In this document: piece by piece, positions 1 to 64,000 of the stretch
How positions within the stretch are numbered: position 1 is the stretch's first letter
How the letters are laid out: each line of letters opens with the position of its first letter
NCBI GenBank assembly: GCA_021324365.1
Contig: JAJPJE010000029.1
Coordinates: 1-64,000 of the forward strand
Reading direction: 5' to 3'
Length of the DNA stretch: 64,000 nt
Source: Terriglobia bacterium
Lineage (GTDB): Bacteria > Acidobacteriota > Terriglobia > Terriglobales > Acidobacteriaceae
Program-made: the position numbers and the translations under genes
The notes under the pieces: model-generated
Told to the model about the DNA's origin: nothing
Database searches by the model: none
What the model saw: only the letters and a program-made list of their open reading frames with translations

Positions 1-1
1 A

Positions 2-637
2 AAAGATAATGCGCGTCGCGGGACCACCGTCACGCCTTCCGAAAGCCGCGTGTATATGGCTGCCGGCACGCTGCGCATCGATCTTGCAAAAAAATACACG
101 GATAAGCATAAGGCCTTCGCCGGAGATCGCAAAGACGCCAGTTCGTATCACTTCCTCTGGGTGACGGATTTTCCCATGTTCGAATGGGATGAGACGGAGA
201 AGCGTTGGAACGCCGCCCACCATCCATTCACCTCGCCGCACGAAGACGACATGGACAAGTTAGAATCCGATCCGGCGATGGTGCGCGCGCTCGCCTATGA
301 CGTGGTGCTGAACGGCACCGAGTTAGGTTCTGGTTCGATTCGTATTCACCGGCAGGACATTCAGCAAAAAATCTTCCACGCCCTTGGCATGGCGCAGGAA
401 GAGGCGCAGCGACGTTTCGGCTTTTTCCTGGAATCGCTGCAATATGGCACGCCTCCGCACGGCGGAATCGCACTCGGACTGGATCGCATCGTTATGATCC
501 TGGCGGGAGCCGATAGTCTCCGGGAAGTCATCCCGTTCCCCAAGACCGCGCAAGCGAAAGATCTAATGACCGACGCCCCGACGGAAGTCGACGAGCGCCA
601 ACTCAAAGAACTGAGCATCGCGATCCGCAAGACCTAG
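2..637 (+). CDS. aspS: Aspartate--tRNA ligase, C-terminal part (gene truncated by window edge)
   Basis: The reading frame is open from the first bases and ends at a TAG, giving the last 211 residues. It contains the class II synthetase features of bacterial AspRS: the FPMFEWDE segment, HHPFTSP, the [13 protein letters not shown] strand and the motif 3 arginine in GIALGLDR, which binds ATP. The enzyme charges tRNA-Asp (or tRNA-Asn in organisms lacking AsnRS) in the cytoplasm. A full-length bacterial AspRS is about 590 residues, so roughly two thirds of the gene, including the anticodon-binding domain, lies to the left. It converges on the GH2 gene, with a hairpin in the 69-base gap. Identity is seen directly and is very secure. 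Confidence 0.97.
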
Positions 638-664
638 GCTGCGGACCACCACAAGAACCATCGC

Positions 665-695
665 CCCACATCTGCCTGCTGCTGGCAGATGTGGG
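665..695. terminator. Perfect 12-bp hairpin between convergent genes
   Basis: The arms CCCACATCTGCC and GGCAGATGTGGG flank a 7-base loop and fill most of the gap between aspS and the oppositely oriented GH2 gene. No clear T-tract follows on either strand. A bidirectional terminator is the natural reading, but termination strength is inferred. Confidence 0.6.
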
Positions 696-706
696 TTCAC
701 GAAATC

Positions 707-3391
707 TTAGTTCGCTCCCGGATGCAGCGTCTGGGGCGCAACATTCCATCCGCTGATCAGCACCTCGGGTGCACTCGCGCCGTCGCCGACTGCGTACCGG
801 GCCGAGATCTCGCGCTTTTCCCCCGGCATCAGCGTGATGTAGTTGTCGTCCATAAACACCGGCAGGAAATCCTGCTCTTTGTTGTCGGTGACGCGCAGGT
901 ACGTCATAAAGGCCAGATTCTTTGACGGATTCTGCAAAGTGATCTGCACGACCTCCTCGTTTCCATGCCGCTCAACACTGCTGCTGGCGCTCAACTGCAC
1001 GATCGGCAACGTATTCAGCGCGGTGAAGTTTCCTTCTTGTGTCGTTGGCGTGTAGAAGAAAGTTGTTTTGCTCCAGTCGTATTGCTCCGGTTGCGTCGAG
1101 AGCCAATAGAAGTTCTGACTGATTAGTTTTCCCGCGCCGTCATGCAGCGCCAACCGCACAAAGTAAGTCTGCGAGAGTCCATCGATCGCAGGAATCTCCA
1201 GGGCCTTCACGCAGCCATCTTCCGGCAGATTCAGCTCGGCTTGTTTATTGAACTTCTCGGAAAGATCGAAGTTATAGACCGTCGCGGTTGCCTGCAGTTT
1301 CGGGAACGCCTGGTATTGGTCATTGACCACCCAAACGGCGTGATCGTCATATCCATACAAAATATGGACAGGTTCATTGGCGAGTTTCGTCGAAAAATAT
1401 CCGCCCGCCGGCTGCAGATAGTAGTCGTACAGATGCCATATGTTGCTCGGCCAGGCATTATCCTGCATCCACTGAATCACGCCGGTGGATGTGTACTTAT
1501 TGCGCCGGTAGGCTTCGTACATCGCCCGCTCGCCGTCGTAAGCCATCGCTTGCGCTTTTCGCAGGAAGTCCTCGAGCGTCTGCGGCTGCCCGTAGCGGCT
1601 GTTCATCGCTGCGTCAAAAATGTTCAGGTTCATGAACTTTCCGCCGCCCGCGTGATAGTCCCAGACTTCATTCATCGGCCACAGCTTGTCGGCAGGAATG
1701 AATTTCTTCAAGGACTGCAATGGAACTGGTGCCGGCCCTGGGCTGGTTTCGGTGTTGAAGCCGAATGCGCCGCCGTCGCGGGTCGGATGCCTAGGCTGCG
1801 GATTGTCTTTGTCCACGAACCAATATCCGGGTGGAACGTAGTCATACGGTCCGCTCATTTTTACGCCGGAATGCCCAGTAATGGCGGTGGTCTGCGCTGT
1901 CGCGGACGACAGAACCGGGTTAGGCCAATGCAGATCCTGTTCAATCTTGAGATACGCCTGCTCTACGTCCGCGGGCGGGGGGTTGTCGCTGCCGTTCAGC
2001 CACATCAACATGCTGGGATGATTGCGCATGCGGATCATCTGATCGTGAAGCGATAGAGAAGAGATCAGGTGATCGGCGGCGACCCAATCCTTCCAGTGCT
2101 CCCAATGATCGCAGCAGCACCAACCCGCCATGATCATAATGCCCATTCGGTCAGCATTTTCGTAAAACTCGTCAGTCTCAAGCTTGCCTTCGAGGCGAAT
2201 GGTATTCAGGTTCAGGTGACGCACGTATTCGAGCTGGTCTAGGTCACGTTTCGAATTCTCGCGCAGCATCATGTCAGGCGCCCAGCCGGCACCGCGGATC
2301 AGGAAGTTGCGCCCATTGATCTTGAACTGCCGCCACCCTTTTTCATTAAGGAAAGACTCAATCTGGCGAATTCCAAAGCTAGTCTGCGCTGAGTCGGATA
2401 CGTGCCCATGCTCGACAAATTCGACCGAAGCGGTGTACATGGGCTGGCTGCCCCATTGCGCCGGCCACCACACTCGCGGATTCTTCAATTTGAGCTGCCG
2501 GTATTTGCCAGGCTCGAACGTCACAACTTTGGTTTCGCCGGCGGCAAGCTCAACCGGTTGTTCGAATCGGATGTTGTTATCGACCTTGCCGCGTAGTGTG
2601 CCCTTTACTGAGTTATCGGTTGCGTTATGCAGCTCCGCGCTAACGGTCAACTCGGCAGAAGAAAAGGAGGGCACGTCCAATTTCGTCAGCACCTGCGGCG
2701 CACGGACCGAAACCGGGCCCGAGGTGGTCAGGTATACTTCGCGCCACAGTCCCATGTTCTTATCTGGCGGCTGCGGATTCCAGTCCACCCAGTTTATTCC
2801 GAGATCGTTGTAATCCGGGGCCGAGACTTCCACCGCGATCACATTCGGCTTGCCCGGTTCGGCGATCTTGGTGACGTCATACTCATATGTGCGATAGGGA
2901 CCGGCGACATCGGTACTATTCGTGATCTGTTTGCCGTTCATCCAGATATTCGCGCGGTAGTTGATTCCGCGGAAGTTCAGCCACTGCGTTTTCCCTTTCG
3001 CCGAGGCGGGCAGCTCGAATTGCGTCCGATACCACCACGAGCATTTGAACGGACTGTCGTCCGGCATCGGTTGGTTCTCAAACAGCGAGCCGATCGGATA
3101 GGTTGCGCCCGGAATTGAGCGCAGGTTCATTCCGTAATACGGATCGGGATAGACCTTCGCTGCCACCAGGATCGCGAGCACCGTGTTTGGAACCGTTGCC
3201 GCCGTCCACCCGTCTGGGCGAAAGACCGCCGTGGAGATCACATCTCCCTTTTCGGGCACTTTGCAGGACGACTGAATTGCCCAATCGTTTCTTAGATCCA
3301 TTCGGAGACTCGATTCCGGGTTCGCTGCCAGGGCGGAGAGCATTGGGATCAGCAGTAAAATTGCGAGGAGAACGGCGACTGGTAAGCGCAT
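707..3391 (-). CDS. Secreted glycoside hydrolase family 2, exo-beta-D-glucosaminidase type
   Basis: This 894-residue protein starts with a clear signal peptide (MRLPVAVLLAILLLIPMLSALA). The start has AAGGAG five bases upstream. The domain order is that of GH2: a jelly-roll sugar-binding domain (about 30-220), an immunoglobulin-like domain (about 225-340), the TIM barrel (about 350-640), then C-terminal beta domains. At the usual acid/base site the sequence is WLNGSD, with Asp469 where beta-galactosidases have NE; the probable nucleophile is Glu548 in FNTETSPG. An Asp acid/base in a GSD motif is characteristic of the exo-beta-D-glucosaminidase (CsxA-like) subgroup, so chito-oligosaccharides are the likely substrate. 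A related GH2 activity such as mannosidase cannot be excluded. It would act in the periplasm or outside the cell. Confidence 0.85.
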   Translation of the reverse strand: MRLPVAVLLAILLLIPMLSALAANPESSLRMDLRNDWAIQSSCKVPEKGDVISTAVFRPDGWTAATVPNTVLAILVAAKVYPDPYYGMNLRSIPGATYPIGSLFENQPMPDDSPFKCSWWYRTQFELPASAKGKTQWLNFRGINYRANIWMNGKQITNSTDVAGPYRTYEYDVTKIAEPGKPNVIAVEVSAPDYNDLGINWVDWNPQPPDKNMGLWREVYLTTSGPVSVRAPQVLTKLDVPSFSSAELTVSAELHNATDNSVKGTLRGKVDNNIRFEQPVELAAGETKVVTFEPGKYRQLKLKNPRVWWPAQWGSQPMYTASVEFVEHGHVSDSAQTSFGIRQIESFLNEKGWRQFKINGRNFLIRGAGWAPDMMLRENSKRDLDQLEYVRHLNLNTIRLEGKLETDEFYENADRMGIMIMAGWCCCDHWEHWKDWVAADHLISSLSLHDQMIRMRNHPSMLMWLNGSDNPPPADVEQAYLKIEQDLHWPNPVLSSATAQTTAITGHSGVKMSGPYDYVPPGYWFVDKDNPQPRHPTRDGGAFGFNTETSPGPAPVPLQSLKKFIPADKLWPMNEVWDYHAGGGKFMNLNIFDAAMNSRYGQPQTLEDFLRKAQAMAYDGERAMYEAYRRNKYTSTGVIQWMQDNAWPSNIWHLYDYYLQPAGGYFSTKLANEPVHILYGYDDHAVWVVNDQYQAFPKLQATATVYNFDLSEKFNKQAELNLPEDGCVKALEIPAIDGLSQTYFVRLALHDGAGKLISQNFYWLSTQPEQYDWSKTTFFYTPTTQEGNFTALNTLPIVQLSASSSVERHGNEEVVQITLQNPSKNLAFMTYLRVTDNKEQDFLPVFMDDNYITLMPGEKREISARYAVGDGASAPEVLISGWNVAPQTLHPGAN

Positions 3392-3590
3392 AGCACTCCT
3401 TGGGCGTAAAAGCGATGCTGAAGATTAATAGTCAAAAGAAGGGGTCCCAGTCAAACTGGAAATGCGAAAATCAACAGTATTGAATCGTTTTAAATAAAGG
3501 CAAAGGATACTTCGCCGTCATGCAAGCTGTCGCCAAGTAAACGTTCTCTGATCAGAGTGTTGTTGCGATTCGTTCGCGGGAGATCATGCG
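3392..3590. promoter_or_regulatory. Divergent promoter region with a 12-bp palindrome
   Basis: The gap between the divergent GH2 and SnoaL-like genes holds a perfect palindrome CTCTGATCAGAG at 3546-3557, about 35 bases before the plus-strand start. I see no convincing -35/-10 pair. An operator role is only a possibility. Confidence 0.3.
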
Positions 3591-4175
3591 ATGAACTTCT
3601 TCGAAAGAGGATCCCTGAAGGTCGCGGTACTGGCGCTGGTCGTAGGCGCGGCAATAGCTCAGATGGCGGCCCAGTCCGCAACAGAACCGCCTGCCGATGC
3701 ATCCGCGGGGATTGCCAGCCTTCGCCAATCCTGGGTGAAACACTGGAATGCAAGGGAACTGGCGCCCTTGATGGAGACTTATGCGCCTGATGCTGTCTTG
3801 CTTCCGCCCAACGGAGAAACAATTAACGGACGCGCAGCGATCACTAATTATTGGAAGCACGTCATGGGTGCGGACACAGGTACGTTGAGCCTGCAAAAAA
3901 TATCTTTTGGTTCCTCTGACGACGTTGCCTACGAGAACGGCCAGCTCACGCGATCGCTACCGCAATCAGGTCCTGAGACAGCGCAAGTCGAAGCCAGCGA
4001 TCTCGCGGGAAAAACGCGCCGCGTGCAAGGAAGCTACCTGATAGTCCTCAGGCGTCAACCAGACGGAACATGGCGAATCGTTGAGCATGCCTTCACAGAG
4101 GCGCTCCTGAAGAGCATGGTGGAAGACAAGCAGCCGAAGGCCAAGCCGGTGATGCCTTCACCTCAGGAGCGGTGA
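3591..4175 (+). CDS. Secreted SnoaL/DUF4440-like protein
   Basis: The 194-residue product has an N-terminal hydrophobic segment (about 10-27) that fits a signal peptide ending near AAQS. The rest resembles the SnoaL-like/NTF2-like cone fold (DUF4440 type): an early helix with SLRQSWVKHWNARELAPLMETYAPDAVLLPPNG, a middle part with GRAAITNYW, and a late strand RQPDGTWRIVEHAF. The first motif is abbreviated by its ends at residues 43 and 76. Proteins of this fold act as small enzymes or ligand-binding modules; no catalytic residue allows a specific function. The start has GGGAG eight bases upstream. It is convergent with the subtilase gene. Confidence 0.72.
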   Translation: MNFFERGSLKVAVLALVVGAAIAQMAAQSATEPPADASAGIASLRQSWVKHWNARELAPLMETYAPDAVLLPPNGETINGRAAITNYWKHVMGADTGTLSLQKISFGSSDDVAYENGQLTRSLPQSGPETAQVEASDLAGKTRRVQGSYLIVLRRQPDGTWRIVEHAFTEALLKSMVEDKQPKAKPVMPSPQER

Positions 4176-4194
4176 CTACGCTTGCTGTGAAAAA

Positions 4195-4224
4195 GAGGCC
4201 GGCGAGGAACGCTGCGCCGGCCTC
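4195..4224 (-). terminator. Intrinsic terminator of the subtilase gene
   Basis: Arms GAGGCCGGCG and CGCCGGCCTC form a perfect 10-bp stem with a 10-base loop. Read on the minus strand the stem is followed by TTTTT, the classic Rho-independent layout, 23 bases after the subtilase stop codon. On the plus strand the stem lacks a T-tract. Confidence 0.85.
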
Positions 4225-4247
4225 GGGTTATCGACAGAGGCGAACGT

Positions 4248-6944
4248 CTACGGTCTGGCGATCGTAAATGTCGGAGACACAAAGGTCTCCCAATCCGCCG
4301 GGTTATGCGCATCACCAAGCGCCTTCAGCACCGAGAAAACGAGCTGGTAGTCGCCATTCGGAGCCGTCGAGACGACGGTTCCGTTCTCATTAACGATTGT
4401 GCCGTCCCAGGCAAAATCGAAAATTCCGGTGTTCGTGCTGTTGCGAATGAAGTAAGACAGGTCAGGTTCGGTTTTGCCGAGTGGACGAGTCGCTCCCGCC
4501 TTGCGCGCCTCTAAGCGCACCAGTCGCGACTGGTGTTCGAAGTGAGCAATGATGTGGGGTTGATCCGTATCCACCAGCGTGAATGTGTGCCCGCTGCCAA
4601 AGGACCCCGAGAAGTTCACGTCAGTCAGCCACGGGAGCGAGTATGGCGTCGGCGTGAGAACCACGATGGACTGATAATCCCCCTGGAATCCGGCATACGG
4701 TACGCGGTAGGTTGCGCCGATACCATCATGCGGTGTGAACACGATGTACCCTCCGTAAATCCCGTGATCGGGGAGAGTGCCAGGCGCGGTGATTGTGACT
4801 CTCACCTTTGCTTCGCCATTCGGCCTGACCTTTACCGTGGTTTTGTCGAAGCTCACCTGTGCGGAGTCCGCGAAGAAACTGACCACATAGGTGTTCGTTC
4901 CGGTTGAGAGTGCCGCTTCGTGGGTGATGTCGTACGTCACCCAATTCCGCGAATCGTTCTCAATCGTCAGAGTCTGGACACTTGGTCCCTTGATACTATC
5001 GCCCAACGCCAGCTTGCCGGGTGTAATTGAAGTTGTGCTGAGGATGGCGTTCGGGATGTTGATCAGCCCAGCGCCCTGGCGATGTACGGTGTCGAGGAGT
5101 CCCAGAGACGGATTGCCGAACCAGGGCTGCGGGACCGCGCTGTTCATCAAGTATGTCAGCACGTCGTCGGCCTGGAGGTCGCCGTCCCTCCAGTCGTGAT
5201 TCCAGCCGTGACCCCAGCCGTGTCCATGCTCGCGGTCACGACGCCCTTCCAGGACAAGAGCGACTGCCCCCGCGGTGTGTGGAGTGGCCATGGAGGTGCC
5301 GCTGAGAGTTGCGTAGCCGCCCAGTTCGAGCGGATACGTTGAACGGATATACCCTCCGGGCGCTCCCACGTCCGGCTTGAAGGTGAGATCGGGAGCCAAT
5401 CCGAAGCTACTGAAGGAAGAGATGAGACCACCGGTCGCATTGGTGAAATTGCCAAGCGCACTGCTCCATGTCATCGAGACCGGACCGGCGGCCAGTCGTC
5501 CGTCAATCAGAGCACCCTCAGTATTGTCGACGAACACAACTGGAATCGTGACCGGTGCCGTAATTGACGGAGTTGTGAACCCGGTAGTGTTGTTGTAAAG
5601 CACAACCGCGATCGCGCCGGCGTTCTGGGCGTTGGTAGCTTTAACCGTGAACGTGCATGTGCCGCGACGTATGAGGGCAACCTTGTTGGCGAGACTTCCG
5701 GCCGGCAGTGCCGCGCACGCATCTGCGGCGGCAGTGGTCGTTCCGGTGCGAGCCATGTCGAAGGTGCCTGAAGTGGGGACCGCTCCGCCGCCTGCAGCAG
5801 CCATGTAGCCCACCGCCGTATTGTCTGGGGAGATGTTGAATGTGTTCAGGGCGAGTTTGGTGTTGTCGAACGAAGCCACGCCGATGACCCTGCGTCCTTC
5901 GCCCGGTGCTCCGCCGGAATAGAGGCCGGTGGCGCCAGCATTACCCATCGCGGCGACCACGATTACGCCGTGCTTAACCAGTCGGTCCGAAGCTTTTCCC
6001 AGTGGGCTCTGCGGCCATGTGTAGTCTGCTCCGAGGCTCATATTCACCACGTCCATGCCGTCGTCATAGGCTCTTTCGAGAGCAGCCATGATGACGTCAT
6101 CTCCGGAACTCCCGGAGCAACCGAAGACGCGGTATGCGCCGAACTTCACATTTGGCGCAACGCCTTTGATGGTGCCATTCGCGCCGACAATTCCTGAGAC
6201 ATGGGTGCCGTGGCCGGCACAGTCATCGGGCCACGGGTCGGGTTGCGGGATCAACTGCGCCCCAGCGCCGTTGGCGTCGTACTTGTCACCGACGAAATCC
6301 CATCCTGTGATAACGCGTTTGTTCGGGAAATTCGGGCTAGGACCTCCCGGCGATGGCGAAATCGCGCCATTGCCGCCTAAGTCGGGATGGTCGTAATCGA
6401 TACCGGTATCCACAATGCCGACCTTGATGCCGCGTCCGGAAAGTCCGAGCAGATTCTGTGCGATATCAGCGCCGGTCATCGCCAATGCACTCGTCATCCC
6501 GGGATCGGCTGATGGTTGAGGCTTTGGTGCTGCGATGGAAACAACCGGGTAAACGGCGACCACTCCCGGAAAGCGAGCAAGAGCGCTCAACTGCGAGGGA
6601 CTCACTTGGATTGAGATACCGTTGAACAGGTTGTCGAAAGAATATCTCTCGTGAAATCTCACTCCGGCCGCTGTTGCGGCGGAACGAAAATGGTCCTTCT
6701 CCGCTTTCAGCGTGGCTTTGCTGGTGCCCTCGGATGCTGGAGGGCTCGCTAGCTCCACGATCCATGCTTGCGGGGTTTCATTCACCATCTTGCCCGAATC
6801 GGCAGAAGGCAGGGCAATGCGCGGGAAGACCTCTTGCGCGGGCAATGTAGCAGCAAAGAGAACGAGAATAAGCAAGCTGACTATTAATCGTGTCTTGCGC
6901 ACAGATACACTCGCATGCGCAAGCGAAGCATTCAGTTTTGGCAT
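4248..6944 (-). CDS. Secreted subtilisin-like serine protease (S8) with PA domain
   Basis: I place the start at the ATG giving MPKLNASLAH, because AAGGA lies upstream and a signal peptide (hydrophobic core LIVSLLILVLFAATLPA) then sits near the N terminus; a longer reading adds 24 residues. The 898-residue protein has an I9-type propeptide (about 45-140), then an S8 catalytic domain with the triad Asp179 (VDTGID), His245 (GHGTHVSG) and Ser551 (GTSMATPH). The roughly 300-residue distance between His and Ser is explained by an inserted PA domain (about 340-480). An Fn3-like region follows to the C terminus. No sortase, PEP-CTERM or other anchor is visible, so it is probably exported free. It should degrade extracellular protein. 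A perfect inverted repeat at 7097-7116 could regulate it. Confidence 0.93.
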   Translation of the reverse strand: MPKLNASLAHASVSVRKTRLIVSLLILVLFAATLPAQEVFPRIALPSADSGKMVNETPQAWIVELASPPASEGTSKATLKAEKDHFRSAATAAGVRFHERYSFDNLFNGISIQVSPSQLSALARFPGVVAVYPVVSIAAPKPQPSADPGMTSALAMTGADIAQNLLGLSGRGIKVGIVDTGIDYDHPDLGGNGAISPSPGGPSPNFPNKRVITGWDFVGDKYDANGAGAQLIPQPDPWPDDCAGHGTHVSGIVGANGTIKGVAPNVKFGAYRVFGCSGSSGDDVIMAALERAYDDGMDVVNMSLGADYTWPQSPLGKASDRLVKHGVIVVAAMGNAGATGLYSGGAPGEGRRVIGVASFDNTKLALNTFNISPDNTAVGYMAAAGGGAVPTSGTFDMARTGTTTAAADACAALPAGSLANKVALIRRGTCTFTVKATNAQNAGAIAVVLYNNTTGFTTPSITAPVTIPVVFVDNTEGALIDGRLAAGPVSMTWSSALGNFTNATGGLISSFSSFGLAPDLTFKPDVGAPGGYIRSTYPLELGGYATLSGTSMATPHTAGAVALVLEGRRDREHGHGWGHGWNHDWRDGDLQADDVLTYLMNSAVPQPWFGNPSLGLLDTVHRQGAGLINIPNAILSTTSITPGKLALGDSIKGPSVQTLTIENDSRNWVTYDITHEAALSTGTNTYVVSFFADSAQVSFDKTTVKVRPNGEAKVRVTITAPGTLPDHGIYGGYIVFTPHDGIGATYRVPYAGFQGDYQSIVVLTPTPYSLPWLTDVNFSGSFGSGHTFTLVDTDQPHIIAHFEHQSRLVRLEARKAGATRPLGKTEPDLSYFIRNSTNTGIFDFAWDGTIVNENGTVVSTAPNGDYQLVFSVLKALGDAHNPADWETFVSPTFTIARP

Positions 6945-7096
6945 ATACCTATCCTTCAGAATTCGAATCACTGGGAACTGGGAATTTACGAACGAACCCC
7001 TTGCAACGTCTTCCACGTGGTCGCAGAACTCGTGATCGTGCTGGTCTTGCGATTTGCGGAAACAGCTTCTTACCTCAAATTTCGCACTGGAAGCAA

Positions 7097-7116
7097 GTAA
7101 TCATGCACCTGATTAC
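7097..7116. promoter_or_regulatory. Operator-like inverted repeat GTAATCA-N6-TGATTAC
   Basis: A perfect 7-bp inverted repeat with a 6-base spacer, the geometry of a homodimer binding site, lies about 150 bases upstream of the subtilase start in a 259-base gap. No cognate regulator can be named from the sequence. Confidence 0.4.
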
Positions 7117-7203
7117 AGTAAATTCATCCCAGAATGACACTGAAGGTGAGGCAGATGTGCAATGAGTTGCACTGCTGCATGAGGAGTTCGTGGTGGTGGT
7201 CGG

Positions 7204-7572
7204 CTACTTCTGCTCGTCAGCAGTCTTCGTCTGGAAGCGTGAGGCCGACGTGCAGGTCCTTTCGCCGACAGGATAGGTCACGCCGGACTTGTCGGCTTCA
7301 GCGACAATCAACGTGTGCATGGTGTAGCAGAGCGCTCCATCCCCAAATTCCTGGCCCGGACCCATACGCGCAGATTCCGGCGCCCGATACATCGCCGACG
7401 GTGGGATAAACATGTTGGGATCGAGCGTGATAATCCGTCCATGTCCGAGCGACGGCACAATCCTTTGTGGGCCGTGTGCCGACGGATCTGTGTTTCCATT
7501 ATCTGCAGCAACGACCGGAAGGGCGGAAACGATCAGAAGCGAAGAGGCGAGCAGCAAAGTTGGAAGGCGCAT
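7204..7572 (-). CDS. Small secreted protein of unknown function
   Basis: With the ATG that has GGAGG six bases upstream, the product is 122 residues and starts with a signal peptide (MRLPTLLLASSLLIVSALPVVAA). The mature part is about 100 residues, rich in Gly/Pro/Ser, with exactly two cysteines in its C-terminal half (GALCYTMHT and GERTCTSAS), which could form one disulfide. I recognise no domain. It sits between the subtilase and the SYLF gene, all on the same strand, but an intrinsic terminator separates it from the SYLF gene, so it probably has its own promoter. Export is well supported; function is unknown. Confidence 0.65.
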   Translation of the reverse strand: MRLPTLLLASSLLIVSALPVVAADNGNTDPSAHGPQRIVPSLGHGRIITLDPNMFIPPSAMYRAPESARMGPGQEFGDGALCYTMHTLIVAEADKSGVTYPVGERTCTSASRFQTKTADEQK

Positions 7573-7659
7573 CGAGGATCCTCCCTTGCGCCGGATTATA
7601 GCTCGAAATCGGGGTTGCGGATTCTCGCGAATCTTCGAACGCAATCGTGAAACAAAAAA

Positions 7660-7681
7660 GAGGCGGGACGAATCCCGCCTC
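7660..7681 (-). terminator. Intrinsic terminator of the SYLF gene
   Basis: A 9-bp GC-rich stem (GAGGCGGGA / TCCCGCCTC) closes on the stable tetraloop TTCG (minus strand) and is followed by TTTTTTG. This is a strong Rho-independent terminator 18 bases after the stop codon. Confidence 0.92.
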
Positions 7682-7698
7682 CCCAAACGACTGCAAAA

Positions 7699-8397
7699 CT
7701 ATTTGTTCGCGGCAACGGTCTTGGCATTCTGTACCGCTGCCAGGAACGGATGGGCTGCCGGTGGAGCCGCCACTGCACCTGTGAGGATTTGCCGCGGCGT
7801 GTAGTCCTTGCCGTACATCTCGTGGATGGCGTCTTGGTCCTGCGCGATACCTGCGCCTTCCAGGGTTACGCCGGCGAAAGCACCCTTGCTGCGCGAGTAG
7901 GTCAGGATTTCCGTATTCAATTTCCAATCGGTATCAGCCGAAGCATGGCGCCCAACGGGGCCGGCTGCCGCAGAAGCTTCGCCGCCGATCTGGAATTTGC
8001 TGTTGAGCAATTGCTGCATTCCCTTGTCGTTCATGACCAGCATCACCAGGTCGACGCCTTCCACGCCGATCTGTGCGCCCCAGCTTCCCCCGGTAACGGT
8101 GAAGAACGACGGCGCGCTCCATCCGTGCGCCGTGCGGCAGGTGGCCACGCCGCGCCCGTGCTTCGCGCCGAAAACGAAGCCGCCCTTGATCAGGTGCGGA
8201 ACTACCGCGACGCATTTCGCGTTATCGAGCACTTCCTCCGGGATGCCTTTGTCCGGAGTCGCCATTATTTGGTGCAGGACATCGGCCGACTTCTGCAGAC
8301 GATCGACGTCGTCCTGTTTGTCCTCCGCCATTACCAGCGTGCTGAAGCAAAGCAAGCCCAGGCAGAGTGCTGTGAGTATCGCAAAGATCTTTTTCAT
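7699..8397 (-). CDS. SYLF (Ysc84) lipid-binding domain protein, secreted
   Basis: The start chosen has GAGGG upstream and yields a 232-residue protein with a signal peptide (MKKIFAILTALCLGLLCFSTLVMA). The mature protein matches the SYLF/Ysc84 family: helix with LHQIMATPDKGIPEEVL, then AKCVAVVPHLIKGGFVFGAKHGRG, the GVDLVMLVMNDKG strand and SKGAFAGVTLEG. The domain binds phosphoinositides in eukaryotes; bacterial members are periplasmic or outer-membrane-associated lipid binders of uncertain role. Length is typical of bacterial members. Monocistronic by its own terminator. Confidence 0.88.
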   Translation of the reverse strand: MKKIFAILTALCLGLLCFSTLVMAEDKQDDVDRLQKSADVLHQIMATPDKGIPEEVLDNAKCVAVVPHLIKGGFVFGAKHGRGVATCRTAHGWSAPSFFTVTGGSWGAQIGVEGVDLVMLVMNDKGMQQLLNSKFQIGGEASAAAGPVGRHASADTDWKLNTEILTYSRSKGAFAGVTLEGAGIAQDQDAIHEMYGKDYTPRQILTGAVAAPPAAHPFLAAVQNAKTVAANK

Positions 8398-8623
8398 ATT
8401 CCCTCTACACCCCAAGTTCAGAAACTTAGGGATTAGAGGCACGATTAGGCCAGCAGGTTCGCTCATTCGGGCTGCGAAATATCGCTGAACATGAGGTGGT
8501 TCTCCGGGCAACCCGCACCGGAGTTGCTGCCCTGGCAAGTACCCTCTAGATTCGTCTAAGGCGAGTGCCCGGTTGTTTCTCCCCTGAATTGCGGTACTCT
8601 GCTTTTACTCAGGGAGAGTAGTT

Positions 8624-9001
8624 TTGATCCGTAAAGGCAGTCCTCCACTTGTGCCCATCTGGCCGGGCGTTTGTGTTTTGGAACGCAATCCATATCCGTT
8701 TTTTCCTTTTAATCCGCGGTGGCATCAGGAACTCGAGCGCGAAGACCTCGACGCTTTTTGCTCGCTGCTCAAGCTGGCTTGGATTTCCGAGCGGCCCTGC
8801 TATCTTCCAAACGATCTGGAGATCGTCAATCAGATGCTGCGGGAGAAGGGAACGCCGCGGGTCATCCGCCATCACGTCATCGGACGATTCCAGACGCAGT
8901 CGGGTACCGGGTTGCTATTCTTTCCTCCGCAGTTACGAGCGCTGCGCCGCCTTATCGAAGGCGAAGACATGTACTCGCTGCTTTGGGACGAGTCGTTGTA
9001 A
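8624..9001 (+). CDS. Hypothetical protein, weak DUF1376 resemblance
   Basis: The frame starts at TTG with GGGAGAG seven bases upstream and encodes 125 residues. The central part (PYPFFPFNPRWHQEL, then AFCSLLKLAW and LPNDLEIVNQML) has the rhythm of DUF1376, a domain of phage and chromosomal replication-associated proteins, but the match is by eye and weak. No signal peptide or membrane segment. Two other frames across this region have overlapping openings; this one has the best start and the most protein-like composition. Function unknown. Confidence 0.55.
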   Translation: MIRKGSPPLVPIWPGVCVLERNPYPFFPFNPRWHQELEREDLDAFCSLLKLAWISERPCYLPNDLEIVNQMLREKGTPRVIRHHVIGRFQTQSGTGLLFFPPQLRALRRLIEGEDMYSLLWDESL

Positions 9002-9105
9002 CTTCGGAATCAGCAAGTAGCAGTTAGTGAAAATGGAGGGCAGTAGCATCGTTCCCGATTGATACTGATTGTTACAAGTGATTTCAGAAATGGACCGCGT
9101 TGCGC

Positions 9106-9267
9106 ATGGAACATGAAGACAAAAACGCGCGATCACAAAAGCAGCCGCTATCTCCCGGTGAAGTGATTCAGGTGTGCCCCAACTGCTCGGCCCAGTTACG
9201 CGACAACCGCTGCAAGTTGGTCTGCCCGGAGTGCGGATTCTTCCTGAGTTGTTCGGACTTCTATTGA
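9106..9267 (+). CDS. Small zinc-ribbon protein (53 residues)
   Basis: ATG to TGA encodes a 53-residue acidic-then-cysteine-rich protein. Its C-terminal half carries two CxxC knuckles, VCPNCSAQL and VCPECGFFL, and two further cysteines (NRCKL, LSCSDFY). This is a rubredoxin/zinc-ribbon arrangement that would bind one Zn or Fe. The even spacing and the conserved-looking ending SCSDFY argue for a genuine gene. It faces the etfA gene across a 331-base gap. A role in iron-sulfur or electron-transfer metabolism is possible from the neighbourhood, but not shown. No strong ribosome binding site is visible. Confidence 0.6.
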
Positions 9268-9598
9268 TCTGGCTTCCATCTTTGGCAGGGTTGTCATCAT
9301 TCAGCTGGCGACGCCAACTGATTGATCGAAATATTGACCGTCATTCGGACAGGCGCGCGCCATACAGAGGCGCCAGCGAGCTACGGCGCACAGTTGCAGT
9401 TCTCTTACTCGAACGCGGGCTGGCACAGTACTCAAAGTCCACCGAGAACTGGATTTGTCTGCCGTACAGCGCTTCCCCGGGAGTACTGAAACTCGGAAGC
9501 GGCAAGTTGTTCGCCAAACCACGGATTCAGTTGCGAGGCGTTCTTCGATTCAGCAGGTTGAAACTTACAAGAACGAGTCTAAGCTTTTCAGACATTGC
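9268..9598. other. 331-base gap between convergent genes, no supported gene
   Basis: The gap holds an imperfect hairpin near 9302-9320 (CAGCTGGCG / CGCCAACTG) and open frames in several directions, none with a convincing start, ribosome binding site or recognisable domain. One plus-strand frame reads protein-like for about 45 codons around 9350-9490 and could be a gene remnant. Confidence 0.4.
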
Positions 9599-10594
9599 TT
9601 ACGCTCCGGCTTTCGCCTTCTTCACCTCTTCGACTAGCGGAGGCACGACGTCAAACAGATTTCCGACGACACCGAAGTCCGCAATCTCAAAAATTGGCGC
9701 TTCCGAATCTTTGTTGATCGCCACCACGGCGCGCGCTCCCTTCATGCCCACAATGTGCTGAATGGCGCCGCTGATGCCGAGTGCAATGTAAACCTTGGGA
9801 GCAACGGTTTGACCGGAAGAGCCGACCTGGCGCTCCATCGGAAGCCATCCAGCATCGCAGATCGGACGCGAAGCGGCGATTTCGCCACCGAGGGCGTCGG
9901 CCAGTTGTTTTGCGATCTCGATATTTTTCTGCTCTTTGATTCCACGTCCCACGGCGACGATGATTTCGGCCTGCGTCAGATCCACAGCCTGGCGTGCTTC
10001 CTTGAACGGTTCTTCCGGATGGGTGCGAATCTTGCCTTCCGGAATCTGTACCTGCACGGTTTCGACGAGATCGGCACTGGCACCGTCTTCGGCTTTGTCT
10101 CCGCGGAAAGCGCCGGCCTGGAAGGTCACGAAGTGCGGCCCCGGTCCGCTGAACGCGACGTCGGCTGCAAACTTGCCCTGAAACATCTGGCGCGTGAAGA
10201 GGAACTGATCGCCTTCTTTCCTGTAGCCAACGCAGTCGCTGATGACCGTGGTTCCGAGGGCGGTCGTGAGTTGAGGAATGAAGTCGCGAACCTGGTACGT
10301 ATGCGGCATCAGCACCAGGCGCGGCTTCTTGCCGGAGATGAACTGTTTGAGTGCGAAGACGTAGCCGTCTGGCGTATAGGTTGCGAGAGCCGCGGATTCG
10401 AGCGCATAAACCTTACTGAGCTTTTTCGCGGCAACTTCGTTTGCGATGGAACCGATTTCGCTGCCGACGACGCAGGCTTCTAACGTCCAGCCGCTTTCGG
10501 CGGCGATGGCTTGCGCTGCGGTGATGGTCTCGAAGGAAACGCGGTTGAATTTTCCCTGACGTTGCTCCAGAACAGCCAAAATGGTTTCTGACAT
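9599..10594 (-). CDS. etfA: Electron transfer flavoprotein subunit alpha
   Basis: The chosen start gives MSETILAVLEQRQGKF with GAGAGG close upstream, 331 residues. The N-terminal half is the ETF alpha/beta-fold domain; the C-terminal half is the FAD-binding domain with VAVGRG, GGEIAASRPICDAGW, RQVGSSGQTVAPKVY, ALGISGAIQH and the signature stretch ending in NKDSEAPIFEIADFGVVGN (residues about 285-303). With EtfB it forms the soluble heterodimer that accepts electrons from acyl-CoA and other flavin dehydrogenases and delivers them to ETF-QO, which is encoded at 14.5-16.2 kb. It is the last gene of a minus-strand operon etfB, two small membrane protein genes, etfA. In most genomes etfB and etfA are adjacent; here they are separated by the two inserted genes. 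Confidence 0.97.
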   Translation of the reverse strand: MSETILAVLEQRQGKFNRVSFETITAAQAIAAESGWTLEACVVGSEIGSIANEVAAKKLSKVYALESAALATYTPDGYVFALKQFISGKKPRLVLMPHTYQVRDFIPQLTTALGTTVISDCVGYRKEGDQFLFTRQMFQGKFAADVAFSGPGPHFVTFQAGAFRGDKAEDGASADLVETVQVQIPEGKIRTHPEEPFKEARQAVDLTQAEIIVAVGRGIKEQKNIEIAKQLADALGGEIAASRPICDAGWLPMERQVGSSGQTVAPKVYIALGISGAIQHIVGMKGARAVVAINKDSEAPIFEIADFGVVGNLFDVVPPLVEEVKKAKAGA

Positions 10595-10642
10595 CTTGCC
10601 TCTCTTACGAAATGTCGCTTCCAATGCCGCTGTAGTCGCGGC

Positions 10643-10891
10643 TCATTCGTTCGACTTTATCTTCCAGCCAATCACTGCCAGGATTGCGCCTGCGATAGCG
10701 GCCGATCCGATCAGCAGCAGAAATGCCCGCTGGTGGCCGGTTCGATATCCAGCGGGCAGAAAGAAGGCGACCAGCAGATCAAAAAACCAGAGCATGAAAG
10801 CAATCGTGATCAGGCTCAGGCCGATTTCGCGACGATCTTCATTGGCGTATTTGCCTGAATGCCACAGCGTATTTCGCTGAAGTTGTTTCAT
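10643..10891 (-). CDS. Small membrane protein inside the etf operon (two helices)
   Basis: An 82-residue protein with a polar N terminus (about 1-23, basic) and two hydrophobic segments at about 25-47 and 57-77, ending in a short charged tail KIKSNE. It starts 10 bases after the previous small membrane protein and lies 48 bases before etfA, so co-transcription with both ETF subunits is very likely. The ribosome binding site is weak, consistent with coupling to the upstream gene. I recognise no family. A membrane anchor for ETF or a link to ETF-QO/quinone would fit the position but is speculation. Confidence 0.65.
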   Translation of the reverse strand: MKQLQRNTLWHSGKYANEDRREIGLSLITIAFMLWFFDLLVAFFLPAGYRTGHQRAFLLLIGSAAIAGAILAVIGWKIKSNE

Positions 10892-10901
10892 GCAGCGATT
10901 C

Positions 10902-11201
10902 TCATGCCGCCTTATGTGGTTCGGACTCGACTGGTCTTACGTGGACCGTCTCGGCCCATAATTTAACCGCCTCGGCAGCCTTGCGGTGCTGCGACTCGGC
11001 TGCCCCAAAACAGATCAGAGAAAGCGCAACCAGCACGCCGGTTGCGATGAGCCAGAAAGCTGATCCGGCCTTCAGACCCATCCATATCCATTCACAGATA
11101 ATGAAAGCTTCAATGAAAAACAGCCCTGCAATTGTGCGCAGGGTTAAGGCTCGCTTCTCGTAAATCGCCTCCCGGTCAAGCAGGTTCTCGTGCTTAGCCA
11201 T
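10902..11201 (-). CDS. Small membrane protein inside the etf operon (two helices)
   Basis: A 99-residue protein with two predicted membrane helices at about 24-44 and 47-68, the first rich in Trp/Glu (ICEWIWMG), followed by a soluble C-terminal tail (about 72-99, SQHRKAAEAVKLWAE). The start is well marked by GGAGGTGAGGT directly before the ATG, and it begins 24 bases after etfB. It resembles its neighbour in layout (polar N terminus, helical hairpin) but I see no clear sequence similarity, so an ancient duplication is only possible. Function unknown; the operon context ties it to ETF electron transfer. Confidence 0.7.
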   Translation of the reverse strand: MAKHENLLDREAIYEKRALTLRTIAGLFFIEAFIICEWIWMGLKAGSAFWLIATGVLVALSLICFGAAESQHRKAAEAVKLWAETVHVRPVESEPHKAA

Positions 11202-11225
11202 ACCTCACCTCCAGCTACACTAGAT

Positions 11226-11996
11226 TCAGAGCACGCGAACGTCGTTGCGTAGCTTTTCGACCAGCTTTTTCGCCACTTCGGTCGAAGTGCCTTCCAGCAA
11301 CTCCGTTTTTTTCGTCTTCTGAGGTATATAGAGGCGTTGAATCTGCTGCAGGTTGGGACCAATCGCCGATTGGACGTCAGCAAATGCCTTTTTTTGCAGC
11401 GGCTTGTTTTTAGCCTGCTTGATGCCGATCAGGGTTGCATACCGCAGTTTATTGATCCCGGACTGGATAGTAAGCACCGCTGGGAGCGGCATTTCGACGA
11501 ACTGGAAATCGCCGGATTCCAGCTCGCGCTTGACGCGAATGCCGCCATCCTTCTTCTCGATCTGCATGATGATCGTGGCATGCGGCCAGTTCAGCAACTC
11601 GGAAAGGATCACGCCCGTTTGGGCGAAACCGTAATCATCGGATTGCAGGCCGGTGAAGATAAGGTCGAATGCGTCATCTTTAATGGCGGCCTGGATTGCC
11701 TTGGCGGTATTCACCGGATCGAGTCCGACAAATTCATCGCCTTCGAGGTGAATGGCGCGATCGGCGCCCTTGGCAAGGGCCTCGCGGAGCACCTGCTGAG
11801 CGCGACCGGGGCCGGCGGTGATTACGACCACCTCGCCTCCATGCTTCTCCTTCTGGCGTAGAGCTTCCTCCAGCGCGTACGCGTCCGGCTCATTGACTTC
11901 GTAGCTGATGTCCTCGCGGATCCAGCGCCCGCTCTCGTTGAGCTTCAAGGGAGCGTCCTTCTGCGGAACCTGCTTCATGCAAACAAGAATCTTCAA
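11226..11996 (-). CDS. etfB: Electron transfer flavoprotein subunit beta
   Basis: The 256-residue protein begins MKILVCMKQVPQ, the typical EtfB N terminus, from a TTG start codon preceded by GAGGTG; the next in-frame ATG (residue 7) would cut into the conserved first strand. The family signature is present in the second half: VKRELESGDFQ, MPLPAVLTIQSGINKLRYA. EtfB binds AMP and pairs with EtfA. The C terminus carries a helix with VAKKLVEKLRNDVRVL typical of the recognition/arm region. First gene of the etf operon. Confidence 0.97.
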   Translation of the reverse strand: MKILVCMKQVPQKDAPLKLNESGRWIREDISYEVNEPDAYALEEALRQKEKHGGEVVVITAGPGRAQQVLREALAKGADRAIHLEGDEFVGLDPVNTAKAIQAAIKDDAFDLIFTGLQSDDYGFAQTGVILSELLNWPHATIIMQIEKKDGGIRVKRELESGDFQFVEMPLPAVLTIQSGINKLRYATLIGIKQAKNKPLQKKAFADVQSAIGPNLQQIQRLYIPQKTKKTELLEGTSTEVAKKLVEKLRNDVRVL

Positions 11997-12377
11997 ACGA
12001 ACACCTCATAACGGTCTGGGAGAGCAACAGGAAACTGCAGAGTTGCGGATTCCCTACCTGAAAAACGGGTAAGTATAAATGACGGCGGCGGGGCGGGGAA
12101 CAGCCCGGCCCCCGAACCCAGATGCGAGTTCCCAGGGTGGAATTGTCGCCGTCCAGCCGGAGAGCACGTGCCATCAACAGGCAGCGGCCAATTAAAAGCA
12201 TCGCTTAGCGATATGAAAACGTGGTGGAACGCGGTAATCGGAAGAGTTCCGGCATTACCAAGGACATTCCCGAAGGTACATGTCCCTGCTAAACCAAAGT
12301 AATGTTGAGGAAAAGTGGACCGGATGCGAGGCTAATACCAACTCCTGTAGTAACCAGCCAGGCGTTCCGGACACGGG
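11997..12377. other. 381-base gap, probable etfB promoter and leader
   Basis: The stretch contains a GC-rich run with local hairpin potential around 12090-12120 and a short palindrome ATCGC-TTA-GCGAT near 12203. A 29-codon frame (12213-12302) begins ATGAAAACGTGG but has no ribosome binding site. I see no gene that I would defend. Confidence 0.4.
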
Positions 12378-12677
12378 TTAGTCCAGGAAAGCCACTGACT
12401 GTACTCCGGAGACCTCAAAACGTTTCCGGCAGCGCAGGTTTTTACAGGCGACGAGGTCGTCGCGACGGACCATGTAGGAGCGTGCCTTGGCGAAGCGAGC
12501 TCGATCGCGTTCGTCGGCGCGGGCAGGCAACTGCCGCTTTTTTGTGCGAACCAGCCACTGCAGCTGATATTCAGCTGCCTGGTGGCAATGAGGACAGGTC
12601 AGCGTAGAAGGCTTGTTTTCAGGTTTTTCGTCGAAAAAGTCGCGTTCTTCCATGGTCAGGAAGAAATTGTAGTTCAT
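12378..12677 (-). CDS. Hypothetical protein with CxxC pairs
   Basis: From the ATG giving MNYNFFLTMEERDFFDE the product is 99 residues; a second ATG eight codons in is also possible, and neither has a clear ribosome binding site. It contains LTCPHCHQAAEYQLQWLVR near residue 33 and a second cysteine pair CKNLRCRKRF near residue 82, so a zinc ribbon is likely. The middle is rich in Arg. It is transcribed divergently from a small basic protein. I do not recognise a characterised family. Confidence 0.55.
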   Translation of the reverse strand: MNYNFFLTMEERDFFDEKPENKPSTLTCPHCHQAAEYQLQWLVRTKKRQLPARADERDRARFAKARSYMVRRDDLVACKNLRCRKRFEVSGVQSVAFLD

Positions 12678-12719
12678 AATGCCATCGCGAGTCGTAGTGT
12701 GACGTCTCGACGACGATCG

Positions 12720-12887
12720 ATGGCGCGAAAAAAGAAGGCCAAACCGTTTCGTGCGGTAACAGCCGTGAAATCCGCGGCCCGTAGTGTATTGGGCAGTCCT
12801 CCCGCCACTCGCCGAGAGGAATCGTCCAGGCCGAAACGGGAGAAGCACAAGCCTACATTAGGCAAGTTGTTGCGCAGCGAAGAGTAG
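12720..12887 (+). CDS. Small lysine/arginine-rich protein
   Basis: ATG to TAG encodes 55 residues beginning MARKKKAKPFRAVTAVKSA and ending EKHKPTLGKLLRSEE, strongly basic with no cysteine, no membrane segment and no signal peptide. The composition suggests nucleic-acid or ribosome association. It is divergent from the CxxC protein gene with 42 bases between starts. No ribosome binding site is visible, and the frame extends further upstream over the neighbour, so the start is uncertain. Confidence 0.4.
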   Translation: MARKKKAKPFRAVTAVKSAARSVLGSPPATRREESSRPKREKHKPTLGKLLRSEE

Positions 12888-13189
12888 ATCTTGCGCAGAC
12901 GCATTCGTGTTGGCGCCATCCACTCACAGAATCTGACATAGGTTTTTCCGGAAAAATGTCTTCCTGATTCGCCTCGGTTTCAGACGACCACTGCCGTTCT
13001 TGTCCCATTTTCTCTATGGAAGTTGTACTTTAACCGGGAGTTAGCCGTCCTAATTCCTGTTTTGGCTATATTTTTTCCGATTTTTGGGCACGGGCTAAAA
13101 GAATTCTTCCCTTTTCTATTTTCCGTAGTATATTTCCGCGCAGCAGTGCAGCTGGTTACAAACCCAAGAAAACAGGAGAATTAGACCCC
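12888..13189. other. 302-base A/T-richer intergenic region
   Basis: The region is visibly more A/T-rich than its surroundings (runs of T near 13065-13115), as expected of a promoter. At about 12941-12966 GACAT...ATGTC arms enclose the palindrome TTTTTCCGGAAAAA, a possible bidirectional terminator. AGGAGA at 13174-13179 is the ribosome binding site of the peptide gene that follows. No gene seen. Confidence 0.45.
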
Positions 13190-13348
13190 ATGACCCGTAC
13201 TATCCGTTTCCTCCTCATCGGATTGATGGTCGCCGGTTCCGTTTCAGCCGTCACTTATCCTAACCAACCGAAGATTGACAAAACGACGATTCAGACCGGA
13301 ATGGGCGGACCGGTACCATGCCCCGGCTGCATGCCGAGCCCGAAGTAG
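13190..13348 (+). CDS. Secreted 52-residue peptide with C-terminal CPGC motif
   Basis: ATG to TAG encodes 52 residues, with AGGAGA ten bases upstream. The first 20 residues are a signal peptide (MTRTIRFLLIGLMVAGSVSA). The predicted mature peptide is about 32 residues, polar, ending GGPVPCPGCMPSPK with a CxxC flanked by prolines. Small size, export signal and cysteine pair suggest a secreted or envelope peptide: a metal or redox site, or a signal. The next gene on the same strand, about 120 bases later, encodes a polytopic membrane protein. Start and export are well supported; function is unknown. Confidence 0.65.
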   Translation: MTRTIRFLLIGLMVAGSVSAVTYPNQPKIDKTTIQTGMGGPVPCPGCMPSPK

Positions 13349-13359
13349 CAAGTAACTGG

Positions 13360-13378
13360 TACTTCAGTCACTGAAGTA
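13360..13378 (+). terminator. Perfect 9-bp palindromic hairpin after the peptide gene
   Basis: TACTTCAGT and ACTGAAGTA are separated by one base. It lies 11 bases after the peptide stop codon and has no T-tract. It may protect or partly terminate the short mRNA, or be a dyad operator for the downstream gene. Confidence 0.35.
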
Positions 13379-13470
13379 AGGGTGCGCAGCAAAAAAGGCT
13401 TGCAGAGTACATGTCCCAAAGGTATTCTCGCGCAAGTCTCTGGATTGGTGTTGTCATTGAGGGCCACACG

Positions 13471-14322
13471 ATGCGCACCCTGTTCATGTCTTTTTGGATT
13501 GCCAGCAATCTCCTCCTGACGGTAGCTGCTGCTGTCATGATTTGGCGGAAGCTAGTCGGGAAGTACCCGATGTTCTTCAGCTATACGGCTTATACGGCCG
13601 TTACACTCTGGCTGAATTTTCTGCTTTACTTCAAATTCGGCGAGTCAGCGTACAGCTATGGCTATTGGGTGAGCGCACTTGGATGCACCTTGCTCGCGTT
13701 TGCTGTATTGCGAGAGATATTCCTGCAGATCTTCCGGCCCTATGAGTCTTTACGCGAATTCGGAACCGTTTTGTTCCGATGGGCAGCGGTAGTCCTAGTG
13801 CTGATTGCGATAGTTATGACCCTGTCCTCAAGTGGGGGTTCGCTGCCGCTGGCACATCACTTCCTGTTCACCCTCGATCGAAGCATCATGATGATGCAGT
13901 GCGGCCTAGTGATCTTCATGTTTTTGTTCGGCGGGCAGCTTGGATTGACGGTTAGACATCATCTTTTCGGAATAGCAATCGGCTTCGGCCTGATTGCGAG
14001 CTTTGAACTCGTCTTTATGACTGTGTATGCATACGGAACCGGCAACCTGTTCATGGTGAACATGGTAAAAATGGCTGCCGAGATCGTTGCCTATGGTATT
14101 TGGACCGGCTACATGATGATGCCTGAGCCGGAGCGCAGACAATCTGGAAGCTTTGCGCATGCGGCAAACTGGAACAACGAGCTTACCGGTGCGACCTACG
14201 GCAACTCTGATTCTGCTTTCCTGCCTAACATCGTCGATACAGTTGAGCGTGTCCTGAGCCGTCGAACGGCGACCGACATATACCTGCACGCAACGCCCGG
14301 ACGAACGACCTTGCCAAATTAA
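13471..14322 (+). CDS. Polytopic (about seven-helix) membrane protein of unknown function
   Basis: I use the ATG giving MRTLFMSFWIASN because GAGGGC precedes it; an in-frame ATG 20 codons earlier is possible. The 283-residue product has about seven hydrophobic segments (roughly 3-24, 36-54, 65-87, 101-119, 137-157, 164-186, 196-217) and a soluble C-terminal tail of about 65 residues with no recognised domain. The N-out/C-in layout resembles a receptor-like or 7TM sensor scaffold without an output domain. It follows the secreted peptide gene and ends in a strong terminator, so the two may form one unit. No family assignment is possible by eye. Confidence 0.7.
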   Translation: MRTLFMSFWIASNLLLTVAAAVMIWRKLVGKYPMFFSYTAYTAVTLWLNFLLYFKFGESAYSYGYWVSALGCTLLAFAVLREIFLQIFRPYESLREFGTVLFRWAAVVLVLIAIVMTLSSSGGSLPLAHHFLFTLDRSIMMMQCGLVIFMFLFGGQLGLTVRHHLFGIAIGFGLIASFELVFMTVYAYGTGNLFMVNMVKMAAEIVAYGIWTGYMMMPEPERRQSGSFAHAANWNNELTGATYGNSDSAFLPNIVDTVERVLSRRTATDIYLHATPGRTTLPN

Positions 14323-14347
14323 GCAGCACATGTTCGAAGCAGCAGTG

Positions 14348-14382
14348 AAAAATCCCAACTCATTCACAGTTGGGATTTTTTT
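14348..14382 (+). terminator. Strong intrinsic terminator
   Basis: AAAAATCCCAACT pairs perfectly with AGTTGGGATTTTT around a 7-base loop (CATTCAC), and the T-tract continues to seven Ts. It ends the peptide/membrane-protein unit, 26 bases after the stop codon. Confidence 0.95.
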
Positions 14383-14468
14383 GCGCGCGCCGGCAATTCG
14401 CGCGCATTCAGCCGAACATTTATCATGCTCGGTTCGACTGGTCTGTTCTTCCGGTCCCGAGGTGTCCC

Positions 14469-16181
14469 ATGATCGTCTTTCGTAAACCCCTTCCTGGAAT
14501 TGAACGGCCGCAGATGGAAGCGGATGTTGTCATCGTGGGAGGCGGCCCGGCGGGACTGGCCTGTGCCTTGCGGCTCTCACAACTGATTGATGATCACAAT
14601 AGGCGGTTTCCTAATCAGCAGATCAGCAAGGAAAACATTTATGTGCTGGAGAAGGCGCGCGAACTGGGGCAGCACTGTCTCAGCGGCGCACTCCTCGATC
14701 CACGAGCAATGAATGAACTGCTGCCGGGCTGGCGCGATAAAGCACCAATCGAAGCAGAGGTCAAGAAGGAATCAGTCTACTTCCTTCGCGAGAAGTCGAA
14801 GTTCAAGCTGCCGATCACGCCGCCTCCGCTCCGCGATCATGGAAATTACGCGATTTCAATCAACAAGTTCGTCAAATGGCTAGGTGAGAAGGTGGAGGCT
14901 GAGGGCATCACGGTCTTTACTGGCTTTGCCGGAGCTGAATTGTTGCTGGACGATGATTCGGTCGTCGGCGTCCGCACCGATGACAAGGGAGTGGATAAGG
15001 AAGGCAACAAGAAGGATAACTTTGAGCCTGGCTACGATCTGAAGGCGAAGATCACGATTCTTGCGGAAGGCACGCGCGGCTCGCTGACCAAGCAACTGAT
15101 ATCGCGCTTCGAGCTGGACAAAGATCGCAATCCGCAAACCTATGGCGTGGGCGTGAAAGAACTCTGGGAATTACCAGCAGGGAGAATCGCTCCGGGCGAA
15201 GTGATTTACACGATGGGGTGGCCGCTGACCACAAAAGAATACGGCGGATCATGGATATATGGATTCAAGGGAAACATTGTTTCTCTCGGATTCGTGACCG
15301 GGCTGGATTATCCGGACCCGAGACTTGATCCGCAGACCGTGCTACAGAGCTTTAAAAGGCATCCTTTCATTGCGAGTCTGCTGGAAGGCGGAAAGCTGAT
15401 TCGTTATGGCGCGAAGTCGCTGCCTTACGGAGGCTGGTGGGCGATCCCGCCGGTTTCTGGTAACGGCTGGATGATCGTTGGAGATTCGGCGGGGTTTCTG
15501 AATTCGCAACGTCTGAAGGGCATTCACCTCGCGATCAAGAGCGGCATGCTTGCAGCCGAGACAGCCTTCGAGGCAATGCAGACGGATGCGCCGGCCTGTG
15601 CGCTGGGATCATTTCACAGGCGTGTTGAGAGCAGTTGGATTGGGGAGGAGCTTTGGCCTGTACGAAATTTCCATCAAGGCTTCGAAGGCGGGTTCTGGAA
15701 AGGAATGTTCCACGCGGGACTGCAGCAGTTTACCGGTGGCGCCGGAGTTCGCGACCGTTATCACGCACAGCCTGGATACGCGCGAATGAAGAAACTAAAC
15801 CAGGTGCCTGCCGACAGCAACTGCCGCAAGCAGTTGCTCGATAATGCCAAGGGCGACGGCAAACTGACCTTCGACAAACTCACGGACCTATACCATTCAG
15901 GCACAAAGCACGAGGAAGATCAGCCCGCGCATCTCGTAATTCACGATACGAATATCTGTAATACGCGCTGTATTCATGAATATGGCAGTCCTTGCCAGCA
16001 TTTTTGCCCCGCGAATGTTTACGAAATGCTGGAAGCCACGGATGCACCCCAAGGAAAACAGATCCACCTGAACCCCTCGAATTGTGTGCATTGCAAGACG
16101 TGCGACATCATGGACCCGTATCAGATCATTACGTGGGTTCCGCCGGAAGGCGGCGGTGGCCCGAATTACGATGGAATGTGA
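14469..16181 (+). CDS. Electron transfer flavoprotein:ubiquinone oxidoreductase (ETF-QO)
   Basis: The start with GAGGTG five bases upstream gives 570 residues beginning MIVFRKPLPGIERPQ; the frame is open further upstream but that would run through the preceding terminator. FAD-binding motif VVIVGGGPAGLACAL lies at about residues 20-34. The middle has the quinone-binding region typical of the family (GVGVKELWELPAG, GWPLTTKEYGGSW, then GGWWAIPPVSGNGWMIVGDSAG). The C terminus carries the 4Fe-4S ligands in HFCPANVY and NCVHCKTCDI followed by the invariant ending PEGGGGPNY. It takes electrons from reduced ETF and passes them to membrane quinone. With etfA/etfB nearby this completes the pathway. 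Confidence 0.97.
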   Translation: MIVFRKPLPGIERPQMEADVVIVGGGPAGLACALRLSQLIDDHNRRFPNQQISKENIYVLEKARELGQHCLSGALLDPRAMNELLPGWRDKAPIEAEVKKESVYFLREKSKFKLPITPPPLRDHGNYAISINKFVKWLGEKVEAEGITVFTGFAGAELLLDDDSVVGVRTDDKGVDKEGNKKDNFEPGYDLKAKITILAEGTRGSLTKQLISRFELDKDRNPQTYGVGVKELWELPAGRIAPGEVIYTMGWPLTTKEYGGSWIYGFKGNIVSLGFVTGLDYPDPRLDPQTVLQSFKRHPFIASLLEGGKLIRYGAKSLPYGGWWAIPPVSGNGWMIVGDSAGFLNSQRLKGIHLAIKSGMLAAETAFEAMQTDAPACALGSFHRRVESSWIGEELWPVRNFHQGFEGGFWKGMFHAGLQQFTGGAGVRDRYHAQPGYARMKKLNQVPADSNCRKQLLDNAKGDGKLTFDKLTDLYHSGTKHEEDQPAHLVIHDTNICNTRCIHEYGSPCQHFCPANVYEMLEATDAPQGKQIHLNPSNCVHCKTCDIMDPYQIITWVPPEGGGGPNYDGM

Positions 16182-16186
16182 GTGGG

Positions 16187-16209
16187 TGGAGCGGCCCGAA
16201 GCCGCTCCA
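16187..16209. terminator. Perfect 9-bp hairpin between convergent genes
   Basis: TGGAGCGGC and GCCGCTCCA flank the 5-base loop CCGAA, six bases after the ETF-QO stop. Only a short ATTT follows on the plus strand. Likely terminator for ETF-QO and possibly for the opposite gene. Confidence 0.6.
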
Positions 16210-16232
16210 ATTTGCAGGCATCATTAAAGCAG

Positions 16233-16763
16233 CTACTTGGGATTTGCTTCTCCGGTGCCGCTATTGTTGCCATTTTCCTGACTGCCGGTGGCGTGTTGGC
16301 GGTGCCGCAGGTTAGCCGGGCAAGATTCGGAAACCATGTCGACGCGGGTAACGATGAATTCCTGGGGCCGATTGGCGTTACTCGATTCGGCATTGGAGCC
16401 CATGGAACTCGAAGCCCCGGAATTGTTGGCTGCGGAGCTGGCGCCTTCCTCGGTGCCATGAACGCGGACATGGTGATTCACGTGCTTGCCGACCTGGCTG
16501 CCCTGAAGCCGCACTTCCTGGCCGGAGATCGGTTCGAGGTAGTAATCGCGGCGATCTCGAATGATGCAGCCTTCCAACACCTTTTGATTTCCGCTATTCG
16601 CGCTCGATGTCTGATTTTCGGCTTGTGAGTTCATGCCAGTGGCAGCGCTGTGGTTAGTATCGGATTGCGATGCTTGTGACGATGTGCTACTGGAGCTCTG
16701 TGCCCAACTGAACACCGCCAGCGTCAAGAGTAAGGTGAATAGAAGTGATAGGTGTTTTGCCAT
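16233..16763 (-). CDS. Secreted Ser/Asn-rich protein, DUF5818-like core
   Basis: The start has AAGGAGG eight bases upstream and gives 176 residues with a signal peptide (MAKHLSLLFTLLLTLAVFSWA). A long Ser/Gln/Asn linker follows (about 22-60), then a compact region LEGCIIRDRRDYYLEPISG ... VRLQG ... GKHVNHHVRVHG (about 62-105) that resembles the small OB-like domain DUF5818 common in secreted proteins of Acidobacteriota. The remainder is again low complexity, with one cysteine in SESCPANL. It is probably periplasmic or extracellular. Domain assignment is by eye. Confidence 0.65.
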   Translation of the reverse strand: MAKHLSLLFTLLLTLAVFSWAQSSSSTSSQASQSDTNHSAATGMNSQAENQTSSANSGNQKVLEGCIIRDRRDYYLEPISGQEVRLQGSQVGKHVNHHVRVHGTEEGASSAANNSGASSSMGSNAESSNANRPQEFIVTRVDMVSESCPANLRHRQHATGSQENGNNSGTGEANPK

Positions 16764-16960
16764 CGGGTGTCCTCCTTTTGGTACCCGCCGGGATGGGATG
16801 TGCAGTGAAAGCTTCAGGTTTTCCTTCCTCATGCGATCACTCACACCATTCGTAGTTCGTGAGTTGCCGAAGTCTGCAAGTTACTTTCGCTACTTCAAAT
16901 TGCGCAGCATCCCGTGTTGATCTGATATGTTGAGTTCGGGTCGAACACTGGGGAGATTTC

Positions 16961-18160
16961 TTGGAGACAACACAACTTCTTTCACCTTCCGGTTCAACTC
17001 CGGTACCGGGAAACGGCAACGGCAGTTCGGTTTCATCCAATAAGAAAGTCAGTATTAATACGGCGGCGCTGGTCACGGCGATGGTGAATTGCGATTCGCG
17101 TGTCAGCGATTTGCTCTTTTCCCCGGGACGACCGCCGCAGGTCGAACTCGACGGCCAACTGGTTCCCATCAAGGTATCGGGACTGCCGCATCTCATGCCG
17201 GAACATACCGCCGGCATCGCTAGCGATTTGATGGCGCTGAACCAACAGGCACCTGAAACGCTGAAGCGCGAGGGCTCGTGCGATCTTTCGTATAGCCTTG
17301 CCGCGAAATGCCGATTTCGAGTGAACATCTTTCAACAGCGCGGATCGTATGCAATCGTAATGCGAGTGATTCCTCACTCCATCCCCACCTTTGAGGAACT
17401 GGGGCTCCCACCGCACCTCAGAGACATTTGCGGCCTGAAGAATGGCGTTGTACTCGTTACAGGTCCGACAGGTTCTGGAAAGTCTTCTACCCTGGCTGCG
17501 ATGATCGACAGGATCAACGAAGAACGTGCAGACCACATTGTGACGATCGAGGATCCGATCGAGTTCCTGCATATGCACAAGAAGGGAACAGTTCATCAGC
17601 GGGAACTACACAGCGACACACCGAGTTTTCATCTGGCCTTGCGTGCGGCGCTGAGACAGGCGCCGAAGGTGATCCTGGTGGGAGAGATGCGAGACAAGGA
17701 AACGATCGAAGTCGCACTGACGGCTGCTGAAACGGGACACCTGGTGCTTTCGACGTTGCATACCATTGATGCAGCGAAAACGGTTGAGCGAGTAATCGGT
17801 GTATTTCCACTGAGCGATCAGCAGGCCATCCGGAAGCGACTTGCAGCATCCTTTCGCTATTTCATTTCGCAACGTTTGATCCCGAAGCGTGGCGGAAAAG
17901 GACGTGTAGCGGCTGTCGAGATTCTGAAATCGACGATGAGAACCCGCGAATACATCGAACGTGGCGAAGGCGAGGGAAGAGCACTGATCGACGCAATCAA
18001 AGATGGCGATCAGGAAGGCATGCAGCACTTCGACGGCGAGATCGAGCGGTTGATCCGCACTGGGGTGGTGGATATGGAAACCGGATTAGCGTACGCCACC
18101 AACGCCGGAAATCTCCGGCTGGCGCTTGCGGATTTCGATCCGACAGAACTACCGCGATAG
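16961..18160 (+). CDS. PilT/PilU-like retraction ATPase, orphan copy
   Basis: The frame starts at TTG with GGGGAG six bases upstream; 399 residues. After a Ser/Gly/Asn-rich N-terminal extension (about 1-30) it has the PilT N-terminal domain, Walker A GPTGSGKSS with Lys174, the Asp box TIEDPIEF, Walker B ILVGEMRD and the His box TGHLVLSTLH. The end of the usual PilT region, where the AIRAGRE-type motif sits, differs, and the C terminus (QHFDGEIERLIRTGVVDMETGL) is more like PilU. It is far from the pil operon at 41.8-49.1 kb, which has its own PilT. It would be an accessory retraction motor, or drive a different filament. Confidence 0.88.
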   Translation: METTQLLSPSGSTPVPGNGNGSSVSSNKKVSINTAALVTAMVNCDSRVSDLLFSPGRPPQVELDGQLVPIKVSGLPHLMPEHTAGIASDLMALNQQAPETLKREGSCDLSYSLAAKCRFRVNIFQQRGSYAIVMRVIPHSIPTFEELGLPPHLRDICGLKNGVVLVTGPTGSGKSSTLAAMIDRINEERADHIVTIEDPIEFLHMHKKGTVHQRELHSDTPSFHLALRAALRQAPKVILVGEMRDKETIEVALTAAETGHLVLSTLHTIDAAKTVERVIGVFPLSDQQAIRKRLAASFRYFISQRLIPKRGGKGRVAAVEILKSTMRTREYIERGEGEGRALIDAIKDGDQEGMQHFDGEIERLIRTGVVDMETGLAYATNAGNLRLALADFDPTELPR

Positions 18161-18170
18161 GCAAAGGATT

Positions 18171-18189
18171 GGCGCAGCACTGCTGCGCC
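18171..18189. terminator. Perfect 9-bp hairpin between convergent genes
   Basis: GGCGCAGCA and TGCTGCGCC are separated by a single base, giving a GC-rich hairpin 10 bases after the PilT-like stop codon. There is no T-tract on either side. Confidence 0.5.
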
Positions 18190-18225
18190 GTCCAAAGCAA
18201 AGACATGCAGATCGGGATCAACAGG

Positions 18226-18675
18226 TCAGGAGGTCATTTTGGGGAGTTGCGAGACTTCGCAAGAAGCACCTGCCAGCGCGACGATCAGAGGCACGGTATT
18301 GCGCTTGGGACCGCGCTTCCGGATAAGCAGCAGACGGATACGTTCCAGCAGTTCGATAGGTGCGTAGGAGCCCTTGGGAAGAAAAGCATCAGCTCGAAGG
18401 TCTCGGTCGTAAATGCGAATTTTGCCGGAAAAGAGAATCGCCGGCGTTTGCGGGGAGATGTTCTTGATTTCTTCGATCAGCCAGTGACCATCGAATCCGG
18501 GCATGATGAGATCGGTCAGCAGCAGATCGATTCCACCAGCTTTGAAAACAGCAAGCGCTTCCTGCGCACTCGAGCAGGTCACCACGCGATAGCCACGGGT
18601 TTCCAGCATTACTTTGCGGATGGAGAGAGATTGTTCGTTGTCGTCGACGCAGAGGATGGTTCTTTTCGGCTTCAT
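18226..18675 (-). CDS. Stand-alone response regulator receiver domain
   Basis: The start with GGGGAG five bases upstream gives a 149-residue protein beginning MKPKRTILCVDDNEQ. It is a CheY-like receiver: acidic pair VDDN, the phospho-acceptor Asp in LLLTDLIMPG, and Lys in FLPKG. About 30 residues after the domain are not part of it and have no known output domain. No histidine kinase is adjacent, so it is an orphan; it converges on the PilT-like gene. It could serve twitching or another phosphorelay, but nothing in the sequence fixes the partner. Confidence 0.85.
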   Translation of the reverse strand: MKPKRTILCVDDNEQSLSIRKVMLETRGYRVVTCSSAQEALAVFKAGGIDLLLTDLIMPGFDGHWLIEEIKNISPQTPAILFSGKIRIYDRDLRADAFLPKGSYAPIELLERIRLLLIRKRGPKRNTVPLIVALAGASCEVSQLPKMTS

Positions 18676-18933
18676 CGGGCTCCCCGTCGGGTACAAACCC
18701 TGTGCCCACAGACAAGGAAGCAGTCTGGGAGAGGCACAAGAGGATTTGTCCCGCTCTCTTTTCTAATGTGAAATTCTAGTTTTTCGAATCACCAGGCGAG
18801 CCGAATCGTAGTCAGAGTCGAGATTGAAGTAAAGATCTGCGATAAGAAATACATGAGGAAATCAGAGCCGAAGTTCAAGATGAGATAGACGGCCATTTCT
18901 GGGCACGAACCGTCAACAGCGATGGGCGCCAAA

Positions 18934-19815
18934 TCAGAAAATCACTTCACCGCGCGCGACTTCCACAACATTTCCACCGACACGCACGTTCGTGACTCGG
19001 TGATTTTGATTTTCTGCGGAAACGAAAAGGCGGCTCGGCCGTTTCATCTCGATTCCTTGCTCGATCAGAATGCGTTCACCGGACTTGGCTGTGCCATGAG
19101 CAGCCATCCACGCTGCGCAGCAGCCGGCAGCCGATCCGGTTGCAGGATCTTCTCCGTTGTAGAAGATCATGCGAGCATGCAGGCGCGCATCAGGATCGAC
19201 AGTCTCGCGGCAAACCAAGTATAGAAACTTGCTGTCCTTGTCCTTTACGTAATCGCTGATGGCAGCCCAGTTCGCGCGGAGATTCTGCAGCGGGCTTAGC
19301 GAGCGGAAGGGAACGATGGTGAAAGCGATACCTGTCGAAACAGTCTGAATCGGCAAGTCCCGATCGAGATCGTCGGCTTTCAAACCAAGGGCACGCGCGA
19401 CTTCCTCGTGTGAGTGAGTCGCACCAAACTCAGGATCGCGTTGCTGCATTTCACCGAACAGTTCGCCGTGAGCATCGTTCGAGAACCGCACCGGCACTTT
19501 GCCGACGTTGAGGTCGAGCCACACTTCGGAAGCACCGCTGGTGAGTCGCAAAACCCACGCGGTGCCCAGCGTTGGATGTCCGGCGAATGGCAGTTCCTCG
19601 CTTACAGTAAAGATGCGAACGCGAATGCCGTTCTGCCGTTGTTCATCGAATGAGCGCGGGATGACAAACGTCGTTTCTGAAAGGTTCATTTCACGCGCGA
19701 GTGCCTGCATTTCCTCTGTCTCGAGTCCAGCAGCGTTGGTAAAAACCGCCAACTGGTTGCCTTGCAGCGGTTTCGAGGTGAAAACGTCGACTTTGACGAA
19801 GGGCAGAGTTGGCAT
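18934..19815 (-). CDS. PhzF family isomerase/epimerase-like protein
   Basis: Starting at the ATG of MPTLPFVKVDVFTSKPL, the usual PhzF N terminus, the protein is 293 residues; a TTG 11 codons upstream with AAAGG is an alternative. Family hallmarks are GNQLAVF, the catalytic Glu47 in NLSETTF, LPFAGHPTLGTAW and EDPATGSAAG near the C terminus. PhzF of phenazine synthesis isomerises 2,3-dihydro-3-hydroxyanthranilate, but most homologues outside phenazine clusters have unknown substrates. There are no other phenazine genes here, so a specific reaction cannot be assigned. It is divergent from the peroxiredoxin leader. Confidence 0.9.
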   Translation of the reverse strand: MPTLPFVKVDVFTSKPLQGNQLAVFTNAAGLETEEMQALAREMNLSETTFVIPRSFDEQRQNGIRVRIFTVSEELPFAGHPTLGTAWVLRLTSGASEVWLDLNVGKVPVRFSNDAHGELFGEMQQRDPEFGATHSHEEVARALGLKADDLDRDLPIQTVSTGIAFTIVPFRSLSPLQNLRANWAAISDYVKDKDSKFLYLVCRETVDPDARLHARMIFYNGEDPATGSAAGCCAAWMAAHGTAKSGERILIEQGIEMKRPSRLFVSAENQNHRVTNVRVGGNVVEVARGEVIF

Positions 19816-19864
19816 AGGCGCGAGGCTCCAATCAATGCTGTCGTTCAAGATGCCTTTGCGGTAC

Positions 19865-19870
19865 TATAAT
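19865..19870 (+). promoter_or_regulatory. Consensus -10 box TATAAT of the peroxiredoxin leader
   Basis: A perfect TATAAT lies 31 bases before the cysteine-rich leader ORF. The -35 region is poor (TTCAAG-like, 15 bases upstream). Transcription would start near 19877. Confidence 0.5.
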
Positions 19871-19900
19871 TGTCAAAAGATATGGGCTCATAGCTAAGTA

Positions 19901-19960
19901 ATGAACCGATTCGCACAGCTTTCCACCATGGCCATGTGTAGCTGCTGTTGTTACAGCTAG
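19901..19960 (+). CDS. Putative cysteine-rich leader peptide (19 residues)
   Basis: A short frame from ATG to TAG encodes 19 residues ending MCSCCCYS, with four cysteine codons within five. It lies about 24 bases after the predicted transcription start and about 140 bases before the 1-Cys peroxiredoxin gene. The stop codon overlaps the first arm of a pair of mutually exclusive hairpins. Poly-cysteine leader ORFs that sense charged tRNA-Cys are known upstream of cysteine genes in actinobacteria; the arrangement here is comparable. No good ribosome binding site is visible, which is the main argument against it. Confidence 0.4.
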   Translation: MNRFAQLSTMAMCSCCCYS

Positions 19961-19999
19961 CCGGGTAAGCGTGTGTGCCACCCGGCGTCAGTCGGGTGG
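19960..19999 (+). promoter_or_regulatory. Two mutually exclusive hairpins (attenuator-like)
   Basis: GCCGGGT (19960-19966) pairs perfectly with ACCCGGC (19980-19986), and CCACCCG (19978-19984) pairs perfectly with CGGGTGG (19993-19999). The two 7-bp stems share bases and cannot coexist, the logic of a transcription or translation attenuator. There is no T-tract after the second stem. The GTGCCACCCGG/CGGGTGGG pattern could also be a dispersed repeat, so function is inferred. Confidence 0.45.
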
Positions 20000-20102
20000 G
20001 CCAGAAATCTCTCACCTTCACTCACGCTGGATTCACAGACAAGTTTTGCGTTAGCGCGCCGCCAGTCGGCGCCGACACCACATTCAAGCTGAAGGAGAAG
20101 AC

Positions 20103-20792
20103 ATGAGTAGCAATGGTACTGAAGCCGTAGCCAGCCCGCGCATGCCGCGCATCAATGAACCCGCTCCGAATTTTGAAGCGAAGTCGACGCATGGCATCAT
20201 CCGCCTGAGTGATTACACCAGCAAAGGCAAGTGGGTGATGCTGTTTTCCCATCCTGCCGATTTCACGCCTGTGTGTACCACCGAGTTCATCGAGTTCGCG
20301 CGACGAAATCCCGATTTCGAACGACTGAATGTTCAGTTAATCGGCAATTCCATCGATAGCGTGTATTCGCACATCGCGTGGGTCCGCAATATTGAAGAGA
20401 AGGCCAAGGTGAAGGTTCCATTTCCGGTCCTGGCCGACCTGGACCAGAAGGTGGCGCGCGCGTACGGAATGGTCCATGAGGCGGTCAGCGACACCGCTAC
20501 GGTGCGAGCTGTATTCGCAATCGATCCGAAGGGTGTCATCCGCGCTATCCTTTATTACCCGATGTCTCTGGGGCGCAACGTTGACGAACTGCTGCGCATC
20601 TTTGAGGCATTGCAGACAGCGGATAAGAATTCCGTGTCTACTCCGGCGAACTGGAAACCCGGCGATCCGGTGGTTGTGCCGGCTCCGGCAACCCAGGCTG
20701 ACGCAGAGAAGCGAATCGGCAGCCATGAAGGGCTGGATTTGATGGACTGGTATTTGAGCAAAAAAAAGCTCGCGGAAGCGGCGACTAAGTAA
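20103..20792 (+). CDS. 1-Cys peroxiredoxin (Prx6 type)
   Basis: A 229-residue protein with AAGGAGAAG just before the ATG. The peroxidatic centre is PADFTPVCTTE with Cys58; I see no other cysteine in the whole sequence, so it is a true 1-Cys enzyme needing an external thiol for recycling. The C-terminal part typical of Prx6 (WKPGDPVVVPAP, then DWYLSKKKL) is present. The enzyme reduces hydrogen peroxide and organic hydroperoxides in the cytoplasm. A leader of about 225 bases with a cysteine-rich ORF and alternative hairpins precedes it. The thioredoxin reductase gene lies 18 kb away. Confidence 0.95.
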   Translation: MSSNGTEAVASPRMPRINEPAPNFEAKSTHGIIRLSDYTSKGKWVMLFSHPADFTPVCTTEFIEFARRNPDFERLNVQLIGNSIDSVYSHIAWVRNIEEKAKVKVPFPVLADLDQKVARAYGMVHEAVSDTATVRAVFAIDPKGVIRAILYYPMSLGRNVDELLRIFEALQTADKNSVSTPANWKPGDPVVVPAPATQADAEKRIGSHEGLDLMDWYLSKKKLAEAATK

Positions 20793-20833
20793 TGAACGTT
20801 CGCCTGTAACCGTTCGCCAGACAATATACTTTG

Positions 20834-20919
20834 CTGTCATATCGAGTGCAGCGAGGAGCCCGATCTCACGACTTACGTTTCGTGTTGATGGCGATAGCTC
20901 GCTGCGCTTGCTATGACAG
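20834..20919. repeat. TGTCAT-type intergenic repeat, copy 1
   Basis: The element begins CTGTCATATCGAG and ends with the inverse complement TATGACAG, 86 bases overall, in the gap between convergent genes. Similar CTGTCAT-TCG starts occur at 28987 and 39562. It looks like a miniature dispersed repeat with inverted ends. Confidence 0.5.
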
Positions 20920-20965
20920 GTTTTCGCTACCTCCGGGATCTGCCATTGCGGTGCTGGTTTGCGCT

Positions 20966-21631
20966 CTAGCGGCCATGATTCTTCAATGTGGTGGCCAATT
21001 CGGGTCGTACTACGATCTCATCCTCGCTGTAAGTAACGAAGCCCTGCTGCCGAAACCTGTTCATGAAGGTGTTTACTCGCGAACGGGTAGTGCCTACCAT
21101 TTCTGCGAGTTGAGACTGAGAGATTCCGAAGATCGGTTTGAGAGCGCCGTCACGGCTGTTGGAATGGTGGGCCAAGCGAAGCAGGATAGATGCAAGTCGC
21201 TGCTCGCTATTGTCAACCAGATGCAGAGTGAGAACTTCTTCGTACTCATGGGTGCGCTGCAGAATGTTGGCGAACAGAAGAGCCCCGAAATGCTGATCTT
21301 CGCGCAGGCGGGTCCGCGCTTCTTCAGCAGAGAGCCGCAGAACAATGGAATCGGTGAGCGCGAATGCCGTTCCGAAAAAGCGGCCGTGTGGCGTTAGACA
21401 GCGCTGGCCGAAGAAGTCTCCTTCAGAAAAGACGGAGAGCATAGCGTCTTTGCCGCTTGGGCTGGTGAAGGAATAACGTATCTGTCCCGAGACGACATAG
21501 TAGAGCGCATCAGCCCGAGCCCCCTGGCTGAAGACAGCCTCATTTCTGGCAACATTCAGCAGCTTGCGAGAGGAAAAGCTCTGCAGCACCTTTGGAACGG
21601 CTGCTTTGCTGGGCTGTGAAAATGGTGACAT
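20966..21631 (-). CDS. Crp/Fnr family transcriptional regulator
   Basis: With the ATG of MSPFSQPSKA the product is 221 residues; an in-frame TTG 26 codons upstream is possible and neither has a strong ribosome binding site. The N-terminal cNMP-binding beta-barrel (about 25-130, with FSQGARADALYYVVSG and FSEGDFFGQRCL) is joined to a winged HTH with the recognition helix in ISQSQLAEMVGTTRSRVNTFM. The four-cysteine cluster of Fnr is absent, so a ligand or redox-independent sensor of the Crp type is more likely. An ACATTT-N7-AAATGT dyad at 21765-21783, in its own upstream region, is a possible autoregulatory site. Confidence 0.9.
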   Translation of the reverse strand: MSPFSQPSKAAVPKVLQSFSSRKLLNVARNEAVFSQGARADALYYVVSGQIRYSFTSPSGKDAMLSVFSEGDFFGQRCLTPHGRFFGTAFALTDSIVLRLSAEEARTRLREDQHFGALLFANILQRTHEYEEVLTLHLVDNSEQRLASILLRLAHHSNSRDGALKPIFGISQSQLAEMVGTTRSRVNTFMNRFRQQGFVTYSEDEIVVRPELATTLKNHGR

Positions 21632-21844
21632 GTTACGACTTGCATCGTACAAAACAATTAGGCCTTTGAAAGTTCCTTTTTGAACAGGTAAATAATTGAG
21701 CAGCAGCAATTTAGGCCAGAAACTGCGGTTTGGCTCGGAACTCAGTATGAGAGCCGAATTTGTTACATTTCGTCACAAAATGTGCGAATCATCGCACCAT
21801 TTCTGATGCAGTTGTCGAGTTTAACGGGCCTGGCGGAACGTTCC

Positions 21845-21970
21845 TCAGCCACTCTGTTTATTTTCGAAGCTGATGAACTGCTCCTCAATGGGATTCGCGA
21901 CCAGGAACTTGGTGGCACTTTCACCGGCGTGCTGCTCTCCACTTAGCACAAGCCGTACCACCAATTGCAT
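21845..21970 (-). CDS. Putative 41-residue protein
   Basis: On the minus strand an ATG with AGGTAGG five bases upstream opens a 41-codon frame ending TGA: it begins MQLVVRLVLSGEQHAGESA and ends ISFENKQSG. The composition is protein-like (acidic, mixed hydrophobic) and the ribosome binding site is better than that of either neighbour. It lies between the Crp/Fnr gene and hemW in a gap of about 366 bases. No family recognised. Confidence 0.45.
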   Translation of the reverse strand: MQLVVRLVLSGEQHAGESATKFLVANPIEEQFISFENKQSG

Positions 21971-21997
21971 ATGCCTACCTAAGCGATAATTGAATAG

Positions 21998-23200
21998 ATG
22001 CCGCTGGGGATCTACATCTCCGTTCCATTCTGCAAGACCAAGTGCAGCTACTGCAATTTTGCCTCGGGCGTATTCTCGAACGCCGTGTTCCAGCGGTACG
22101 TGGACCGCGTGTGTGAGGACATCGAGCGCTTTCCGCAGACAGCGAAGGAGATGGGTGGCGTATTCGAGCGGCAGGTCGATTCCATCTATCTTGGCGGTGG
22201 TACTCCCACGCTGCTACGTCCTGAGCAATTGCAGCGTCTGTTTGAAACCGTCAGGCAGCAATTCAGTGTTTCGGCACATGCCGAAGTCACGGTTGAATGC
22301 GCGCCGGGAACGCTTTCTGCCGAAGTCATCGAAACGCTGCTTGCTTGTGGCGGGAACCGCGTCAGCCTGGGAGTGCAGTCATTCATCGATCAGGAAGCCT
22401 CCAGTGTCGCGCGTCTGCATACCAGGAAGATTACGCTGGAAGAAATTGGACGGCTTCGGGCAGCCGGAATCGCCAACATCAATATCGATCTGATCGCAGG
22501 ATTGCCCCACCAGACCCCAAAAAGCTGGATGGAATCGCTGCGCCAGACCATTGACAGCGGCGTGCCGCACGTCAGCGTGTATATGCTTGAGGTCGATGAA
22601 GACTCGCGCCTGGGACGCGAATTGATCGCCGGCGGCACTCGCTATCACGCGCACTTTGTTCCCGACGATGACCTCACGGCGGATCTCTACGAGACAGCCT
22701 GCCAGGCACTGAACCATGCCGGCATTCACCAATATGAAATTTCGAACTTTGCACGCAGCGGATTTGCGTCACGCCACAACCTGAAGTACTGGACGCGACA
22801 GCCCTACGCAGGATTCGGCGTGGATGCGCACTCGATGCTGCAGGCCGAAGCCGATCAAATCGGGCTCGACGCCATCCGCTTCGCCACAACCGACGTCCTG
22901 GAGCGATACACATCAGGCGCGCCGTTGATCCGCACTCCCATTCAGCATCACGCCGCCTGTGAAGAGGCGTACTTTCTTGGGCTGCGGCTGACCGCAGGCA
23001 TCGATCTTGAAGAATTAGTCGACCGATATGGTCCCAGCGCAGCCGATTTCGCTCGCGACCAGATTGCCGACTTCTGTCGCGAAGGACTGATGGAGCTGGA
23101 GAATGGTAACCTCCGCCTTACAGCTAAGGGTCGCCTGATTTCGAACGAGATTTTCTCCGCACTGCTTGCTCCACGGGAAAGCGCAAGAATAGAGACGTAG
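21998..23200 (+). CDS. hemW: Radical SAM heme chaperone HemW
   Basis: A 400-residue protein starting MPLGIYISVPFC. The radical SAM cluster motif CKTKCSYC (CxxxCxxC) is at residues 12-19, followed by YLGGGTPTLL and GVQSFIDQE. HemW, a relative of oxygen-independent coproporphyrinogen oxidase HemN, binds heme and inserts it into respiratory enzymes; HemN itself is longer and has a different N-terminal motif, and the length and CxxxCxxC-F pattern fit HemW. The HemN C-terminal domain (about 290-390) is present. The ribosome binding site is poor. An additional short frame continues in phase after the stop codon. Confidence 0.93.
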   Translation: MPLGIYISVPFCKTKCSYCNFASGVFSNAVFQRYVDRVCEDIERFPQTAKEMGGVFERQVDSIYLGGGTPTLLRPEQLQRLFETVRQQFSVSAHAEVTVECAPGTLSAEVIETLLACGGNRVSLGVQSFIDQEASSVARLHTRKITLEEIGRLRAAGIANINIDLIAGLPHQTPKSWMESLRQTIDSGVPHVSVYMLEVDEDSRLGRELIAGGTRYHAHFVPDDDLTADLYETACQALNHAGIHQYEISNFARSGFASRHNLKYWTRQPYAGFGVDAHSMLQAEADQIGLDAIRFATTDVLERYTSGAPLIRTPIQHHAACEEAYFLGLRLTAGIDLEELVDRYGPSAADFARDQIADFCREGLMELENGNLRLTAKGRLISNEIFSALLAPRESARIET

Positions 23201-23242
23201 GCCGTTCCGGGGCAGAACGTCGCTGAGATCGGTTCGAAGGTT

Positions 23243-23347
23243 ATGTTTCGCGGCCATCAGGACGTGATTGCGCGCGAGATCATCGCGGGCGAGGAAATAT
23301 TGCGATTGCGTGACAATTCCGGTCAGCTGCTTCTGAAGCAGTATTGA
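23243..23347 (+). other. Short in-phase frame after hemW, possible small gene or remnant
   Basis: In the same phase as hemW, after its TAG, the sequence reads without interruption for 48 codons to a TGA. From an ATG at 23243 it encodes 34 residues (MFRGHQDVIAREIIAGEEI then LRLRDNSGQLLLKQY) with a clearly protein-like composition. No ribosome binding site is visible. It could be the decayed end of a longer gene, a small protein or chance. Confidence 0.25.
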
Positions 23348-23450
23348 TTTTGTCCGGTGTTGTGGAAAGTTGAAACAATGTCGTTCCTGAACGCATGATT
23401 TCACTTGCATCATCTGCTCGCGAACAAGGCAGATCATTTATCCTTGGGGC

Positions 23451-24284
23451 TTGGACTCGTTCGACAATCCGCAAGGTGGCCCGCCGGAAGCAGTTGGGCA
23501 GCAGATCGCGCCCGAATCACAAATTTCCCGTCCTGCTCCGCATCCGGACCCCTGGCGTGAGAATCCGCCTTGGACGTTCGCCGACGTAATCCGGATCCTG
23601 CTTGTCGCCGTGATAGCGCTGGTCATCCTCGGGGCAGCAATTATTCCCATCGCCGCGCGACGGCTCGGGGTTCCGGCGAGCAGCGCGCAGATCACCGAAA
23701 ATCCTCGCATCGCCCTGCCAGTGCAAGCCTTGGCTTACCTTGCCGTTTTGGCATTCATGGTGGTGATTCTGTACACGCGGCGGCGGCCATTCTGGGAATC
23801 GGTTCAGTGGAATTTCCCGGGTTCACGCTGGCTGGCCTACCTGCTCATGGGAATGGTCTTGGGCTTTCTCATCGAGGGCGCATCAGCATTTCTTCCGGTG
23901 CCGAAGGAGGTTCCGTTCGACAAGTACTTCACCGATGCAACCGGGGCATACCTGATGGCGATCTTCGGGATAACGCTGGCGCCGTTGATGGAAGAGCTCT
24001 TTTTTCGCGGATTTTTGTACCCCGTCTTGAACCGCAGGTTGGGGCTTGCGGCCTCGCTGATCATTACCGCGCTGGCGTTTTCTCTGCTGCACGCGGCCCA
24101 ATTGGCCCACGCCTGGGCGCCTCTTTTCCTGATCTTCATCGTCGGTCTTGTGCTTACGTACGCGCGCGCGCGAACACATTCCGTGGCCAGCAGTTTTCTC
24201 ATCCATGCCGGATACAACAGCACACTGTTCGTGCTGATGTGGTTTGCGACCGACCACTTCCGTCACCTCGAAAAGATGACATAA
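23451..24284 (+). CDS. CPBP family intramembrane metalloprotease
   Basis: The frame starts at TTG (weak site) and encodes 277 residues. After a Pro-rich cytosolic N terminus (about 1-40) there are roughly seven or eight membrane helices. The CPBP/ABI motifs are present: EELFFRGFLYP (glutamate pair plus Arg), LLHAAQLAHAW with the histidine, and SSFLIHAGYN. These make up the putative metal site of the family, whose members process membrane proteins, prenylated CAAX proteins in eukaryotes and peptides or anti-sigma factors in bacteria. No substrate can be read from context. Confidence 0.85.
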   Translation: MDSFDNPQGGPPEAVGQQIAPESQISRPAPHPDPWRENPPWTFADVIRILLVAVIALVILGAAIIPIAARRLGVPASSAQITENPRIALPVQALAYLAVLAFMVVILYTRRRPFWESVQWNFPGSRWLAYLLMGMVLGFLIEGASAFLPVPKEVPFDKYFTDATGAYLMAIFGITLAPLMEELFFRGFLYPVLNRRLGLAASLIITALAFSLLHAAQLAHAWAPLFLIFIVGLVLTYARARTHSVASSFLIHAGYNSTLFVLMWFATDHFRHLEKMT

Positions 24285-24328
24285 GCGCCTCTCTTCGCGG
24301 CCTCGCGGATATCTGTTATGTTTGTTCC

Positions 24329-24973
24329 GTGACCGTATCAGCGCGCCAGCAATTGTTATCGCTTCTTGCCCGCAACTCTTTTCGTCTCGGCGACTTCAAG
24401 CTCTCGTCGGGCGGTACCAGCGACTATTACATCGATTGCCGGACCACCACTCTGACAGGCGAAGGCGCTCGTCTGACCGGCCGTGTTTTCCTGGATGAAC
24501 TTTACCGTCAGGGTTGGACTCCGGAAGCCATTGGCGGGCTCACCATGGGTGCCGATCCAATCGTGGTCGCGGTAGCGATGCTAAGCGCGCAGCAGTCTAC
24601 CGAGCGCCGTCCGATTCCGGACCTCAGCCCCGGAGCTGCGGACTATCTTCGCATCGATGGATTTCTGGTCCGCAAAGCTGAAAAGCAGCATGGGACCGCG
24701 CAGCGCATCGAAGGTTTGCGCAAACCAGGAGCGAAGGCAGTGATCGTCGACGATGTATGCACAACTGGAAGCTCGACGATTCAAGCGATCGAGGCGGCGC
24801 GCGAGTTCGGGTATGACGTCATCGGCGTCATCTGCCTGGTAGAACGCGAGGAAGCGGGAGGCCGACCGAATGTTGAAAAAGCTGCAGCTCCGGCGCCGTT
24901 TCTCTGCATCTTCACCGCCGATGATGTTCGCCAGGAACACTTGCGACAGCGAGGCGAAAACGCTCCTGCCTGA
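24329..24973 (+). CDS. pyrE: Orotate phosphoribosyltransferase
   Basis: Starting at GTG, the product is 214 residues beginning MTVSARQQLLSLLARNSFR; the frame is open far upstream but that part overlaps the CPBP gene and is not related. The family features are the substrate region KLSSGGTSDYYIDCR and the PRPP-binding loop AVIVDDVCTTGSSTIQA. The enzyme converts orotate and PRPP to OMP in UMP synthesis. It starts 45 bases after the CPBP gene and may be transcribed with it; mtnA follows 31 bases later, so the three probably form one unit. Confidence 0.95.
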   Translation: MTVSARQQLLSLLARNSFRLGDFKLSSGGTSDYYIDCRTTTLTGEGARLTGRVFLDELYRQGWTPEAIGGLTMGADPIVVAVAMLSAQQSTERRPIPDLSPGAADYLRIDGFLVRKAEKQHGTAQRIEGLRKPGAKAVIVDDVCTTGSSTIQAIEAAREFGYDVIGVICLVEREEAGGRPNVEKAAAPAPFLCIFTADDVRQEHLRQRGENAPA

Positions 24974-25004
24974 TTGGCATCACATCAAATTTGGATTGTG
25001 AACC

Positions 25005-26051
25005 GTGATTAAGACACTCGAATGGACAGACGAAGGTGTACGCTTCATCGATCAAACTAAACTTCCGACCGAAGAGGTTTACGTTACCTGCCGAAACTAT
25101 GAAGAAGTGGCAGACGCGATCCGCACGATGATCGTACGCGGGGCTCCTGCCATCGGAGTGGCTGCTGCGATGGGTGTCGCGCTCGGAGTGCGAGACTCGG
25201 AGGCCGATCACGTTTCCGAGCTTCGCCGCGAGTTCGAACAGATTTGCGATACGCTGGCTGAGACCCGTCCCACCGCCGTAAATCTCTTCTGGGCCATCCA
25301 GCGAATGAAGGATAAGTTCGAAGCTGTCTCGGAGCTTCCTGTTTCACAGATCAAGCAGGCACTCGTCACTGAAGCGCAGCGCATGTACGTCGAAGACATC
25401 GCCGCAAACGAAGCCATGGGACGAAATGGGGCGGTGTTGTTGCCGAGCAGCGGCAGCGTGTTAACCCACTGCAATGCCGGTGCGCTCGCAACTTGCGGCT
25501 ACGGAACCGCCTTGGGGGTAATCCGGGCGGCCGTCGAGAGCGGGAAGAAGCTGCACGTCTATGCGGACGAGACGCGTCCTTTTCTGCAAGGCGCCCGTCT
25601 GACCGCATGGGAATTGGTGAAGGACAACATTCCTACGACGCTGATCTCCGACAACATGGCGGGAGCGATGATGCGACAGAGAAAGATAGGCGCTGTAATC
25701 GTCGGTGCGGACCGGATTGCCGCCAACGGAGACGTCGCCAACAAGATCGGAACCTACACGGTGGCGGTATTGGCGAAGGAGCACGGCATCCCCTTCTACG
25801 TTGCGGCCCCCTGGTCGACCGTCGATCTCGACACTCCGGATGGAACCAAAATTCCCATCGAGCAGCGCGCCTCACGCGAAGTAACGCATATTGCGGGCAA
25901 ACAGATGGCGCCAGATGGCGTAAAGGTCGAAAATCCGGCCTTCGACATTACGCCTTACAAGTATGTCACCGCGATCATTACCGAACGGGGAGTGGCGAAG
26001 GCACCGTATACGGAATCGCTCCAAAACCTGGCGAGCGTCGTCGCCGTCTAG
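25005..26051 (+). CDS. mtnA: S-methyl-5-thioribose-1-phosphate isomerase
   Basis: GTG start, 348 residues. The eIF2B-like isomerase signatures are clear: [26 protein letters not shown] with catalytic Cys156, and [18 protein letters not shown] containing the catalytic Asp. It converts 5-methylthioribose-1-phosphate to the ribulose form in methionine salvage. No other mtn genes are nearby, so the rest of the pathway must be elsewhere. Together with pyrE it forms a nucleoside/PRPP-flavoured pair. Confidence 0.96.
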
Positions 26052-26113
26052 GTGTTCACAAGGCACAACTACCAAGGACAAAGAGGATCGCCGAGGCTTC
26101 TACTTCGTGTTTC

Positions 26114-26560
26114 TTAGTGTCGCTTGTAGTTATCTTGTTCCAATGAGAACGCCTTCCGAATCACCTGTGCGGTGAAGCCGATCAGCGGCATGGAGTCGAG
26201 TTCTTCGCGCGTGATCCAGCGGGCTTGGGCTACGTCCGAAGCAGCTTGCAGTTCGCCGCTGACCCACGTGCATAAGAAATCCACCAGAACGTAGTGGTAT
26301 TGCGTGCGGCCCTCCGGATCGCGATGAATGCTGTCAAAAACGTCCAGCACCTCTCCCGCTGTGACCACCAGCCCAGTTTCCTCCAGAACCTCGCGCTGCA
26401 CGCCGCTTCGTAGTGTTTCTCCGATTTCCAGCATTCCGCCGGGGACGGTCCACTCACCCTGGCGAGGAGGTTTCCCGCGCTGCACGATCAGCGCGCGTCC
26501 TTCATGAAGGATTACTCCTCCTACGCCGACCAGCGGGCGATCCGGATATTCGCGTTGCAT
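26114..26560 (-). CDS. Nudix hydrolase
   Basis: A 148-residue protein with a complete Nudix box: GGMLEIGETLRSGVQREVLE followed by ETGL (residues about 41-64), matching G-x5-E-x7-REUXEEXGU. The overall layout (GVGGVILHEGRALIV start, QYHYVLVDFLC) resembles ADP-ribose pyrophosphatase-like members, but the substrate is not determined by the box. Its start overlaps the stop of the upstream secreted protein as TGATG, so the pair is translationally coupled. It converges on mtnA. Confidence 0.92.
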   Translation of the reverse strand: MQREYPDRPLVGVGGVILHEGRALIVQRGKPPRQGEWTVPGGMLEIGETLRSGVQREVLEETGLVVTAGEVLDVFDSIHRDPEGRTQYHYVLVDFLCTWVSGELQAASDVAQARWITREELDSMPLIGFTAQVIRKAFSLEQDNYKRH

Positions 26561-27039
26561 CAGGAAAAGAATCCACGTGGCGTCAGGTTGACGATTTTCC
26601 AGCCGTTCTTTCCGCGAGCGAATTCAAACCGTACCTGCGCCGACTTTCGAAATGGCGCACCAGAAACTACCGGCTGTCCTTCCAGATCGAATTGGACCAG
26701 CACAGCTGGATGATCCGGATCATTTCCACCTTCACGTACGTGGTAACGTCCGATGAAGTTCTCGTATTGAGTGAAGAAGACATCAACCTGATCGGCAAAT
26801 TCGCCGTAATTCGTCATGAACTGGGGATCGAAAGATGACAGGAATTCCTGTTCGTTGTGCGACTGCAAGCCTTGAAGCAACTGATCGAGCAAACGGATTG
26901 CAGTCTCTTCGCTAAATTGACCGTTCGTGTCAGCCGGTTTTTCACTTGCCTTCGTTTGCTGCGCAACCAGAGGGCAGCTGCCGCATAAAATCAGCAGCAG
27001 ACTCGCCAGCAGCATCGAGCGTATTCTTACGGTCGGCAT
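26560..27039 (-). CDS. Secreted hypothetical protein, NTF2-like
   Basis: A 159-residue protein with a signal peptide (about 1-26, SMLLASLLLILCGSCPLVA). The rest resembles a SnoaL/NTF2-like domain: ETAIRLLDQLLQGLQSHNEQEFLSSFDP as helix (residues about 45-72), then QVRFEFARGKNGWKIVNLTP as last strands. No catalytic residue is evident. It is coupled by TGATG to the Nudix gene. The cysteine in LCGSC could instead make it a lipoprotein (lipobox-like LLILC/CGSC), so it may be anchored in a membrane. Confidence 0.65.
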   Translation of the reverse strand: MPTVRIRSMLLASLLLILCGSCPLVAQQTKASEKPADTNGQFSEETAIRLLDQLLQGLQSHNEQEFLSSFDPQFMTNYGEFADQVDVFFTQYENFIGRYHVREGGNDPDHPAVLVQFDLEGQPVVSGAPFRKSAQVRFEFARGKNGWKIVNLTPRGFFS

Positions 27040-27125
27040 GTGGGCATCCCATCTGGCACTATAGCAAAGGAGACTCCCAGATTCGTGCTGGCAACAGCCG
27101 CCGCGGATTTGGCAACTTTCTTCCT

Positions 27126-28964
27126 GTGGCTCTCGAAGAATACAAACGCAAACGAAAGTTCGACAGCACTCCTGAACCGGCGGGCGAAGTTGCGTCCAGG
27201 GAAGGGCATCGCTTCGTGGTGCAGAAACATCGGGCGACCCGTCTCCATTACGATTTCCGCCTCGAGATGGATGGCGTTCTGAAATCGTGGGCGGTGCCGA
27301 AAGGGCCGTCGCTCGACCCGGCGGACAAGCGGCTCGCCATGCAGGTGGAGGATCACCCGGTATCGTATTTCGATTTCGAAGGTATCATTCCTGCTGGAAA
27401 TTACGGGGCTGGAACCGTAATGGTGTGGGACTTGGGCACATGGGAACCCGTAGGTGGCGACGCCAACCAGATGCTGAAGAAGGGCGATTTCAAGTTCACA
27501 TTGCACGGCGAAAAACTGAATGGCAGCTTCGTGCTCGCGCATATGAAGTCGCGGCGTCCCGGCAGCAAGGGCACTGAATGGCTGCTCATCAAGCATCGAG
27601 ACGAGTACGTCCAGCCTGGTTTCGACATCGACAAACTCGACTACTCCGTGCTCACCCACCGATCGCTGGCTGAGATCGCCGGCGATCAGGGCTCCGCGGA
27701 ATGGGAGAGCAATCGCAAGTCGTCCGGACGCTCATCGCGAAAGAATGCCTGGCTTGCCGACGCGCTGGCGCAATCTGATAAGCATGCGGCGGAGCAGAAG
27801 CCTTCCGGTCGCTCGGCCAAGGTTGCAAAATCAGCAGCGCCGAAGAAAGCGTCCAAGCGCGAGTCCACGACCGCCGCTCGCAAACGAAGCTCTCGCTCCG
27901 CACCCAAAGAAGATGCCGACGGCGACTCGCATGGCCCTTTGTTCCAATTCGAAGCACTGCGAAACGCAAGGCGCGCGGCTATGCCCGGCGTGATCCACCC
28001 CATGCTAGCCACGCTTACCACCGGCCCGTTCGACAGCGACGATTGGCTGTTCGAGATCAAGTGGGACGGCTACCGCGCCCTGGCCTATATTGATGGCGAT
28101 TCCGTTCGCCTGGTCTCGCGGAATGGCAACGACCTCACCTCGCAGTTTCCAGAATTGCGTGCTCTCGCCGAACACTATCGCGGCCAGAAGGCTGTGATCG
28201 ATGGCGAAGTGGCCGCTCTCGATGACGCAGGCCGTCCCTCGTTCAGCCTGATGCAGCAACGCGCCGGCGGGATCGGTACGCGCCGCATGGCGCCTGACCG
28301 CACGATCCCGGTCGTCTACTACGCTTTCGACCTGCTGTACGCCGAGGGCTACGACCTGATGCGTGTCGACCTGGAGCAGCGGAAACAAGCATTGGCAGCC
28401 ATGCTCAAAACCGACGCGCTGATTCGCTATTCCGACCATTTTGTAGGCGAAGGAAACAATCTCTATCGCGCGGCTCAGGAGCGCGGGCTCGAGGGCATTG
28501 TCGCCAAACGCCGTAACAGTTGCTACACCCAGAAGCGCAGCCGCGAATGGCTGAAAATGAAGATTACGCGCCGCCAGGAATGCGTGATCGGCGGCTATAC
28601 CGAACCGCGTGGCAGCCGCGAGCACTTTGGCTCGCTCGTACTCGGACTCTACGACGAGAAGAAAAGGCTGATCCCAGTTGGTCAGGCCGGCAGCGGTTTC
28701 ACCGCGAAAACCCACGAACAGATGTGGGAAAGCCTGCAGCTTCTTCAGACCGCCCAGAATCCATTCCACGGAAAGGTCGAAAGCGACCGCCGCGTGCATT
28801 GGGTAAAGCCGGAGCTCGTTGCGGAGATCAAATTCACCGAATGGACCCATGAAGGCCAGAGCGGCGCAGTGAAAATGCGCGCGCCCGTCTATGAAGGGCT
28901 TCGCCAGGACAAAGATCCGAAGGAATGCGTTTTCGAGAAGCCGCTAGCTTTGGAGCAGGTGTGA
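27126..28964 (+). CDS. ligD: ATP-dependent DNA ligase LigD (phosphoesterase + ligase, no polymerase domain)
   Basis: I place the start at GTG (MALEEYKRKRKFDSTPEP), where similarity to LigD N termini begins; the frame is open for 60 more codons without homology. The 612-residue protein has the 3'-phosphoesterase domain (about 20-180: RFVVQKHRATRLHYDFRLE, WAVPKGPSLDP, DHPVSYFDFEG), a basic Ser/Ala/Lys linker (about 190-270), then the ligase core with Lys312 in KWDGYRA, DGEVAAL, EGIVAKRR and EWLKMKI. The polymerase domain found in Pseudomonas-type LigD is missing, and no ku is in the window. It would seal double-strand breaks in non-homologous end joining after Ku binding. Confidence 0.94.
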   Translation: MALEEYKRKRKFDSTPEPAGEVASREGHRFVVQKHRATRLHYDFRLEMDGVLKSWAVPKGPSLDPADKRLAMQVEDHPVSYFDFEGIIPAGNYGAGTVMVWDLGTWEPVGGDANQMLKKGDFKFTLHGEKLNGSFVLAHMKSRRPGSKGTEWLLIKHRDEYVQPGFDIDKLDYSVLTHRSLAEIAGDQGSAEWESNRKSSGRSSRKNAWLADALAQSDKHAAEQKPSGRSAKVAKSAAPKKASKRESTTAARKRSSRSAPKEDADGDSHGPLFQFEALRNARRAAMPGVIHPMLATLTTGPFDSDDWLFEIKWDGYRALAYIDGDSVRLVSRNGNDLTSQFPELRALAEHYRGQKAVIDGEVAALDDAGRPSFSLMQQRAGGIGTRRMAPDRTIPVVYYAFDLLYAEGYDLMRVDLEQRKQALAAMLKTDALIRYSDHFVGEGNNLYRAAQERGLEGIVAKRRNSCYTQKRSREWLKMKITRRQECVIGGYTEPRGSREHFGSLVLGLYDEKKRLIPVGQAGSGFTAKTHEQMWESLQLLQTAQNPFHGKVESDRRVHWVKPELVAEIKFTEWTHEGQSGAVKMRAPVYEGLRQDKDPKECVFEKPLALEQV

Positions 28965-28986
28965 TGTAGAGCTCCAATTCTACTGG

Positions 28987-29157
28987 CTGTCATTTCGAGC
29001 GAGCGGTGCTTAAACAGAGGCGCCGCGAGTCGAGAGACCTTACGGCTGTGAAGAGTTTGCGGGCGAAACTCAGTTCCTCGATGTCATGGTGACGCTTCGC
29101 ACAGCGAAACGGAATCCATCCTTGTTTGCTGGCTCGCGCCCTTACCCGGAATGACAG
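28987..29157. repeat. TGTCAT-type intergenic repeat, copy 2
   Basis: A 171-base element starts CTGTCATTTCGAGCGAGCGG and ends with the exact inverse complement AATGACAG. It fills the gap between the convergent ligD and uvrA genes. The first eight bases and the flanking TCG match the starts at 20834 and 39562, so it belongs to a dispersed family. Confidence 0.6.
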
Positions 29158-29191
29158 CGTGCGCCATTGCACCCCTGCGCGTCCGCCTCAC

Positions 29192-31987
29192 CTATGGCGC
29201 CGTCCGCTGATTGCGCCCAAAGTAGTGCGCCAGCGCCTGCCCGGTGTAGGACTTCTTAATCTTGGCGACTTGTTCCGGCGTGCCATGAGCGACGATGCGA
29301 CCGCCGTCTTCTCCGCCTTCTGGGCCAAGATCGATGATCCAGTCGGCATTGCGGATTACGTCGAGATTATGTTCGATGATGATGATGCTGTTGCCCAGAT
29401 CGGTGAGGCGGTGCAGCACGTCGAGCAGCTTACGAACATCGTCGAAGTGCAGGCCCGTGGTGGGCTCGTCGAGCAGGTACAGTGTGCGTCCGGTCTGGCG
29501 CTTGCTGAGCTCGCGCGCTAGTTTGATGCGCTGCGCTTCACCGCCGGAGAGCGTTACCGCTGATTGGCCCAGATGGATGTACCCGAGTCCAACGTCCACA
29601 AGCGTCTGCAGCTTCTGGCGAATAATCGGGAAGTTTTCCAGGATCGGCAGCGAGTCGGAGACTGGCATCTCCAGCAGGTCGGAGATCGAATAGCCGTTAT
29701 ATTTCACCGCCAGCGTCTCCTGGTTGTAGCGCTTGCCGCCGCAGACCTCGCACAGCACATAGACGTCCGGCAGAAAATTCATCTCAATGCGGCGCTGACC
29801 TTCTCCCTGGCAGTTCTCGCAGCGTCCGCCGGGAACGTTGAAGGAAAATCGCCCGGCCTTGTACCCGCGCTCGCGGGCCTCCGGCAACATCGCGAAAACC
29901 TCGCGGATTTGCGTGAACACGCCGGTGTACGTTGCGGGATTCGATCGCGGTGTGCGGCCGATCGGCGACTGGTCGATGCGGATGACTTTGTCGATATTCT
30001 CGATGCCGCTCAGCGCTTTGTGTTCTCCGGGCAGTTCGCGTGAGCGGTAGAGCTTTTGCGCCAGCGCGCGATAGAGAATGTCGTTTACGAGGGTCGACTT
30101 TCCCGAACCGGAAACGCCCGTGACAACGGTCATCACGCCGAGCGGGAAAGTTACATCCAGGTGCTTGAGATTGTTTTCGTTCGCGCCAAGAATCGTGAGT
30201 GCGTTGCCGTTTGTGTGGCGGCGCTCAGAGCGCATCTCGATCTGCACTTCGCCGGAAATGTATTTTCCGGTGAGGGACTTCGCATTGTGCATCACTTGTT
30301 CCGGAGTACCGGAGGCGACCAGCGCGCCACCATGGCGCCCGGCGCCGGGGCCAAGATCGATGACGTAGTCGGCGCGGCGAATGGTTTCTTCGTCATGCTC
30401 GACGACCAGCACCGTATTACCAAGGTCGCGCAGCGATTCGAGCGACTTCAGCAGGCGCTCGTTATCGCGATGATGGAGTCCGATCGAGGGCTCATCGAGT
30501 ACGTAGAGCACGCCGCGAAGTCGCGAGCCGATCTGTGTTGCCAGTCGGATGCGCTGGCCCTCACCGCCGGAGAGCGTGGCTGCGCTGTGGTCGAGCGAGA
30601 TGTAGCCAAGTCCAACCGTGTTGAGGAAGCCGAGCCGCTCACCGATTTCGCGCACCACGCGCCCCGCAATGTTTTCTTCGCGTTCGTTGAGCTTAATCTG
30701 CTGCACTGATTCCACCGCACGCGAAACAGGCAAGGCGGTAAAGTCGGCGATCGACATGCCATTGATCTTCACCGCGAGGCTTTCCGGCCGCAGTCGCTTA
30801 CCGTAGCAAGCCGGGCAGGTCGTCGCTGACATGTAATCGAGCAGGTATTCGCGGTAAGTTTCGGATGATGACTCGTCCATCTGCTGCTTGAGGTACTCGA
30901 GAATACCTCGAAATCCGACCTTTTTCGATTCACCCGCTTCCGGACCGTAAAAAAGCAGGTTCTGCTGCTTCACCGGAAGCTTTTCCAGCGGAGTGCTCAG
31001 CTTGATCCCGTACGCAGCGGCTGCCAGTTCTACCAGGTGATGCAGATTGGTCGACGCCGACCCCGGTCCCAGCGCGCCTTCGAAGAGCGGCTTCGACCAG
31101 TCGTTCACAATTTTTGCCGGATCGAAATCGTACCGGCTGCCCAGACCGTGGCACTCGGGACAGGCGCCATACACGCTGTTAAACGAAAACGATCGGGGCT
31201 CCAGTACCGGCACGCTGATACCGCATTCGGGGCAGGCCAGGCGCTCGGAGAAAAGATACTCCTCGCCGCCAACCACGACGACCTGAACCAGTCCGTTCGC
31301 GAGCTTCATCGCCAACGCGATCGATTGTTCGAGACGGTGCTCGATCCCCGACTTCACCAGCAGCCGATCTATCACCACTTCGATCGTGTGGTTCTTGCGT
31401 TTGTCCAGCTTCAGGTCGTCTTCCATGCTGACCAGTTCGCCATCGATGCGAGCGCGTGTAAACCCGTGCTGGACCAGCTTTTCCATTTCCTTCTTGAACT
31501 CGCCCTTACGTCCGCGAACGATGGGCGCGAGAACCATCACGCGATCTTCCGGCTTCAGTTCCATCACGCGGGCGACGATCTGATCGGCGGATTGACGCGA
31601 GATCGCGCGGCCACATTGGGGGCAATGCGGCACGCCCACCGACGCATAGAGAAGGCGCAGGTAGTCGTAAATCTCGGTAATAGTCCCCACAGTCGATCGC
31701 GGGCTGCGGCTGGTGGTTTTCTGCTCGATGGAAATCGATGGGCTCAGGCCATCGATGGCGTCCACGTCCGGACGTTCCATCTGATCCAGAAACTGGCGGG
31801 CATACGCCGACAGCGTCTCGACGTACCGGCGTTGGCCCTCGGCGTAGATGGTGTCGAAAGCGAGCGAAGACTTGCCCGAACCGCTCAGCCCGGTGATCAC
31901 GGTCAGAGTATTGCGCGGGATTTCTACGTCGATGTTCTTGAGGTTGTGCTGACGCGCACCACGTACTGTGATCTTGGAAATGCCCAT
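29192..31987 (-). CDS. uvrA: UvrABC system protein A
   Basis: A full-length 931-residue UvrA. Two ABC ATPase modules are visible: Walker [10 protein letters not shown] at residues 33-41 and GVSGSGKST near 630, signature motifs [12 protein letters not shown] and [12 protein letters not shown], and Walker [10 protein letters not shown] and LLDEPTTGL. Zinc-binding cysteines occur in [24 protein letters not shown] and CENCQGEG / CEVCGGKR. UvrA recognises damaged DNA with UvrB in nucleotide excision repair. The ribosome binding site is weak. A GTTGTTAACAAC palindrome lies about 100 bases upstream. Confidence 0.98.
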
Positions 31988-32086
31988 GAAACTTTTGGTC
32001 TTCGGCCCCCGGTACTAGCCCTTCCGATAGGGTGCAACCCCTAGAAAGATCACCGCAGATGAGGCACAGTTCTACTCCGTATCTTA

Positions 32087-32098
32087 GTTGTTAACAAC
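32087..32098. promoter_or_regulatory. 12-bp palindrome GTTGTTAACAAC upstream of uvrA
   Basis: The perfect palindrome is 100 bases upstream of the uvrA start and about the same distance from the small gene on the plus strand. Since uvrA is often SOS-controlled, a repressor site is conceivable, but the sequence does not match the LexA boxes I know from E. coli or Bacillus. Confidence 0.3.
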
Positions 32099-32200
32099 AG
32101 AACCCGTCAACGAAGGTAGAGTCGTTCGGGGCGTCTTAAGCGAGTCGACCCGCGATCTAAGTTGAACGCAGGATGTGACTTCAGGCCCATTTCTTCGAAA

Positions 32201-32422
32201 ATGACGGAACATTGTTGCGAGATGTTGCAGCAAGCGGTCGATGGCGATGCCATCCTGAACCAGCCAATGCTGCAAATGCGGGGGCGGTTGCTGAACGAGA
32301 TCGACTCGGATTACGCGGTCCGTTCACCAGAAGACCGGCCGAACCTGTTTCCCATTAACTTTTGTCCCTTTTGCGGAAGGGCAGTTTCAAGAACGATTTG
32401 GAACGCTGAAAAGAAAAAGTAA
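32201..32422 (+). CDS. Small cysteine-containing protein, DUF6980-like
   Basis: From the ATG of MTEHCCEMLQQAVDGD the product is 73 residues; the frame is open upstream. It has an N-terminal HCCE pair and a C-terminal NFCPFCGRAV knuckle, a combination seen in the DUF6980 family of small CC...CxxC proteins, which probably bind one metal ion. Between them is an acidic helix-rich part. No strong ribosome binding site. Function unknown; assignment by motif only. Confidence 0.55.
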   Translation: MTEHCCEMLQQAVDGDAILNQPMLQMRGRLLNEIDSDYAVRSPEDRPNLFPINFCPFCGRAVSRTIWNAEKKK

Positions 32423-32515
32423 TCAAGGCAGATGTAGAACAGGCCGATTTACTTTGAAGTTGCTGGAAGCATCCACGGCAGGTATTTAGGGCATCGCAGG
32501 AAAGGCAGGCAGGAA

Positions 32516-32686
32516 GTGACCTCATTGGTGACGGTCCTCATTCTCATCCTCACGGTTGTTCTCTCCCTTGGGTTTGGCACCATTCTTGGCTATGGAATCA
32601 TTACAGGTATTCTGAATTTCTTCGCGGCTCCGCGCAAGGTTGCGCCCGCTCCTGTGCTGGTTTCGCAACATACGTCGGGGGATTAG
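32516..32686 (+). CDS. Small single-span membrane protein (56 residues)
   Basis: A GTG start preceded by a purine-rich stretch (AGGCAGG) opens a 56-residue frame ending TAG. Residues 4-40 are strongly hydrophobic (VTVLILILTVVLSLGFG, then GYGIITGIL), followed by a short Ala/Pro/Val tail. It is likely an inner-membrane peptide of one long or two short helices. It follows the DUF6980-like gene by 93 bases. No family recognised. Confidence 0.55.
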   Translation: MTSLVTVLILILTVVLSLGFGTILGYGIITGILNFFAAPRKVAPAPVLVSQHTSGD

Positions 32687-32775
32687 GGCAGTCTGTCACA
32701 CTCGCATTGCATTGCGGTAACCCGTGGACGCACCGCTCTGCCACGCCTCACAACTATGGAATCATTGTTGAAGTG

Positions 32776-33516
32776 TTACTGATCTGGACGGCGATTTTGC
32801 TGCTGTTGCTGCTGCATTCGCTGGAGTTCCTGCAACAACTGCTCGGGGGTTTTCACGCGGTTCGGGCCCGCTTCCCCTCCACCGCTATTCGGCTGTGATG
32901 AATTCTGGGTCGAGGGATTCGGCTGATAGGGGGCGCCCGCCTGCGGCAATTGAGGTGCTGCGGTCGGCTCCGGCTGATCGTCGTTGTTATTGTCCGACTC
33001 GTCATCAGCGTTTGCAGAGTTCATCGACTGCATCGGAGCCGCTTGCGGCGGGGCATTGCTGGCAACGCTGGAATTCTGCCGAGCGCTCAGGATCACCTGC
33101 GAAACGTCATTCGGATTCTGCGGCGTGCCCACAAGGATGTAGTCATACCTGGAACCTGCGAACAATTGGGTCAGGACGTCTCTTGGCTGTCCGGGGCCGA
33201 GGTGGATTACTACACGTTCGCTGCCGGCGCCTGGCGGCGTATCCAATCCTATGCCCATGGCGTTGTGCACAGCATGCAAAACATCCCCGAGATTAGAATT
33301 GTCGGCGCGTATACTGAGCAGCCCATCCTTGTAACGTACTTCTGGCGGCTGTGCCGGCATTTGTTCTGGTGATGGCGGCTGCAAAGGCACAGGTGGTTGC
33401 TGGACGGCGGGCGGCGGATCAGCTTTCGCGGTTGCGTGCTTTTGGGATGCGAACGCAGCCAGGCTAAAGGCGATGCTCGTGAGTAGAATCGCCGACTTGG
33501 TCAGGGCCGTCGCCAT
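32776..33516 (-). CDS. Secreted protein with a lone STN (secretin/TonB short N-terminal) domain
   Basis: The 246-residue protein has a signal peptide (about 1-24), a Pro-rich linker (33-58), then a domain at about 59-135 (VRYKDGLLSIRADNSNLGDV, VVIHLGPGQPRDVLTQLFAG, YDYILVG) matching the STN fold found at the start of secretins and TonB-dependent transducers. Nothing like a secretin beta-domain or TonB barrel follows; the C-terminal 110 residues are low complexity, rich in Pro, Asn and Gln. It may dock to a periplasmic partner of the pilus or a transporter. The domain is clear, the role is inferred. Confidence 0.75.
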   Translation of the reverse strand: MATALTKSAILLTSIAFSLAAFASQKHATAKADPPPAVQQPPVPLQPPSPEQMPAQPPEVRYKDGLLSIRADNSNLGDVLHAVHNAMGIGLDTPPGAGSERVVIHLGPGQPRDVLTQLFAGSRYDYILVGTPQNPNDVSQVILSARQNSSVASNAPPQAAPMQSMNSANADDESDNNNDDQPEPTAAPQLPQAGAPYQPNPSTQNSSQPNSGGGEAGPNRVKTPEQLLQELQRMQQQQQQNRRPDQ

Positions 33517-33614
33517 ACTTGGTTGGATGTGATTTTACACCCGAATGGAAAGGCTGTCCGAACCCGGCAAACATCGGAATTTGTGAGTCAGGCATCTTAA
33601 AGGAAAGTAGCGCA

Positions 33615-34652
33615 ATGTTGATGATCATGAAAAATTCTGTGACGACTGGCTTTGTAAGTGCACTTAGCTCACGCCGCTGCAGTTGGCTTTTGGCCCTGGT
33701 GCTGTTCTCTTTTCCGGTACTCTGTGCCGCCCAGACTTGCGACATGGGCGATGATATCGACGCTGCCACCAGAACCGCGGTCCAGCAAACGGCCCAACGT
33801 TACTTCCAGATGGCCTCCCGCAGTGACAGCGCTTCCTTGCAGCAAAATGCTATCGCATCGCTCGCGGCGGACTTCAGCGGAATCCAATATTCCCTGAGCC
33901 AGAACAAAGACAACCTCGCCGGAGCAACTGCGACCCCGCAGGGCACATATCTGCTCTCCGAAACGACTGCCCCGGCAAACGGGCGCGCTGAGTTCTTCTG
34001 CGGTATCTACAACTCACCCGATCGCGTCAGCTTTGTTATTCCGAATCTAACCCCAGGGAAGTATGCGGTTGTGGTTGAGAACGTCAGCGGCGGGAAGCAG
34101 CCCATGCAGTTGACGTTTGTGCTCCAGCAGGATGCGTCAGGAGCATGGAAGCTGGGTGGGATTTATCCGCGATCGAAGGAAATCGCCGGCCACGACCAGG
34201 ACTGGTACATCGCGCAAGCCCGGCAATATAAGGCGAAAGGCAACAACTTTGATGCCTGGTATTACTACGTAGTAGCGTGGGACATGGCGGCGCCAGTTGA
34301 TTTCATGTTCAACGTCGCCAAAGACAAGGTGGCGGACGAGATGCAGGCGGTGCGTCCGCCGGATCTTCCCAGCCCCGACAAGCCGTTGACGGTTACTGGA
34401 AACGGGAAAACCTTTCAATTCGTGCAGATGTTTCCGGTCGAATACGAAAAGGGTCTTTACCTGGTAATGAAATACCGGGTTCCGCAACTTGGTAGCAACG
34501 CGCAAATGTTCGCCGACAATACCGACGCAATGAAGGCCATGGTAGCCAAATATCCGCAATTGCGAGAGGCGTTCGCCGGACTGGTGGCGCGCGCGCTGGA
34601 CCCGTCCGGGCAAGATTACGGAACGCCGCTGGCGATGAACAACATCAAGTAA
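33615..34652 (+). CDS. Secreted protein of unknown function
   Basis: The ATG with AAAGGAAAG about eight bases upstream gives 345 residues. Residues about 12-40 form a signal peptide (LLALVLFSFPVLCAA). The mature protein has an N-terminal helical part with VQQTAQRYFQMASRSD, a beta-rich centre (GTYLLSETTAP, GKYAVVVENVSGG, LTFVLQQDASGAWKLGG) and a helical YIAQARQYKAKGNNFDAWYYY segment resembling a TPR-like hairpin. No family recognised. Its last 31 bases, including the stop codon, are duplicated in tandem directly downstream. Confidence 0.75.
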   Translation: MLMIMKNSVTTGFVSALSSRRCSWLLALVLFSFPVLCAAQTCDMGDDIDAATRTAVQQTAQRYFQMASRSDSASLQQNAIASLAADFSGIQYSLSQNKDNLAGATATPQGTYLLSETTAPANGRAEFFCGIYNSPDRVSFVIPNLTPGKYAVVVENVSGGKQPMQLTFVLQQDASGAWKLGGIYPRSKEIAGHDQDWYIAQARQYKAKGNNFDAWYYYVVAWDMAAPVDFMFNVAKDKVADEMQAVRPPDLPSPDKPLTVTGNGKTFQFVQMFPVEYEKGLYLVMKYRVPQLGSNAQMFADNTDAMKAMVAKYPQLREAFAGLVARALDPSGQDYGTPLAMNNIK

Positions 34653-34683
34653 AACGCCGCGGGCGATGAATAACATCAAGTAA
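34622..34683 (+). repeat. 31-bp tandem duplication of the gene's 3' end
   Basis: Two adjacent 31-base copies (34622-34652 and 34653-34683) differ at two positions (T/G and C/T). Each ends in AACATCAAGTAA, so the stop codon and last nine codons are repeated. The second copy lies outside the coding sequence. Confidence 0.97.
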
Positions 34684-34801
34684 GAAGTTAGAGAACGCCT
34701 GCCCCGAACAGGTTCTCGGTGCCTCGGGCACTCGTGTTTGTGATTGCAGTCACAGCAGGCGGAGAACCTGAACCCGCAGCATGTTGCATACGAGGACATG
34801 C

Positions 34802-35260
34802 ATGCCGGGGCACTTGCCGCAGTCTGACAATCCGGGTGAGAAAAGCCGTGCGAGCCTGCTGGACCGGTTCGCCTCCGGACAGCAACGGAGATTTGCACCA
34901 CGTTCCGCGCTTTTTTCGGAAGGCGATGCAGCCGAGAGCCTGCACATGCTTCGAGAAGGCCAGGTGGAGATCCGGATTTCTGCCGGCAATCAGACGCTTT
35001 TCCGACGGGTGGCTTATCCCGGATTCCTACTCGGGGTGGCCGCTGCGATCAGCGACCGTTCTCACAACTACACCGCGGTGGCTGTGGAAGCCGTGATCAC
35101 TTCTTCGCTTTCCAGATCAGAATTCCGTAATTACCTGAAGGAAAATCCTGAAGCTTGTTTCGAAGTGGTGCAAGCGATTGGAACTGAACTGATGGAGATT
35201 TTTGAAGGGGGCTTGCGCCCCATTCGAAATAAGCCACGCCATCTGAAACCGCACGTCTAG
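34802..35260 (+). CDS. Cyclic-nucleotide-binding-like domain protein without DNA-binding domain
   Basis: With the ATG preceded by GAGGA the product is 152 residues. It is a single cNMP-binding (cupin-like beta-roll) domain: ALFSEGDAAESLHMLREGQVEIR, GFLLGVAAAISDR and the closing helix YLKENPEACFEVVQAIG. The HTH that would make it a Crp/Fnr regulator is absent, so it is a sensor module that must act through another protein. It ends in the same CTAG as the opposite SpoIIE-type phosphatase gene, suggesting the pair has been kept together; phosphatase control by a nucleotide is a reasonable inference. Confidence 0.82.
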   Translation: MPGHLPQSDNPGEKSRASLLDRFASGQQRRFAPRSALFSEGDAAESLHMLREGQVEIRISAGNQTLFRRVAYPGFLLGVAAAISDRSHNYTAVAVEAVITSSLSRSEFRNYLKENPEACFEVVQAIGTELMEIFEGGLRPIRNKPRHLKPHV

Positions 35261-37455
35261 CGCACGCGGGCCAATACAAGGGTTTCGTCGTCCGGCTGTT
35301 CGTTGGCGCCAATCCAATCGGTTACAGCCGAGAGCACCTGGTCTGAAATGCGCGGCAGCGACGCATTGAAATTTTCTTCGATGATTTGCGCCAGGCGTTC
35401 CTCGCCGAATTCTCCAAACTCATTCTCCGGCTCGGTGACGCCGTCGCTATAGAACACAATGGTGTCGCCAGGCTGGAGTTGTACTTCGGCCTCATCGTAC
35501 GAGAGCCCGTCGAACAGTCCAATGACGCTGCCGCCAGTCTCCAGCCGCCGCAAAGATCTAGTGCGGCTCAGCAGCAACGGTGGAAGATGGCCAGCATTCG
35601 AGTAACTGAATTTGCGTGTGGCGCCGTCGTAAATGCCCAGAAACATGGTGGCGTATTTTTCCGGCGGGGTGCTGTGATACACCTGCCGGTTCAGCATGGC
35701 GCAGAGTTGGGCAGGAGAAATGTCTACCTCGCCATCCCCGAAGGAAGAATTGTCATAGTTAGCAGTCACGTGTACGCCACTTCCCACACTCGCGGCAGCC
35801 AATGCCGGTGTGCGTTCCAGGCTGTAAGCACGCACGGCCGAGTGGATCGTGGCCATCATGAGCGCGGCCGAAATTCCTTTTCCGCTGATATCGCCCACAG
35901 CGATTGCAACACGATTTGGGCCCAGTGGAACATAGTCGTAGTAGTCGCCGCTTACGGTTCGCGCCGGTTTGCAGACACCGTACAGTTCCAATGTCTCCAA
36001 CTCCGAACTCTGGCGCGGAAATAATTGCGCCTGGACTTCCTGTGCGATCGATAATTCGTTTTCCAGCCGCTGCTTTTCTTTCTGCTCGCGCAGCAATTTC
36101 TGCAGCGACTCGATCATTCCGTTGAACGATTTTTCCAGTGAGGCGAGCTGATCTTCGCTCTTCACCTTTATTCGATGGGTGAAGTCACCACGGTTGATGT
36201 GCTGAGTGGCGGCATAGAGAGCGGCAACCGATCGTGTAATCGTTCGCGTCAGGCGTACCCCGATGATCAGCGCGACCAGCTCGATCAGTCCGAAGAAGAT
36301 TCCGATGGCAGCGAGCGCAACCATTACGGAGCGGGCGAAATCGCCAACGGTCAAGAACAGGCGCTGGTACAACAGAGATGGGCGAGTAGTGACGACGATG
36401 AATAAATTCCCCGCATCGCTTCCGGTCTGCCAGTCGAGTAACGAGGCCGTAGCCGGGAAACTCACTTCCCGGTCAAAGCGATTCGCCGGCGGAGGAAGCC
36501 TCCCTCCATTCACGTTCTGGGGGTTCGATGTGCCCGCCTCCGGACGAAGGTCCACAACCTGGTCGGAGTCAGTACCGGAGATAGTGATGGAGGCGCTATT
36601 ACTCGGACCTGTTAGGCCCTTGGCGCGAGTCACAAAAGGCCGCAAGGAAATCACGCCGAGATTATTGGCGACTTTCGAGAGAAGAGCATTATCGAGCGGG
36701 ACGGATGAGATCACCACCAGTCGCTGATTATTGACGGTTAGAACTCGCACCGCGCGCAAGCTGAGCCTTCCACGGTCGACGGTAAGCGATCCGAATTCAT
36801 CACCGGGAGTCTTAGGGAGAGCGACCGGAGTATCTGCAGAGGAAGCCCGTTGCGTTACCTTCGCGCCGTTCTCCTCGACTGCGGTGTGCAGAACGTAAGG
36901 CTTATCCCCGTACCAGACGGTAAGTTCGTTATTCGGGAACATGTCTTCGTGCGCTTGCGATTGCGAAATCATCTGCCCCGAGATCGGCCGCCCCGACCGG
37001 ATAGCGAGTGCAACTTCCGACGCGAGCCGGGCATTTACCGCTTCCAGGCTCTTGAGTTCCGCTTTCAGGTCAGAACTGGCAACATAGGTCGCGAACTGTC
37101 CGATGAAGAGATAAGTAATTACCGCGCCCATCATGAGCAGCAGGAGTACCGGAATAACGCCAATGAACGTGTAGGTGACAATCAGCCGGTTCCGCAAACG
37201 CCACATCAGTCTGCGTCGGAACCAGCGCACGAACAGAACGAACAAAAGAACTGCGGCCAGGAACGTCAGGAACGAGGCTAGTCCGCCAAACCAGGTCGCG
37301 TCCGTATGGCGCAGCTTTCCCTGGATACTGTCCACCATGTACAGCAGAAGGTCGACGCCAAGCAGGTACAGCGTGAAGCGGCCCAGCTTGCTCAGGGGCA
37401 GGAAACCATGTGCAACCAGAAAACGGCGAACCTGGGTTGGATGAACGGAAACCAT
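35257..37455 (-). CDS. Membrane HAMP-SpoIIE (PP2C-type) phosphatase
   Basis: A 732-residue protein. About three N-terminal membrane helices (27-45, 58-80, 92-118), an extracytoplasmic sensor region (about 120-360), a further helix (about 375-395), a HAMP domain (about 398-450, with RSVAALYAATQHINRGDFTH), a coiled-coil linker and a SpoIIE/RsbU phosphatase domain (about 495-730): ARTVSGDYYDY, AIAVGDISGKGISAAL, NAGHLPPLLL and FYSDGVTEPEN hold the metal-binding aspartates. Such proteins dephosphorylate anti-sigma-factor antagonists in partner-switching pathways. No STAS or kinase gene is adjacent. Its stop codon overlaps that of the cNMP-domain gene. Confidence 0.93.
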   Translation of the reverse strand: MVSVHPTQVRRFLVAHGFLPLSKLGRFTLYLLGVDLLLYMVDSIQGKLRHTDATWFGGLASFLTFLAAVLLFVLFVRWFRRRLMWRLRNRLIVTYTFIGVIPVLLLLMMGAVITYLFIGQFATYVASSDLKAELKSLEAVNARLASEVALAIRSGRPISGQMISQSQAHEDMFPNNELTVWYGDKPYVLHTAVEENGAKVTQRASSADTPVALPKTPGDEFGSLTVDRGRLSLRAVRVLTVNNQRLVVISSVPLDNALLSKVANNLGVISLRPFVTRAKGLTGPSNSASITISGTDSDQVVDLRPEAGTSNPQNVNGGRLPPPANRFDREVSFPATASLLDWQTGSDAGNLFIVVTTRPSLLYQRLFLTVGDFARSVMVALAAIGIFFGLIELVALIIGVRLTRTITRSVAALYAATQHINRGDFTHRIKVKSEDQLASLEKSFNGMIESLQKLLREQKEKQRLENELSIAQEVQAQLFPRQSSELETLELYGVCKPARTVSGDYYDYVPLGPNRVAIAVGDISGKGISAALMMATIHSAVRAYSLERTPALAAASVGSGVHVTANYDNSSFGDGEVDISPAQLCAMLNRQVYHSTPPEKYATMFLGIYDGATRKFSYSNAGHLPPLLLSRTRSLRRLETGGSVIGLFDGLSYDEAEVQLQPGDTIVFYSDGVTEPENEFGEFGEERLAQIIEENFNASLPRISDQVLSAVTDWIGANEQPDDETLVLARVR

Positions 37456-37594
37456 GCGCTCTGAATACGATTATAAGTCGGCTGGCAGCCCGGAAAGGGG
37501 ACTGCGAATTACTCTTTAATCTCTGAAATCGGACTCCATCTGTAAAGAGGTACGTAACCGAGCGCGTGCCCGTTCGCATAATATGCGAGTAGCT

Positions 37595-37795
37595 CTAGAT
37601 TTCGGGGTAGAAGTCGAAAAACGACTCGGTACTGGTGCGGAACTGTTTCTCGATATCTTCCTTACTGCCCTCCAGCACGTGCATGGTGACGCGTGCCTCG
37701 TTGCCGTTCTTTAGCTTGATGACAGCATCCCCAATTTGAGCAATATCGTCGGCCGGCAATAGTCGCATCCCATAGACCAGTACAAGGTTAGCCAT
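37595..37795 (-). CDS. Small hypothetical protein
   Basis: From the ATG of MANLVLVYGMRLLPADD the product is 66 residues; an ATG three codons upstream is an alternative and neither has a clear ribosome binding site. It is an alpha/beta mixture with IAQIGDAVIKLKNGNEARVTMH and ends FFDFYPEI; no signal peptide, membrane segment or motif. It is divergent from the secreted protein that precedes trxB. Function unknown. Confidence 0.5.
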   Translation of the reverse strand: MANLVLVYGMRLLPADDIAQIGDAVIKLKNGNEARVTMHVLEGSKEDIEKQFRTSTESFFDFYPEI

Positions 37796-37851
37796 GAGGG
37801 GCATTGTAGCAAGGCCACTGGATTGAGAGCTGCTTGATTTAGAATCGTCCC

Positions 37852-38550
37852 GTGCTGAAATGTTTTTGTTTTCTGATCTCCATAACCCTGTTCGGGGCGT
37901 TGGGGAGCCTTGCCCAGGAATCGGCCCCCGGCGCGATGCAGCAGCCTTCAAACAGGACACAGGTGCGCATCAATTACCTAAACGTCTGCAGTCCTTCTTT
38001 GGCTGACCAGCACCTGATTTCCCTTACGCTCTCAGCGCTGCCTGTGCGGCCACAGTTTTCTCCGGACTTCGAGATCTCGCGCGGACGATCTTCGATGGAA
38101 GATGCTCCCGTCTCGCACTGGGTGCGATTGCGCCGGGACTTTCCAGGCAGCTCGCCTTACACCTCTTCCCAGTACGCCCTGACTACCGACGAGAAGGGGA
38201 CAACGGAGACCCTGGTATTCCATTCGCGCGATACGCGAGATGTGGTGCAAGTAATGCTCGAAGACAGCATAACTGGGGCGAGCAGCCCGGCTTCGATCGT
38301 GAAGACCGACACGCCGGTGGACCGTATTCGCCTGGAACGGTTTGGAAAAGCTTCGGTTGTGCTGGCCCGCTGTCCAGCCGCCGATCAAGGAGCGTTGCAG
38401 CCTTTATTCGATCAAGCCTCACGCATCATGGAGGATTATCGCAACGTTTTCGGAGTGAAGAAGACGGTTCCGCGCGAGCTTGCCGCGCTTGGCGTCGGCG
38501 TGGCTAACCCGGCCAGCCAGCAATCCCGTTCGGCTGCAGCGAAGCACTGA
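37852..38550 (+). CDS. Secreted hypothetical protein upstream of trxB
   Basis: GTG start, 232 residues, with an N-terminal signal peptide (LKCFCFLISITLFGALGSLA). The mature protein contains a central beta-rich region and two further cysteines (VCSPS near 46 and ARCPAADQ near 172) that could form a disulfide in the periplasm. I recognise no family. It ends 53 bases before trxB on the same strand, so co-transcription is plausible. Confidence 0.65.
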   Translation: MLKCFCFLISITLFGALGSLAQESAPGAMQQPSNRTQVRINYLNVCSPSLADQHLISLTLSALPVRPQFSPDFEISRGRSSMEDAPVSHWVRLRRDFPGSSPYTSSQYALTTDEKGTTETLVFHSRDTRDVVQVMLEDSITGASSPASIVKTDTPVDRIRLERFGKASVVLARCPAADQGALQPLFDQASRIMEDYRNVFGVKKTVPRELAALGVGVANPASQQSRSAAAKH

Positions 38551-38603
38551 CGCGAAAGGCCCGTCCGAATCTTTTCATGGAAAGCGCAATCAAAGAGAAC
38601 GAC

Positions 38604-39551
38604 ATGAGTGTGACTCATCCCAACCACGTACGTAAAACTGTGATCGTCGGCTCCGGATGTGCGGGGCTGACAGCAGCCGTCTATGCGGCCCGCGCGAATC
38701 TAAGACCTCTGATCTTGGCCGGACATGAGCCGGGAGGACAGCTCTCGCTCACCACCGCCGTCGAAAATTTTCCGGGATTTCCCGAAGGCATTCAGGGGCC
38801 GGAACTGATCCAGAGCATGCAGCGGCAGGCGGAACGCTTTGGCGCAGAATATCGCCAGGGCCTTGTTACCGCGGTGGACCTGACCAAATCACCGCTGGAA
38901 CTGACTGTCGGCAAGGAAATGATTCATACCGAAACGCTGATCATTGCGAGCGGAGCGTCGGCGCGGTGGCTGAATCTCCCCAGCGAGCAGGCACTGATCG
39001 GACATGGTGTTTCTTCCTGCGCGACCTGCGACGGATTTTTCTTTCCTGGAAAGGAGATTGTTGTGATCGGTGGCGGCGATTCCGCCATGGAAGAAGCAAT
39101 CTTCCTGACCCGGTTCGCGACGAAAGTTACAATCATCCATCGCCGCGATAGTTTTCGCGCGTCGAAGATCATGCTCGAACGCGCACAAAAGAATCCAAAG
39201 ATCGAATTCCTGCTCGATACAGTTGTGGAAGAGGTCTATGACGTCGCTGCGCAGGAAGTGACCGGCCTGAAGCTGAAGAACCTGAAGACCGGGAAGCTCT
39301 GGGATTTTCCCACCAGTGCGATGTTCCTGGGCATCGGACATATTCCCAATACGCAAGTGTTCCAGGGACATCTCGACCTGGACGCCGATGGCTACATCAA
39401 GACGCACAATAACGTTTTTACGAATATGGCTGGCGTGTTTGCCTGCGGTGACGTGCAGGATCGCCGCTATCGCCAGGCGATCACGGCTGCTGGCAGCGGC
39501 TGCATGGCAGCGCTGGAAGTAGAGAAATTCCTGGAAGAACGGGGGGAGTGA
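38604..39551 (+). CDS. trxB: Thioredoxin-disulfide reductase
   Basis: From the ATG of MSVTHPNHVRKTV the protein is 315 residues, the usual size of bacterial low-molecular-weight TrxR. FAD-binding GSGCAGLTAAVYAARA (note Cys in place of the usual Pro), the redox-active SSCATCDGFFF near residue 140, the NADPH motif GGGDSAMEEAIF and the second FAD motif VFACGDVQD are all present. It reduces thioredoxin with NADPH in the cytoplasm. It is followed by a short TGTCAT-type repeat. Confidence 0.96.
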   Translation: MSVTHPNHVRKTVIVGSGCAGLTAAVYAARANLRPLILAGHEPGGQLSLTTAVENFPGFPEGIQGPELIQSMQRQAERFGAEYRQGLVTAVDLTKSPLELTVGKEMIHTETLIIASGASARWLNLPSEQALIGHGVSSCATCDGFFFPGKEIVVIGGGDSAMEEAIFLTRFATKVTIIHRRDSFRASKIMLERAQKNPKIEFLLDTVVEEVYDVAAQEVTGLKLKNLKTGKLWDFPTSAMFLGIGHIPNTQVFQGHLDLDADGYIKTHNNVFTNMAGVFACGDVQDRRYRQAITAAGSGCMAALEVEKFLEERGE

Positions 39552-39561
39552 CTGGGCCTTT

Positions 39562-39610
39562 CTGTCATTCCCGGGGGAACTTCAGTTCCCTGGAAATCGC
39601 TACCCGGGCG
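39562..39610 (+). repeat. TGTCAT-type intergenic repeat, partial copy 3
   Basis: The gap after trxB begins CTGTCATTCCCGGGGG, matching the starts of the elements at 20834 and 28987, but I find no inverse-complement end before the next gene. It looks like a truncated or diverged copy. Confidence 0.4.
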
Positions 39611-39672
39611 GAGCTTCTTTTCCGGATTCTGTAAGCCGCGCCAAATCGCGCTCCGCAAAGAGATGCAACTCG

Positions 39673-40158
39673 TCACAAGATGGCAATGTACAAAGCGGGT
39701 GCGCCTTCTCCGTAGCGTTCAAAATCCACGGTGTACGCTCGCTGTGGTGCGCCCGGTTCATCGAAGTAGCAATACACGCTGCGCCAGGCAGACATGATTG
39801 CTTCGGGACTCCGCGATTCGGCAGGGAAGACCAGATACTTTGCCGCAGGAACGTGCTTGGCGACCACGCCTGCCGGGGCTGCTGTTCCAGGGTCCACGGA
39901 TTTGCCGAGAATTACATCGTAGGCGCCGTTGTGATCGCTTTCATAATGTGTGTAGAGCGAGAAGATAGTTTCGTCGGTCGCGTTGGGAATGCCTTGGGCG
40001 CCCCCGCTCATGAATTCGGCCCACAAGAGGCCGATCCTGTCTTCGCCGCGGAATTGCGAGTCGTTATCGGTACGCACCGTGAGTCCGATGACATCGAAGG
40101 CAGGCAACTCGACCACGTGTGGATGTGCTTCCATTTGCGACTGCGGAAAAGCCGACAT
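39673..40158 (-). CDS. GyrI-like/AraC-effector-binding domain protein
   Basis: A 161-residue protein with GGAGGA before the start. It has the SOUL/GyrI-like small-molecule-binding pattern: an N-terminal strand ELPAFDVIGLTVRTDN, the YESDHNGAYDVILG region, VPAAKYLVFPAE, and a last strand near YTVDFERYG with the acidic residue typical of the binding pocket. Such single-domain proteins bind hydrophobic cations or other ligands, or inhibit gyrase. It is the downstream partner of the Rrf2 gene (33 bases between), so the regulator probably controls it. Confidence 0.82.
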   Translation of the reverse strand: MSAFPQSQMEAHPHVVELPAFDVIGLTVRTDNDSQFRGEDRIGLLWAEFMSGGAQGIPNATDETIFSLYTHYESDHNGAYDVILGKSVDPGTAAPAGVVAKHVPAAKYLVFPAESRSPEAIMSAWRSVYCYFDEPGAPQRAYTVDFERYGEGAPALYIAIL

Positions 40159-40191
40159 AAATCCTCCAGCAGATTTGATCCTGGGGCCGGG

Positions 40192-40704
40192 CTAGGTCTC
40201 TTTCGAGACCGTTTGCAAACGAAGCCGCTCGCCAATCCACTGCGTCGCGCACTGAACGGATTTGTGATCGACCTTGCCTGAGATCTGCTGAACCAGATCG
40301 GCAATGCTCACTTTGTTCAGAGAATCCCTCCAGGCTTGTTCGGCACGCAACATTGTTTGATTGATCGCGCAGGGAATCCGATACGAAGAAGATTTCCCGG
40401 AACACGGCCCGCGCTGCCGAATCTCCGTGCAGCGGAAGGCAGGCTCTGTGCCTTCGATCGCCTCGACCACCTTGAGCACGGTGATCTCCTGCGACGCGTG
40501 CGCCAGCCGATATCCGCCCTTCGGGCCGGGAACCGCATCGAGAATTCCACTCGCTGCCAGCGCTTGCAAATGTTTCAGCAGATAGCTCTCCGAGACTCCA
40601 TGAAATTCAGCCAGGGCACGTGCCGGAAGAACGGCGTCCGAGGGGACCATCGCCAGCAGCAGCGTGCAATGCAGTCCGGATTCGATGCCCTCGCCGAGTT
40701 TCAT
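40192..40704 (-). CDS. Rrf2 family regulator with three cysteines
   Basis: I use the ATG of MKLGEGIESGLHCTLL, because it is the family N terminus and an upstream frame would translate through the operator palindrome. 170 residues. The winged HTH has ARALAEFHGVSESYLLKHLQ and the wing GPKGGYRLA. Cysteines at 92, 101 and 112 sit where IscR and NsrR hold their [Fe-S] ligands, but with longer spacing (x8, x10). It may sense iron-sulfur, nitric oxide or redox. A perfect 12-bp dyad directly upstream of the ATG suggests autoregulation. Confidence 0.9.
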   Translation of the reverse strand: MKLGEGIESGLHCTLLLAMVPSDAVLPARALAEFHGVSESYLLKHLQALAASGILDAVPGPKGGYRLAHASQEITVLKVVEAIEGTEPAFRCTEIRQRGPCSGKSSSYRIPCAINQTMLRAEQAWRDSLNKVSIADLVQQISGKVDHKSVQCATQWIGERLRLQTVSKET

Positions 40705-40731
40705 AATCATGGATATATCATATCCATGATT
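40705..40731 (-). promoter_or_regulatory. Perfect 12-bp inverted repeat abutting the rrf2-type start codon
   Basis: AATCATGGATAT and ATATCCATGATT flank a 3-base centre, ending at the base before the ATG of the Rrf2 gene. The position overlaps where a ribosome binding site and the promoter would be, so a bound dimer would block both. It is the best operator candidate in the window. Confidence 0.8.
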
Positions 40732-40824
40732 ACACTTCCAGCTTTCTATCGACCTGCAGGGCACCGCGAATTATCGTGCCCGTCACGCCAAAAGGCTTAG
40801 CCGAAATCTGGCGCTCTCAGAGCA

Positions 40825-41586
40825 TTACTTCTTCAGCAGAGAGCCAAGAGGGCATTCGTTGCACTTGGGATTCGATTTCAGGCAATAGTTCTTGCCGACT
40901 CCGACCAGGAGGCCGTGCATTTCATTGAACACTTGCGCCTGCGCGCAGCGGCTGGCCGTGCTCATGGGTGAGGGCTGATGGCAAGAGCCCAGGGGCAAAA
41001 GTTCGGGATCGATAATGTCGGGATGCGACAGTGCGAAGTCGGCAAGGCCTGTCTCGACCAATTCTCGTAATTCCTCGTACTTAGCAGAGGGCTTCACGAG
41101 TCCATGGCGCTCGAAGATCCGCCTGGTATAGGAATCGACCACAAATACAGGGTGCTGTCCGGCGTAGAGCAGGATTGAGTCTGCTGTTTCCGGTCCGATG
41201 CCATTAAGAGCCAATAACTCCTCACGGAGTTCCGCAGTCGGCTGCGCAAACATCTTTTGCAGCGATCCTTGGTAGCGCTCGTCGAGAAAAGCAACAAACT
41301 GCTTCAGGCGGGTGGCCTTTTGGCGGAAGTACCCTGCCGACCTGACCAGTTTTTCAAGCCGAGTGAGCGGAATCTTTCGGATTCCCTCAACGCTCAAAAC
41401 TCCCGCCGACCGCATTTGTTGCAGAGCCTTCTCAACGTTGGTCCATGCTGTGTTTTGTGTGAGATAGGCGCCGACGATGACCTCGAACGGCGTTTCAGCA
41501 GGCCACCAGTGCTGGCGTCCCCACCGACCGTAAAGGATGCGCAGGATTTCGCGAATTAGCTGCTGTTGCGCTGCTCTCTTCTTCAC
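40825..41586 (-). CDS. HhH-GPD DNA glycosylase, endonuclease III-related (MagIII/COG2231 type)
   Basis: A 253-residue protein with the start motif WWPAETPFEVIVGAYLTQNTAW, abbreviated here by its ends (residues 27-48), that marks the endonuclease III-related group including the 3-methyladenine glycosylase MagIII. The helix-hairpin-helix LLALNGIGPETADSILLY carries Glu where EndoIII has the lyase lysine, so it should be a monofunctional glycosylase; the catalytic Asp is in FVVDSYTRR. The C terminus has three of the four cluster cysteines (YCLKSNPKCNEC), the fourth being absent. It removes alkylated or oxidised bases. It is divergent from pilB. Confidence 0.87.
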   Translation of the reverse strand: MKKRAAQQQLIREILRILYGRWGRQHWWPAETPFEVIVGAYLTQNTAWTNVEKALQQMRSAGVLSVEGIRKIPLTRLEKLVRSAGYFRQKATRLKQFVAFLDERYQGSLQKMFAQPTAELREELLALNGIGPETADSILLYAGQHPVFVVDSYTRRIFERHGLVKPSAKYEELRELVETGLADFALSHPDIIDPELLPLGSCHQPSPMSTASRCAQAQVFNEMHGLLVGVGKNYCLKSNPKCNECPLGSLLKK

Positions 41587-41662
41587 GACTACGAATCCAA
41601 ACCGATTACCAAAGTGACGTCTCCTATTGCCCTATTGGTTACCGAAGGAACGCCTTTGCTAA

Positions 41663-41691
41663 TTGACAATTTGTGTCACCAACCCTACGCT
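41663..41691 (+). promoter_or_regulatory. Possible sigma-70-type promoter of the pil operon
   Basis: A consensus TTGACA is followed after 17 bases by TACGCT, a weak -10. It lies about 100 bases before pilB in the divergent gap. I found no TGGCAC-N5-TTGC sigma-54 element here, although a sigma-54-type activator (PilR) is encoded downstream. Confidence 0.35.
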
Positions 41692-41789
41692 TCGTTTGTC
41701 GATATAAGCCATTAATTACGAAGAACTTGCGGGCATTGTACCGGAGTAACAGCCACCCGCAGAATCGCTTGCATCGCGCTCAGAAAATT

Positions 41790-43523
41790 ATGGCAGCCAT
41801 TGGAATGTCGCAGCGGTTGGGAGACCTTCTTGTAAAGGAGAAGGTTATCACCAAGGAGCAGCTCGACGAGGCGTTGAAGGTGCAACGCCAGACGGGCGGC
41901 CGCCTCGGGGCCATCCTCGTCAAATTGAATTTTCTTACTGACGAGGACGTAACAAATTTCCTGTCGCGCCAATATGGCGTACCCGCCATCAACCTGAACT
42001 ATTTCGAGATTGATGCTGCGGTGGTGAAGCTCATTCCGCAGGAAACCGCCAAGCGCTACCAGATTCTGCCACTCAGCCGTGTAGGCGCTTCGCTCACCAT
42101 CGCCATGGTCGATCCGACCAACGTGTTCGCGATGGACGATATCAAGTTCATGACTGGCTTCAATATCGAGCCAGTCGTCGCTTCCGAAACCGCGATCATG
42201 GAAGCGATTGAGAAGGCATATTCGCAGCCGGCTGCCCCGGAAGAAGATCTGGATTCGATCGTCGCTTCCATCAGCGATGGCGACGCCGATGTCGAGCTGC
42301 AGAACGAACAAGAAGAGATGGGCCTCTCCGACCTGGAGAAGGCTGCCGAAGAAGCTCCGATCGTGAAGCTCGTAAACCTCATCCTGACCGACGCGGTCAA
42401 GAGAGGCGCCAGCGACATTCACATTGAACCGTACGAAAAAGAGTTTCGTGTCCGCTTCCGAATTGATGGTGTTTTGCAGGGGATCATGAATCCTCCGATG
42501 AAGCTGAAGGATGCGATTACTTCCCGTATCAAAATCATGTCGAAGCTGGACATCAGCGAGAAGCGTCTGCCACAAGACGGACGCATCATGATGAAGATGA
42601 ATCTGGGCGGGAAGAAGAAGCAACTCGATTATCGCGTCAGCACGCTGCCGACGCTGTTCGGTGAAAAGATCGTGCTGCGACTTCTCGATAAAGAAAATCT
42701 CCGGCTCGACATGACGAAGTTGGGTTTCGAGCCCGAGTCGCTGGTCAAATTTGAGAAAGCCATTCTGAAGCCTTACGGCATGGTGCTAGTCACCGGACCG
42801 ACGGGATCCGGCAAGACCAACACTCTGTATTCGTCGATCTCTCAGTTGAATAAGCCGGACACGAACATCATGACCGCGGAGGATCCAGTCGAATTCCAAT
42901 TGGCTGGCGTCAACCAGGTGCAGATGAAGGAATCGATCGGCCTGAATTTTGCCGCGGCACTCCGGTCGTTTCTGCGACAGGACCCCAACATCATCCTCGT
43001 CGGTGAGATTCGTGACTTTGAAACCGCAGAAATCGCGATCAAGGCTGCGTTGACGGGACACCTGGTGTTGTCCACGCTGCATACGAACGGCGCGCCCGAA
43101 ACCATCAGTCGTTTGATGAACATGGGTATCGAACCATTTCTGGTCGCGACAGCCGTTCACCTGATCTGCGCTCAGCGACTCGTGCGTCGCGTCTGCGCCA
43201 ATTGCGCTCAGGAAGTCGATATGCCCTACCAGGCGCTGCTGGATGCCGGCTTCGAACCGGAAGAGGCAAAGACGGCAAAGCCGAAGAAGGGCAAAGGATG
43301 TACAACCTGTAACAACACCGGCTACAAAGGACGCGCCGGTTTGTACGAAGTGATGGAAATCGACGACGAGATTCGGGAACTCATTCTCGTCGGCGCCTCG
43401 GCATTGGAGTTGAAGAAGAAAGCGATCGAGCGCGGCATGCTGACACTCCGTCGCAGCGGCCTGATCAAAGTAATGGCCGGCATTACGACGCTGGAAGAAG
43501 TAGCAAGAGAGACAGTGCACTAA
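41790..43523 (+). CDS. pilB: Type IV pilus assembly ATPase PilB
   Basis: The likely start gives 577 residues (MAAIGMSQRLGDLLVKE); the frame is open 39 codons further up. N-terminal MshEN/GspE_N domain (about 5-150), then the GspE ATPase: Walker A GPTGSGKT with Lys342, Asp box TAEDPVEF, Walker B ILVGEIRD and His box TGHLVLSTLHTN. A zinc site is formed by CANC and CTTC near residues 470-510. PilB polymerises pilin by ATP hydrolysis at the inner membrane. First gene of pilB-pilT-pilC-pilS-pilR, spaced 61, 27, 29 and overlapping 8 bases. Confidence 0.96.
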   Translation: MAAIGMSQRLGDLLVKEKVITKEQLDEALKVQRQTGGRLGAILVKLNFLTDEDVTNFLSRQYGVPAINLNYFEIDAAVVKLIPQETAKRYQILPLSRVGASLTIAMVDPTNVFAMDDIKFMTGFNIEPVVASETAIMEAIEKAYSQPAAPEEDLDSIVASISDGDADVELQNEQEEMGLSDLEKAAEEAPIVKLVNLILTDAVKRGASDIHIEPYEKEFRVRFRIDGVLQGIMNPPMKLKDAITSRIKIMSKLDISEKRLPQDGRIMMKMNLGGKKKQLDYRVSTLPTLFGEKIVLRLLDKENLRLDMTKLGFEPESLVKFEKAILKPYGMVLVTGPTGSGKTNTLYSSISQLNKPDTNIMTAEDPVEFQLAGVNQVQMKESIGLNFAAALRSFLRQDPNIILVGEIRDFETAEIAIKAALTGHLVLSTLHTNGAPETISRLMNMGIEPFLVATAVHLICAQRLVRRVCANCAQEVDMPYQALLDAGFEPEEAKTAKPKKGKGCTTCNNTGYKGRAGLYEVMEIDDEIRELILVGASALELKKKAIERGMLTLRRSGLIKVMAGITTLEEVARETVH

Positions 43524-43584
43524 TTGACGGGATTCGAGACTGGCACGCGGCCCAACGGTCGCGGGAAGGCAAGGGGTTCAAGGC

Positions 43585-44697
43585 ATGGCAGCAACTCTCA
43601 GCGAACTGCTGAAGCGAATGGTTGAACTAGGCGGCAGCGATCTTCACATCACCACGAATTCGCCTCCACAGGTGCGAATTCATGGTCATTTGCAGCCCTT
43701 GGATCTGCCGCAACTCACGGCGGCTGACACCAAAGCTCTGGCGTACAGCGTGATGACCGATGCGCAAAAGCATCGGTTTGAAGAGGATCTGGAACTCGAC
43801 TTCTCATTCGGCCTCAAAGGGCTCGCACGTTTTCGCGCAAACTGCTTTAACCAGCGAGGAGCGTGCGGCGCGGTGTTCCGCGTCATTCCATACGAGATCA
43901 AATCATTTCAGCAACTGCAGCTTCCACCCGTGGTTTCGAAGCTATGTGAAAAACCGCGCGGGCTGATTCTTGTCACCGGTCCGACCGGATCAGGCAAATC
44001 GACCACGCTGGCTGCCATGCTGGACAAGATCAACAGCGAACGGCACGAACACATTCTGACGATCGAAGATCCTATCGAGTTCGTGCACCAGCACAAAGCC
44101 TGCCTGGTAAATCAGCGCGAAGTTCACGCTGATACGAAGAGCTTCACCAACGCATTGCGCGCTGCTCTGCGTGAAGATCCGGATGTGGTGCTGATCGGCG
44201 AAATGCGTGATCTGGAGACGATTGAGTCCGCGTTGCGCATTGCAGAAACGGGACACTTGACTTTCGGCACCCTGCACACGAATTCAGCGGCATCGACTAT
44301 CAACCGCATCATCGACGTGTTTCCTTCGCACCAGCAACCGCAGATTCGCGCGCAGCTCTCGATGGTGCTCGAGGGAATTCTCTGCCAGTCGTTGCTACCG
44401 CGGGTTGGCGGCCAGGGCCGCGTCATGGCGATGGAGATCCTGATTCCGAATCCCGCCGTGCGTAACCTGATTCGCGAAGACAAGATTCATCAGATTTATT
44501 CGGCCATGCAGTCCGGGCAGGACAAATTCGGCATGCAAACTTTCAATCAGTCATTGGCGACTCTGTACTTTCAGAAACAGATCACCCTGGAAACAGCAAT
44601 TCAGCGGTCGTCGCTGCCGGATGAACTGCAGGAAATGATTAATCGGGGTGCGGGCTTGACCAAAGGGAATGGCGTTCCTGCAACGGCCAAGCGGTGA
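43585..44697 (+). CDS. pilT: Type IV pilus retraction ATPase PilT
   Basis: A 370-residue protein with Walker A GPTGSGKST (Lys138), Asp box TIEDPIEF, Walker B VLIGEMRD and His box TGHLTFGTLHTN, and the C-terminal region with IREDKIHQIYSAMQSG and MQTFNQSLA typical of PilT. It depolymerises pili for twitching motility and DNA uptake. A second, more divergent PilT-like ATPase is encoded at 16961-18160; the two differ in their C termini, so this one is the canonical motor. Confidence 0.96.
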   Translation: MAATLSELLKRMVELGGSDLHITTNSPPQVRIHGHLQPLDLPQLTAADTKALAYSVMTDAQKHRFEEDLELDFSFGLKGLARFRANCFNQRGACGAVFRVIPYEIKSFQQLQLPPVVSKLCEKPRGLILVTGPTGSGKSTTLAAMLDKINSERHEHILTIEDPIEFVHQHKACLVNQREVHADTKSFTNALRAALREDPDVVLIGEMRDLETIESALRIAETGHLTFGTLHTNSAASTINRIIDVFPSHQQPQIRAQLSMVLEGILCQSLLPRVGGQGRVMAMEILIPNPAVRNLIREDKIHQIYSAMQSGQDKFGMQTFNQSLATLYFQKQITLETAIQRSSLPDELQEMINRGAGLTKGNGVPATAKR

Positions 44698-44724
44698 GCA
44701 AATTTCGCATGACGAGGTAGCTAT

Positions 44725-45933
44725 ATGCCAGTTTTTACATTTTCCGGGAAAAATGCTAGCGGCGCCAAGGTTGCCGGCGAGCGTGTAGCCGAAAACAAGC
44801 AGGTGCTGAAAGCCGCACTCGCGCGCGAGCGCATTTCTACCGTCACCATCAAGGAAAAGGGCAAGGAATTCGCATTTCCGACGCTGGGTTCGTCCAAAGT
44901 GCCGGTGAAAGATGTTGCGATCTTCTTTCGCCAGTTCTCAGTGATGATTGATGCCGGCTTGCCGCTCGTGCAATGCCTGGAGATTCTGGCTGCGAACCAG
45001 GAGAATCCGGCCTTCCAGAAGACGTTGACGGGAGTTCGTACCACGGTCGAAGGTGGTGCGACACTCTCTGCCGCGATGAAGCAATATCCGAAGGTATTCG
45101 ATGATCTGACGGTGAACATGATCGATGCCGGTGAAACCGGCGGTATTCTCGACCTGATCCTGCAGAGACTGGCCCAGTACGTGGAAAAAGCAGTCAAATT
45201 GAAAGCGGCGGTCAAGTCGGCACTGATCTACCCGGTTGCAGTGATCAGTATGGCCGTTATCATCGTGGGCTGCCTGCTCAAGTTCGTGGTGCCGATCTTC
45301 TCGAACCTGTTTGCCAGCTTGCAAGTCAGCCTTCCGTTGCCAACGAGAATCGTGATCGGTCTCAGCGATGCCGTCGGTAAGTTCTGGTGGGTTGCTTTTG
45401 TTCTTGCAATTGGCTCGGTCATCTCAGTCAAACAGATCAAGAAACATCCACAGGGACGAGTGGTGTGGGATGCGATGCTATTGAAGTTGCCGGTCTTCGG
45501 CATGGTGCTACGAAAGATTGCTGTGGCGCGATTCAGTCGCACATTGGGTACGCTGCTAACCTCGGGCGTGTCGATTCTTGAAGCGTTGACCATTACAGCG
45601 AAGACGTCAGGGAACGCCGTGCTGGAACAAGCCTTGATGAAAGTGCGGAAAGCCATCGAAGAAGGACGCACCATCATTGACCCGCTCAAGGAATGCGGCG
45701 TGTTTCCGAATATGGTTTGTCAGATGATCGGTGTTGGCGAAGCTACTGGTGCTATGGATGCCATGCTTCAAAAGATCGCTGACTTCTACGAGGACGAAGT
45801 GGATGCAGCCACGAAGGACATGTTGGCGTTACTCGAGCCGATCCTGATTGCCTTCCTGGGTGTAGCCGTTGGCGGCATCGTGATTTCGCTCTACATGCCG
45901 CTGTTCTCGATGATTTCGAAACTCTCGGGCTAG
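44725..45933 (+). CDS. pilC: Type IV pilus platform protein PilC
   Basis: A 402-residue inner-membrane protein with a GAGGTAG site before the ATG. Two repeated GspF/T2SSF domains (about 65-190 and 270-395) with FFRQFSVMIDAGLPLVQCL and FSRTLGTLLTSGVSILEAL as their opening motifs, and membrane helices at about 168-190, 218-238 and 375-398. PilC is the platform on which PilB and PilT act. Cotranscribed with the flanking pil genes. Confidence 0.96.
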   Translation: MPVFTFSGKNASGAKVAGERVAENKQVLKAALARERISTVTIKEKGKEFAFPTLGSSKVPVKDVAIFFRQFSVMIDAGLPLVQCLEILAANQENPAFQKTLTGVRTTVEGGATLSAAMKQYPKVFDDLTVNMIDAGETGGILDLILQRLAQYVEKAVKLKAAVKSALIYPVAVISMAVIIVGCLLKFVVPIFSNLFASLQVSLPLPTRIVIGLSDAVGKFWWVAFVLAIGSVISVKQIKKHPQGRVVWDAMLLKLPVFGMVLRKIAVARFSRTLGTLLTSGVSILEALTITAKTSGNAVLEQALMKVRKAIEEGRTIIDPLKECGVFPNMVCQMIGVGEATGAMDAMLQKIADFYEDEVDAATKDMLALLEPILIAFLGVAVGGIVISLYMPLFSMISKLSG

Positions 45934-45962
45934 CCAAGTTTTGATGATACCCAGGGCAGGAA

Positions 45963-47729
45963 ATGCAGCAGTTCGAAGACAATCCGGGAGTGGCGATGGA
46001 TCGCGGTGCGTCTATCGCCCCCCAACCAGCATACGAACATAGCTGGCTCATCTGGCTGGCTAAGGTCAGAATCCTCATTCTGACCTTCCTGCTCGGCATT
46101 GAACTTGCGGTCATCAATTTCACTTCGACTTCAATCAACCGCCGCCAGTTCGTGGCAGCCATCGCATTTTGCTACGCCATTTCTGCCTTTCTGGTTTATG
46201 TCGCCTCGCAGTTGCGCGATAGTGTTTCTCACCGCTGGGTACAAATTGCTACCGATCTTGGTATGGCCACACTGCTGGTCTATGCCACCGGGGCGTTTGA
46301 TAGCCCGTTTTATTTCTTGTATCCGCTCATCATTATCAATGCAAGCATCCTTCTTAGCCGGCGATGGGCGTTGCTGGTGGCTGTCTCAGCCTTCATCCTG
46401 CATGCGACCATATTGGAGCTATCGTCGCTGGATTGGATTTTGCACAGCGACTCGCAATCTCGAAGTGCGCTTATCTCACTCCAGGCGACTCTGGTCATTA
46501 ATTTCGTTGCCTACATGGCAATCGCGTATCTCGCATCGCGACTTAGTACGCGCCTGCGCCAGGTCGACGTTGAGCTCAAGGACGCGAGCGGCGCACTTCA
46601 GGACCTTCAGGCGCAACATGAGCACATTATTCAGTCGATCAGCAGTGGCCTGATTACCACTGACATTGCCGGACATGTCACGTTAGTCAATCCTGCTGCG
46701 GAGCTCTTGCTTGAGCGCTACGCAAGCGAACTGGTGGGCAAGCAGATTGCGGCGCTGTTCCTGGACCGCTTGCCGGCTCCAACTAGCAGCAGCGCTCATT
46801 CCGAAGTCAGGGCTTCCTGCCCGCGCGGTCGCAGGCGCCAAAAGACGTTTCGCATGACCGCCACCTCGCTGACCGTCCCCGGACGCGGTGCCGTCGGGTT
46901 TGTTTATAACTTCGATGATCTTACTGAAATGCGCCGTCTGGAACGCGAGGTACGTTTGAGTGACAGGCTTGCAGCCGTGGGGCGAATGGCGGCAGCGATT
47001 GCTCATGAGATCCGCAATCCTCTTTCGTCCATTGCAGGATCCGTTCGTGTGCTGTCGGACGTCGCTGTGTTGAACGACGAAGAGAAGATGCTGGTGAACA
47101 TCGTCAATCGGGAATCTGAGCGGCTGAATACCATCATCTCGAATTTTTTGTCGTACACACGCGAGAAGCAATACGAGTTTGTTTATGTGAACCTGGTTCC
47201 TGTTCTCGAAGAGACGTTGAAGCTGTTGGAGAACCGGTTGCCCTCACTCGATAGGCGTACCGACAACGCAGATCGTCCGCAGATCAGTCTCGTACGGAAG
47301 TTCGAAATTTCCGAGGCCTACACCTTGGCCGATGCCGATCGCTTGAAGCAGGTATTCTGGAACATCGCTGAAAATGCCGTGCGCGCCATGCCCGACGGCG
47401 GCACTTTGACGGTAACCGTCCGTGCTACTGAAAGTCATTTTGTGGTCAGCTTCAACGATACCGGCAAGGGCATGCCAAAGAATCAGATCGACAAGATATT
47501 CGAGCCGTTCCAATCCGACTTCGACGGAGGAACGGGCCTTGGCCTCGCGATCGTCTATCAGATCGTGCAGGCGCACGATGCAAAGATTTCGGTGCGCTCT
47601 GGGCCTGGCGAGGGTGCGGATTTCATCCTGCAATTCAAGCGCGCAGCGGATGAGTCCGGGACAGAAGAAAAAGAAGGCGACGATATCGCAGTGCTTGCTG
47701 CAACCGGCGGAAAGGCTTTGCATGGGTAA
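45963..47729 (+). CDS. pilS: Sensor histidine kinase PilS-like
   Basis: A 588-residue protein. The N-terminal half has about six membrane helices (30-190), then a coiled coil, a PAS domain (about 215-320) and HisKA/HATPase_c: the phospho-acceptor His348 in AIAHEIRNPLSS, N-box NIAENAVRAM, and the G-boxes DTGKGMPKN and GGTGLGLAIV. This is the architecture of PilS, which senses pilin in the membrane and phosphorylates PilR. Its stop overlaps the pilR start by 8 bases, consistent with coupled expression. Confidence 0.92.
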   Translation: MQQFEDNPGVAMDRGASIAPQPAYEHSWLIWLAKVRILILTFLLGIELAVINFTSTSINRRQFVAAIAFCYAISAFLVYVASQLRDSVSHRWVQIATDLGMATLLVYATGAFDSPFYFLYPLIIINASILLSRRWALLVAVSAFILHATILELSSLDWILHSDSQSRSALISLQATLVINFVAYMAIAYLASRLSTRLRQVDVELKDASGALQDLQAQHEHIIQSISSGLITTDIAGHVTLVNPAAELLLERYASELVGKQIAALFLDRLPAPTSSSAHSEVRASCPRGRRRQKTFRMTATSLTVPGRGAVGFVYNFDDLTEMRRLEREVRLSDRLAAVGRMAAAIAHEIRNPLSSIAGSVRVLSDVAVLNDEEKMLVNIVNRESERLNTIISNFLSYTREKQYEFVYVNLVPVLEETLKLLENRLPSLDRRTDNADRPQISLVRKFEISEAYTLADADRLKQVFWNIAENAVRAMPDGGTLTVTVRATESHFVVSFNDTGKGMPKNQIDKIFEPFQSDFDGGTGLGLAIVYQIVQAHDAKISVRSGPGEGADFILQFKRAADESGTEEKEGDDIAVLAATGGKALHG

Positions 47730-49125
47730 CGTACTGGTTTGCGACGACGAACGTTCCATTTGCGAAATGCTGGAAATCACTCTTCGCAAAGACGGCCATC
47801 GTGTCGAGACGGTAACCTCGGGAGAAGCTGCGAAGAAGAAGATCGAATCGGCGCTCTTCAGCGTGGTCATCACTGATATTCGCATGCCGAACATTGGAGG
47901 CATTGACGTTCTTCGATTTGCGCATACAGTGTCACCCGATACACACGTCATCTTGATAACTGCTGTCGACGATTTGGAACCGGCAGTGCAGGCGGTGAAA
48001 GCAGGTGGCGCCTGGGATTACATCCGTAAAGGCCCCAGCCTCGTGGATGACATTAAGCTGTCGGTGCGGAAAGCGATCGAACAGCAAAATCTGCAGAGGC
48101 AGAACATCGCGTATCAGCGCGACGCGGCAGGCCGCAACTCCCTCGATAATATTGTTGGAGTCAGTCGCGGGCTCGAGCGTCTGAAGCAGACTATCCGGAG
48201 CGTCGCTACCACCACCAGTACGGTTCTTATCTACGGCGAAAGCGGCACGGGGAAAGAGTTGGTCGCACGCGCCGTGCACGCCTGTTCCTTGCGTGCAGCA
48301 GCGCCTTTCGTGTCGATCAATTGCGGTGCGTTTCCGGAAACTTTGCTTGAAAGTGAATTGTTCGGCTACGTGAAAGGCGCTTTTACTGGAGCGAATGCGA
48401 ACAAAGCGGGATTATTCGAGGTTGCCGATAAAGGGACCTTGTTTCTCGATGAAATCGGAGAAATGACACTGCCAATGCAGGTAAAGCTCCTCCGTGTTCT
48501 TCAGGAACGCACGTTGCGTCCAGTGGGCGGCACCAGCGAAATCCCGGTTGACGTTCGAGTGATTGCCGCAACGAACAAACATCTGGAAGACCTGGTTTCG
48601 CAGAATCTGTTTCGAGAAGATTTGTTCTACCGTTTGAGCGTGATTCCAGTCGAAGTTCCTCCGCTTCGCGAGCGGACGGAGGACATCCCACTGCTTGCAA
48701 ATCATTTTTTGAAGAAATATGCGCCGGCTGCGCGCAAGAATATTTTGAGAATTTCTCCCGAATCCATTGAAGATTTGTGTGAATATGATTGGCCTGGCAA
48801 TGTCCGCCAGTTGGAGAATACGATCGAGCGCGCCGTGGCACTTGAGGCTACCGACGAGTTGCACGTGGAAATGCCGGTCGTCCGCTCCAAGCGTGCGATT
48901 GCGGTCGCTGCCGGCCTTGAGAATGCGAACGGAAATGGCAATGGCCACGGTACACCGTCACTGCCGAATGACGGTTTGGACCTCGAAGCGTATATTGCCG
49001 GGCTGGAACGCAGCCTGATTCAGTCGGCGCTTAAGCAGTCGAACGGCGTGCAAACGCGGGCGGCGGAATTACTGCATGTTTCGTATCGCAGTTTCCGGCA
49101 TTTGCTGAAAAAATACGAGATTTGA
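47722..49125 (+). CDS. pilR: Sigma-54-dependent response regulator PilR-like
   Basis: The start is the ATG overlapping the pilS stop codon; the frame is open upstream only because it overlaps pilS. 467 residues: receiver domain with phospho-acceptor Asp52 in VVITDIRMP, AAA+ domain with Walker A GESGTGKE, the sigma-54 contact loop GAFTGA, Walker B LFLDEIGEM, and a C-terminal Fis-type HTH (TRAAELLHVSYRSFRHLLKK). It activates sigma-54 transcription, normally of pilin genes; no pilA is present in this window, so targets lie elsewhere. Confidence 0.94.
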   Translation: MGNVLVCDDERSICEMLEITLRKDGHRVETVTSGEAAKKKIESALFSVVITDIRMPNIGGIDVLRFAHTVSPDTHVILITAVDDLEPAVQAVKAGGAWDYIRKGPSLVDDIKLSVRKAIEQQNLQRQNIAYQRDAAGRNSLDNIVGVSRGLERLKQTIRSVATTTSTVLIYGESGTGKELVARAVHACSLRAAAPFVSINCGAFPETLLESELFGYVKGAFTGANANKAGLFEVADKGTLFLDEIGEMTLPMQVKLLRVLQERTLRPVGGTSEIPVDVRVIAATNKHLEDLVSQNLFREDLFYRLSVIPVEVPPLRERTEDIPLLANHFLKKYAPAARKNILRISPESIEDLCEYDWPGNVRQLENTIERAVALEATDELHVEMPVVRSKRAIAVAAGLENANGNGNGHGTPSLPNDGLDLEAYIAGLERSLIQSALKQSNGVQTRAAELLHVSYRSFRHLLKKYEI

Positions 49126-49147
49126 TCCTGAACTGGAGTTCTAGGCC

Positions 49148-49945
49148 GTGGCTCACGACCCAATCATCACATTTACGACAGACTTCGGTGTGACCGATCC
49201 GTATGTGGGCACAATGAAGGGCGTAATCCTGAATATCAATCCCAGTGCCCGCATCGTCGACATCAGCAACGCGGTGCAGTCTTACGACGTGCTGGATGGC
49301 GCTATCACGATTTCGCAGGCATACCACTATTTCCCGAAGAACACTTTGCACCTGGTGATCGTGGACCCGGGCGTAGGAACTGCCCGCAGGCCAATTATCG
49401 TCCGTGCCGAGCACGGAGTCTTTATTGCACCGGATAACGGCGTACTTTCCCTGATCTACGAAAAGGAAGAGCGTGTGAATGTACGTCATATCACGGCAGA
49501 ACATTACTTCCTGCAGCCCGTGAGCCAGACTTTTCATGGGCGCGATGTTTTTGCGGCCGTTGCTGGTTACGTCAGCAAGGGAGTGGATCCGGCGAGCCTG
49601 GGAGAAGAGATCAAGGATTTCGTTCGATTTGCTGCACCCAGACCAAAGCCGATCGATGGCCTGTTAAAGGGCAGCGTGATCAAGGTCGATAAATTCGGAA
49701 ATCTGATCACCAATTTCACTCCGAAAGACGTTCCGCAGCTATTTGGAGCTGATCCGGCTGCCTTCAAGATCAAGATTGGCAAGGCGGAAGTGACCAATAT
49801 TCGTAGCGCCTACGCCGAAGGGGCACCGGGCGAAGTGTTCGCGATCATCGACAGCATGGGTTTCTTGGAGATCGCGATGAACCGCGGAGCGGCCAATCGA
49901 ACGATCGCCGCCGAAAAAGGCACCGAAGTGGTGATTAGCTTCTAG
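49148..49945 (+). CDS. SAM hydroxide adenosyltransferase (DUF62 family)
   Basis: GTG start with GGAG eight bases upstream; 265 residues. The N terminus has the family motif TFTTDFGVTDPYVG and the catalytic triad of hydroxide adenosyltransferases, Asp73 and Arg80 in VDPGVGTARR and His130 in FHGRD. These residues are replaced in fluorinase and chlorinase, so the reaction should be hydrolysis of S-adenosylmethionine to adenosine and methionine. It follows pilR by 22 bases and may be the last gene of that unit, though the functional link to pili is unclear. Confidence 0.93.
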   Translation: MAHDPIITFTTDFGVTDPYVGTMKGVILNINPSARIVDISNAVQSYDVLDGAITISQAYHYFPKNTLHLVIVDPGVGTARRPIIVRAEHGVFIAPDNGVLSLIYEKEERVNVRHITAEHYFLQPVSQTFHGRDVFAAVAGYVSKGVDPASLGEEIKDFVRFAAPRPKPIDGLLKGSVIKVDKFGNLITNFTPKDVPQLFGADPAAFKIKIGKAEVTNIRSAYAEGAPGEVFAIIDSMGFLEIAMNRGAANRTIAAEKGTEVVISF

Positions 49946-49986
49946 GTAGCCAACTTGCCGGTTGCTCCCACTCCGGCTGCCGACTG

Positions 49987-50220
49987 CTAAACATTCTTCG
50001 GTTTGGGCCGCGCATAGTGTTCCATCTGGCCCGTCCACTTCAGGAAACGTAATAGTTCTTTCTTCTCGCGCCACATAAATCCCCAGAATTCTAGAAAGCC
50101 GACCTGGTTCATCTTTACACCGCAATAGGTTTCGATCCGCCAGCGAAGGTAAGGACTGCGCCAGGGAGCGAGCCGATGGCCTTTGGTTGCATTCCACAGA
50201 AACCGGAGAGCGTAGCGCAT
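49987..50220 (-). CDS. Small basic protein of unknown function
   Basis: A 77-residue, strongly basic and aromatic protein (MRYALRFLWNATKGHRLAP at the start, then SPYLRWRIETYCG, FWGFMWREKKELLRFLKW). There is no signal peptide or membrane helix; the Trp/Arg-rich character suggests a membrane- or nucleic-acid-binding peptide. It converges on the SAM hydrolase gene and is divergent from the TPR gene across a region with a perfect 13-bp inverted repeat. No family name can be given. Confidence 0.6.
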   Translation of the reverse strand: MRYALRFLWNATKGHRLAPWRSPYLRWRIETYCGVKMNQVGFLEFWGFMWREKKELLRFLKWTGQMEHYARPKPKNV

Positions 50221-50229
50221 TTCGTTTCT

Positions 50230-50299
50230 CAGTCTATCAGCCTGTAAGTCGATCAGCTAATAGAGTGACCGACTGAAAGACTGGCCGGCTGATAGACTG
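50230..50299. repeat. Perfect 13-bp inverted repeat in a divergent gap
   Basis: CAGTCTATCAGCC (50230-50242) and GGCTGATAGACTG (50287-50299) are exact inverse complements separated by 44 bases. The spacer itself repeats related words (GATCAGCT, GACTGAAAGACTGG). The element occupies the gap between divergent starts, so it could be an operator pair, a looped regulatory site or a mobile repeat. Confidence 0.6.
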
Positions 50300-50305
50300 C
50301 TTTCC

Positions 50306-50656
50306 GTGAGTACTGAACCCAACCGGCAACTCGCCGAAGATCATTACTACAGCGCACTCGACCTGTTCGCCGATGGCCAGCACGAACAGGCAGTTGCGGA
50401 ATACTGCAAATCCATTGAGGCAGATCCCACGTTTACCGAGGCGATGCATGGCCTTGCGCGCGCCTACCAGGACTTGGAGCGTTACGATGAGGCAATCGAA
50501 ATCGCCAACCGCATTGCCCAGCTCGATCCAGACGACATTCTTGCCCACACTAGTCTTTCCATCCTGTACCAGAAGAAGGGCATGGTGCCGGAAGCCGAGG
50601 CCGAGGCGAACAAGGCGCGAGTGCTGGATTGGAAACGACAGCTAAAGAAGAGGTAA
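50306..50656 (+). CDS. Tetratricopeptide repeat protein
   Basis: GTG start, 116 residues. Three TPR units are visible: LAEDHYYSALDLFADGQHEQA at residues 9-29, FTEAMHGLARAYQDLERYDEAI at 43-64, and the HTSLSILYQKKGMVPEAEAEA unit at 80-100. No signal peptide. Small TPR proteins act as adaptors; the partner is not indicated. It lies between the divergent small basic gene and the convergent aminotransferase. Confidence 0.8.
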   Translation: MSTEPNRQLAEDHYYSALDLFADGQHEQAVAEYCKSIEADPTFTEAMHGLARAYQDLERYDEAIEIANRIAQLDPDDILAHTSLSILYQKKGMVPEAEAEANKARVLDWKRQLKKR

Positions 50657-50724
50657 TCAGCACTTAACATCCAGGTCTGTGCCTTTCAGGGCGACTGCTT
50701 CATGGCTGGTCGCCTGAGTGCTGA
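50657..50724. terminator. Nested hairpins between convergent genes
   Basis: The whole 68-base gap is bounded by TCAGCACT and its inverse complement AGTGCTGA, with GGCGAC / GTCGCC nested inside. It could fold into a bidirectional transcription stop, but lacks T-tracts. Confidence 0.45.
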
Positions 50725-51942
50725 CTACTGATAGTGCTCGGCCATAAACTCGGCCATACCAGTGTAGGCCTTCGTGAGAGTCGCTTCGTCCGGAAGGAAG
50801 ACGATGCGCACATGCTTGGTTCCCGGTTTCTGGCCGAAGCCGCTGCCGTGGACTAACAATGTGTGTTTCTCGGCTAAGACTTGCTTCACGAAGCTGAGGT
50901 CGTCGTCGGGAATGTCGAGCTTCGGATAAGCATAGAAGGCACCCTCCGGCGCGACACAGCTGACACGCGGAGTGCGGTTGCACCAGTCGATCGTGAGCTG
51001 ACCGCGGCGCCGGAGCTTCTCGTGCACCTCTTTCAAGTGATCCTGCGGGCCTTCCAGAGCAGGCTTGATCGCCCACTGCATGGGCTGGCTGGCGCACAGG
51101 CGTGAGCGCAGCAACTTATAAATCCCTTCGAGATACGGCTTGATGCATGCTGGCTCGCCGCTCGCAATCGCCCATCCTATGCGCCAACCCGGTACAAGAT
51201 AGGACTTCGACAGCCCACCGAAAGTAATAATCGGCACATCGCTGGCAAGAGATGCCAAGGGGATGTGCGGGCGCGCCGTAAACGTCAGTTTGTCGTAGAT
51301 TTCGTCCGCAAAGATAACCAGCCGGTGCCGGCGAGCGAGTTCGACGATCTGTAGCAGGGTGTCGCGTGAATAGAGCGCGCCCGTGGGATTATTCGGGTTG
51401 ATCACGACGATGCCGCGCGTGCGCGGTGTGATTTTTGCTGCGAGCTCGTCGATGTTTGGCTGCCAGCCGTTGTCTTCGTCGAGATCGTAGGGCTCGATCG
51501 GCGCTTCCAATTTCGCCAGAACGGCCGAATACAGCGGATATTCCGGGCTCGGTGTGAGCACGGTTTCGTTCTTGTTCAGCAGCGCAGCGAGGCACACATC
51601 AACACACTCGCTCACACCGCTGGTGACGAACACCCCCTGTGCGTTGCCGATACCTTTACGCTCGGCTTCACCATGAATTGCCTCGATGGCTTCGTCGATA
51701 CCCAACGAAGGAGCATACCCGTTCCTTCCGTCGCGCATGGCTTTGTGAACCGCTTCTACCAGGTGAGGCGGCGTTTGGAAGTCGAACTTCAGCGGGTCGC
51801 CGATGTTCAGCGGCAGTATCTTCGCGCCGCTCTTTGCCACTTCATCTGCAAGAACAGCAAGATCGCGAATGGCATAGCGCACACTGTCAAGGCGTGCGGC
51901 AGCAGGGATTGCGGCGAGTGTTGACTCAGAGATGGTGGACAT
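50725..51942 (-). CDS. Class I/II aminotransferase (alanine aminotransferase-like)
   Basis: A 405-residue PLP enzyme. The fold-type I features are GYAPSLGIDEAIEAI, VFVTSGVSECVDVC, the VINPNNPTGALYS signature, IFADEIYDKL and the PLP lysine Lys246 in GGLSKSYLVPGWRIGW. The N-terminal stretch (YAIRDLAVLADE...LPLNIGDPLKF) is closest to AlaA-type alanine aminotransferases, which interconvert alanine/2-oxoglutarate and pyruvate/glutamate, but substrate specificity is not proven by these motifs. Confidence 0.88.
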   Translation of the reverse strand: MSTISESTLAAIPAAARLDSVRYAIRDLAVLADEVAKSGAKILPLNIGDPLKFDFQTPPHLVEAVHKAMRDGRNGYAPSLGIDEAIEAIHGEAERKGIGNAQGVFVTSGVSECVDVCLAALLNKNETVLTPSPEYPLYSAVLAKLEAPIEPYDLDEDNGWQPNIDELAAKITPRTRGIVVINPNNPTGALYSRDTLLQIVELARRHRLVIFADEIYDKLTFTARPHIPLASLASDVPIITFGGLSKSYLVPGWRIGWAIASGEPACIKPYLEGIYKLLRSRLCASQPMQWAIKPALEGPQDHLKEVHEKLRRRGQLTIDWCNRTPRVSCVAPEGAFYAYPKLDIPDDDLSFVKQVLAEKHTLLVHGSGFGQKPGTKHVRIVFLPDEATLTKAYTGMAEFMAEHYQ

Positions 51943-52004
51943 GGAGCGCCTTCGGGCTGTAACAGTTTACGTGCGGAGAGAGACAGTTACCAGTCTGCGC
52001 TGTG

Positions 52005-52027
52005 GCGCGGGCGGGCCTCGCCCGCGC
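52005..52027. repeat. Very GC-rich 9-bp stem, dispersed-repeat type
   Basis: GCGCGGGCG and CGCCCGCGC flank GGCCT. The flanking words (TGTGGCGCGGG) recur at about 58143-58153 downstream of mreD, so it may be a REP-like element rather than a terminator. Confidence 0.4.
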
Positions 52028-52061
52028 GCACGAGTAGATCAGCCTGTTGCCGCGTCTTGCC

Positions 52062-53579
52062 TTACTCTGGCCTGTCGATCTGCGCTTTTTGCAATCGATC
52101 CGAGTAATCGACGTACACTGACTTCCATTCCGTGTAGAAGTCAATCGCGCCAATGCCTCCTTCGCGATGGCCGTTTCCGGTCTGCTTGGTGCCGCCGAAA
52201 GGCAGGTGCACCTCTGCTCCGATGGTTGGGGCGTTGATATAGGTGATTCCGGCATAGAGGTCGCACATGGCTTTGAACGCTCGATTCACGTCTTTGGTGT
52301 AAATCGCCGAAGAAAGCCCATACACCACGCCGTTGGCGATCTCGATTGCATCGTCCATGTGATCGCAAGGGATTACCGAAACGACAGGCCCAAAGATTTC
52401 TTCCTGTGCGATACGCATCTTGGGATCCACGTCGCCGAATACGGTAGGCTCGACAAACCACCCGTGCTGGTACTCGCCCTTTTCCAGGCGATGGCCGCCG
52501 CACAACATCTTTGCGCCTTCATTCTGCCCAATTTCGATGTACTTAAGGTCCGTCTCCATCTGCGACTTATTTACCGCCGGTCCCATGTCGACCGTCTCAT
52601 CGAGCCCGTTGCCGATTTTCAGTTTTTTGGCACGCTCGACAAGACGATTCACGAACTCGCGATACACGCCCTTCTGCACAATGATGCGACTGGTCGCGGT
52701 GCAGCGTTGTCCGGTGGTTCCGAATGCGCCCCAGAGCGCGCCATCAAGCGCCAGATCGAGATTCGCATCATCGAGCACGATCATGGGATTTTTGCCGCCA
52801 AGTTCCAGAGAGCAGCGCTTAAAGCTGCGCGCTGCCGATTCGCCAACCACGCGCCCCACTGCTGTGGATCCGGTGAGGGAGATTGCCCGAACGTCGGGGT
52901 GCTCAGTGAGCGGAGTGCCGACTTCAGAGCCAAAGCCGGTCACGATGTTGACCACGCCCTTGGGAATTCCGGCGTCCATGAGCGCTTCTACAAAGTTGAA
53001 GACCGATAGCGGGGTGTCCTGTGCAGGTTTGATGATGCACGTATTGCCGGCAACCAGCGCCGGGAACAGCTTCCACGAGGGGATCGCCATGGGGAAGTTC
53101 CACGGCGTAATCATGGCGCAGACGCCAATCGGCTGGCGCACTGCCATCGCGAATTTGTTCGGCAGTTCCGATGGCACTGTGTGGCCGAACATGCGACGGC
53201 CTTCGCCGGCCATGAAGTAGCCGGTATCGATTGCCTCCTGCGTATCTCCTCGCGTTTCCTTGAGCACCTTGCCCATCTCGCGGGTCATGTCGCGCGAGTA
53301 GTCTTCCTTGCGCTCTTCCAGGATCTGAGACGCACGGTAGATGATCTCGGCCCGTCGCGGTGCGGGTACCAGGCGCCACTTGGCGAAGGCGCGGCCGGCG
53401 GCTTCCACCGCGGCGTCCACCTCCGCTTTTCCGGAGCGCTGGAAGATGCCGACGACTTCGCGAGTGTCAGCCGGATTCACGTTCTCGAACGCCTGTCCAG
53501 AGCGGGACTCGACCCATTGACCGTCAATGAAGTTTTTGAAGACGCGTGGCTTGGTGACGCTGATTGGCTCAGTAGCCAT
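52062..53579 (-). CDS. NAD(P)-dependent aldehyde dehydrogenase
   Basis: A 505-residue ALDH with GGAGGG four bases before the ATG. Catalytic Cys293 in [10 protein letters not shown] and general base Glu259 in LELGGKNP keep the classical 34-residue spacing; the oxyanion Asn is in PWNFPMAI and the NAD-binding region has [10 protein letters not shown]. The end ([19 protein letters not shown]) resembles the semialdehyde dehydrogenase group such as alpha-ketoglutaric semialdehyde dehydrogenase, but the exact aldehyde is not determined. It precedes the aminotransferase gene by 119 bases on the same strand and may be cotranscribed. Confidence 0.92.
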
Positions 53580-53846
53580 AAACCCTCCACAGGCAAACCT
53601 GCCATGCTAGCTGGGGGAGTGTCGTGCTGCAAGTCGGCTGGGTCGTCTCTGGTGTAGCCGCTACCTGCTATTTCCTACTTGGACTCGAGCGCTAGCAAGC
53701 CTGCGCCACTTAAGGCCCGACTAGCGCTCCTCATTGGTCTTAGTACCAAAGAGGTTTCTCCTTTCTTTGTCTACAGTTAACTCCCTATTGCGAGGTGAGT
53801 AGCTTGTGGTACGCTCAAACTGAAAAAACGCTGCAATAACTGAAGA

Positions 53847-55115
53847 GTGTCGGAACAGGATCACATCCCGAGAATCCAGGTCGGCTGGAAGACGGCTACC
53901 TACCGTAGCGTGCTCGGAACGATTCTCTTGGCTGTCGGAATTCTGATAGGCGCCTCATACATAGTCTTTCCTGAACCAACCAAAAAGGCGGCTTCAACCC
54001 TGCTGGAACTCGCTGAACGAATCGGCGCGAATACAGCTACCAAGCAAAAAGACAGCAATGCTCAGCAGGCGAGCTTCACCCTCATCGATGGCACTGTAAA
54101 GGTGAAGAAGGCGAACAGCAACGCATGGGTAAATGCCGACTATCAGCTGCCGTTGGAAAAAGGTGATGTGGTGCAGACTGGCTCGGAAGGCATGGCCAAA
54201 GTCGTGTTTCCCGACGGCACCAGTTACAACGTGAAGCAGGATTCTCTAATCGTTGTCGAAGAGAACTCCGCCAACGACGCTCAGCAGACCAATGTCGCGG
54301 TGCAGCTGACCACCGGAACGGTGGACCTTTCTACCGGGACTTACACGCAGGGCTCCAAGTCCCAAGTGATAGTGGCGGGCGCAACCGCAAGCTTCTCGCG
54401 AGACAGTTCCGCGATGGTGCACAACGATCCCAAGTCCGACGATCACGAGATCCTGGTGAAACGCGGTTCCGGCCAGGTAATCCGAGGCAAGGAGACGATG
54501 CCTCTCGGTGAATACGAAAAGGTGACCTTCACTTCGGAAGAAACCCGGATGACGAAAGTGAAGGAGATTGCGCCTCCTACGTTAATCGGACCGGCAAATA
54601 TGGCTCCGCTCTTCGTCGATGATCCTTCGTTGCCGATCCCATTTACCTGGTCTCCAGTGCCGAACACGGCGGAATATCGCATTCGCGTATCGCGAAATCC
54701 ATATTTCTCATCGACGGTCGAGGACCGCAAGGTGACTACGACGGCGACCAACATTGCCGGTCTGGCTGAGGGAGCCTATTACTGGGAGGTTCAGTCCATC
54801 GACAAGGCTGGACGGCAGTCGGTGGAGAGCGAAAAGAACCGCTTCACCATCATTCGCAAAGGTCCGGAGAACGCCAGCATTGCGCTGGAGTTATTGCCAT
54901 TCGTTCAACATGGGCATGTACTGGAAATTAAAGGGAAGACAGAACCCACTGCGCGCGTGATGGTCAATGGGCAGGAAGTGCCGGTAATTGCAGGAGATGG
55001 CGGGTTCCAGTTTTTTACCGCCCCGCTGCCGAGCGGCGAAAACATCATTACGGTAACGGCACAGAACTCCAAGGGCGGAGTACGAACCCAGCAGGAAAAG
55101 GTTGTGATCCAGTAA
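53847..55115 (+). CDS. FecR-domain membrane-anchored protein
   Basis: GTG start (weak site), 422 residues. A cytosolic N terminus, one membrane helix at about 21-42 (VLGTILLAVGILIGASYIVF), a FecR-type domain at about 75-190 (KGDVVQTGSEGMAKVVFPDG, LTTGTVDLSTG), then Fn3/Ig-like repeats (about 250-345 with PIPFTWSPVPNTAEYRIRVS and AYYWEVQS, and 355-422). The FecR domain senses a periplasmic signal or binds envelope material in the absence of a TonB receptor. It lies immediately upstream of mreB, hinting at a cell-envelope role. Confidence 0.83.
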   Translation: MSEQDHIPRIQVGWKTATYRSVLGTILLAVGILIGASYIVFPEPTKKAASTLLELAERIGANTATKQKDSNAQQASFTLIDGTVKVKKANSNAWVNADYQLPLEKGDVVQTGSEGMAKVVFPDGTSYNVKQDSLIVVEENSANDAQQTNVAVQLTTGTVDLSTGTYTQGSKSQVIVAGATASFSRDSSAMVHNDPKSDDHEILVKRGSGQVIRGKETMPLGEYEKVTFTSEETRMTKVKEIAPPTLIGPANMAPLFVDDPSLPIPFTWSPVPNTAEYRIRVSRNPYFSSTVEDRKVTTTATNIAGLAEGAYYWEVQSIDKAGRQSVESEKNRFTIIRKGPENASIALELLPFVQHGHVLEIKGKTEPTARVMVNGQEVPVIAGDGGFQFFTAPLPSGENIITVTAQNSKGGVRTQQEKVVIQ

Positions 55116-55180
55116 CGTGCGGAAGAGCAGGTTCTCTGGCATCATGATGGTAACCAGTTTCCCAGGCGGTTCCGCATTAT

Positions 55181-55225
55181 CTTTGACCGGATTGGTTCAG
55201 GTGCCCGATGCCCGCAAGGTCAAAG
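55181..55225. promoter_or_regulatory. 8-bp inverted repeat in the mreB upstream region
   Basis: CTTTGACC and GGTCAAAG are exact inverse complements separated by 29 bases, about 110 bases before the mreB start. Possible leader hairpin or operator; no promoter consensus is obvious. Confidence 0.35.
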
Positions 55226-55333
55226 ACTTCGGTTTCCGACAGGCAATCTGAAAGTTCACCTAGAATCAAGGGCACCAGTGGTATTGTGCCTTTAGCATTA
55301 ACTTCCGAGTAACGAGAGAATCGACGCACGCGT

Positions 55334-56392
55334 ATGACAACCAACGGCTTTAATGGCTCCCGCTTTCATAACCTCCGCTCCCTGTTCAGTGTATTTTCCA
55401 GTGATTTAGCCATCGATCTCGGCACCGCAAATACGCTGGTCTACGCGAAAGGTAAAGGCATCGTGGTGAATGAGCCCTCGATCGTCGCCATCAACAAGAA
55501 CACCGGAGAAGTGGAGGCCGTCGGCAAAGAAGCGAAAGAGATGTTGGGCCGAACCCCAGGAAACATTGTCGCCATTAAGCCGATGAAGGATGGTGTGATA
55601 GCTGATTTCAAAGTCACCGAAAAAATGCTGAACTACTTCATCCAGAAGGCACACAACCGCAAAATGCTGGTGCATCCGCGCATCGTGATCGGTGTGCCTT
55701 CGGAAATCACGCAGGTGGAAAAGCGCGCGGTCATGGATTCCGCTTACCGTGCTAAGGCCAGCGAAGTCCATCTTGTAGAGCAGGCCATGGTGGCCGCCAT
55801 CGGTGCCGGACTGCCGATCACCGAACCGAGCGGCAATATGGTCGTTGATATCGGCGGCGGCACCACCGATATCGCGGTGATTTCGTTAAGCGGCATCGTC
55901 TATTCGCGCTCGGTACGCATGGCTGGCAATCAGATGGACGAAGCCATCATGAATTACCTGAAGCGTAAGTACAACCTGCTGATCGGCGAGCGCACAGCAG
56001 AGCAGATTAAGATCGAGATTGGTTCGGCGTATCCGCTCGACAAGCCGCTGACGATGGAAATCAAGGGCCGCAACCTGATCGAAGGGGTGCCGAAGAGCAT
56101 CACCATCGATGACAGTGAGATTCGTGAAGCGCTCAGTGAATGCGTAGCCACCATCATGAATGCGATTCGTGTTGCACTGGAGCGCACACCGCCGGAGCTT
56201 TCTGCCGACATCAGCGATCGCGGTATCGTCCTGACCGGTGGCGGAGCGCTGCTGAAGAATCTTGACAAAAGAATTCGCGAAGAAACGGGACTCCCGGTTT
56301 CTATCGCCGACGATCCGCTGGCCAGCGTCGTGCTGGGCACCGGCAAGATGTTGAGCGATTTCAAACTGCTGCGGAAGATCTCGATTGAGTAG
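55334..56392 (+). CDS. mreB: Rod shape-determining protein MreB
   Basis: A 352-residue actin homologue with a short N-terminal extension before [17 protein letters not shown]. The phosphate and nucleotide motifs ([35 protein letters not shown]) and the [14 protein letters not shown] segment are all present. MreB forms membrane filaments that guide lateral wall synthesis with MreC, MreD, PBP2 and RodA, which follow in the same operon. Confidence 0.98.
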
Positions 56393-56454
56393 TTCCCAGC
56401 GTCCGGTTTTCAGATAACTGGAAACTCGAATAGGGAAAACTGGAAACTGGTTCC

Positions 56455-57615
56455 ATGGAAAACGTCATCAGCCGGCACCGGAACGTAGCGAACATCGTGG
56501 TCCTCGTGTTCGTGTTGTTCGTGCAGGTGATCGGGCTGGCCGTCCAGGTCAAGCGATCGACCGACAGCGGTTCCACCCGCCTGCTTCGGGTGTGGGCCGT
56601 AATGATCGTTACTCCACTTTCCAAGGCTGTCGTGCACACCGAAGAATGGTTCTCCGGTGTTTGGCACGGCTATTTTGACCTGCGGCATGTACGCCAGGAA
56701 AACCAGGACCTTCAAAATCAGCTTGATCGCATGCGGATCCAGCAGGTTCGCCTGGAGGAGGATGCGAACCAGGCACGGCGGCTGCAGATCCTTCTCGGCT
56801 TCAAGGAACAATATCTTTCCCAAACTCTGCCGGCACAGGTGATCAGCACGACGGGCAGCGAATTCTCGCGCGGCGTTTATATCGACAAAGGGTCGCATGA
56901 CGGCGTAAAGCAGGACATGCCGGTGATTACGCCAGATGGCATTCTCGGCAAAGTGCTGCGCGTTTATCCCACCACGTCGCTGGTGCTGGAGATCAACGAT
57001 CCCAGCAGCGGCGCGGGAGTCATTCTAGAGAAGTCGCGCTTACAGGGGATTCTGAAAGGCAATCCCAACGGCAACGGCGAGCTGATCATTCAGAACATTA
57101 TGGCCGACGAGAAGGTTGAAGTTGGCGAGCGCGTTCTGACCAGCGGCGGCGACCGCATTTTCCCCAAAGGGATGCCGGTGGGAACGGTGTCGCGCATGGC
57201 ACATGGGAAAGATATCTTTCTCGACATATGGGTCAAGCCAGCCGCGCAGTTGAGCCGAGCCGAAGAAGTCCTCGTTGTGACGAAGGTTGACGAGCGCACT
57301 CCTGAAGCGCAGCCATTCAGCCCGAGCCCGGTGCGTGCCATCGACATCCTGGCCGAAAGACTCCCGACTGTGGCACCACCGCCAAAACCAGAAGCAACAA
57401 GCGGAGCTTCGACAGGTGGTGCCGAAGTGAAGCCCAAATTGCCCGGTGTGCCGCATCCGGTTACGGGCGAGGTGAAGCTGCACAATACCGCGCCAAAACC
57501 TTCGACCGCGACAGTTACTGAGAGTTCGAATGCTGCGGTGAACGCTGCTTCGCGCTCGTCAGAGACACCGCCGCGAAGCAAGCCGGCTGAAAGCAACGGG
57601 ACGACGCCGCAATGA
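56455..57615 (+). CDS. mreC: Rod shape-determining protein MreC with long C-terminal tail
   Basis: A 386-residue protein: one membrane helix (about 12-32), a coiled coil (about 70-110, RQENQDLQNQLDRMR), then the periplasmic beta-barrel domains with SRGVYIDKGSHDGVKQDM and GERVLTSGGDRIFPKGMPVG. The family domain ends near residue 285; the remaining 100 residues are Pro/Ser/Thr-rich and probably disordered, longer than in typical MreC. It links MreB to the elongasome. Its stop overlaps the mreD start (ATGA). Confidence 0.95.
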   Translation: MENVISRHRNVANIVVLVFVLFVQVIGLAVQVKRSTDSGSTRLLRVWAVMIVTPLSKAVVHTEEWFSGVWHGYFDLRHVRQENQDLQNQLDRMRIQQVRLEEDANQARRLQILLGFKEQYLSQTLPAQVISTTGSEFSRGVYIDKGSHDGVKQDMPVITPDGILGKVLRVYPTTSLVLEINDPSSGAGVILEKSRLQGILKGNPNGNGELIIQNIMADEKVEVGERVLTSGGDRIFPKGMPVGTVSRMAHGKDIFLDIWVKPAAQLSRAEEVLVVTKVDERTPEAQPFSPSPVRAIDILAERLPTVAPPPKPEATSGASTGGAEVKPKLPGVPHPVTGEVKLHNTAPKPSTATVTESSNAAVNAASRSSETPPRSKPAESNGTTPQ

Positions 57616-58127
57616 GCATCGCTTTCGAAAAATCGGAACGGATCGAGGTCTACCGGTTCAACCCGCTGGTTACCATCTTTGTGCCGTTACTTGCGATCGT
57701 CCTGCAGTCGTTCATTCCCATCAAGCTGCACTTTTTTGGAATCTTCGAACTGCCGCTGTTGGTAACAATCTTTTTTGCCGTCGCACGCCGCAACCAGATC
57801 AGCGGACTGCTTACCGGTGCAGCCATCGGTCTGTTCCAGGATGCACTGACACATCAGTACCTGGGAATCTATGGTATTGCCAAGACACTGGTGGCATATG
57901 GCGCGTCATCGCTAGGCGCAAAGATCGATGTCGAGAATCCCGGTACGCGCGTATTGATGGTCTTCGGCTTTTATTTCGTGCATAACGGGATCTACTGGCT
58001 GGTAGCGCGCTGGCTGGTACGCATGGATCTGCAATGGATCTGGATGCATGAACTGCGCGGCGCCATCGCGAACGCCATCCTCGGTGTGTTTTTGTTCCAC
58101 TTCTTGGACAAAGTGAAGCAATCGTAG
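57612..58127 (+). CDS. mreD: Rod shape-determining protein MreD
   Basis: A 171-residue polytopic protein with about five membrane helices; the ATG overlaps the mreC stop as ATGA, indicating coupled translation. Conserved positions include the cytosolic loop FFAVARRNQISGLLTGAAIGLFQD and KTLVAYGASSLGAKI. The motif ends are at about residues 56 and 100. It completes the MreBCD complex in the inner membrane. Confidence 0.93.
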   Translation: MSIAFEKSERIEVYRFNPLVTIFVPLLAIVLQSFIPIKLHFFGIFELPLLVTIFFAVARRNQISGLLTGAAIGLFQDALTHQYLGIYGIAKTLVAYGASSLGAKIDVENPGTRVLMVFGFYFVHNGIYWLVARWLVRMDLQWIWMHELRGAIANAILGVFLFHFLDKVKQS

Positions 58128-58492
58128 AAACCTGTGGCGTTGTGGCGCGGGTCGCCCCCCACGCTCGGGCAAGCAGTTCCTCAATGTTCATCCAAAGCCA
58201 CTGATAATCCTTGGCCTCAGTGACCACAGGGCCCCTGCGCGCAAAACCTTGTTGCTGTTGTGTGCGGAAGTACTCTTGATGCTTTGCATTATCTGAGCAA
58301 GAGAAGTCACATCGTAACAGCCGGTAGAACTAAGGTTCACCGCACTTGAGATAGGGTTTCCTGCGCATCGGTAGACTGCCAAATCCTGCTACACTCAAGT
58401 GAATGCAATCCAGTCAAACTGCGCGTCCAAGTGTTTGCTCGGAGCGGAGTGCTGCGCTGGTTCATCCAATTCCGTAGAACTGGCCAGAGATC
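58128..58492. other. 365-base gap between mreD and mrdA with a REP-like word
   Basis: The stretch after mreD begins with GTGGCGTTGTGGCGCGGGTC, sharing TGTGGCGCGGG with 52001-52011, and contains CACTGA/TCAGTG arms near 58196-58224. A minus-strand frame runs through it but has no recognisable domain. The gap interrupts an otherwise tight operon, so mrdA may have its own promoter here. Confidence 0.4.
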
Positions 58493-60724
58493 ATGGTGTT
58501 CGGCCGCGAAGACAAAGTATCGCCAATTCGGATCACGGGTGTGCAGTATGTGATTCTCCTGGTCTTCCTGTTGTTGGGATACGGCTTCTGGCGTCTCCAG
58601 GTGGCCGACTCCGATTACTACGCCTCACTCGCCGAACAGAACCGCATTCGCAAAGTTCCCATTCTCGCTCCGCGCGGAAAGATTCTCGACCGCGAAGGCC
58701 GCGTCATTGTCGACAACTATCCCTCGTTTTCAGCGCTGCTTTTGCGGGATCAGACCCGCGATTTGAATGCCGATGTCGACAAGATTGCCACCGGTTTGCA
58801 CATGGATCCCGAGGACATCCGCACGCGTATCAAGCGGTTCGAAGGCATGCCTCAGTATCAGCCTCTCATTCTGAAAGATGACATCACCCCCGATGAGCTC
58901 GCCTATATCGAAGCTCACAAGAACGAACTGCCCGAACTGGACACCATTCGAGCGAGCCGCCGCTTATATCCTAAGAATGGCTTCATGGCGCACGTGATTG
59001 GCTATGTGGGCGAGGTCAGCGAGGAGATGCTGGACCAGCCGCAGTGGGAGTTTTACAAAGCAGGTGATGTCGTCGGCAAATCAGGCGTCGAGTTGGAATA
59101 CAACGACATCCTCATGGGACAGGATGGATCGCGCCGCGAGGTGGTGAACAGCCGTGGACGTGTAATGCGGCAATTGGATGAGGTGCCCGCGACACCCGGA
59201 AAGCCCCTGAAGCTCACCATCGATCTGGATTTGCAGATCGCGGCCGAACAGGCGCTTGGCGACAAAGATGGCGCTATTATCGCCATGAATCCCAAGACGG
59301 GCGAAATACTCGCGATGGTGAGCCGCCCCACCTTCGATCCGAACTCGTTCGCCGTGCGCATCTCGCGCGATGAGTGGAATCGCCTGGTTACCGACGAAGG
59401 CAAGCCGCTCATGAACAAAGCCATCCAGGCGCAATTAGCACCAGGATCAACCTTCAAGATCATCATGGCGACCGCTGGCCTGCAGGAAGGCATCGCCGAA
59501 AACATGAAGGTCAACTGCACCGGCGGCGCGAGTTTTTACGGACGCTACTTCAAATGCTGGATTTCTGCACGCCATCAGACACATGGAATTGTTGACATCA
59601 GCAAAGGTATTTATCAGTCCTGCGACGTGTTCTTCTACACATTGGCCGAGCGCCTCGGGATTGGCACTATTGCGAAATGGGCAACCCGTCTCGGCATCGG
59701 ACAGCGGACCGGAATTGACCTTCCACAGGAAGCTAGCGGCGTGATGCCCTCGGAAGAATGGAAGATCCGTAACTTCAAGCAGAAGTGGTACGCGGGTGAA
59801 ACCATTTCCGTCGGCATCGGACAGGGCGCGGTCGCCGTTACTCCAGTTCAATTGCTGCGTGCGATTTCTGGTATCACCATGGACGGCCGCCTGGTCCGCC
59901 CGCACGTGGTCGACTACGGAGACATCCCGACAGACCTGCAAGCTCGATACAAGCAGGTTTCCGCAAAACATCCCGACCTTGAGCAGGTGGATATCGATCC
60001 CAAGAACTGGGAGACGATCACAGACGCTATGGCGAATGTGACCACTCCCCTTGGCACCGCCGGCAGTGCGCACATCCAGGGCGTTGATTTCGCGGGAAAG
60101 ACCGGAACTGCACAGCTGATCTCAAATCAGGGTAAAGCACGTCTGTCCAATGGCAAGGCGCAGTTCAAGGACAATGGTTGGTTCGTGGGAGTGGAACCGC
60201 GGCGAGATCCGGAGATCGCCGTCGTCGTATTGTTCCAGGGCGGCGAAGAAGGATATTACGCAGCTCGAATCGCCTCCCAAGTGGTCAAAGCGTATGTTGA
60301 TGAGCAGCGCGGCGAGAAGGCGACTCAGACGAATGTAGCGCAAGCGCATCCGGTGCCGCCGCCCACCGCGGCCGAGGTCGAAGATGGAGAGGGGCCCGCT
60401 CCAGAGAATCCAACTTTCGGAAGCACAGCAACCGTTCCGAGCGAGCAGAAACCGGTTGTTGTTCCATCATCCGATCGGCAGCCTGGTGCAAAACCGATGG
60501 TGAAGCCTGCGACGAAGAAGCCCGCCATCCCGGAAGCAAAACCGTCGTCCAGTCCGTCGCAACCGGGAGGGACGGCAGAGTTGCACGCGCCTGCCGCGAT
60601 ACCGGAAATGGCAGGGATTTGGACTGTGATGGACGAAGATGGCGAAGAAGCATTGCGATCGGCGCGGTTTTCCATTCAGCCTGGTGTGCTGAAACGGGCG
60701 ACCGCGGCGCCGGGCATGAACTAA
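58493..60724 (+). CDS. mrdA: Penicillin-binding protein 2 (elongation transpeptidase) with long tail
   Basis: A 743-residue class B PBP. One N-terminal membrane helix (about 14-38), PBP dimerisation domain (about 60-230), transpeptidase domain with the SxxK serine Ser319 in PGSTFK, the SxN-type motif in YQSCDVFFY and KTGT at Lys536. It cross-links peptidoglycan during rod elongation as partner of RodA. Beyond the domain (from about residue 605) the protein has 135 extra residues, Pro/Lys/Ser-rich, ending in a short conserved-looking segment (EMAGIWTVMDED), an unusual periplasmic extension. Confidence 0.96.
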   Translation: MVFGREDKVSPIRITGVQYVILLVFLLLGYGFWRLQVADSDYYASLAEQNRIRKVPILAPRGKILDREGRVIVDNYPSFSALLLRDQTRDLNADVDKIATGLHMDPEDIRTRIKRFEGMPQYQPLILKDDITPDELAYIEAHKNELPELDTIRASRRLYPKNGFMAHVIGYVGEVSEEMLDQPQWEFYKAGDVVGKSGVELEYNDILMGQDGSRREVVNSRGRVMRQLDEVPATPGKPLKLTIDLDLQIAAEQALGDKDGAIIAMNPKTGEILAMVSRPTFDPNSFAVRISRDEWNRLVTDEGKPLMNKAIQAQLAPGSTFKIIMATAGLQEGIAENMKVNCTGGASFYGRYFKCWISARHQTHGIVDISKGIYQSCDVFFYTLAERLGIGTIAKWATRLGIGQRTGIDLPQEASGVMPSEEWKIRNFKQKWYAGETISVGIGQGAVAVTPVQLLRAISGITMDGRLVRPHVVDYGDIPTDLQARYKQVSAKHPDLEQVDIDPKNWETITDAMANVTTPLGTAGSAHIQGVDFAGKTGTAQLISNQGKARLSNGKAQFKDNGWFVGVEPRRDPEIAVVVLFQGGEEGYYAARIASQVVKAYVDEQRGEKATQTNVAQAHPVPPPTAAEVEDGEGPAPENPTFGSTATVPSEQKPVVVPSSDRQPGAKPMVKPATKKPAIPEAKPSSSPSQPGGTAELHAPAAIPEMAGIWTVMDEDGEEALRSARFSIQPGVLKRATAAPGMN

Positions 60725-60738
60725 CAACTTACAAAAGA

Positions 60739-61833
60739 ATGCAGAGATTCATCTCATTTCGCGATTTCGACTGGGTGCTGCTGGCTTTCGTGCTGCTGAT
60801 CTCGGCGGTTGGTGTGGTCGAGATTTACAGCGCGACGCTGCACACGAAGTTTGTCGGCGCACATATCCGCCAGATCTACTGGATCATGGCGGGACTCGTG
60901 CTGATGCTGGTCATTAGCCGGATCAGTTATCAGACGCTACTCGAAGCCGTCCCGTGGATGTACGTGATTTCGATTGTCTCTTTGTTATCCGTGTTGCTGT
61001 TCGGTCAAAAGTATCTGGGGGCGCGGCGCTGGATTCGGATTGGAGGTGCCACGCACTTCCAACCGTCGGAATGGGTCAAGCTCATTTTGATATTGGCGAT
61101 GGCAAAGTATTTCGCTGAGTATCGTCAACGCGAGATGAGCTTTTTCGATCTGGTCAAAGCCGGGTCAGTAGTCGGCGTGCCTATGCTGCTCGTATTAGCA
61201 CAGCCTGACATGGGTACGGCGCTTACCTACCTGCCGATTGCAGTGATGGCGTTGTTTCTCGGAGGAATGAAAGGCAAGCACGCAGCCGCGATTGTTCTCT
61301 CGTTAGCGATGGTCGCGATTCCTGCCTGGAAGTTTGGACTGAAGCAATATCAGAAGGATCGTCTTACGGTGTTTCTCAATCCTGATTCCGATCCGCAGCA
61401 CAAAGGGTATCAGGTCAATCAATCGCTCATTGCTGTGGGATCGGGTGGAATCTGGGGAAAGGGAACGACGCAAGGCACACAAACGCAAGGGCTTTTCTTG
61501 CCGGTGCCGCATACCGACTTCATTTTTGCGGCGTTCTCGGAAGAACATGGATTTGTCGGTGCCCTGGGGATACTACTGCTATACTTTATGGTGCTGATGC
61601 GTTTGATCCAGAATGCCCAGACGGCGCCAGACCGCGCTGGGGCGTTTGTGGTGATGGGTGTGGTGGCAGTTTTGCTGTTTCACATCCTGGTGAACGTCGG
61701 CATGGTGGTCGGTTTTATGCCGGTTACCGGGATTCCGCTTCCGCTGATGAGTTATGGCGGATCGTCAGTCCTGTTCACGTTTCTTGCGCTGGGGATTGTG
61801 ATGAATGTCCGCATGCGCCGTTTCGTGAACTAG
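60739..61833 (+). CDS. rodA: Rod shape-determining protein RodA (SEDS glycosyltransferase)
   Basis: From the ATG 14 bases after the mrdA stop the protein is 364 residues; the frame is open upstream inside mrdA but without homology. About ten membrane helices and the SEDS motifs YLGARRWIRIGG, QPSEWVKL, VLAQPDMGTALTY, GKGTTQGTQTQGLFLPVPHTD (ends given by residues 252-271), EEHGFVGALG and GIPLPLMSYGGSS are present. It polymerises lipid II into glycan strands with PBP2. Last gene of the shape operon, followed by the structured leader of RNase E/G. Confidence 0.97.
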   Translation: MQRFISFRDFDWVLLAFVLLISAVGVVEIYSATLHTKFVGAHIRQIYWIMAGLVLMLVISRISYQTLLEAVPWMYVISIVSLLSVLLFGQKYLGARRWIRIGGATHFQPSEWVKLILILAMAKYFAEYRQREMSFFDLVKAGSVVGVPMLLVLAQPDMGTALTYLPIAVMALFLGGMKGKHAAAIVLSLAMVAIPAWKFGLKQYQKDRLTVFLNPDSDPQHKGYQVNQSLIAVGSGGIWGKGTTQGTQTQGLFLPVPHTDFIFAAFSEEHGFVGALGILLLYFMVLMRLIQNAQTAPDRAGAFVVMGVVAVLLFHILVNVGMVVGFMPVTGIPLPLMSYGGSSVLFTFLALGIVMNVRMRRFVN

Positions 61834-62307
61834 AGGTCAGAAGCTTCCGGTTGGGTCCAGCACTCACCGGAAACGCTCCGTAGAGCCGGAGCAAAAGATT
61901 GCAGAATTACGAACGTCCCCTCGTGAATGGGGACATTGCCGGCGAGAAGGTGCCGGACAGGATTGCAGCAGATTCACTTGCGTTGAGTGAATCAAGGACA
62001 GTGCCAGCAGGGCGGGTAACGGCCCCCTCGGAAAATCGGAGTCATTCGCGTTGAGGACAGACTCCGAGTGCCGTACCGGGAGAGCGGTCACAGAACTCTG
62101 TCAGGCCTGACAGGTGCGAAAGATTCCTAAGCAGAACAGGATTCCTTCCAAGAAGCATTTTGGAAGCGCGACACACCGGTTCAAGGCAGTCCCGATTTGG
62201 GATAGCCAGGGATAAGTGTTAACGTTTCAACAGCCTTCCTGCATTCCAGTCCAGTGTTCCCCGAAGACCTGTAGGTGGTCGTCGCCGGCGTTCAGCCGGA
62301 GATTTGA
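61834..62307 (+). promoter_or_regulatory. Long hairpin-rich leader of the RNase E/G gene
   Basis: The 474-base gap has no gene but contains at least nine well-formed stems: TTCCGGT/ACCGGAA (61845-61872), GCTCCG/CGGAGC (61875-61892), GTCCCC/GGGGAC (61915-61934), CCGGC/GCCGG (61939-61956), GATTCACT/AGTGAATC (61971-61993), TCGGAGTC/GACTCCGA (62036-62067), the 16-base palindrome CTGTCAGGCCTGACAG (62098-62113), CTTCCAA/TTGGAAG (62145-62166) and CCGGC/GCCGG (62285-62299). The last stem overlaps the GGAG ribosome binding site of the gene. A GCGTTGAG word occurs in two loops. It is likely an autoregulatory RNA leader or an independent structured RNA. Confidence 0.6.
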
Positions 62308-64000
62308 ATGTCAAAAGAATTGTTTGTTTCTTCTACCCCACACCAAACCAAGGTGGCGCTGGTAGAGAACGATACCCTCGCGGAAGTCTATTTCGAACGC
62401 GAGAACGAATACACCTTAGCCGGATCCATCTATAAAGGCCGTGTCACTCGCGTGCTGCCAGGCATGCAATCCGCATTTGTGGATATCGGACTTGAACGCG
62501 ACGCCTTCCTTTACGTATCCGATTTCTTCGAGTTGGAAGACGAAGAAGAAACCTTTGATCCGATTCCCGCGGGCGCTGCCAAGCCATTTCAGCTACAGCC
62601 TGAACCGCAGCCAGAGCCGGTGGTCCTGAGTTCTCCTGAAGAAGAAGGCAGAACAGAAGCGACCTCGGAGGAGAACGGTGCAAACGCTTCAGCCGATACT
62701 GGCGGAGAGGAAGGGCGTGACAACTATGAAAGTGGCCGCCGCTGGCGTGGAAGAAATCGCCGCCGCCGCGGACGCCGTGGATTCCCCGAGAACAAGTTTG
62801 CCCATCCCGAGCAGCAGAATGGCGAAAGTGTCTCGGAAGAAGCAGACGAAGAGACCGCCCCGGGCCACCATCCCATAGTGCTCCCCGGAGAGTCGATTGC
62901 AAAATTCAACCGCAGGGACAGCCAAGAGCCGGAGCAGAACGAACCACAGGCGCCTTCGCCAGAAACAGAGTCTTCCGCCGAAGAGCCGCAACCTGCAGGG
63001 CCGATGTCTGCGGTCCCGGTCCCCGAACCGCCGGTCCGCCGCGAAGAGCCTAAGGCATATGAGCCGATAATCCTGCCGGGCGAATCGATCTCGAAGTACA
63101 ACCGCAACCGCGGTGAGCAGACAGAAGAAGTGACGAAGCCGGAGCCAGTCCCAGAACCGCATCGAGAATCACGTGGACGAGATTCCTTTAAACGCGAAAC
63201 CTATCGGCCGTACGAGCCGATCATGCTTCCAGGTGAGTCGATTTCGAAGTATCGCAATCGCCAAGTCGCCGCAGCCCCAACTCCAGCCATCGCCGAGGAA
63301 AATACCGAGGCTGCCCAGTCGGTAGCTGCCGAAGCGCGTGTTGAAGCTGGCGAAGAGAACGGATCGATTGCCGCTCCTCCCGAACATATTGCCTCCACCG
63401 GAGCAGCGCCCTCCGAAGTAGCTCCGAAGCCTGAAGTACTGAACTGGTGGGCGGAGGCGGACACCAAGGAACCACAGCCAGAGAAGATCGAGTATGAAGA
63501 AGAACAGCATCTGGAATCGGCGTCAGGTGCCATAGAAGAGGGAGAGGCAGAACAGGCGCGGCCGGAACCGCAGGCTGAAGTTCGCGAAGCCGAGCATGCG
63601 CCAGAAATTCCCCGAAGCAGCCGTTTCGGACGGATGAAGGCTTTCATCTTCGGGGGAGAGGAGCCGAAGCACCACCCGTCAGCCTCGCAGTATGAGAGCG
63701 CTGTCGAAGCAGAGCATCAACGCGAAGCGTCCGAAAGCATAAGCACGAGCTTCGAAGGCGGGCACGAGTCCGAGGTCCGCGCCGAGTTCGAGGGTGGACA
63801 CCAGGCCGAATTCGCCGATGCACCGCCCCAGACGCAACATCCTGAGCCGGATTACCGCAACGCGCCGCTTGGAGCTTTTGAAGAAGAAGTGATCGAGGGC
63901 GATGAGGAAGAAGACATTCCGCATCCTTCCGAAGTGCTTTACGAGCCTGATGCCTATGAGGAGATGGAAGAAGAGACTCTCGAGCGCGGCGTAGCCGCAG
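62308..64000 (+). CDS. Ribonuclease E/G family, N-terminal part (truncated by window edge)
   Basis: The frame from ATG (GGAG six bases upstream) is open to the window end, 564 codons. Residues 1-75 are the start of the RNase E/G S1 domain (VALVENDTLAEVYFERENEY, IYKGRVTRVLPGMQSAFVDI, DAFLYVSDF). The S1 domain is then interrupted by a very long, acidic, Pro/Glu-rich insertion still unfinished at the edge. It includes an arginine-rich segment (RRWRGRNRRRRGRRG, about 142-156) and three copies of an LPGESI motif (189-203, 253-266, 304-317). The catalytic DNase I-like part lies beyond the window. It would process and degrade RNA, the insertion probably serving as a scaffold. Confidence 0.92.
   Translation, partial: MSKELFVSSTPHQTKVALVENDTLAEVYFERENEYTLAGSIYKGRVTRVLPGMQSAFVDIGLERDAFLYVSDFFELEDEEETFDPIPAGAAKPFQLQPEPQPEPVVLSSPEEEGRTEATSEENGANASADTGGEEGRDNYESGRRWRGRNRRRRGRRGFPENKFAHPEQQNGESVSEEADEETAPGHHPIVLPGESIAKFNRRDSQEPEQNEPQAPSPETESSAEEPQPAGPMSAVPVPEPPVRREEPKAYEPIILPGESISKYNRNRGEQTEEVTKPEPVPEPHRESRGRDSFKRETYRPYEPIMLPGESISKYRNRQVAAAPTPAIAEENTEAAQSVAAEARVEAGEENGSIAAPPEHIASTGAAPSEVAPKPEVLNWWAEADTKEPQPEKIEYEEEQHLESASGAIEEGEAEQARPEPQAEVREAEHAPEIPRSSRFGRMKAFIFGGEEPKHHPSASQYESAVEAEHQREASESISTSFEGGHESEVRAEFEGGHQAEFADAPPQTQHPEPDYRNAPLGAFEEEVIEGDEEEDIPHPSEVLYEPDAYEEMEEETLERGVAA

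Follow-up and report, generated by a model that had tools for sequence, protein, structure and literature searches.

The peroxiredoxin locus

The window analyzed here, i.e., the whole 64,000 nucleotide stretch of contig JAJPJE010000029.1 from a Terriglobia bacterium of the family Acidobacteriaceae, contains a gene for a Prx6-type peroxiredoxin (hereafter prx) preceded by a short cysteine-rich ORF (Table 1). The protein also scores above the cut-off of the NF009668 peroxiredoxin family and, as claimed in the preliminary description of this locus, contains one cysteine only, at residue 58. The gene is flanked upstream by a divergent PhzF-like gene (18934-19848, minus strand) and downstream by a gene for a Crp/Fnr-type regulator on the opposite strand (20966-21709, minus strand). 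The order of elements originally proposed, namely a TATAAT box, a 19-codon ORF ending in MCSCCCYS, competing stems and then prx, is confirmed by inspection of the sequence.

Table 1. Features of the prx gene and its leader in the window
Feature	Position	Strand	Basis or remark
-10 box TATAAT of the presumed leader promoter	19865..19870	+	read from sequence
Cys-run leader ORF MNRFAQLSTMAMCSCCCYS, 19 codons, ending MCSCCCYS	19901..19960	+	stop TAG 19958-19960
Alternative in-frame ATGs of the leader ORF	19928 and 19934	+	sequence
Putative stall site of the ribosome on the regulatory Cys codons, TGT-AGC-TGC-TGT-TGT (C S C C C)	19937..19951	+	sequence
Region 2, antiterminator 5' arm GCCGGGT	19960..19966	+	fold of 19956-19990
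Region 3, ACCCGGC, common to both stems	19980..19986	+	fold
Terminator-like hairpin, 9 bp (19978-19986 with 19991-19999), loop 19987-19990, without U-tract	19978..19999	+	fold, alignment
Candidate anti-Shine-Dalgarno TCTCTCACCTTC	20007..20018	+	predicted pairing
Shine-Dalgarno region of prx (GAAGGAGAA)	20091..20099	+	sequence
1-Cys (Prx6-type) peroxiredoxin gene, 229 aa	20103..20792	+	PF00578, PF10417 (1-cysPrx_C)

No good -35 box is seen by eye upstream of the TATAAT sequence, and the automatic promoter scan called no sigma-70 site for the leader. The ORF starts 30 nt past the -10 box rather than at the presumed 5' end of the transcript. Its Cys codons are located at 19937, 19943, 19946 and 19949, the last three being contiguous as in the attenuators of the mycobacterial type, and the TGYNNNTGYTGYTGYTAY pattern has a single match in the whole genome. 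Past the Cys codons, regions 2 and 3 can form an antiterminator-like stem of 7 bp (-15.8 kcal/mol; 9 of 200 shuffles equally good), and the duplex between the two regions outperforms 92% of shuffles (p 0.08). The terminator-like stem is more stable (-18.7 kcal/mol, z -4.89, with none of 200 shuffles equally good) and is homologous, in both position and sequence, to the terminators of related leaders, as judged from the alignment and from the match to a covariance model built without the window copy. Seven base pairs had been assigned to both stems; this holds for the first, and the second comprises nine. Because region 3 is common to the two stems, they are mutually exclusive. Region 2 begins on the last base of the stop codon of the upstream ORF (uORF), 9 nt past the last Cys codon, and lies inside the footprint of a ribosome sitting at that stop. 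Thus, a Cys-codon run in a short ORF, alternative stems and the placement of region 2 at the stop, all of which are attributes of attenuators, are found in the window copy.

An intrinsic terminator with a U-tract is not among them. The second hairpin is not followed by a T-run (GGGTGGGCCAGAAATC), and a scan for intrinsic terminators on the plus strand found nothing between 18500 and 21500; the promoter and terminator scan as a whole called no promoter and two terminators, both on the minus strand, which is a lower yield than with shuffled sequence, and is uninformative except for the missing T-run. Given the loss of the U-tract, transcription attenuation cannot be simply assumed for the window copy: its off-state may involve Rho-dependent termination or occlusion of the prx ribosome-binding site, or its control may be weakened. 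Occlusion would amount to translational attenuation of the kind reported for the polycysteine ORFs of mycobacteria, whereby alternative RNA states hide or free the Shine-Dalgarno sequence of prx via the candidate anti-Shine-Dalgarno. According to the prediction, the latter pairs with the Shine-Dalgarno if region 2 is masked, whereas with region 2 accessible its partner is the 3' arm released from the hairpin; the predicted Shine-Dalgarno pairing is 0.81 and 0.53, respectively, which, together with the missing U-tract, points to such a switch. However, this comparison was made post hoc, the difference alone was reproduced in 18 of 300 shuffles and both effects in 5 of 300, and the terminators of the relatives do carry U-tracts, so that we treat translational control of the window copy as a possible but doubtful arrangement and as a lead only.

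Conservation of the leader upstream of prx

Of 61 genomes searched, 59 contain an ortholog of prx, and the leader was read in the 30 loci from relatives that were listed. A Cys-run leader ORF precedes prx in 20 of these 30 loci, of which 17 were detected by an automatic test (an ORF no longer than 45 codons that includes CCC, located in the 350 nt upstream) and three (L014, L029, L030) by reading; three of the 30 loci (L015, L016, L019) are mutually close. The automatic test was positive for 17 of the 30 real prx upstream regions compared to 23 of 3000 first-order Markov resamples. No recognizable leader was found in the remaining 10 loci (L004, L007, which retains a degenerate trace, L008, L012, L021, L022, L023, L024, L026 and L032). 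One of these, L004, encodes the closest prx ortholog by protein identity (83%) among the 30 loci listed.

Two additional controls address the specificity of this association. Among 147 ORFs of at least 150 aa from the window, L115 and L033-L054, 15 are preceded by a CCC ORF, and these include 12 peroxiredoxins, cysD of the same genome and 2 other genes. A looser Cys-run test applied to 80 named relatives yielded 15 positives, 14 among the 24 entries from Acidobacteriota and 1 among the 56 others, the latter being an archaeal sequence that reads like a piece of a ferredoxin. Several acidobacterial entries fail the looser test despite the presence of a leader, either one recognized by eye (L040) or one located further upstream (L035, L036, L041). 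In L036 and L041, two prx genes appear by eye to stand in tandem, with the Cys leader before the first one, so that approximately 1 kb separates it from the matched gene.

A DNA search of the genome of the window gave one match for the leader, which is thus single-copy there, and we accordingly rejected the explanation, raised in the preliminary description, that the hairpin pair is a repeat unrelated to prx; the comparison of orthologs proposed there recovered the Cys-rich ORF. Runs of Cys codons as such are common in this genome, with 388 and 415 occurrences of TGYTGYTGY on the two strands vs 239 and 232 for the reversed pattern, which could favor a chance ORF followed by accidental hairpins. 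This explanation is contradicted by the conservation upstream of prx, by the resampling and gene controls, and by the left-out covariance model described below, and we consider it extremely improbable; judging from the match of that model and from the recurrence of the ORF in two thirds of the listed loci, the window leader is not a product of chance. Short CCC ORFs with no terminator visible by eye also occur in the upstream regions at 41790 and 58493 of the window, and these we take to be chance occurrences.

Anatomy of the leaders in relatives

In the relatives, a G-rich stretch such as GTGTGGGTAG is found at the end of the ORF or closely after it and is followed, 15-50 nt further downstream, by an intrinsic terminator of the form ACCCACCCGGC-loop-GCGGGTGGGTTTT. 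Pairing of this stretch with the terminator 5' arm is possible and would give a competing antiterminator. The terminator stem is nearly invariant (double changes in 2 of 10 pairs) and hence too conserved for covariation to provide support, so we tested the antiterminator pairing instead, by permuting the bases between the Cys run and the terminator. Of the 61 prx leaders, 57 show a pairing stronger than the shuffle mean (26 of these at p <=0.05), as do all 14 leaders of sulfur genes, with combined P values of 3e-26 and 4.5e-14, respectively, that should be read as upper marks of significance given that related sequences are not independent. For several leaders of the second family (L013, L014, L015, L018 and L020), the antiterminator is not convincing, with p values between 0.16 and 0.78. 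The distance from region 2 to the uORF stop does not exceed 15 nt in 60 of the 61 prx leaders and in 14 of 14 sulfur leaders, and at least four T residues follow the hairpin in 60 of the 61 analyzed prx leaders, the exception being the window copy; three more prx leaders without a terminator (L152, L162, L195) were left out of the 61.

Across 111 distinct leader ORFs, the Cys codons include 380 TGT and 210 TGC, the longest Cys run varies between 2 and 8, and the remaining residues are variable; mixed codon usage and variable run length are expected if cysteine, and not a nucleotide motif, is the conserved entity. This pattern also bears on the alternative under which the Cys-rich peptide itself is a metal or redox sensor, comparable to copper-responsive uORFs, as opposed to the ORF being a gauge of tRNA-Cys charging. 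Cys-rich peptides are able to bind metals, and a copper-responsive uORF protein, CruR, is described in the available text of PMC9426467. However, the Cys run alone recurs among the leaders, the final codons in many of them are accounted for by RNA pairing, and the target genes are those of sulfur assimilation rather than metal genes, all of which makes a sensor peptide improbable.

A TAnnnT box is located 4-10 nt before a start codon of the ORF in 84 of 113 Cys-run loci, while other spacings yield 31-33 loci; if a TTG-type -35 box is required as well, the respective numbers are 63 and 10-21. Given this proximity of the box to the start, the leaders of most relatives look leaderless or nearly so, and the window copy differs in this respect. 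Two sequence types of Prx are encoded behind the leaders matched by the R1 model described below, HPAD (13 proteins, the type found in the window) and HPKD (40 proteins), the two being approximately 44-46% identical.

By comparison with its relatives, the window copy looks like a divergent example with an altered last part. It could be a decaying attenuator, the ORF and stems of which are remnants, with prx free of cysteine control in this species. The U-tract, the near-leaderless start and the -35 box have been lost in the window copy, and the leader has disappeared altogether in one third of the listed prx loci, in line with decay; conversely, the Cys run, the start and stop codons, regions 2 and 3 and the very stable hairpin are all intact, and the terminator-like stem is perfect over its 9 bp. 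On balance, decay appears rather unlikely to us. We therefore assign the leader family, and not the window copy, to the class of transcription attenuators, considering that the U-tract and the near-leaderless start are missing from the window copy, for which a translational switch or decay is possible.

The same leader type upstream of sulfur genes

As the TGYTGYTGY pattern is too common to list leaders, covariance models were used for genome-wide searches. Model R1 was built from 9 prx leaders of other genomes, with the window copy left out; it finds the window leader (19931-20010) with 24.6 bits and an E-value of 2.8e-4 in 231 kb, and also recovers it, at E 0.005, when the whole genome is searched. 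Within the family, 93 of 200 genomes contain an R1 match at E <=0.01, including the 9 model genomes that match by construction. From these searches, 90 loci were selected (30 listed and 60 picked from the longer match list), and 84 were kept after 6 loci that failed a simple terminator pattern (L127, L132, L135, L138, L144, L145) had been dropped. The genes downstream of the 84 loci encode Prx in 54 cases, sulfur metabolism proteins in 14 and an ATP-grasp protein in one, with 15 unclassified loci that are probably false matches, many of them without a Cys-run ORF.

Model R2 was derived from 9 leaders, 8 of which precede sulfur genes and one the ssuA gene in the genome of the window. Within the class, 112 of 299 genomes contain an R2 match at E <=0.01, and within the phylum, 15 of 297 do so at E <=0.001; several prx leaders are matched by R2 as well. 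The leader of cysDNH in the same genome, which is outside the training set, is found at 38.8 bits. Sulfur genes, as identified by comparison with the anchors, follow 36 of 48 R2 loci, which comprise the best 30 and 18 hand-picked ones and so are not a random sample with respect to gene counts. The remaining R2 loci include 2 sulfite exporter TauE proteins, a rhodanese and 2 family 2A encapsulins. Rfam yielded 0 matches at the gathering score in the window and only a tRNA in 7 related loci.

Within the genome of the window, cysDNH is preceded by MSYRCGTRLCCCRMAAHKTVFRTGATMR and then by a terminator with a U-tract, and the gene for the sulfonate-binding protein SsuA (TIGR01728) has a leader ORF containing CCCC, with a terminator behind it. 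In relatives, the products of the genes behind such leaders include sulfite/nitrite reductases, a sulfate-binding protein, cysteine synthase A (cysK), CysD, the siroheme synthase N-terminal domain, a sulfide:quinone reductase-like protein, rhodanese and an aliphatic sulfonate-binding protein. Outside the class, ORFs with 3-7 consecutive Cys codons are located upstream of genes for what by eye are PAPS-reductase-like proteins (L288-L290, L293). The regulated genes as a group serve the metabolism of the amino acid presumably sensed; prx itself is not a cysteine biosynthesis gene. Given that the leader type is common to cysDNH, ssuA and many sulfur genes, cysteine supply, one of the two signals put forward in the preliminary description, is strongly supported.

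The same genome encodes an AhpC-like paralog of Prx (L267, G000:C101:9500-11400), the gene of which directly follows a Fur-family gene (PF01475); by eye, no Cys leader is found before the genes for the AhpC-like or the BCP-like paralog. The presence of the Fur-family neighbor and the absence of the Cys leader suggest that the AhpC-like paralog and prx answer to different signals. Ordinary peroxide control, considered as an explanation for prx, was rejected on the basis of these observations.

A tentative model of cysteine attenuation

Because the leader is shared with sulfur genes, the window region is most likely the leader of a ribosome-mediated cysteine attenuator that belongs to a sulfur/cysteine regulon of Acidobacteriota. 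The sequences show a conserved Cys-run ORF, competing stems, their position over the stop codon and the use of the arrangement by sulfur genes; from these we infer that the ORF is translated, that ribosomes stall within it, that termination takes place and that there is a response to cysteine. Under the proposed model, a ribosome would translate the short ORF right behind the RNA polymerase. When charged Cys-tRNA is plentiful, the ribosome would reach the stop codon and cover region 2, allowing region 3 to pair with region 4 in what is the terminator hairpin of the relatives, so that the peroxiredoxin level would be low. When charged tRNA-Cys is scarce, the ribosome would halt at the Cys codons, leaving region 2 free to pair with region 3; the downstream hairpin would then be blocked, and prx would be switched on together with the genes for sulfate reduction and sulfur uptake. 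Thus, a cysteine-starved ribosome probably turns on the sulfur assimilation genes and prx in concert. Attenuation by stalling on Cys codons, the mechanism originally suggested for this locus, accordingly holds up for the leader type, with the reservation that the U-tract required for intrinsic termination is missing in the window copy. The inclusion of a peroxidase in the regulon may reflect the demand for a Cys-dependent enzyme when the thiol pool is low or oxidized.

Classical attenuators of the trp, his, ilv and leu type combine regulatory codons, a stop codon overlain by region 2 and a choice between 2:3 and 3:4 stems, and the leaders described here share all three features. The differences are that cysteine would be the amino acid sensed, that in most prx leaders the ORF appears to begin very near the 5' end, and that the target is a peroxidase and not a biosynthetic enzyme. 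In mycobacteria, stalling of the ribosome in polycysteine ORFs reportedly frees a downstream ribosome-binding site. These polycysteine leaderless short ORFs are cysteine-responsive attenuators according to the available text of the sources (Canestrari et al. 2020, via PMC13236596, PMC9031893, PMC9094748), and resemble the acidobacterial leaders in the short 5' ORF with contiguous Cys codons, in the distribution of one leader per cysteine or sulfur operon over several operons and, for most acidobacterial relatives as judged from sequence, in the start of the ORF at or near the transcript start. They differ in that they belong to another phylum, that peroxiredoxin is a frequent target in Acidobacteriota, and that an intrinsic terminator, with an antiterminator competing against it, ends the leaders of the acidobacterial relatives, whereas the accessible part of PMC1262725 reports mycobacterial upstream regions without conserved terminators. 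The same 2005 report describes, in that part, candidate Cys leader peptides of the cys and cbs operons of Actinobacteria, with Cys-codon runs near the stop of a short ORF before sulfur genes as is the case here, but with no terminator or antiterminator found.

The uORFC-8-2 motif of Rhodobacterales, as presented in the available text of PMC8632094, has tandem Cys codons in its uORF and an intrinsic terminator after it, with the same proposed logic; it differs from the present leaders in its target (cysS, in place of the peroxiredoxin gene of the window), its alphaproteobacterial host and the inclusion of the Cys codons in the first stem. The PBC-28-3 motif, which is located before ahpC-like genes and is likewise a cis-RNA upstream of a peroxiredoxin gene, is described there as one long covarying stem beside the start codon that is thought to bind a protein; the description, so far as that text goes, mentions no uORF, unlike the leaders considered here. 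The circuit had been presumed undescribed in the preliminary description. Polycysteine attenuators as such are published for mycobacteria; a literature search retrieved nothing on cysteine attenuation in Acidobacteriota or on a cysteine leader of a peroxiredoxin, within a coverage that leaves out most subscription papers and hence does not prove absence.

For Acidobacteriota, a phylum dominant in soils, there are to our knowledge hardly any descriptions of how sulfur and cysteine are controlled. A single leader anatomy links sulfate reduction, sulfonate and sulfate uptake, sulfurtransferases, encapsulin and peroxiredoxin to one putative signal, charged tRNA-Cys. If this is correct, the regulon can be read from sequence, the coupling of peroxide defense to cysteine supply through the ribosome becomes testable, and Acidobacteriota are a second phylum with polycysteine attenuators, by convergence with mycobacteria or by shared descent. 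Taking these considerations further, we tentatively entertain a combined scenario that is possible, if speculative: peroxide or sulfur shortage would lower the free cysteine pool and the charging of tRNA-Cys, and ribosomes would halt on the polycysteine leader, such that the ribosome, without any dedicated protein sensor, would serve as a thiol-stress sensor inducing the Prx6-type peroxiredoxin in step with sulfate reduction, with the AhpC paralog retaining a conventional regulator of the Fur/PerR type. This scenario would extend to at least two Prx6 clades in Acidobacteriota, and the window variant would have traded termination for control at the ribosome-binding site.

Additional candidate leaders matched by the R2 model

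The two family 2A encapsulin shell genes (NF041162, approximately 505 bits, cut-off 380; L270:1118-2035 and L285:1121-2038, both on the minus strand) each follow, at a distance of about 0.5 kb, a leader that contains Cys codons and has a terminator; a rhodanese-like ORF seems to lie in between in L270. Sulfur-storage compartments may thus be part of the same cysteine regulon.

Some R2 matches involve leaders with no Cys run. In the genome of the window, one such match (L266, G000:C65:76879-76996; excluded from the sulfur count) corresponds to a short ORF, MHMCTIRPTGAGFQQS, with a U-tract terminator resembling those of the sulfur leaders, before the gene for homoserine dehydrogenase, and is probably another amino acid attenuator, perhaps one for threonine or methionine. 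Two further matches without a Cys run (L283, L284) are located, by eye, just before aspartokinase-like ORFs and are possibly attenuators of other amino acids with the same hairpin style. Finally, in another family of the phylum (L298, G716), an R2 match with a terminator precedes what by eye is an anthranilate-synthase-like ORF, a possible Trp attenuator.

Follow-up and report, generated by a model that had tools for sequence, protein, structure and literature searches.

A conserved LPGES peptide in the S1-embedded disordered insertion of Terriglobia RNase E/G, a probable docking motif of an RNA-decay assembly

Acidobacteriota are a dominant soil phylum. Most knowledge of the degradosome comes from Proteobacteria, and in E. 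coli RNase E the scaffold is C-terminal. Short peptides join PNPase to RNase E in E. coli, Salmonella and Pseudomonas (PMC12489471; PMC11964227). In the C-terminal domain (CTD) of P. aeruginosa RNase E, NDPR recruits PNPase and AR1 recruits RhlB, with a repeat number that varies between species (PMC11964227). The microdomains of gammaproteobacterial RNase E are gained in a clade-specific manner within a disordered scaffold, the enolase site maybe being a duplicated site (PMC4435900), and according to a secondary citation in the same source cyanobacteria have a PNPase-binding motif (cited in PMC4435900). Insertions in the S1 domain are also known: those of Caulobacter and plant RNase E measure about 50-150 residues and are partly helical (PMC4245959; PDB 4OXP), and Caulobacter RhlB is recruited via a C-terminal extension to an N-terminal fragment of RNase E in which the insert lies (PMC4245959). 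For the Fibrobacteres/Acidobacteria group, a review lists an RNase E/G of 511 aa and no predicted complex (PMC3071783); we found no description of an Acidobacteriota degradosome in the literature searched.

An RNase E/G with a split S1 domain and a repeated peptide

The window (the whole stretch of DNA analysed, 64,000 nucleotides) ends inside an rne/rng gene that lies downstream of PBP2-like and RodA-like genes. Its reading frame starts at 62308, stays open past the window end and stops at about contig position 65436, giving a full protein of 1042 aa. PF10150 matches residues 680-950 of this protein with 350 bits (cut-off 25.5), indicating that the RNase E/G catalytic domain is present, and TIGR00757 matches with 488 bits (cut-off 326). 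The best-scoring NCBIfam equivalog is RNase G, at 499 bits and under that model's cut-off of 594. The zinc-link CPxC motif can be read in the translation as CPYC within LGSPCPYCTANGYVKS. Residues 4-72 and 643-980 align to the catalytic domain of E. coli RNase E in phmmer, and the N-terminal S1 domain is present but split, both halves matching E. coli RNase E.

Aligned with RNase E of E. coli and of Caulobacter, the protein shows an insertion of ~573 residues after residue 74, with S1 resuming near 648. The sequence-only reading had described an acidic, disordered-looking insertion that interrupts S1 and takes the place of a C-terminal scaffold, and the analysis supports this description. Glutamate makes up 21% of the insertion, and in AF2 models of two orthologues from the pattern scan described below the insert has a pLDDT of ~30-40 and is predicted to be disordered. 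The C-terminal scaffold is absent: the protein ends with its catalytic part, and in all 31 homologues collected below the tail beyond the catalytic profile is 0-1 residues, while the insert ranges from 306 to 706 residues. The features of the locus are as follows, z being the conservation score defined in the next section.

62308..64000, + strand: rne/rng gene for RNase E/G, open ORF with PF10150 and TIGR00757 matches
62422..62526, + strand (residues 39-73): first half of the S1 domain, PF00575 sub-threshold at 12.8 bits, phmmer match to E. coli RNase E
62530..64000, + strand, end beyond the window (residues 75 to ~647): disordered acidic insertion in S1, from HMM boundaries, composition and AF2
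62728..62781, + strand (residues 141-158): arginine-rich patch ESGRRWRGRNRRRRGRRG, median z 6.1, second most conserved part of the insert
62782..62799, + strand: FPENKF, a short motif of the form [FMIL]-P-[EDA]-[SND]-K-[FY], directly 3' of the arginine-rich patch
62872..62913, + strand (residues 189-202): motif copy 1, PIVLPGESIAKFNR, from the translation
63064..63105, + strand (residues 253-266): motif copy 2, PIILPGESISKYNR, from the translation
63217..63258, + strand (residues 304-317): motif copy 3, PIMLPGESISKYRN, from the translation
63619..63657, + strand: SRFGRMKAFIFGG, possible amphipathic (membrane) helix, judged from sequence
63958..63984, + strand: acidic element EEMEEETLE, median z 3.1

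Three copies of one peptide block had been reported in this insertion, and all are found at their places, apart from a span for copy 1 (residues 189-203) that was one residue too long and is correctly 189-202. The dipeptide YE, said to precede two of the copies, stands before copies 2 and 3, and copy 1 has HH. The strict motif occurs in 0 of 20,000 shuffles of the insert. As nucleotide sequences the copies are no more than 65-73% identical: each pair differs by 6-7 synonymous vs 3-5 non-synonymous codons, and the L, P and G of LPGE each appear in three different spellings. Thus, the copies share a peptide and not codons, and this synonymous divergence rules out a recent DNA duplication. Chance repetition is likewise ruled out, by the shuffles and by the expected counts in homologues. 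As for the claim that the surroundings are not conserved, it holds for five of six comparisons of 20-residue flanks, which lie within 1.7 SD of random insert pairs, and fails for the flank downstream of copies 1 and 2, which reaches +2.6 SD. Codon divergence, together with flanks that are mostly random-like, argues that selection acts on the peptide.

Conservation and range of the motif

We collected 31 full-length RNase E/G homologues from related genomes by PF10150 alone, blind to the motif, and drew the evidence for conservation from this set, leaving out alignments of loci picked by the motif pattern. LPGEx[LIMF]x[KR][YFH] is present in 31 of 31, with 42 copies vs 0.00 expected. Under a slightly wider pattern, which itself requires all four residues, L, P, G and E are identical in 43/43 copies; S is found in 39 of these, K in 39 (R in four) and Y in 39. 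Three orthologues have Arg or Lys in place of Ser (LPGERLAKY, LPGEKLAKY), and in copy 1 of the window's protein Tyr is replaced by Phe. Most proteins (24) carry one strict copy and six carry two; three are found only in the window's protein.

When each 9-mer of the insert was scanned against the other inserts, the motif reached a median z of 9.9, with 6.1 for the next best element and 0.14 for the whole insert, most of which is unalignable among homologues. By these comparisons no other element of the insert, which is disordered and changes fast, is as well conserved as the motif. An alignment of homologues had been proposed earlier as the check on the motif, with its absence, or equal variability of the rest of the insert, as the adverse outcome; instead, the motif forms a conserved island within fast-changing disorder, the pattern of a docking short linear motif. 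In the AF2 models of the two orthologues, the motif (residues 207-222 and 192-206) appears as a local ordered patch that is extended and then makes one helical turn, which suggests that it folds conditionally. Block means at the motif are 62-63 in models with pTM of 0.39 and 0.28 and a poorly modelled S1, and in the first model helices elsewhere in the insert (residues 395-453) also exceed 50.

Other parts of the insert are conserved to a lesser degree. The arginine-rich patch, as R[RG]{2}R[RG]{2}, recurs in 30/31 homologues and is probably an RNA-binding element; a second arginine-rich patch has a median z of 4.4. Motifs of the FPENKF type occur in 14/31 homologues (expected total 0.02). We observed that P-E-S-K-[FY] in this region (62728-62799) looks like a shortened P-G-E-S-x-x-K-Y and may share the LPGES pocket. 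The segment SRFGRMKAFIFGG, with a median z of 1.2 and z>3 in 14%, is found in part of the class only; relatives hold the similar FFGRMKAAVFGNE and FFSNVASFFRGE, so that the insert may contain an amphipathic membrane-anchor helix.

To map the range of the motif, a 27-base pattern coding for LPGE[ST]-like, [LIMF], x, K, Y was run on 297 genomes of the phylum. It matches 31/33 genomes of the motif's own class, Terriglobia, vs 0/264 of other classes, and a reversed control pattern has 0 matches in the 297. In named genomes, 118 of 123 matches among those listed fall in an RNase E/G frame; of the other five, one lies in a protein kinase, one in an unclassified frame of 617 residues and the rest in short frames. 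Nearly all contigs of the listed RNase E/G matches are labelled Terriglobia, Acidobacteriaceae, Bryobacterales, Acidobacteria and similar. In these genome sequences the motif is a trait of the class, borne by a single protein. A role as a general protein tag was rejected: in the window's own genome, LPGES[IL] occurs in a long frame only in rne/rng. Near C-termini of that genome, [LMI]PGE is found in two helicases and one aminotransferase-like protein.

Two RNase E/G loci with the motif (L115, L168) lie on contigs labelled Rhodanobacteraceae and Nevskia soli. These are probably misplaced Acidobacteriota contigs, since the L168 protein resembles proteins of Bryobacterales contigs at both ends. 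In one scan of viral contigs, three loci match, two of them only in short frames; the third, L253 (IMGVR_UViG_3300044824_000336), matches in an RNase E/G-like frame, and this contig may be host DNA or may hold a copy carried by a phage.

Helicase tails, a docking reading and its alternatives

The window's genome has genes for PNPase and DEAD-box helicases. Its PNPase lacks the motif, and its two RhlE-like helicases share the LPGE core at their ends (...RIVQLPGEMLQLQMV and ...LASRTLAAMPGEVFA). The loci concerned are:

C125:24641-25864, - strand: own-genome RhlE-like helicase with C-terminal [LM]PGE
C100:29824-31023, + strand: own-genome RhlE-like helicase with C-terminal [LM]PGE
L307-L316, L318, L321, L324, L395, L396: helicases with C-terminal [LM]PGE

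Within the motif's class, 15/20 distinct RhlE-like DEAD-box helicases have [LM]PGE in their last 20 residues, as do 1/491 background ORFs and 0/20 helicase homologues of the sister class. Fisher tests give P = 1e-23 for the class vs background and 8e-7 for the class vs its sister; these values ignore shared ancestry and overstate independence, since the tails are related by descent. The LPGE tail is found in two paralogue groups, LPGEVLQ... and LASRTLxxLPGEVFA, whose tails otherwise differ; in one group LPGE always begins seven residues from the end. The tails LPGEVLQRYV and LPGEVLQRHG fit the weaker RNase E copies (LPGESLSRYK, LPGESLSRHR) and the longer consensus, and helicases other than L311 and L312 have LPGE and a hydrophobic residue only, with no K-Y. 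In the phylum sample, LPGE[VIM]F[AV]-stop matches four genomes of the class, all in helicases, and six places outside it, none a helicase. Five helicases of the class lack the tail motif, among them all three from a second family of the order, whose RNase E keeps the motif; the helicase link thus does not extend to the whole class. The link to helicases is the most surprising part of the analysis and the least secure. A separate observation concerns the PNPase (L293, C23:7793-9832, - strand), which has an R-G-G-rich C-terminal tail (GGRGGDRGGRRHGG...) after its S1 domain.

We think it likely that [IVFL]-[IVL]-L-P-G-E-S-[LI]-[SA]-K-Y serves as a short linear motif for docking in a degradosome-like RNA-decay assembly of Terriglobia, protein binding being our reading of its conservation. 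The scaffold, C-terminal in E. coli, would here be the long disordered loop inside S1 of RNase E/G. In this loop RNA is probably held by the arginine-rich patches, and each LPGES motif, of which a protein has one to three, would fit a partner's pocket, with L-P-G-E extended and S-[LI]-x-K-Y forming one helical turn after it. The recurrence of the LPGE core at DEAD-box helicase C-termini argues for a shared receptor, and because RNase E/G and the helicase carry the same ligand peptide, a common receptor is simpler than direct contact between the two. We infer that nuclease and helicase share one receptor, probably oligomeric, that would gather both. PNPase is our first guess for it, by precedent and symmetry only, and a tentative one that would apply in a minority of the cases in which docking itself holds. 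PNPase is a trimer and would suit the role of a hub, and with such a receptor several motif copies per RNase E would add avidity.

The main rival to PNPase as receptor is the catalytic core of RNase E/G. The motifs would then bind within their own subunit or across subunits of the tetramer, in autoregulation or assembly, and the helicase tail would compete for or fill the same pocket and so bind RNase E directly. This has a precedent in Caulobacter, where the C-terminal extension of RhlB binds an RNase E N-terminal fragment with the S1 insert, and where a helix of the insert protrudes into the RNA site (PMC4245959); it also agrees with both motif carriers being RNA-decay proteins. AF2 of the two orthologues shows a weak peak at the motif and no confident fold with the core, but with S1 poorly modelled and no pairwise error this is weak evidence against core docking, which we regard as doubtful.

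The helicase LPGE could instead resemble the RNase E motif by coincidence and be a tail signal of a different kind, serving turnover or a different partner, for instance, which would leave the RNase E motif with a receptor of its own. Most helicase tails do share only LPGE-x-[LF], the fixed distance from the end in one paralogue group has no counterpart in the RNase E copies, which are not position-specific, and helicases of the second family in the class are without it. However, LPGE is kept in two paralogue groups with otherwise different tails, some tails fit the longer RNase E consensus, and the sister class lacks the tail just as it lacks the RNase E motif, with the background nearly free of it; we consider a separate signal unlikely.

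The motif might instead bind RNA or act as a sticker in condensates, in the manner of the REER repeats in P. aeruginosa RNase E, which bind RNA and help to sustain foci (PMC11964227). Its repetition, its disordered setting and the adjoining arginine-rich patches would suit this. Yet the motif is not arginine-rich and is fixed to single residues where stickers tolerate more change, 24/31 proteins have one strict copy, and it recurs as a helicase C-terminus, which makes this very improbable. A modification or cleavage site (Ser/Tyr phosphorylation, or proteolytic release of the insert) could account for the conservation of Ser and Tyr amid disorder, but both residues are replaced in some copies and the invariant part is Leu-Pro-Gly-Glu, and we give this reading the least credence of all.

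The sister class and known systems

The RNase E/G of the sister class, which we take to be Blastocatellia from the likeness of some members to Chloracidobacterium, also has long S1 inserts, of about 250 to 490 residues, without LPGE. These carry F-[EQ]-R-[VI]-x-[DE], in at most three copies each. The 32 proteins, some of them read in part and twelve without a match, have 38 matches in total vs 0.4 expected. The motif has no match in the 31 Terriglobia inserts and was not found in sister-class helicase tails. In many other lineages of the phylum the S1 insert is only 20-46 residues. Separately, sister-class helicases (L347-L363) often end in basic residues, for example VRSFxPRRAGR, which may be a motif in its own right.

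L256-L260, L267, L271, L277, L279, L280, L283, L284, L286-L292: sister-class loci with the F-[EQ]-R-[VI]-x-[DE] motif

It is conceivable, and we put it forward tentatively, that in Acidobacteriota the RNA-decay machine is put together through peptide codes that differ by class and sit in a scaffold within S1: LPGES(L/I)xKY, shared by Terriglobia RNase E/G and RhlE-like helicase C-termini, with one receptor gathering both, and F(E/Q)R(V/I)xD at the same place in the sister class. Within Terriglobia, the LPGE peptide is probably a plug that assembles the machine, as judged from patterns of conservation. Because nuclease and helicase have in common a motif whose invariant residues are clear, one peptide would be enough to test what such a complex is made of, and the swap to another repeated motif in the sister class is a natural experiment on how scaffold peptide and receptor change together.

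RNase E scaffolding by short peptides and S1 inserts are already known; what appears to be new is the class-wide S1-embedded scaffold with LPGES, its sharing with helicase tails and the motif swap. A text search of the literature for LPGESI gave no match, and we found no published description of an S1-embedded scaffold with a motif, of sharing with helicase tails or of a class swap, in a search that covered subscription journals thinly. For gammaproteobacterial RNase E, we found no report of a motif that is also in a helicase.

Like RNase G (cafA/rng), the window's enzyme ends right after the catalytic/thioredoxin-like part and has no CTD; it differs in its score below the equivalog cut-off and its long S1 insert. 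The gammaproteobacterial microdomains are C-terminal and unrelated in sequence to LPGES. P. aeruginosa RNase E resembles the system described here in having short motifs in a disordered region and a variable repeat number, whereas its motifs are C-terminal and of other sequences, and its repeated element (REER) binds RNA, not protein; compared by their descriptions, NDPR, AR1 and REER have no sequence in common with LPGES. In Caulobacter crescentus, as here, the S1 insertion is charged and predicted to be disordered. There, however, the insert is shorter and accompanied by a separate C-terminal scaffold, whereas the Terriglobia proteins have 306-706 residues within S1, lack a C-terminal scaffold and carry a repeated motif.
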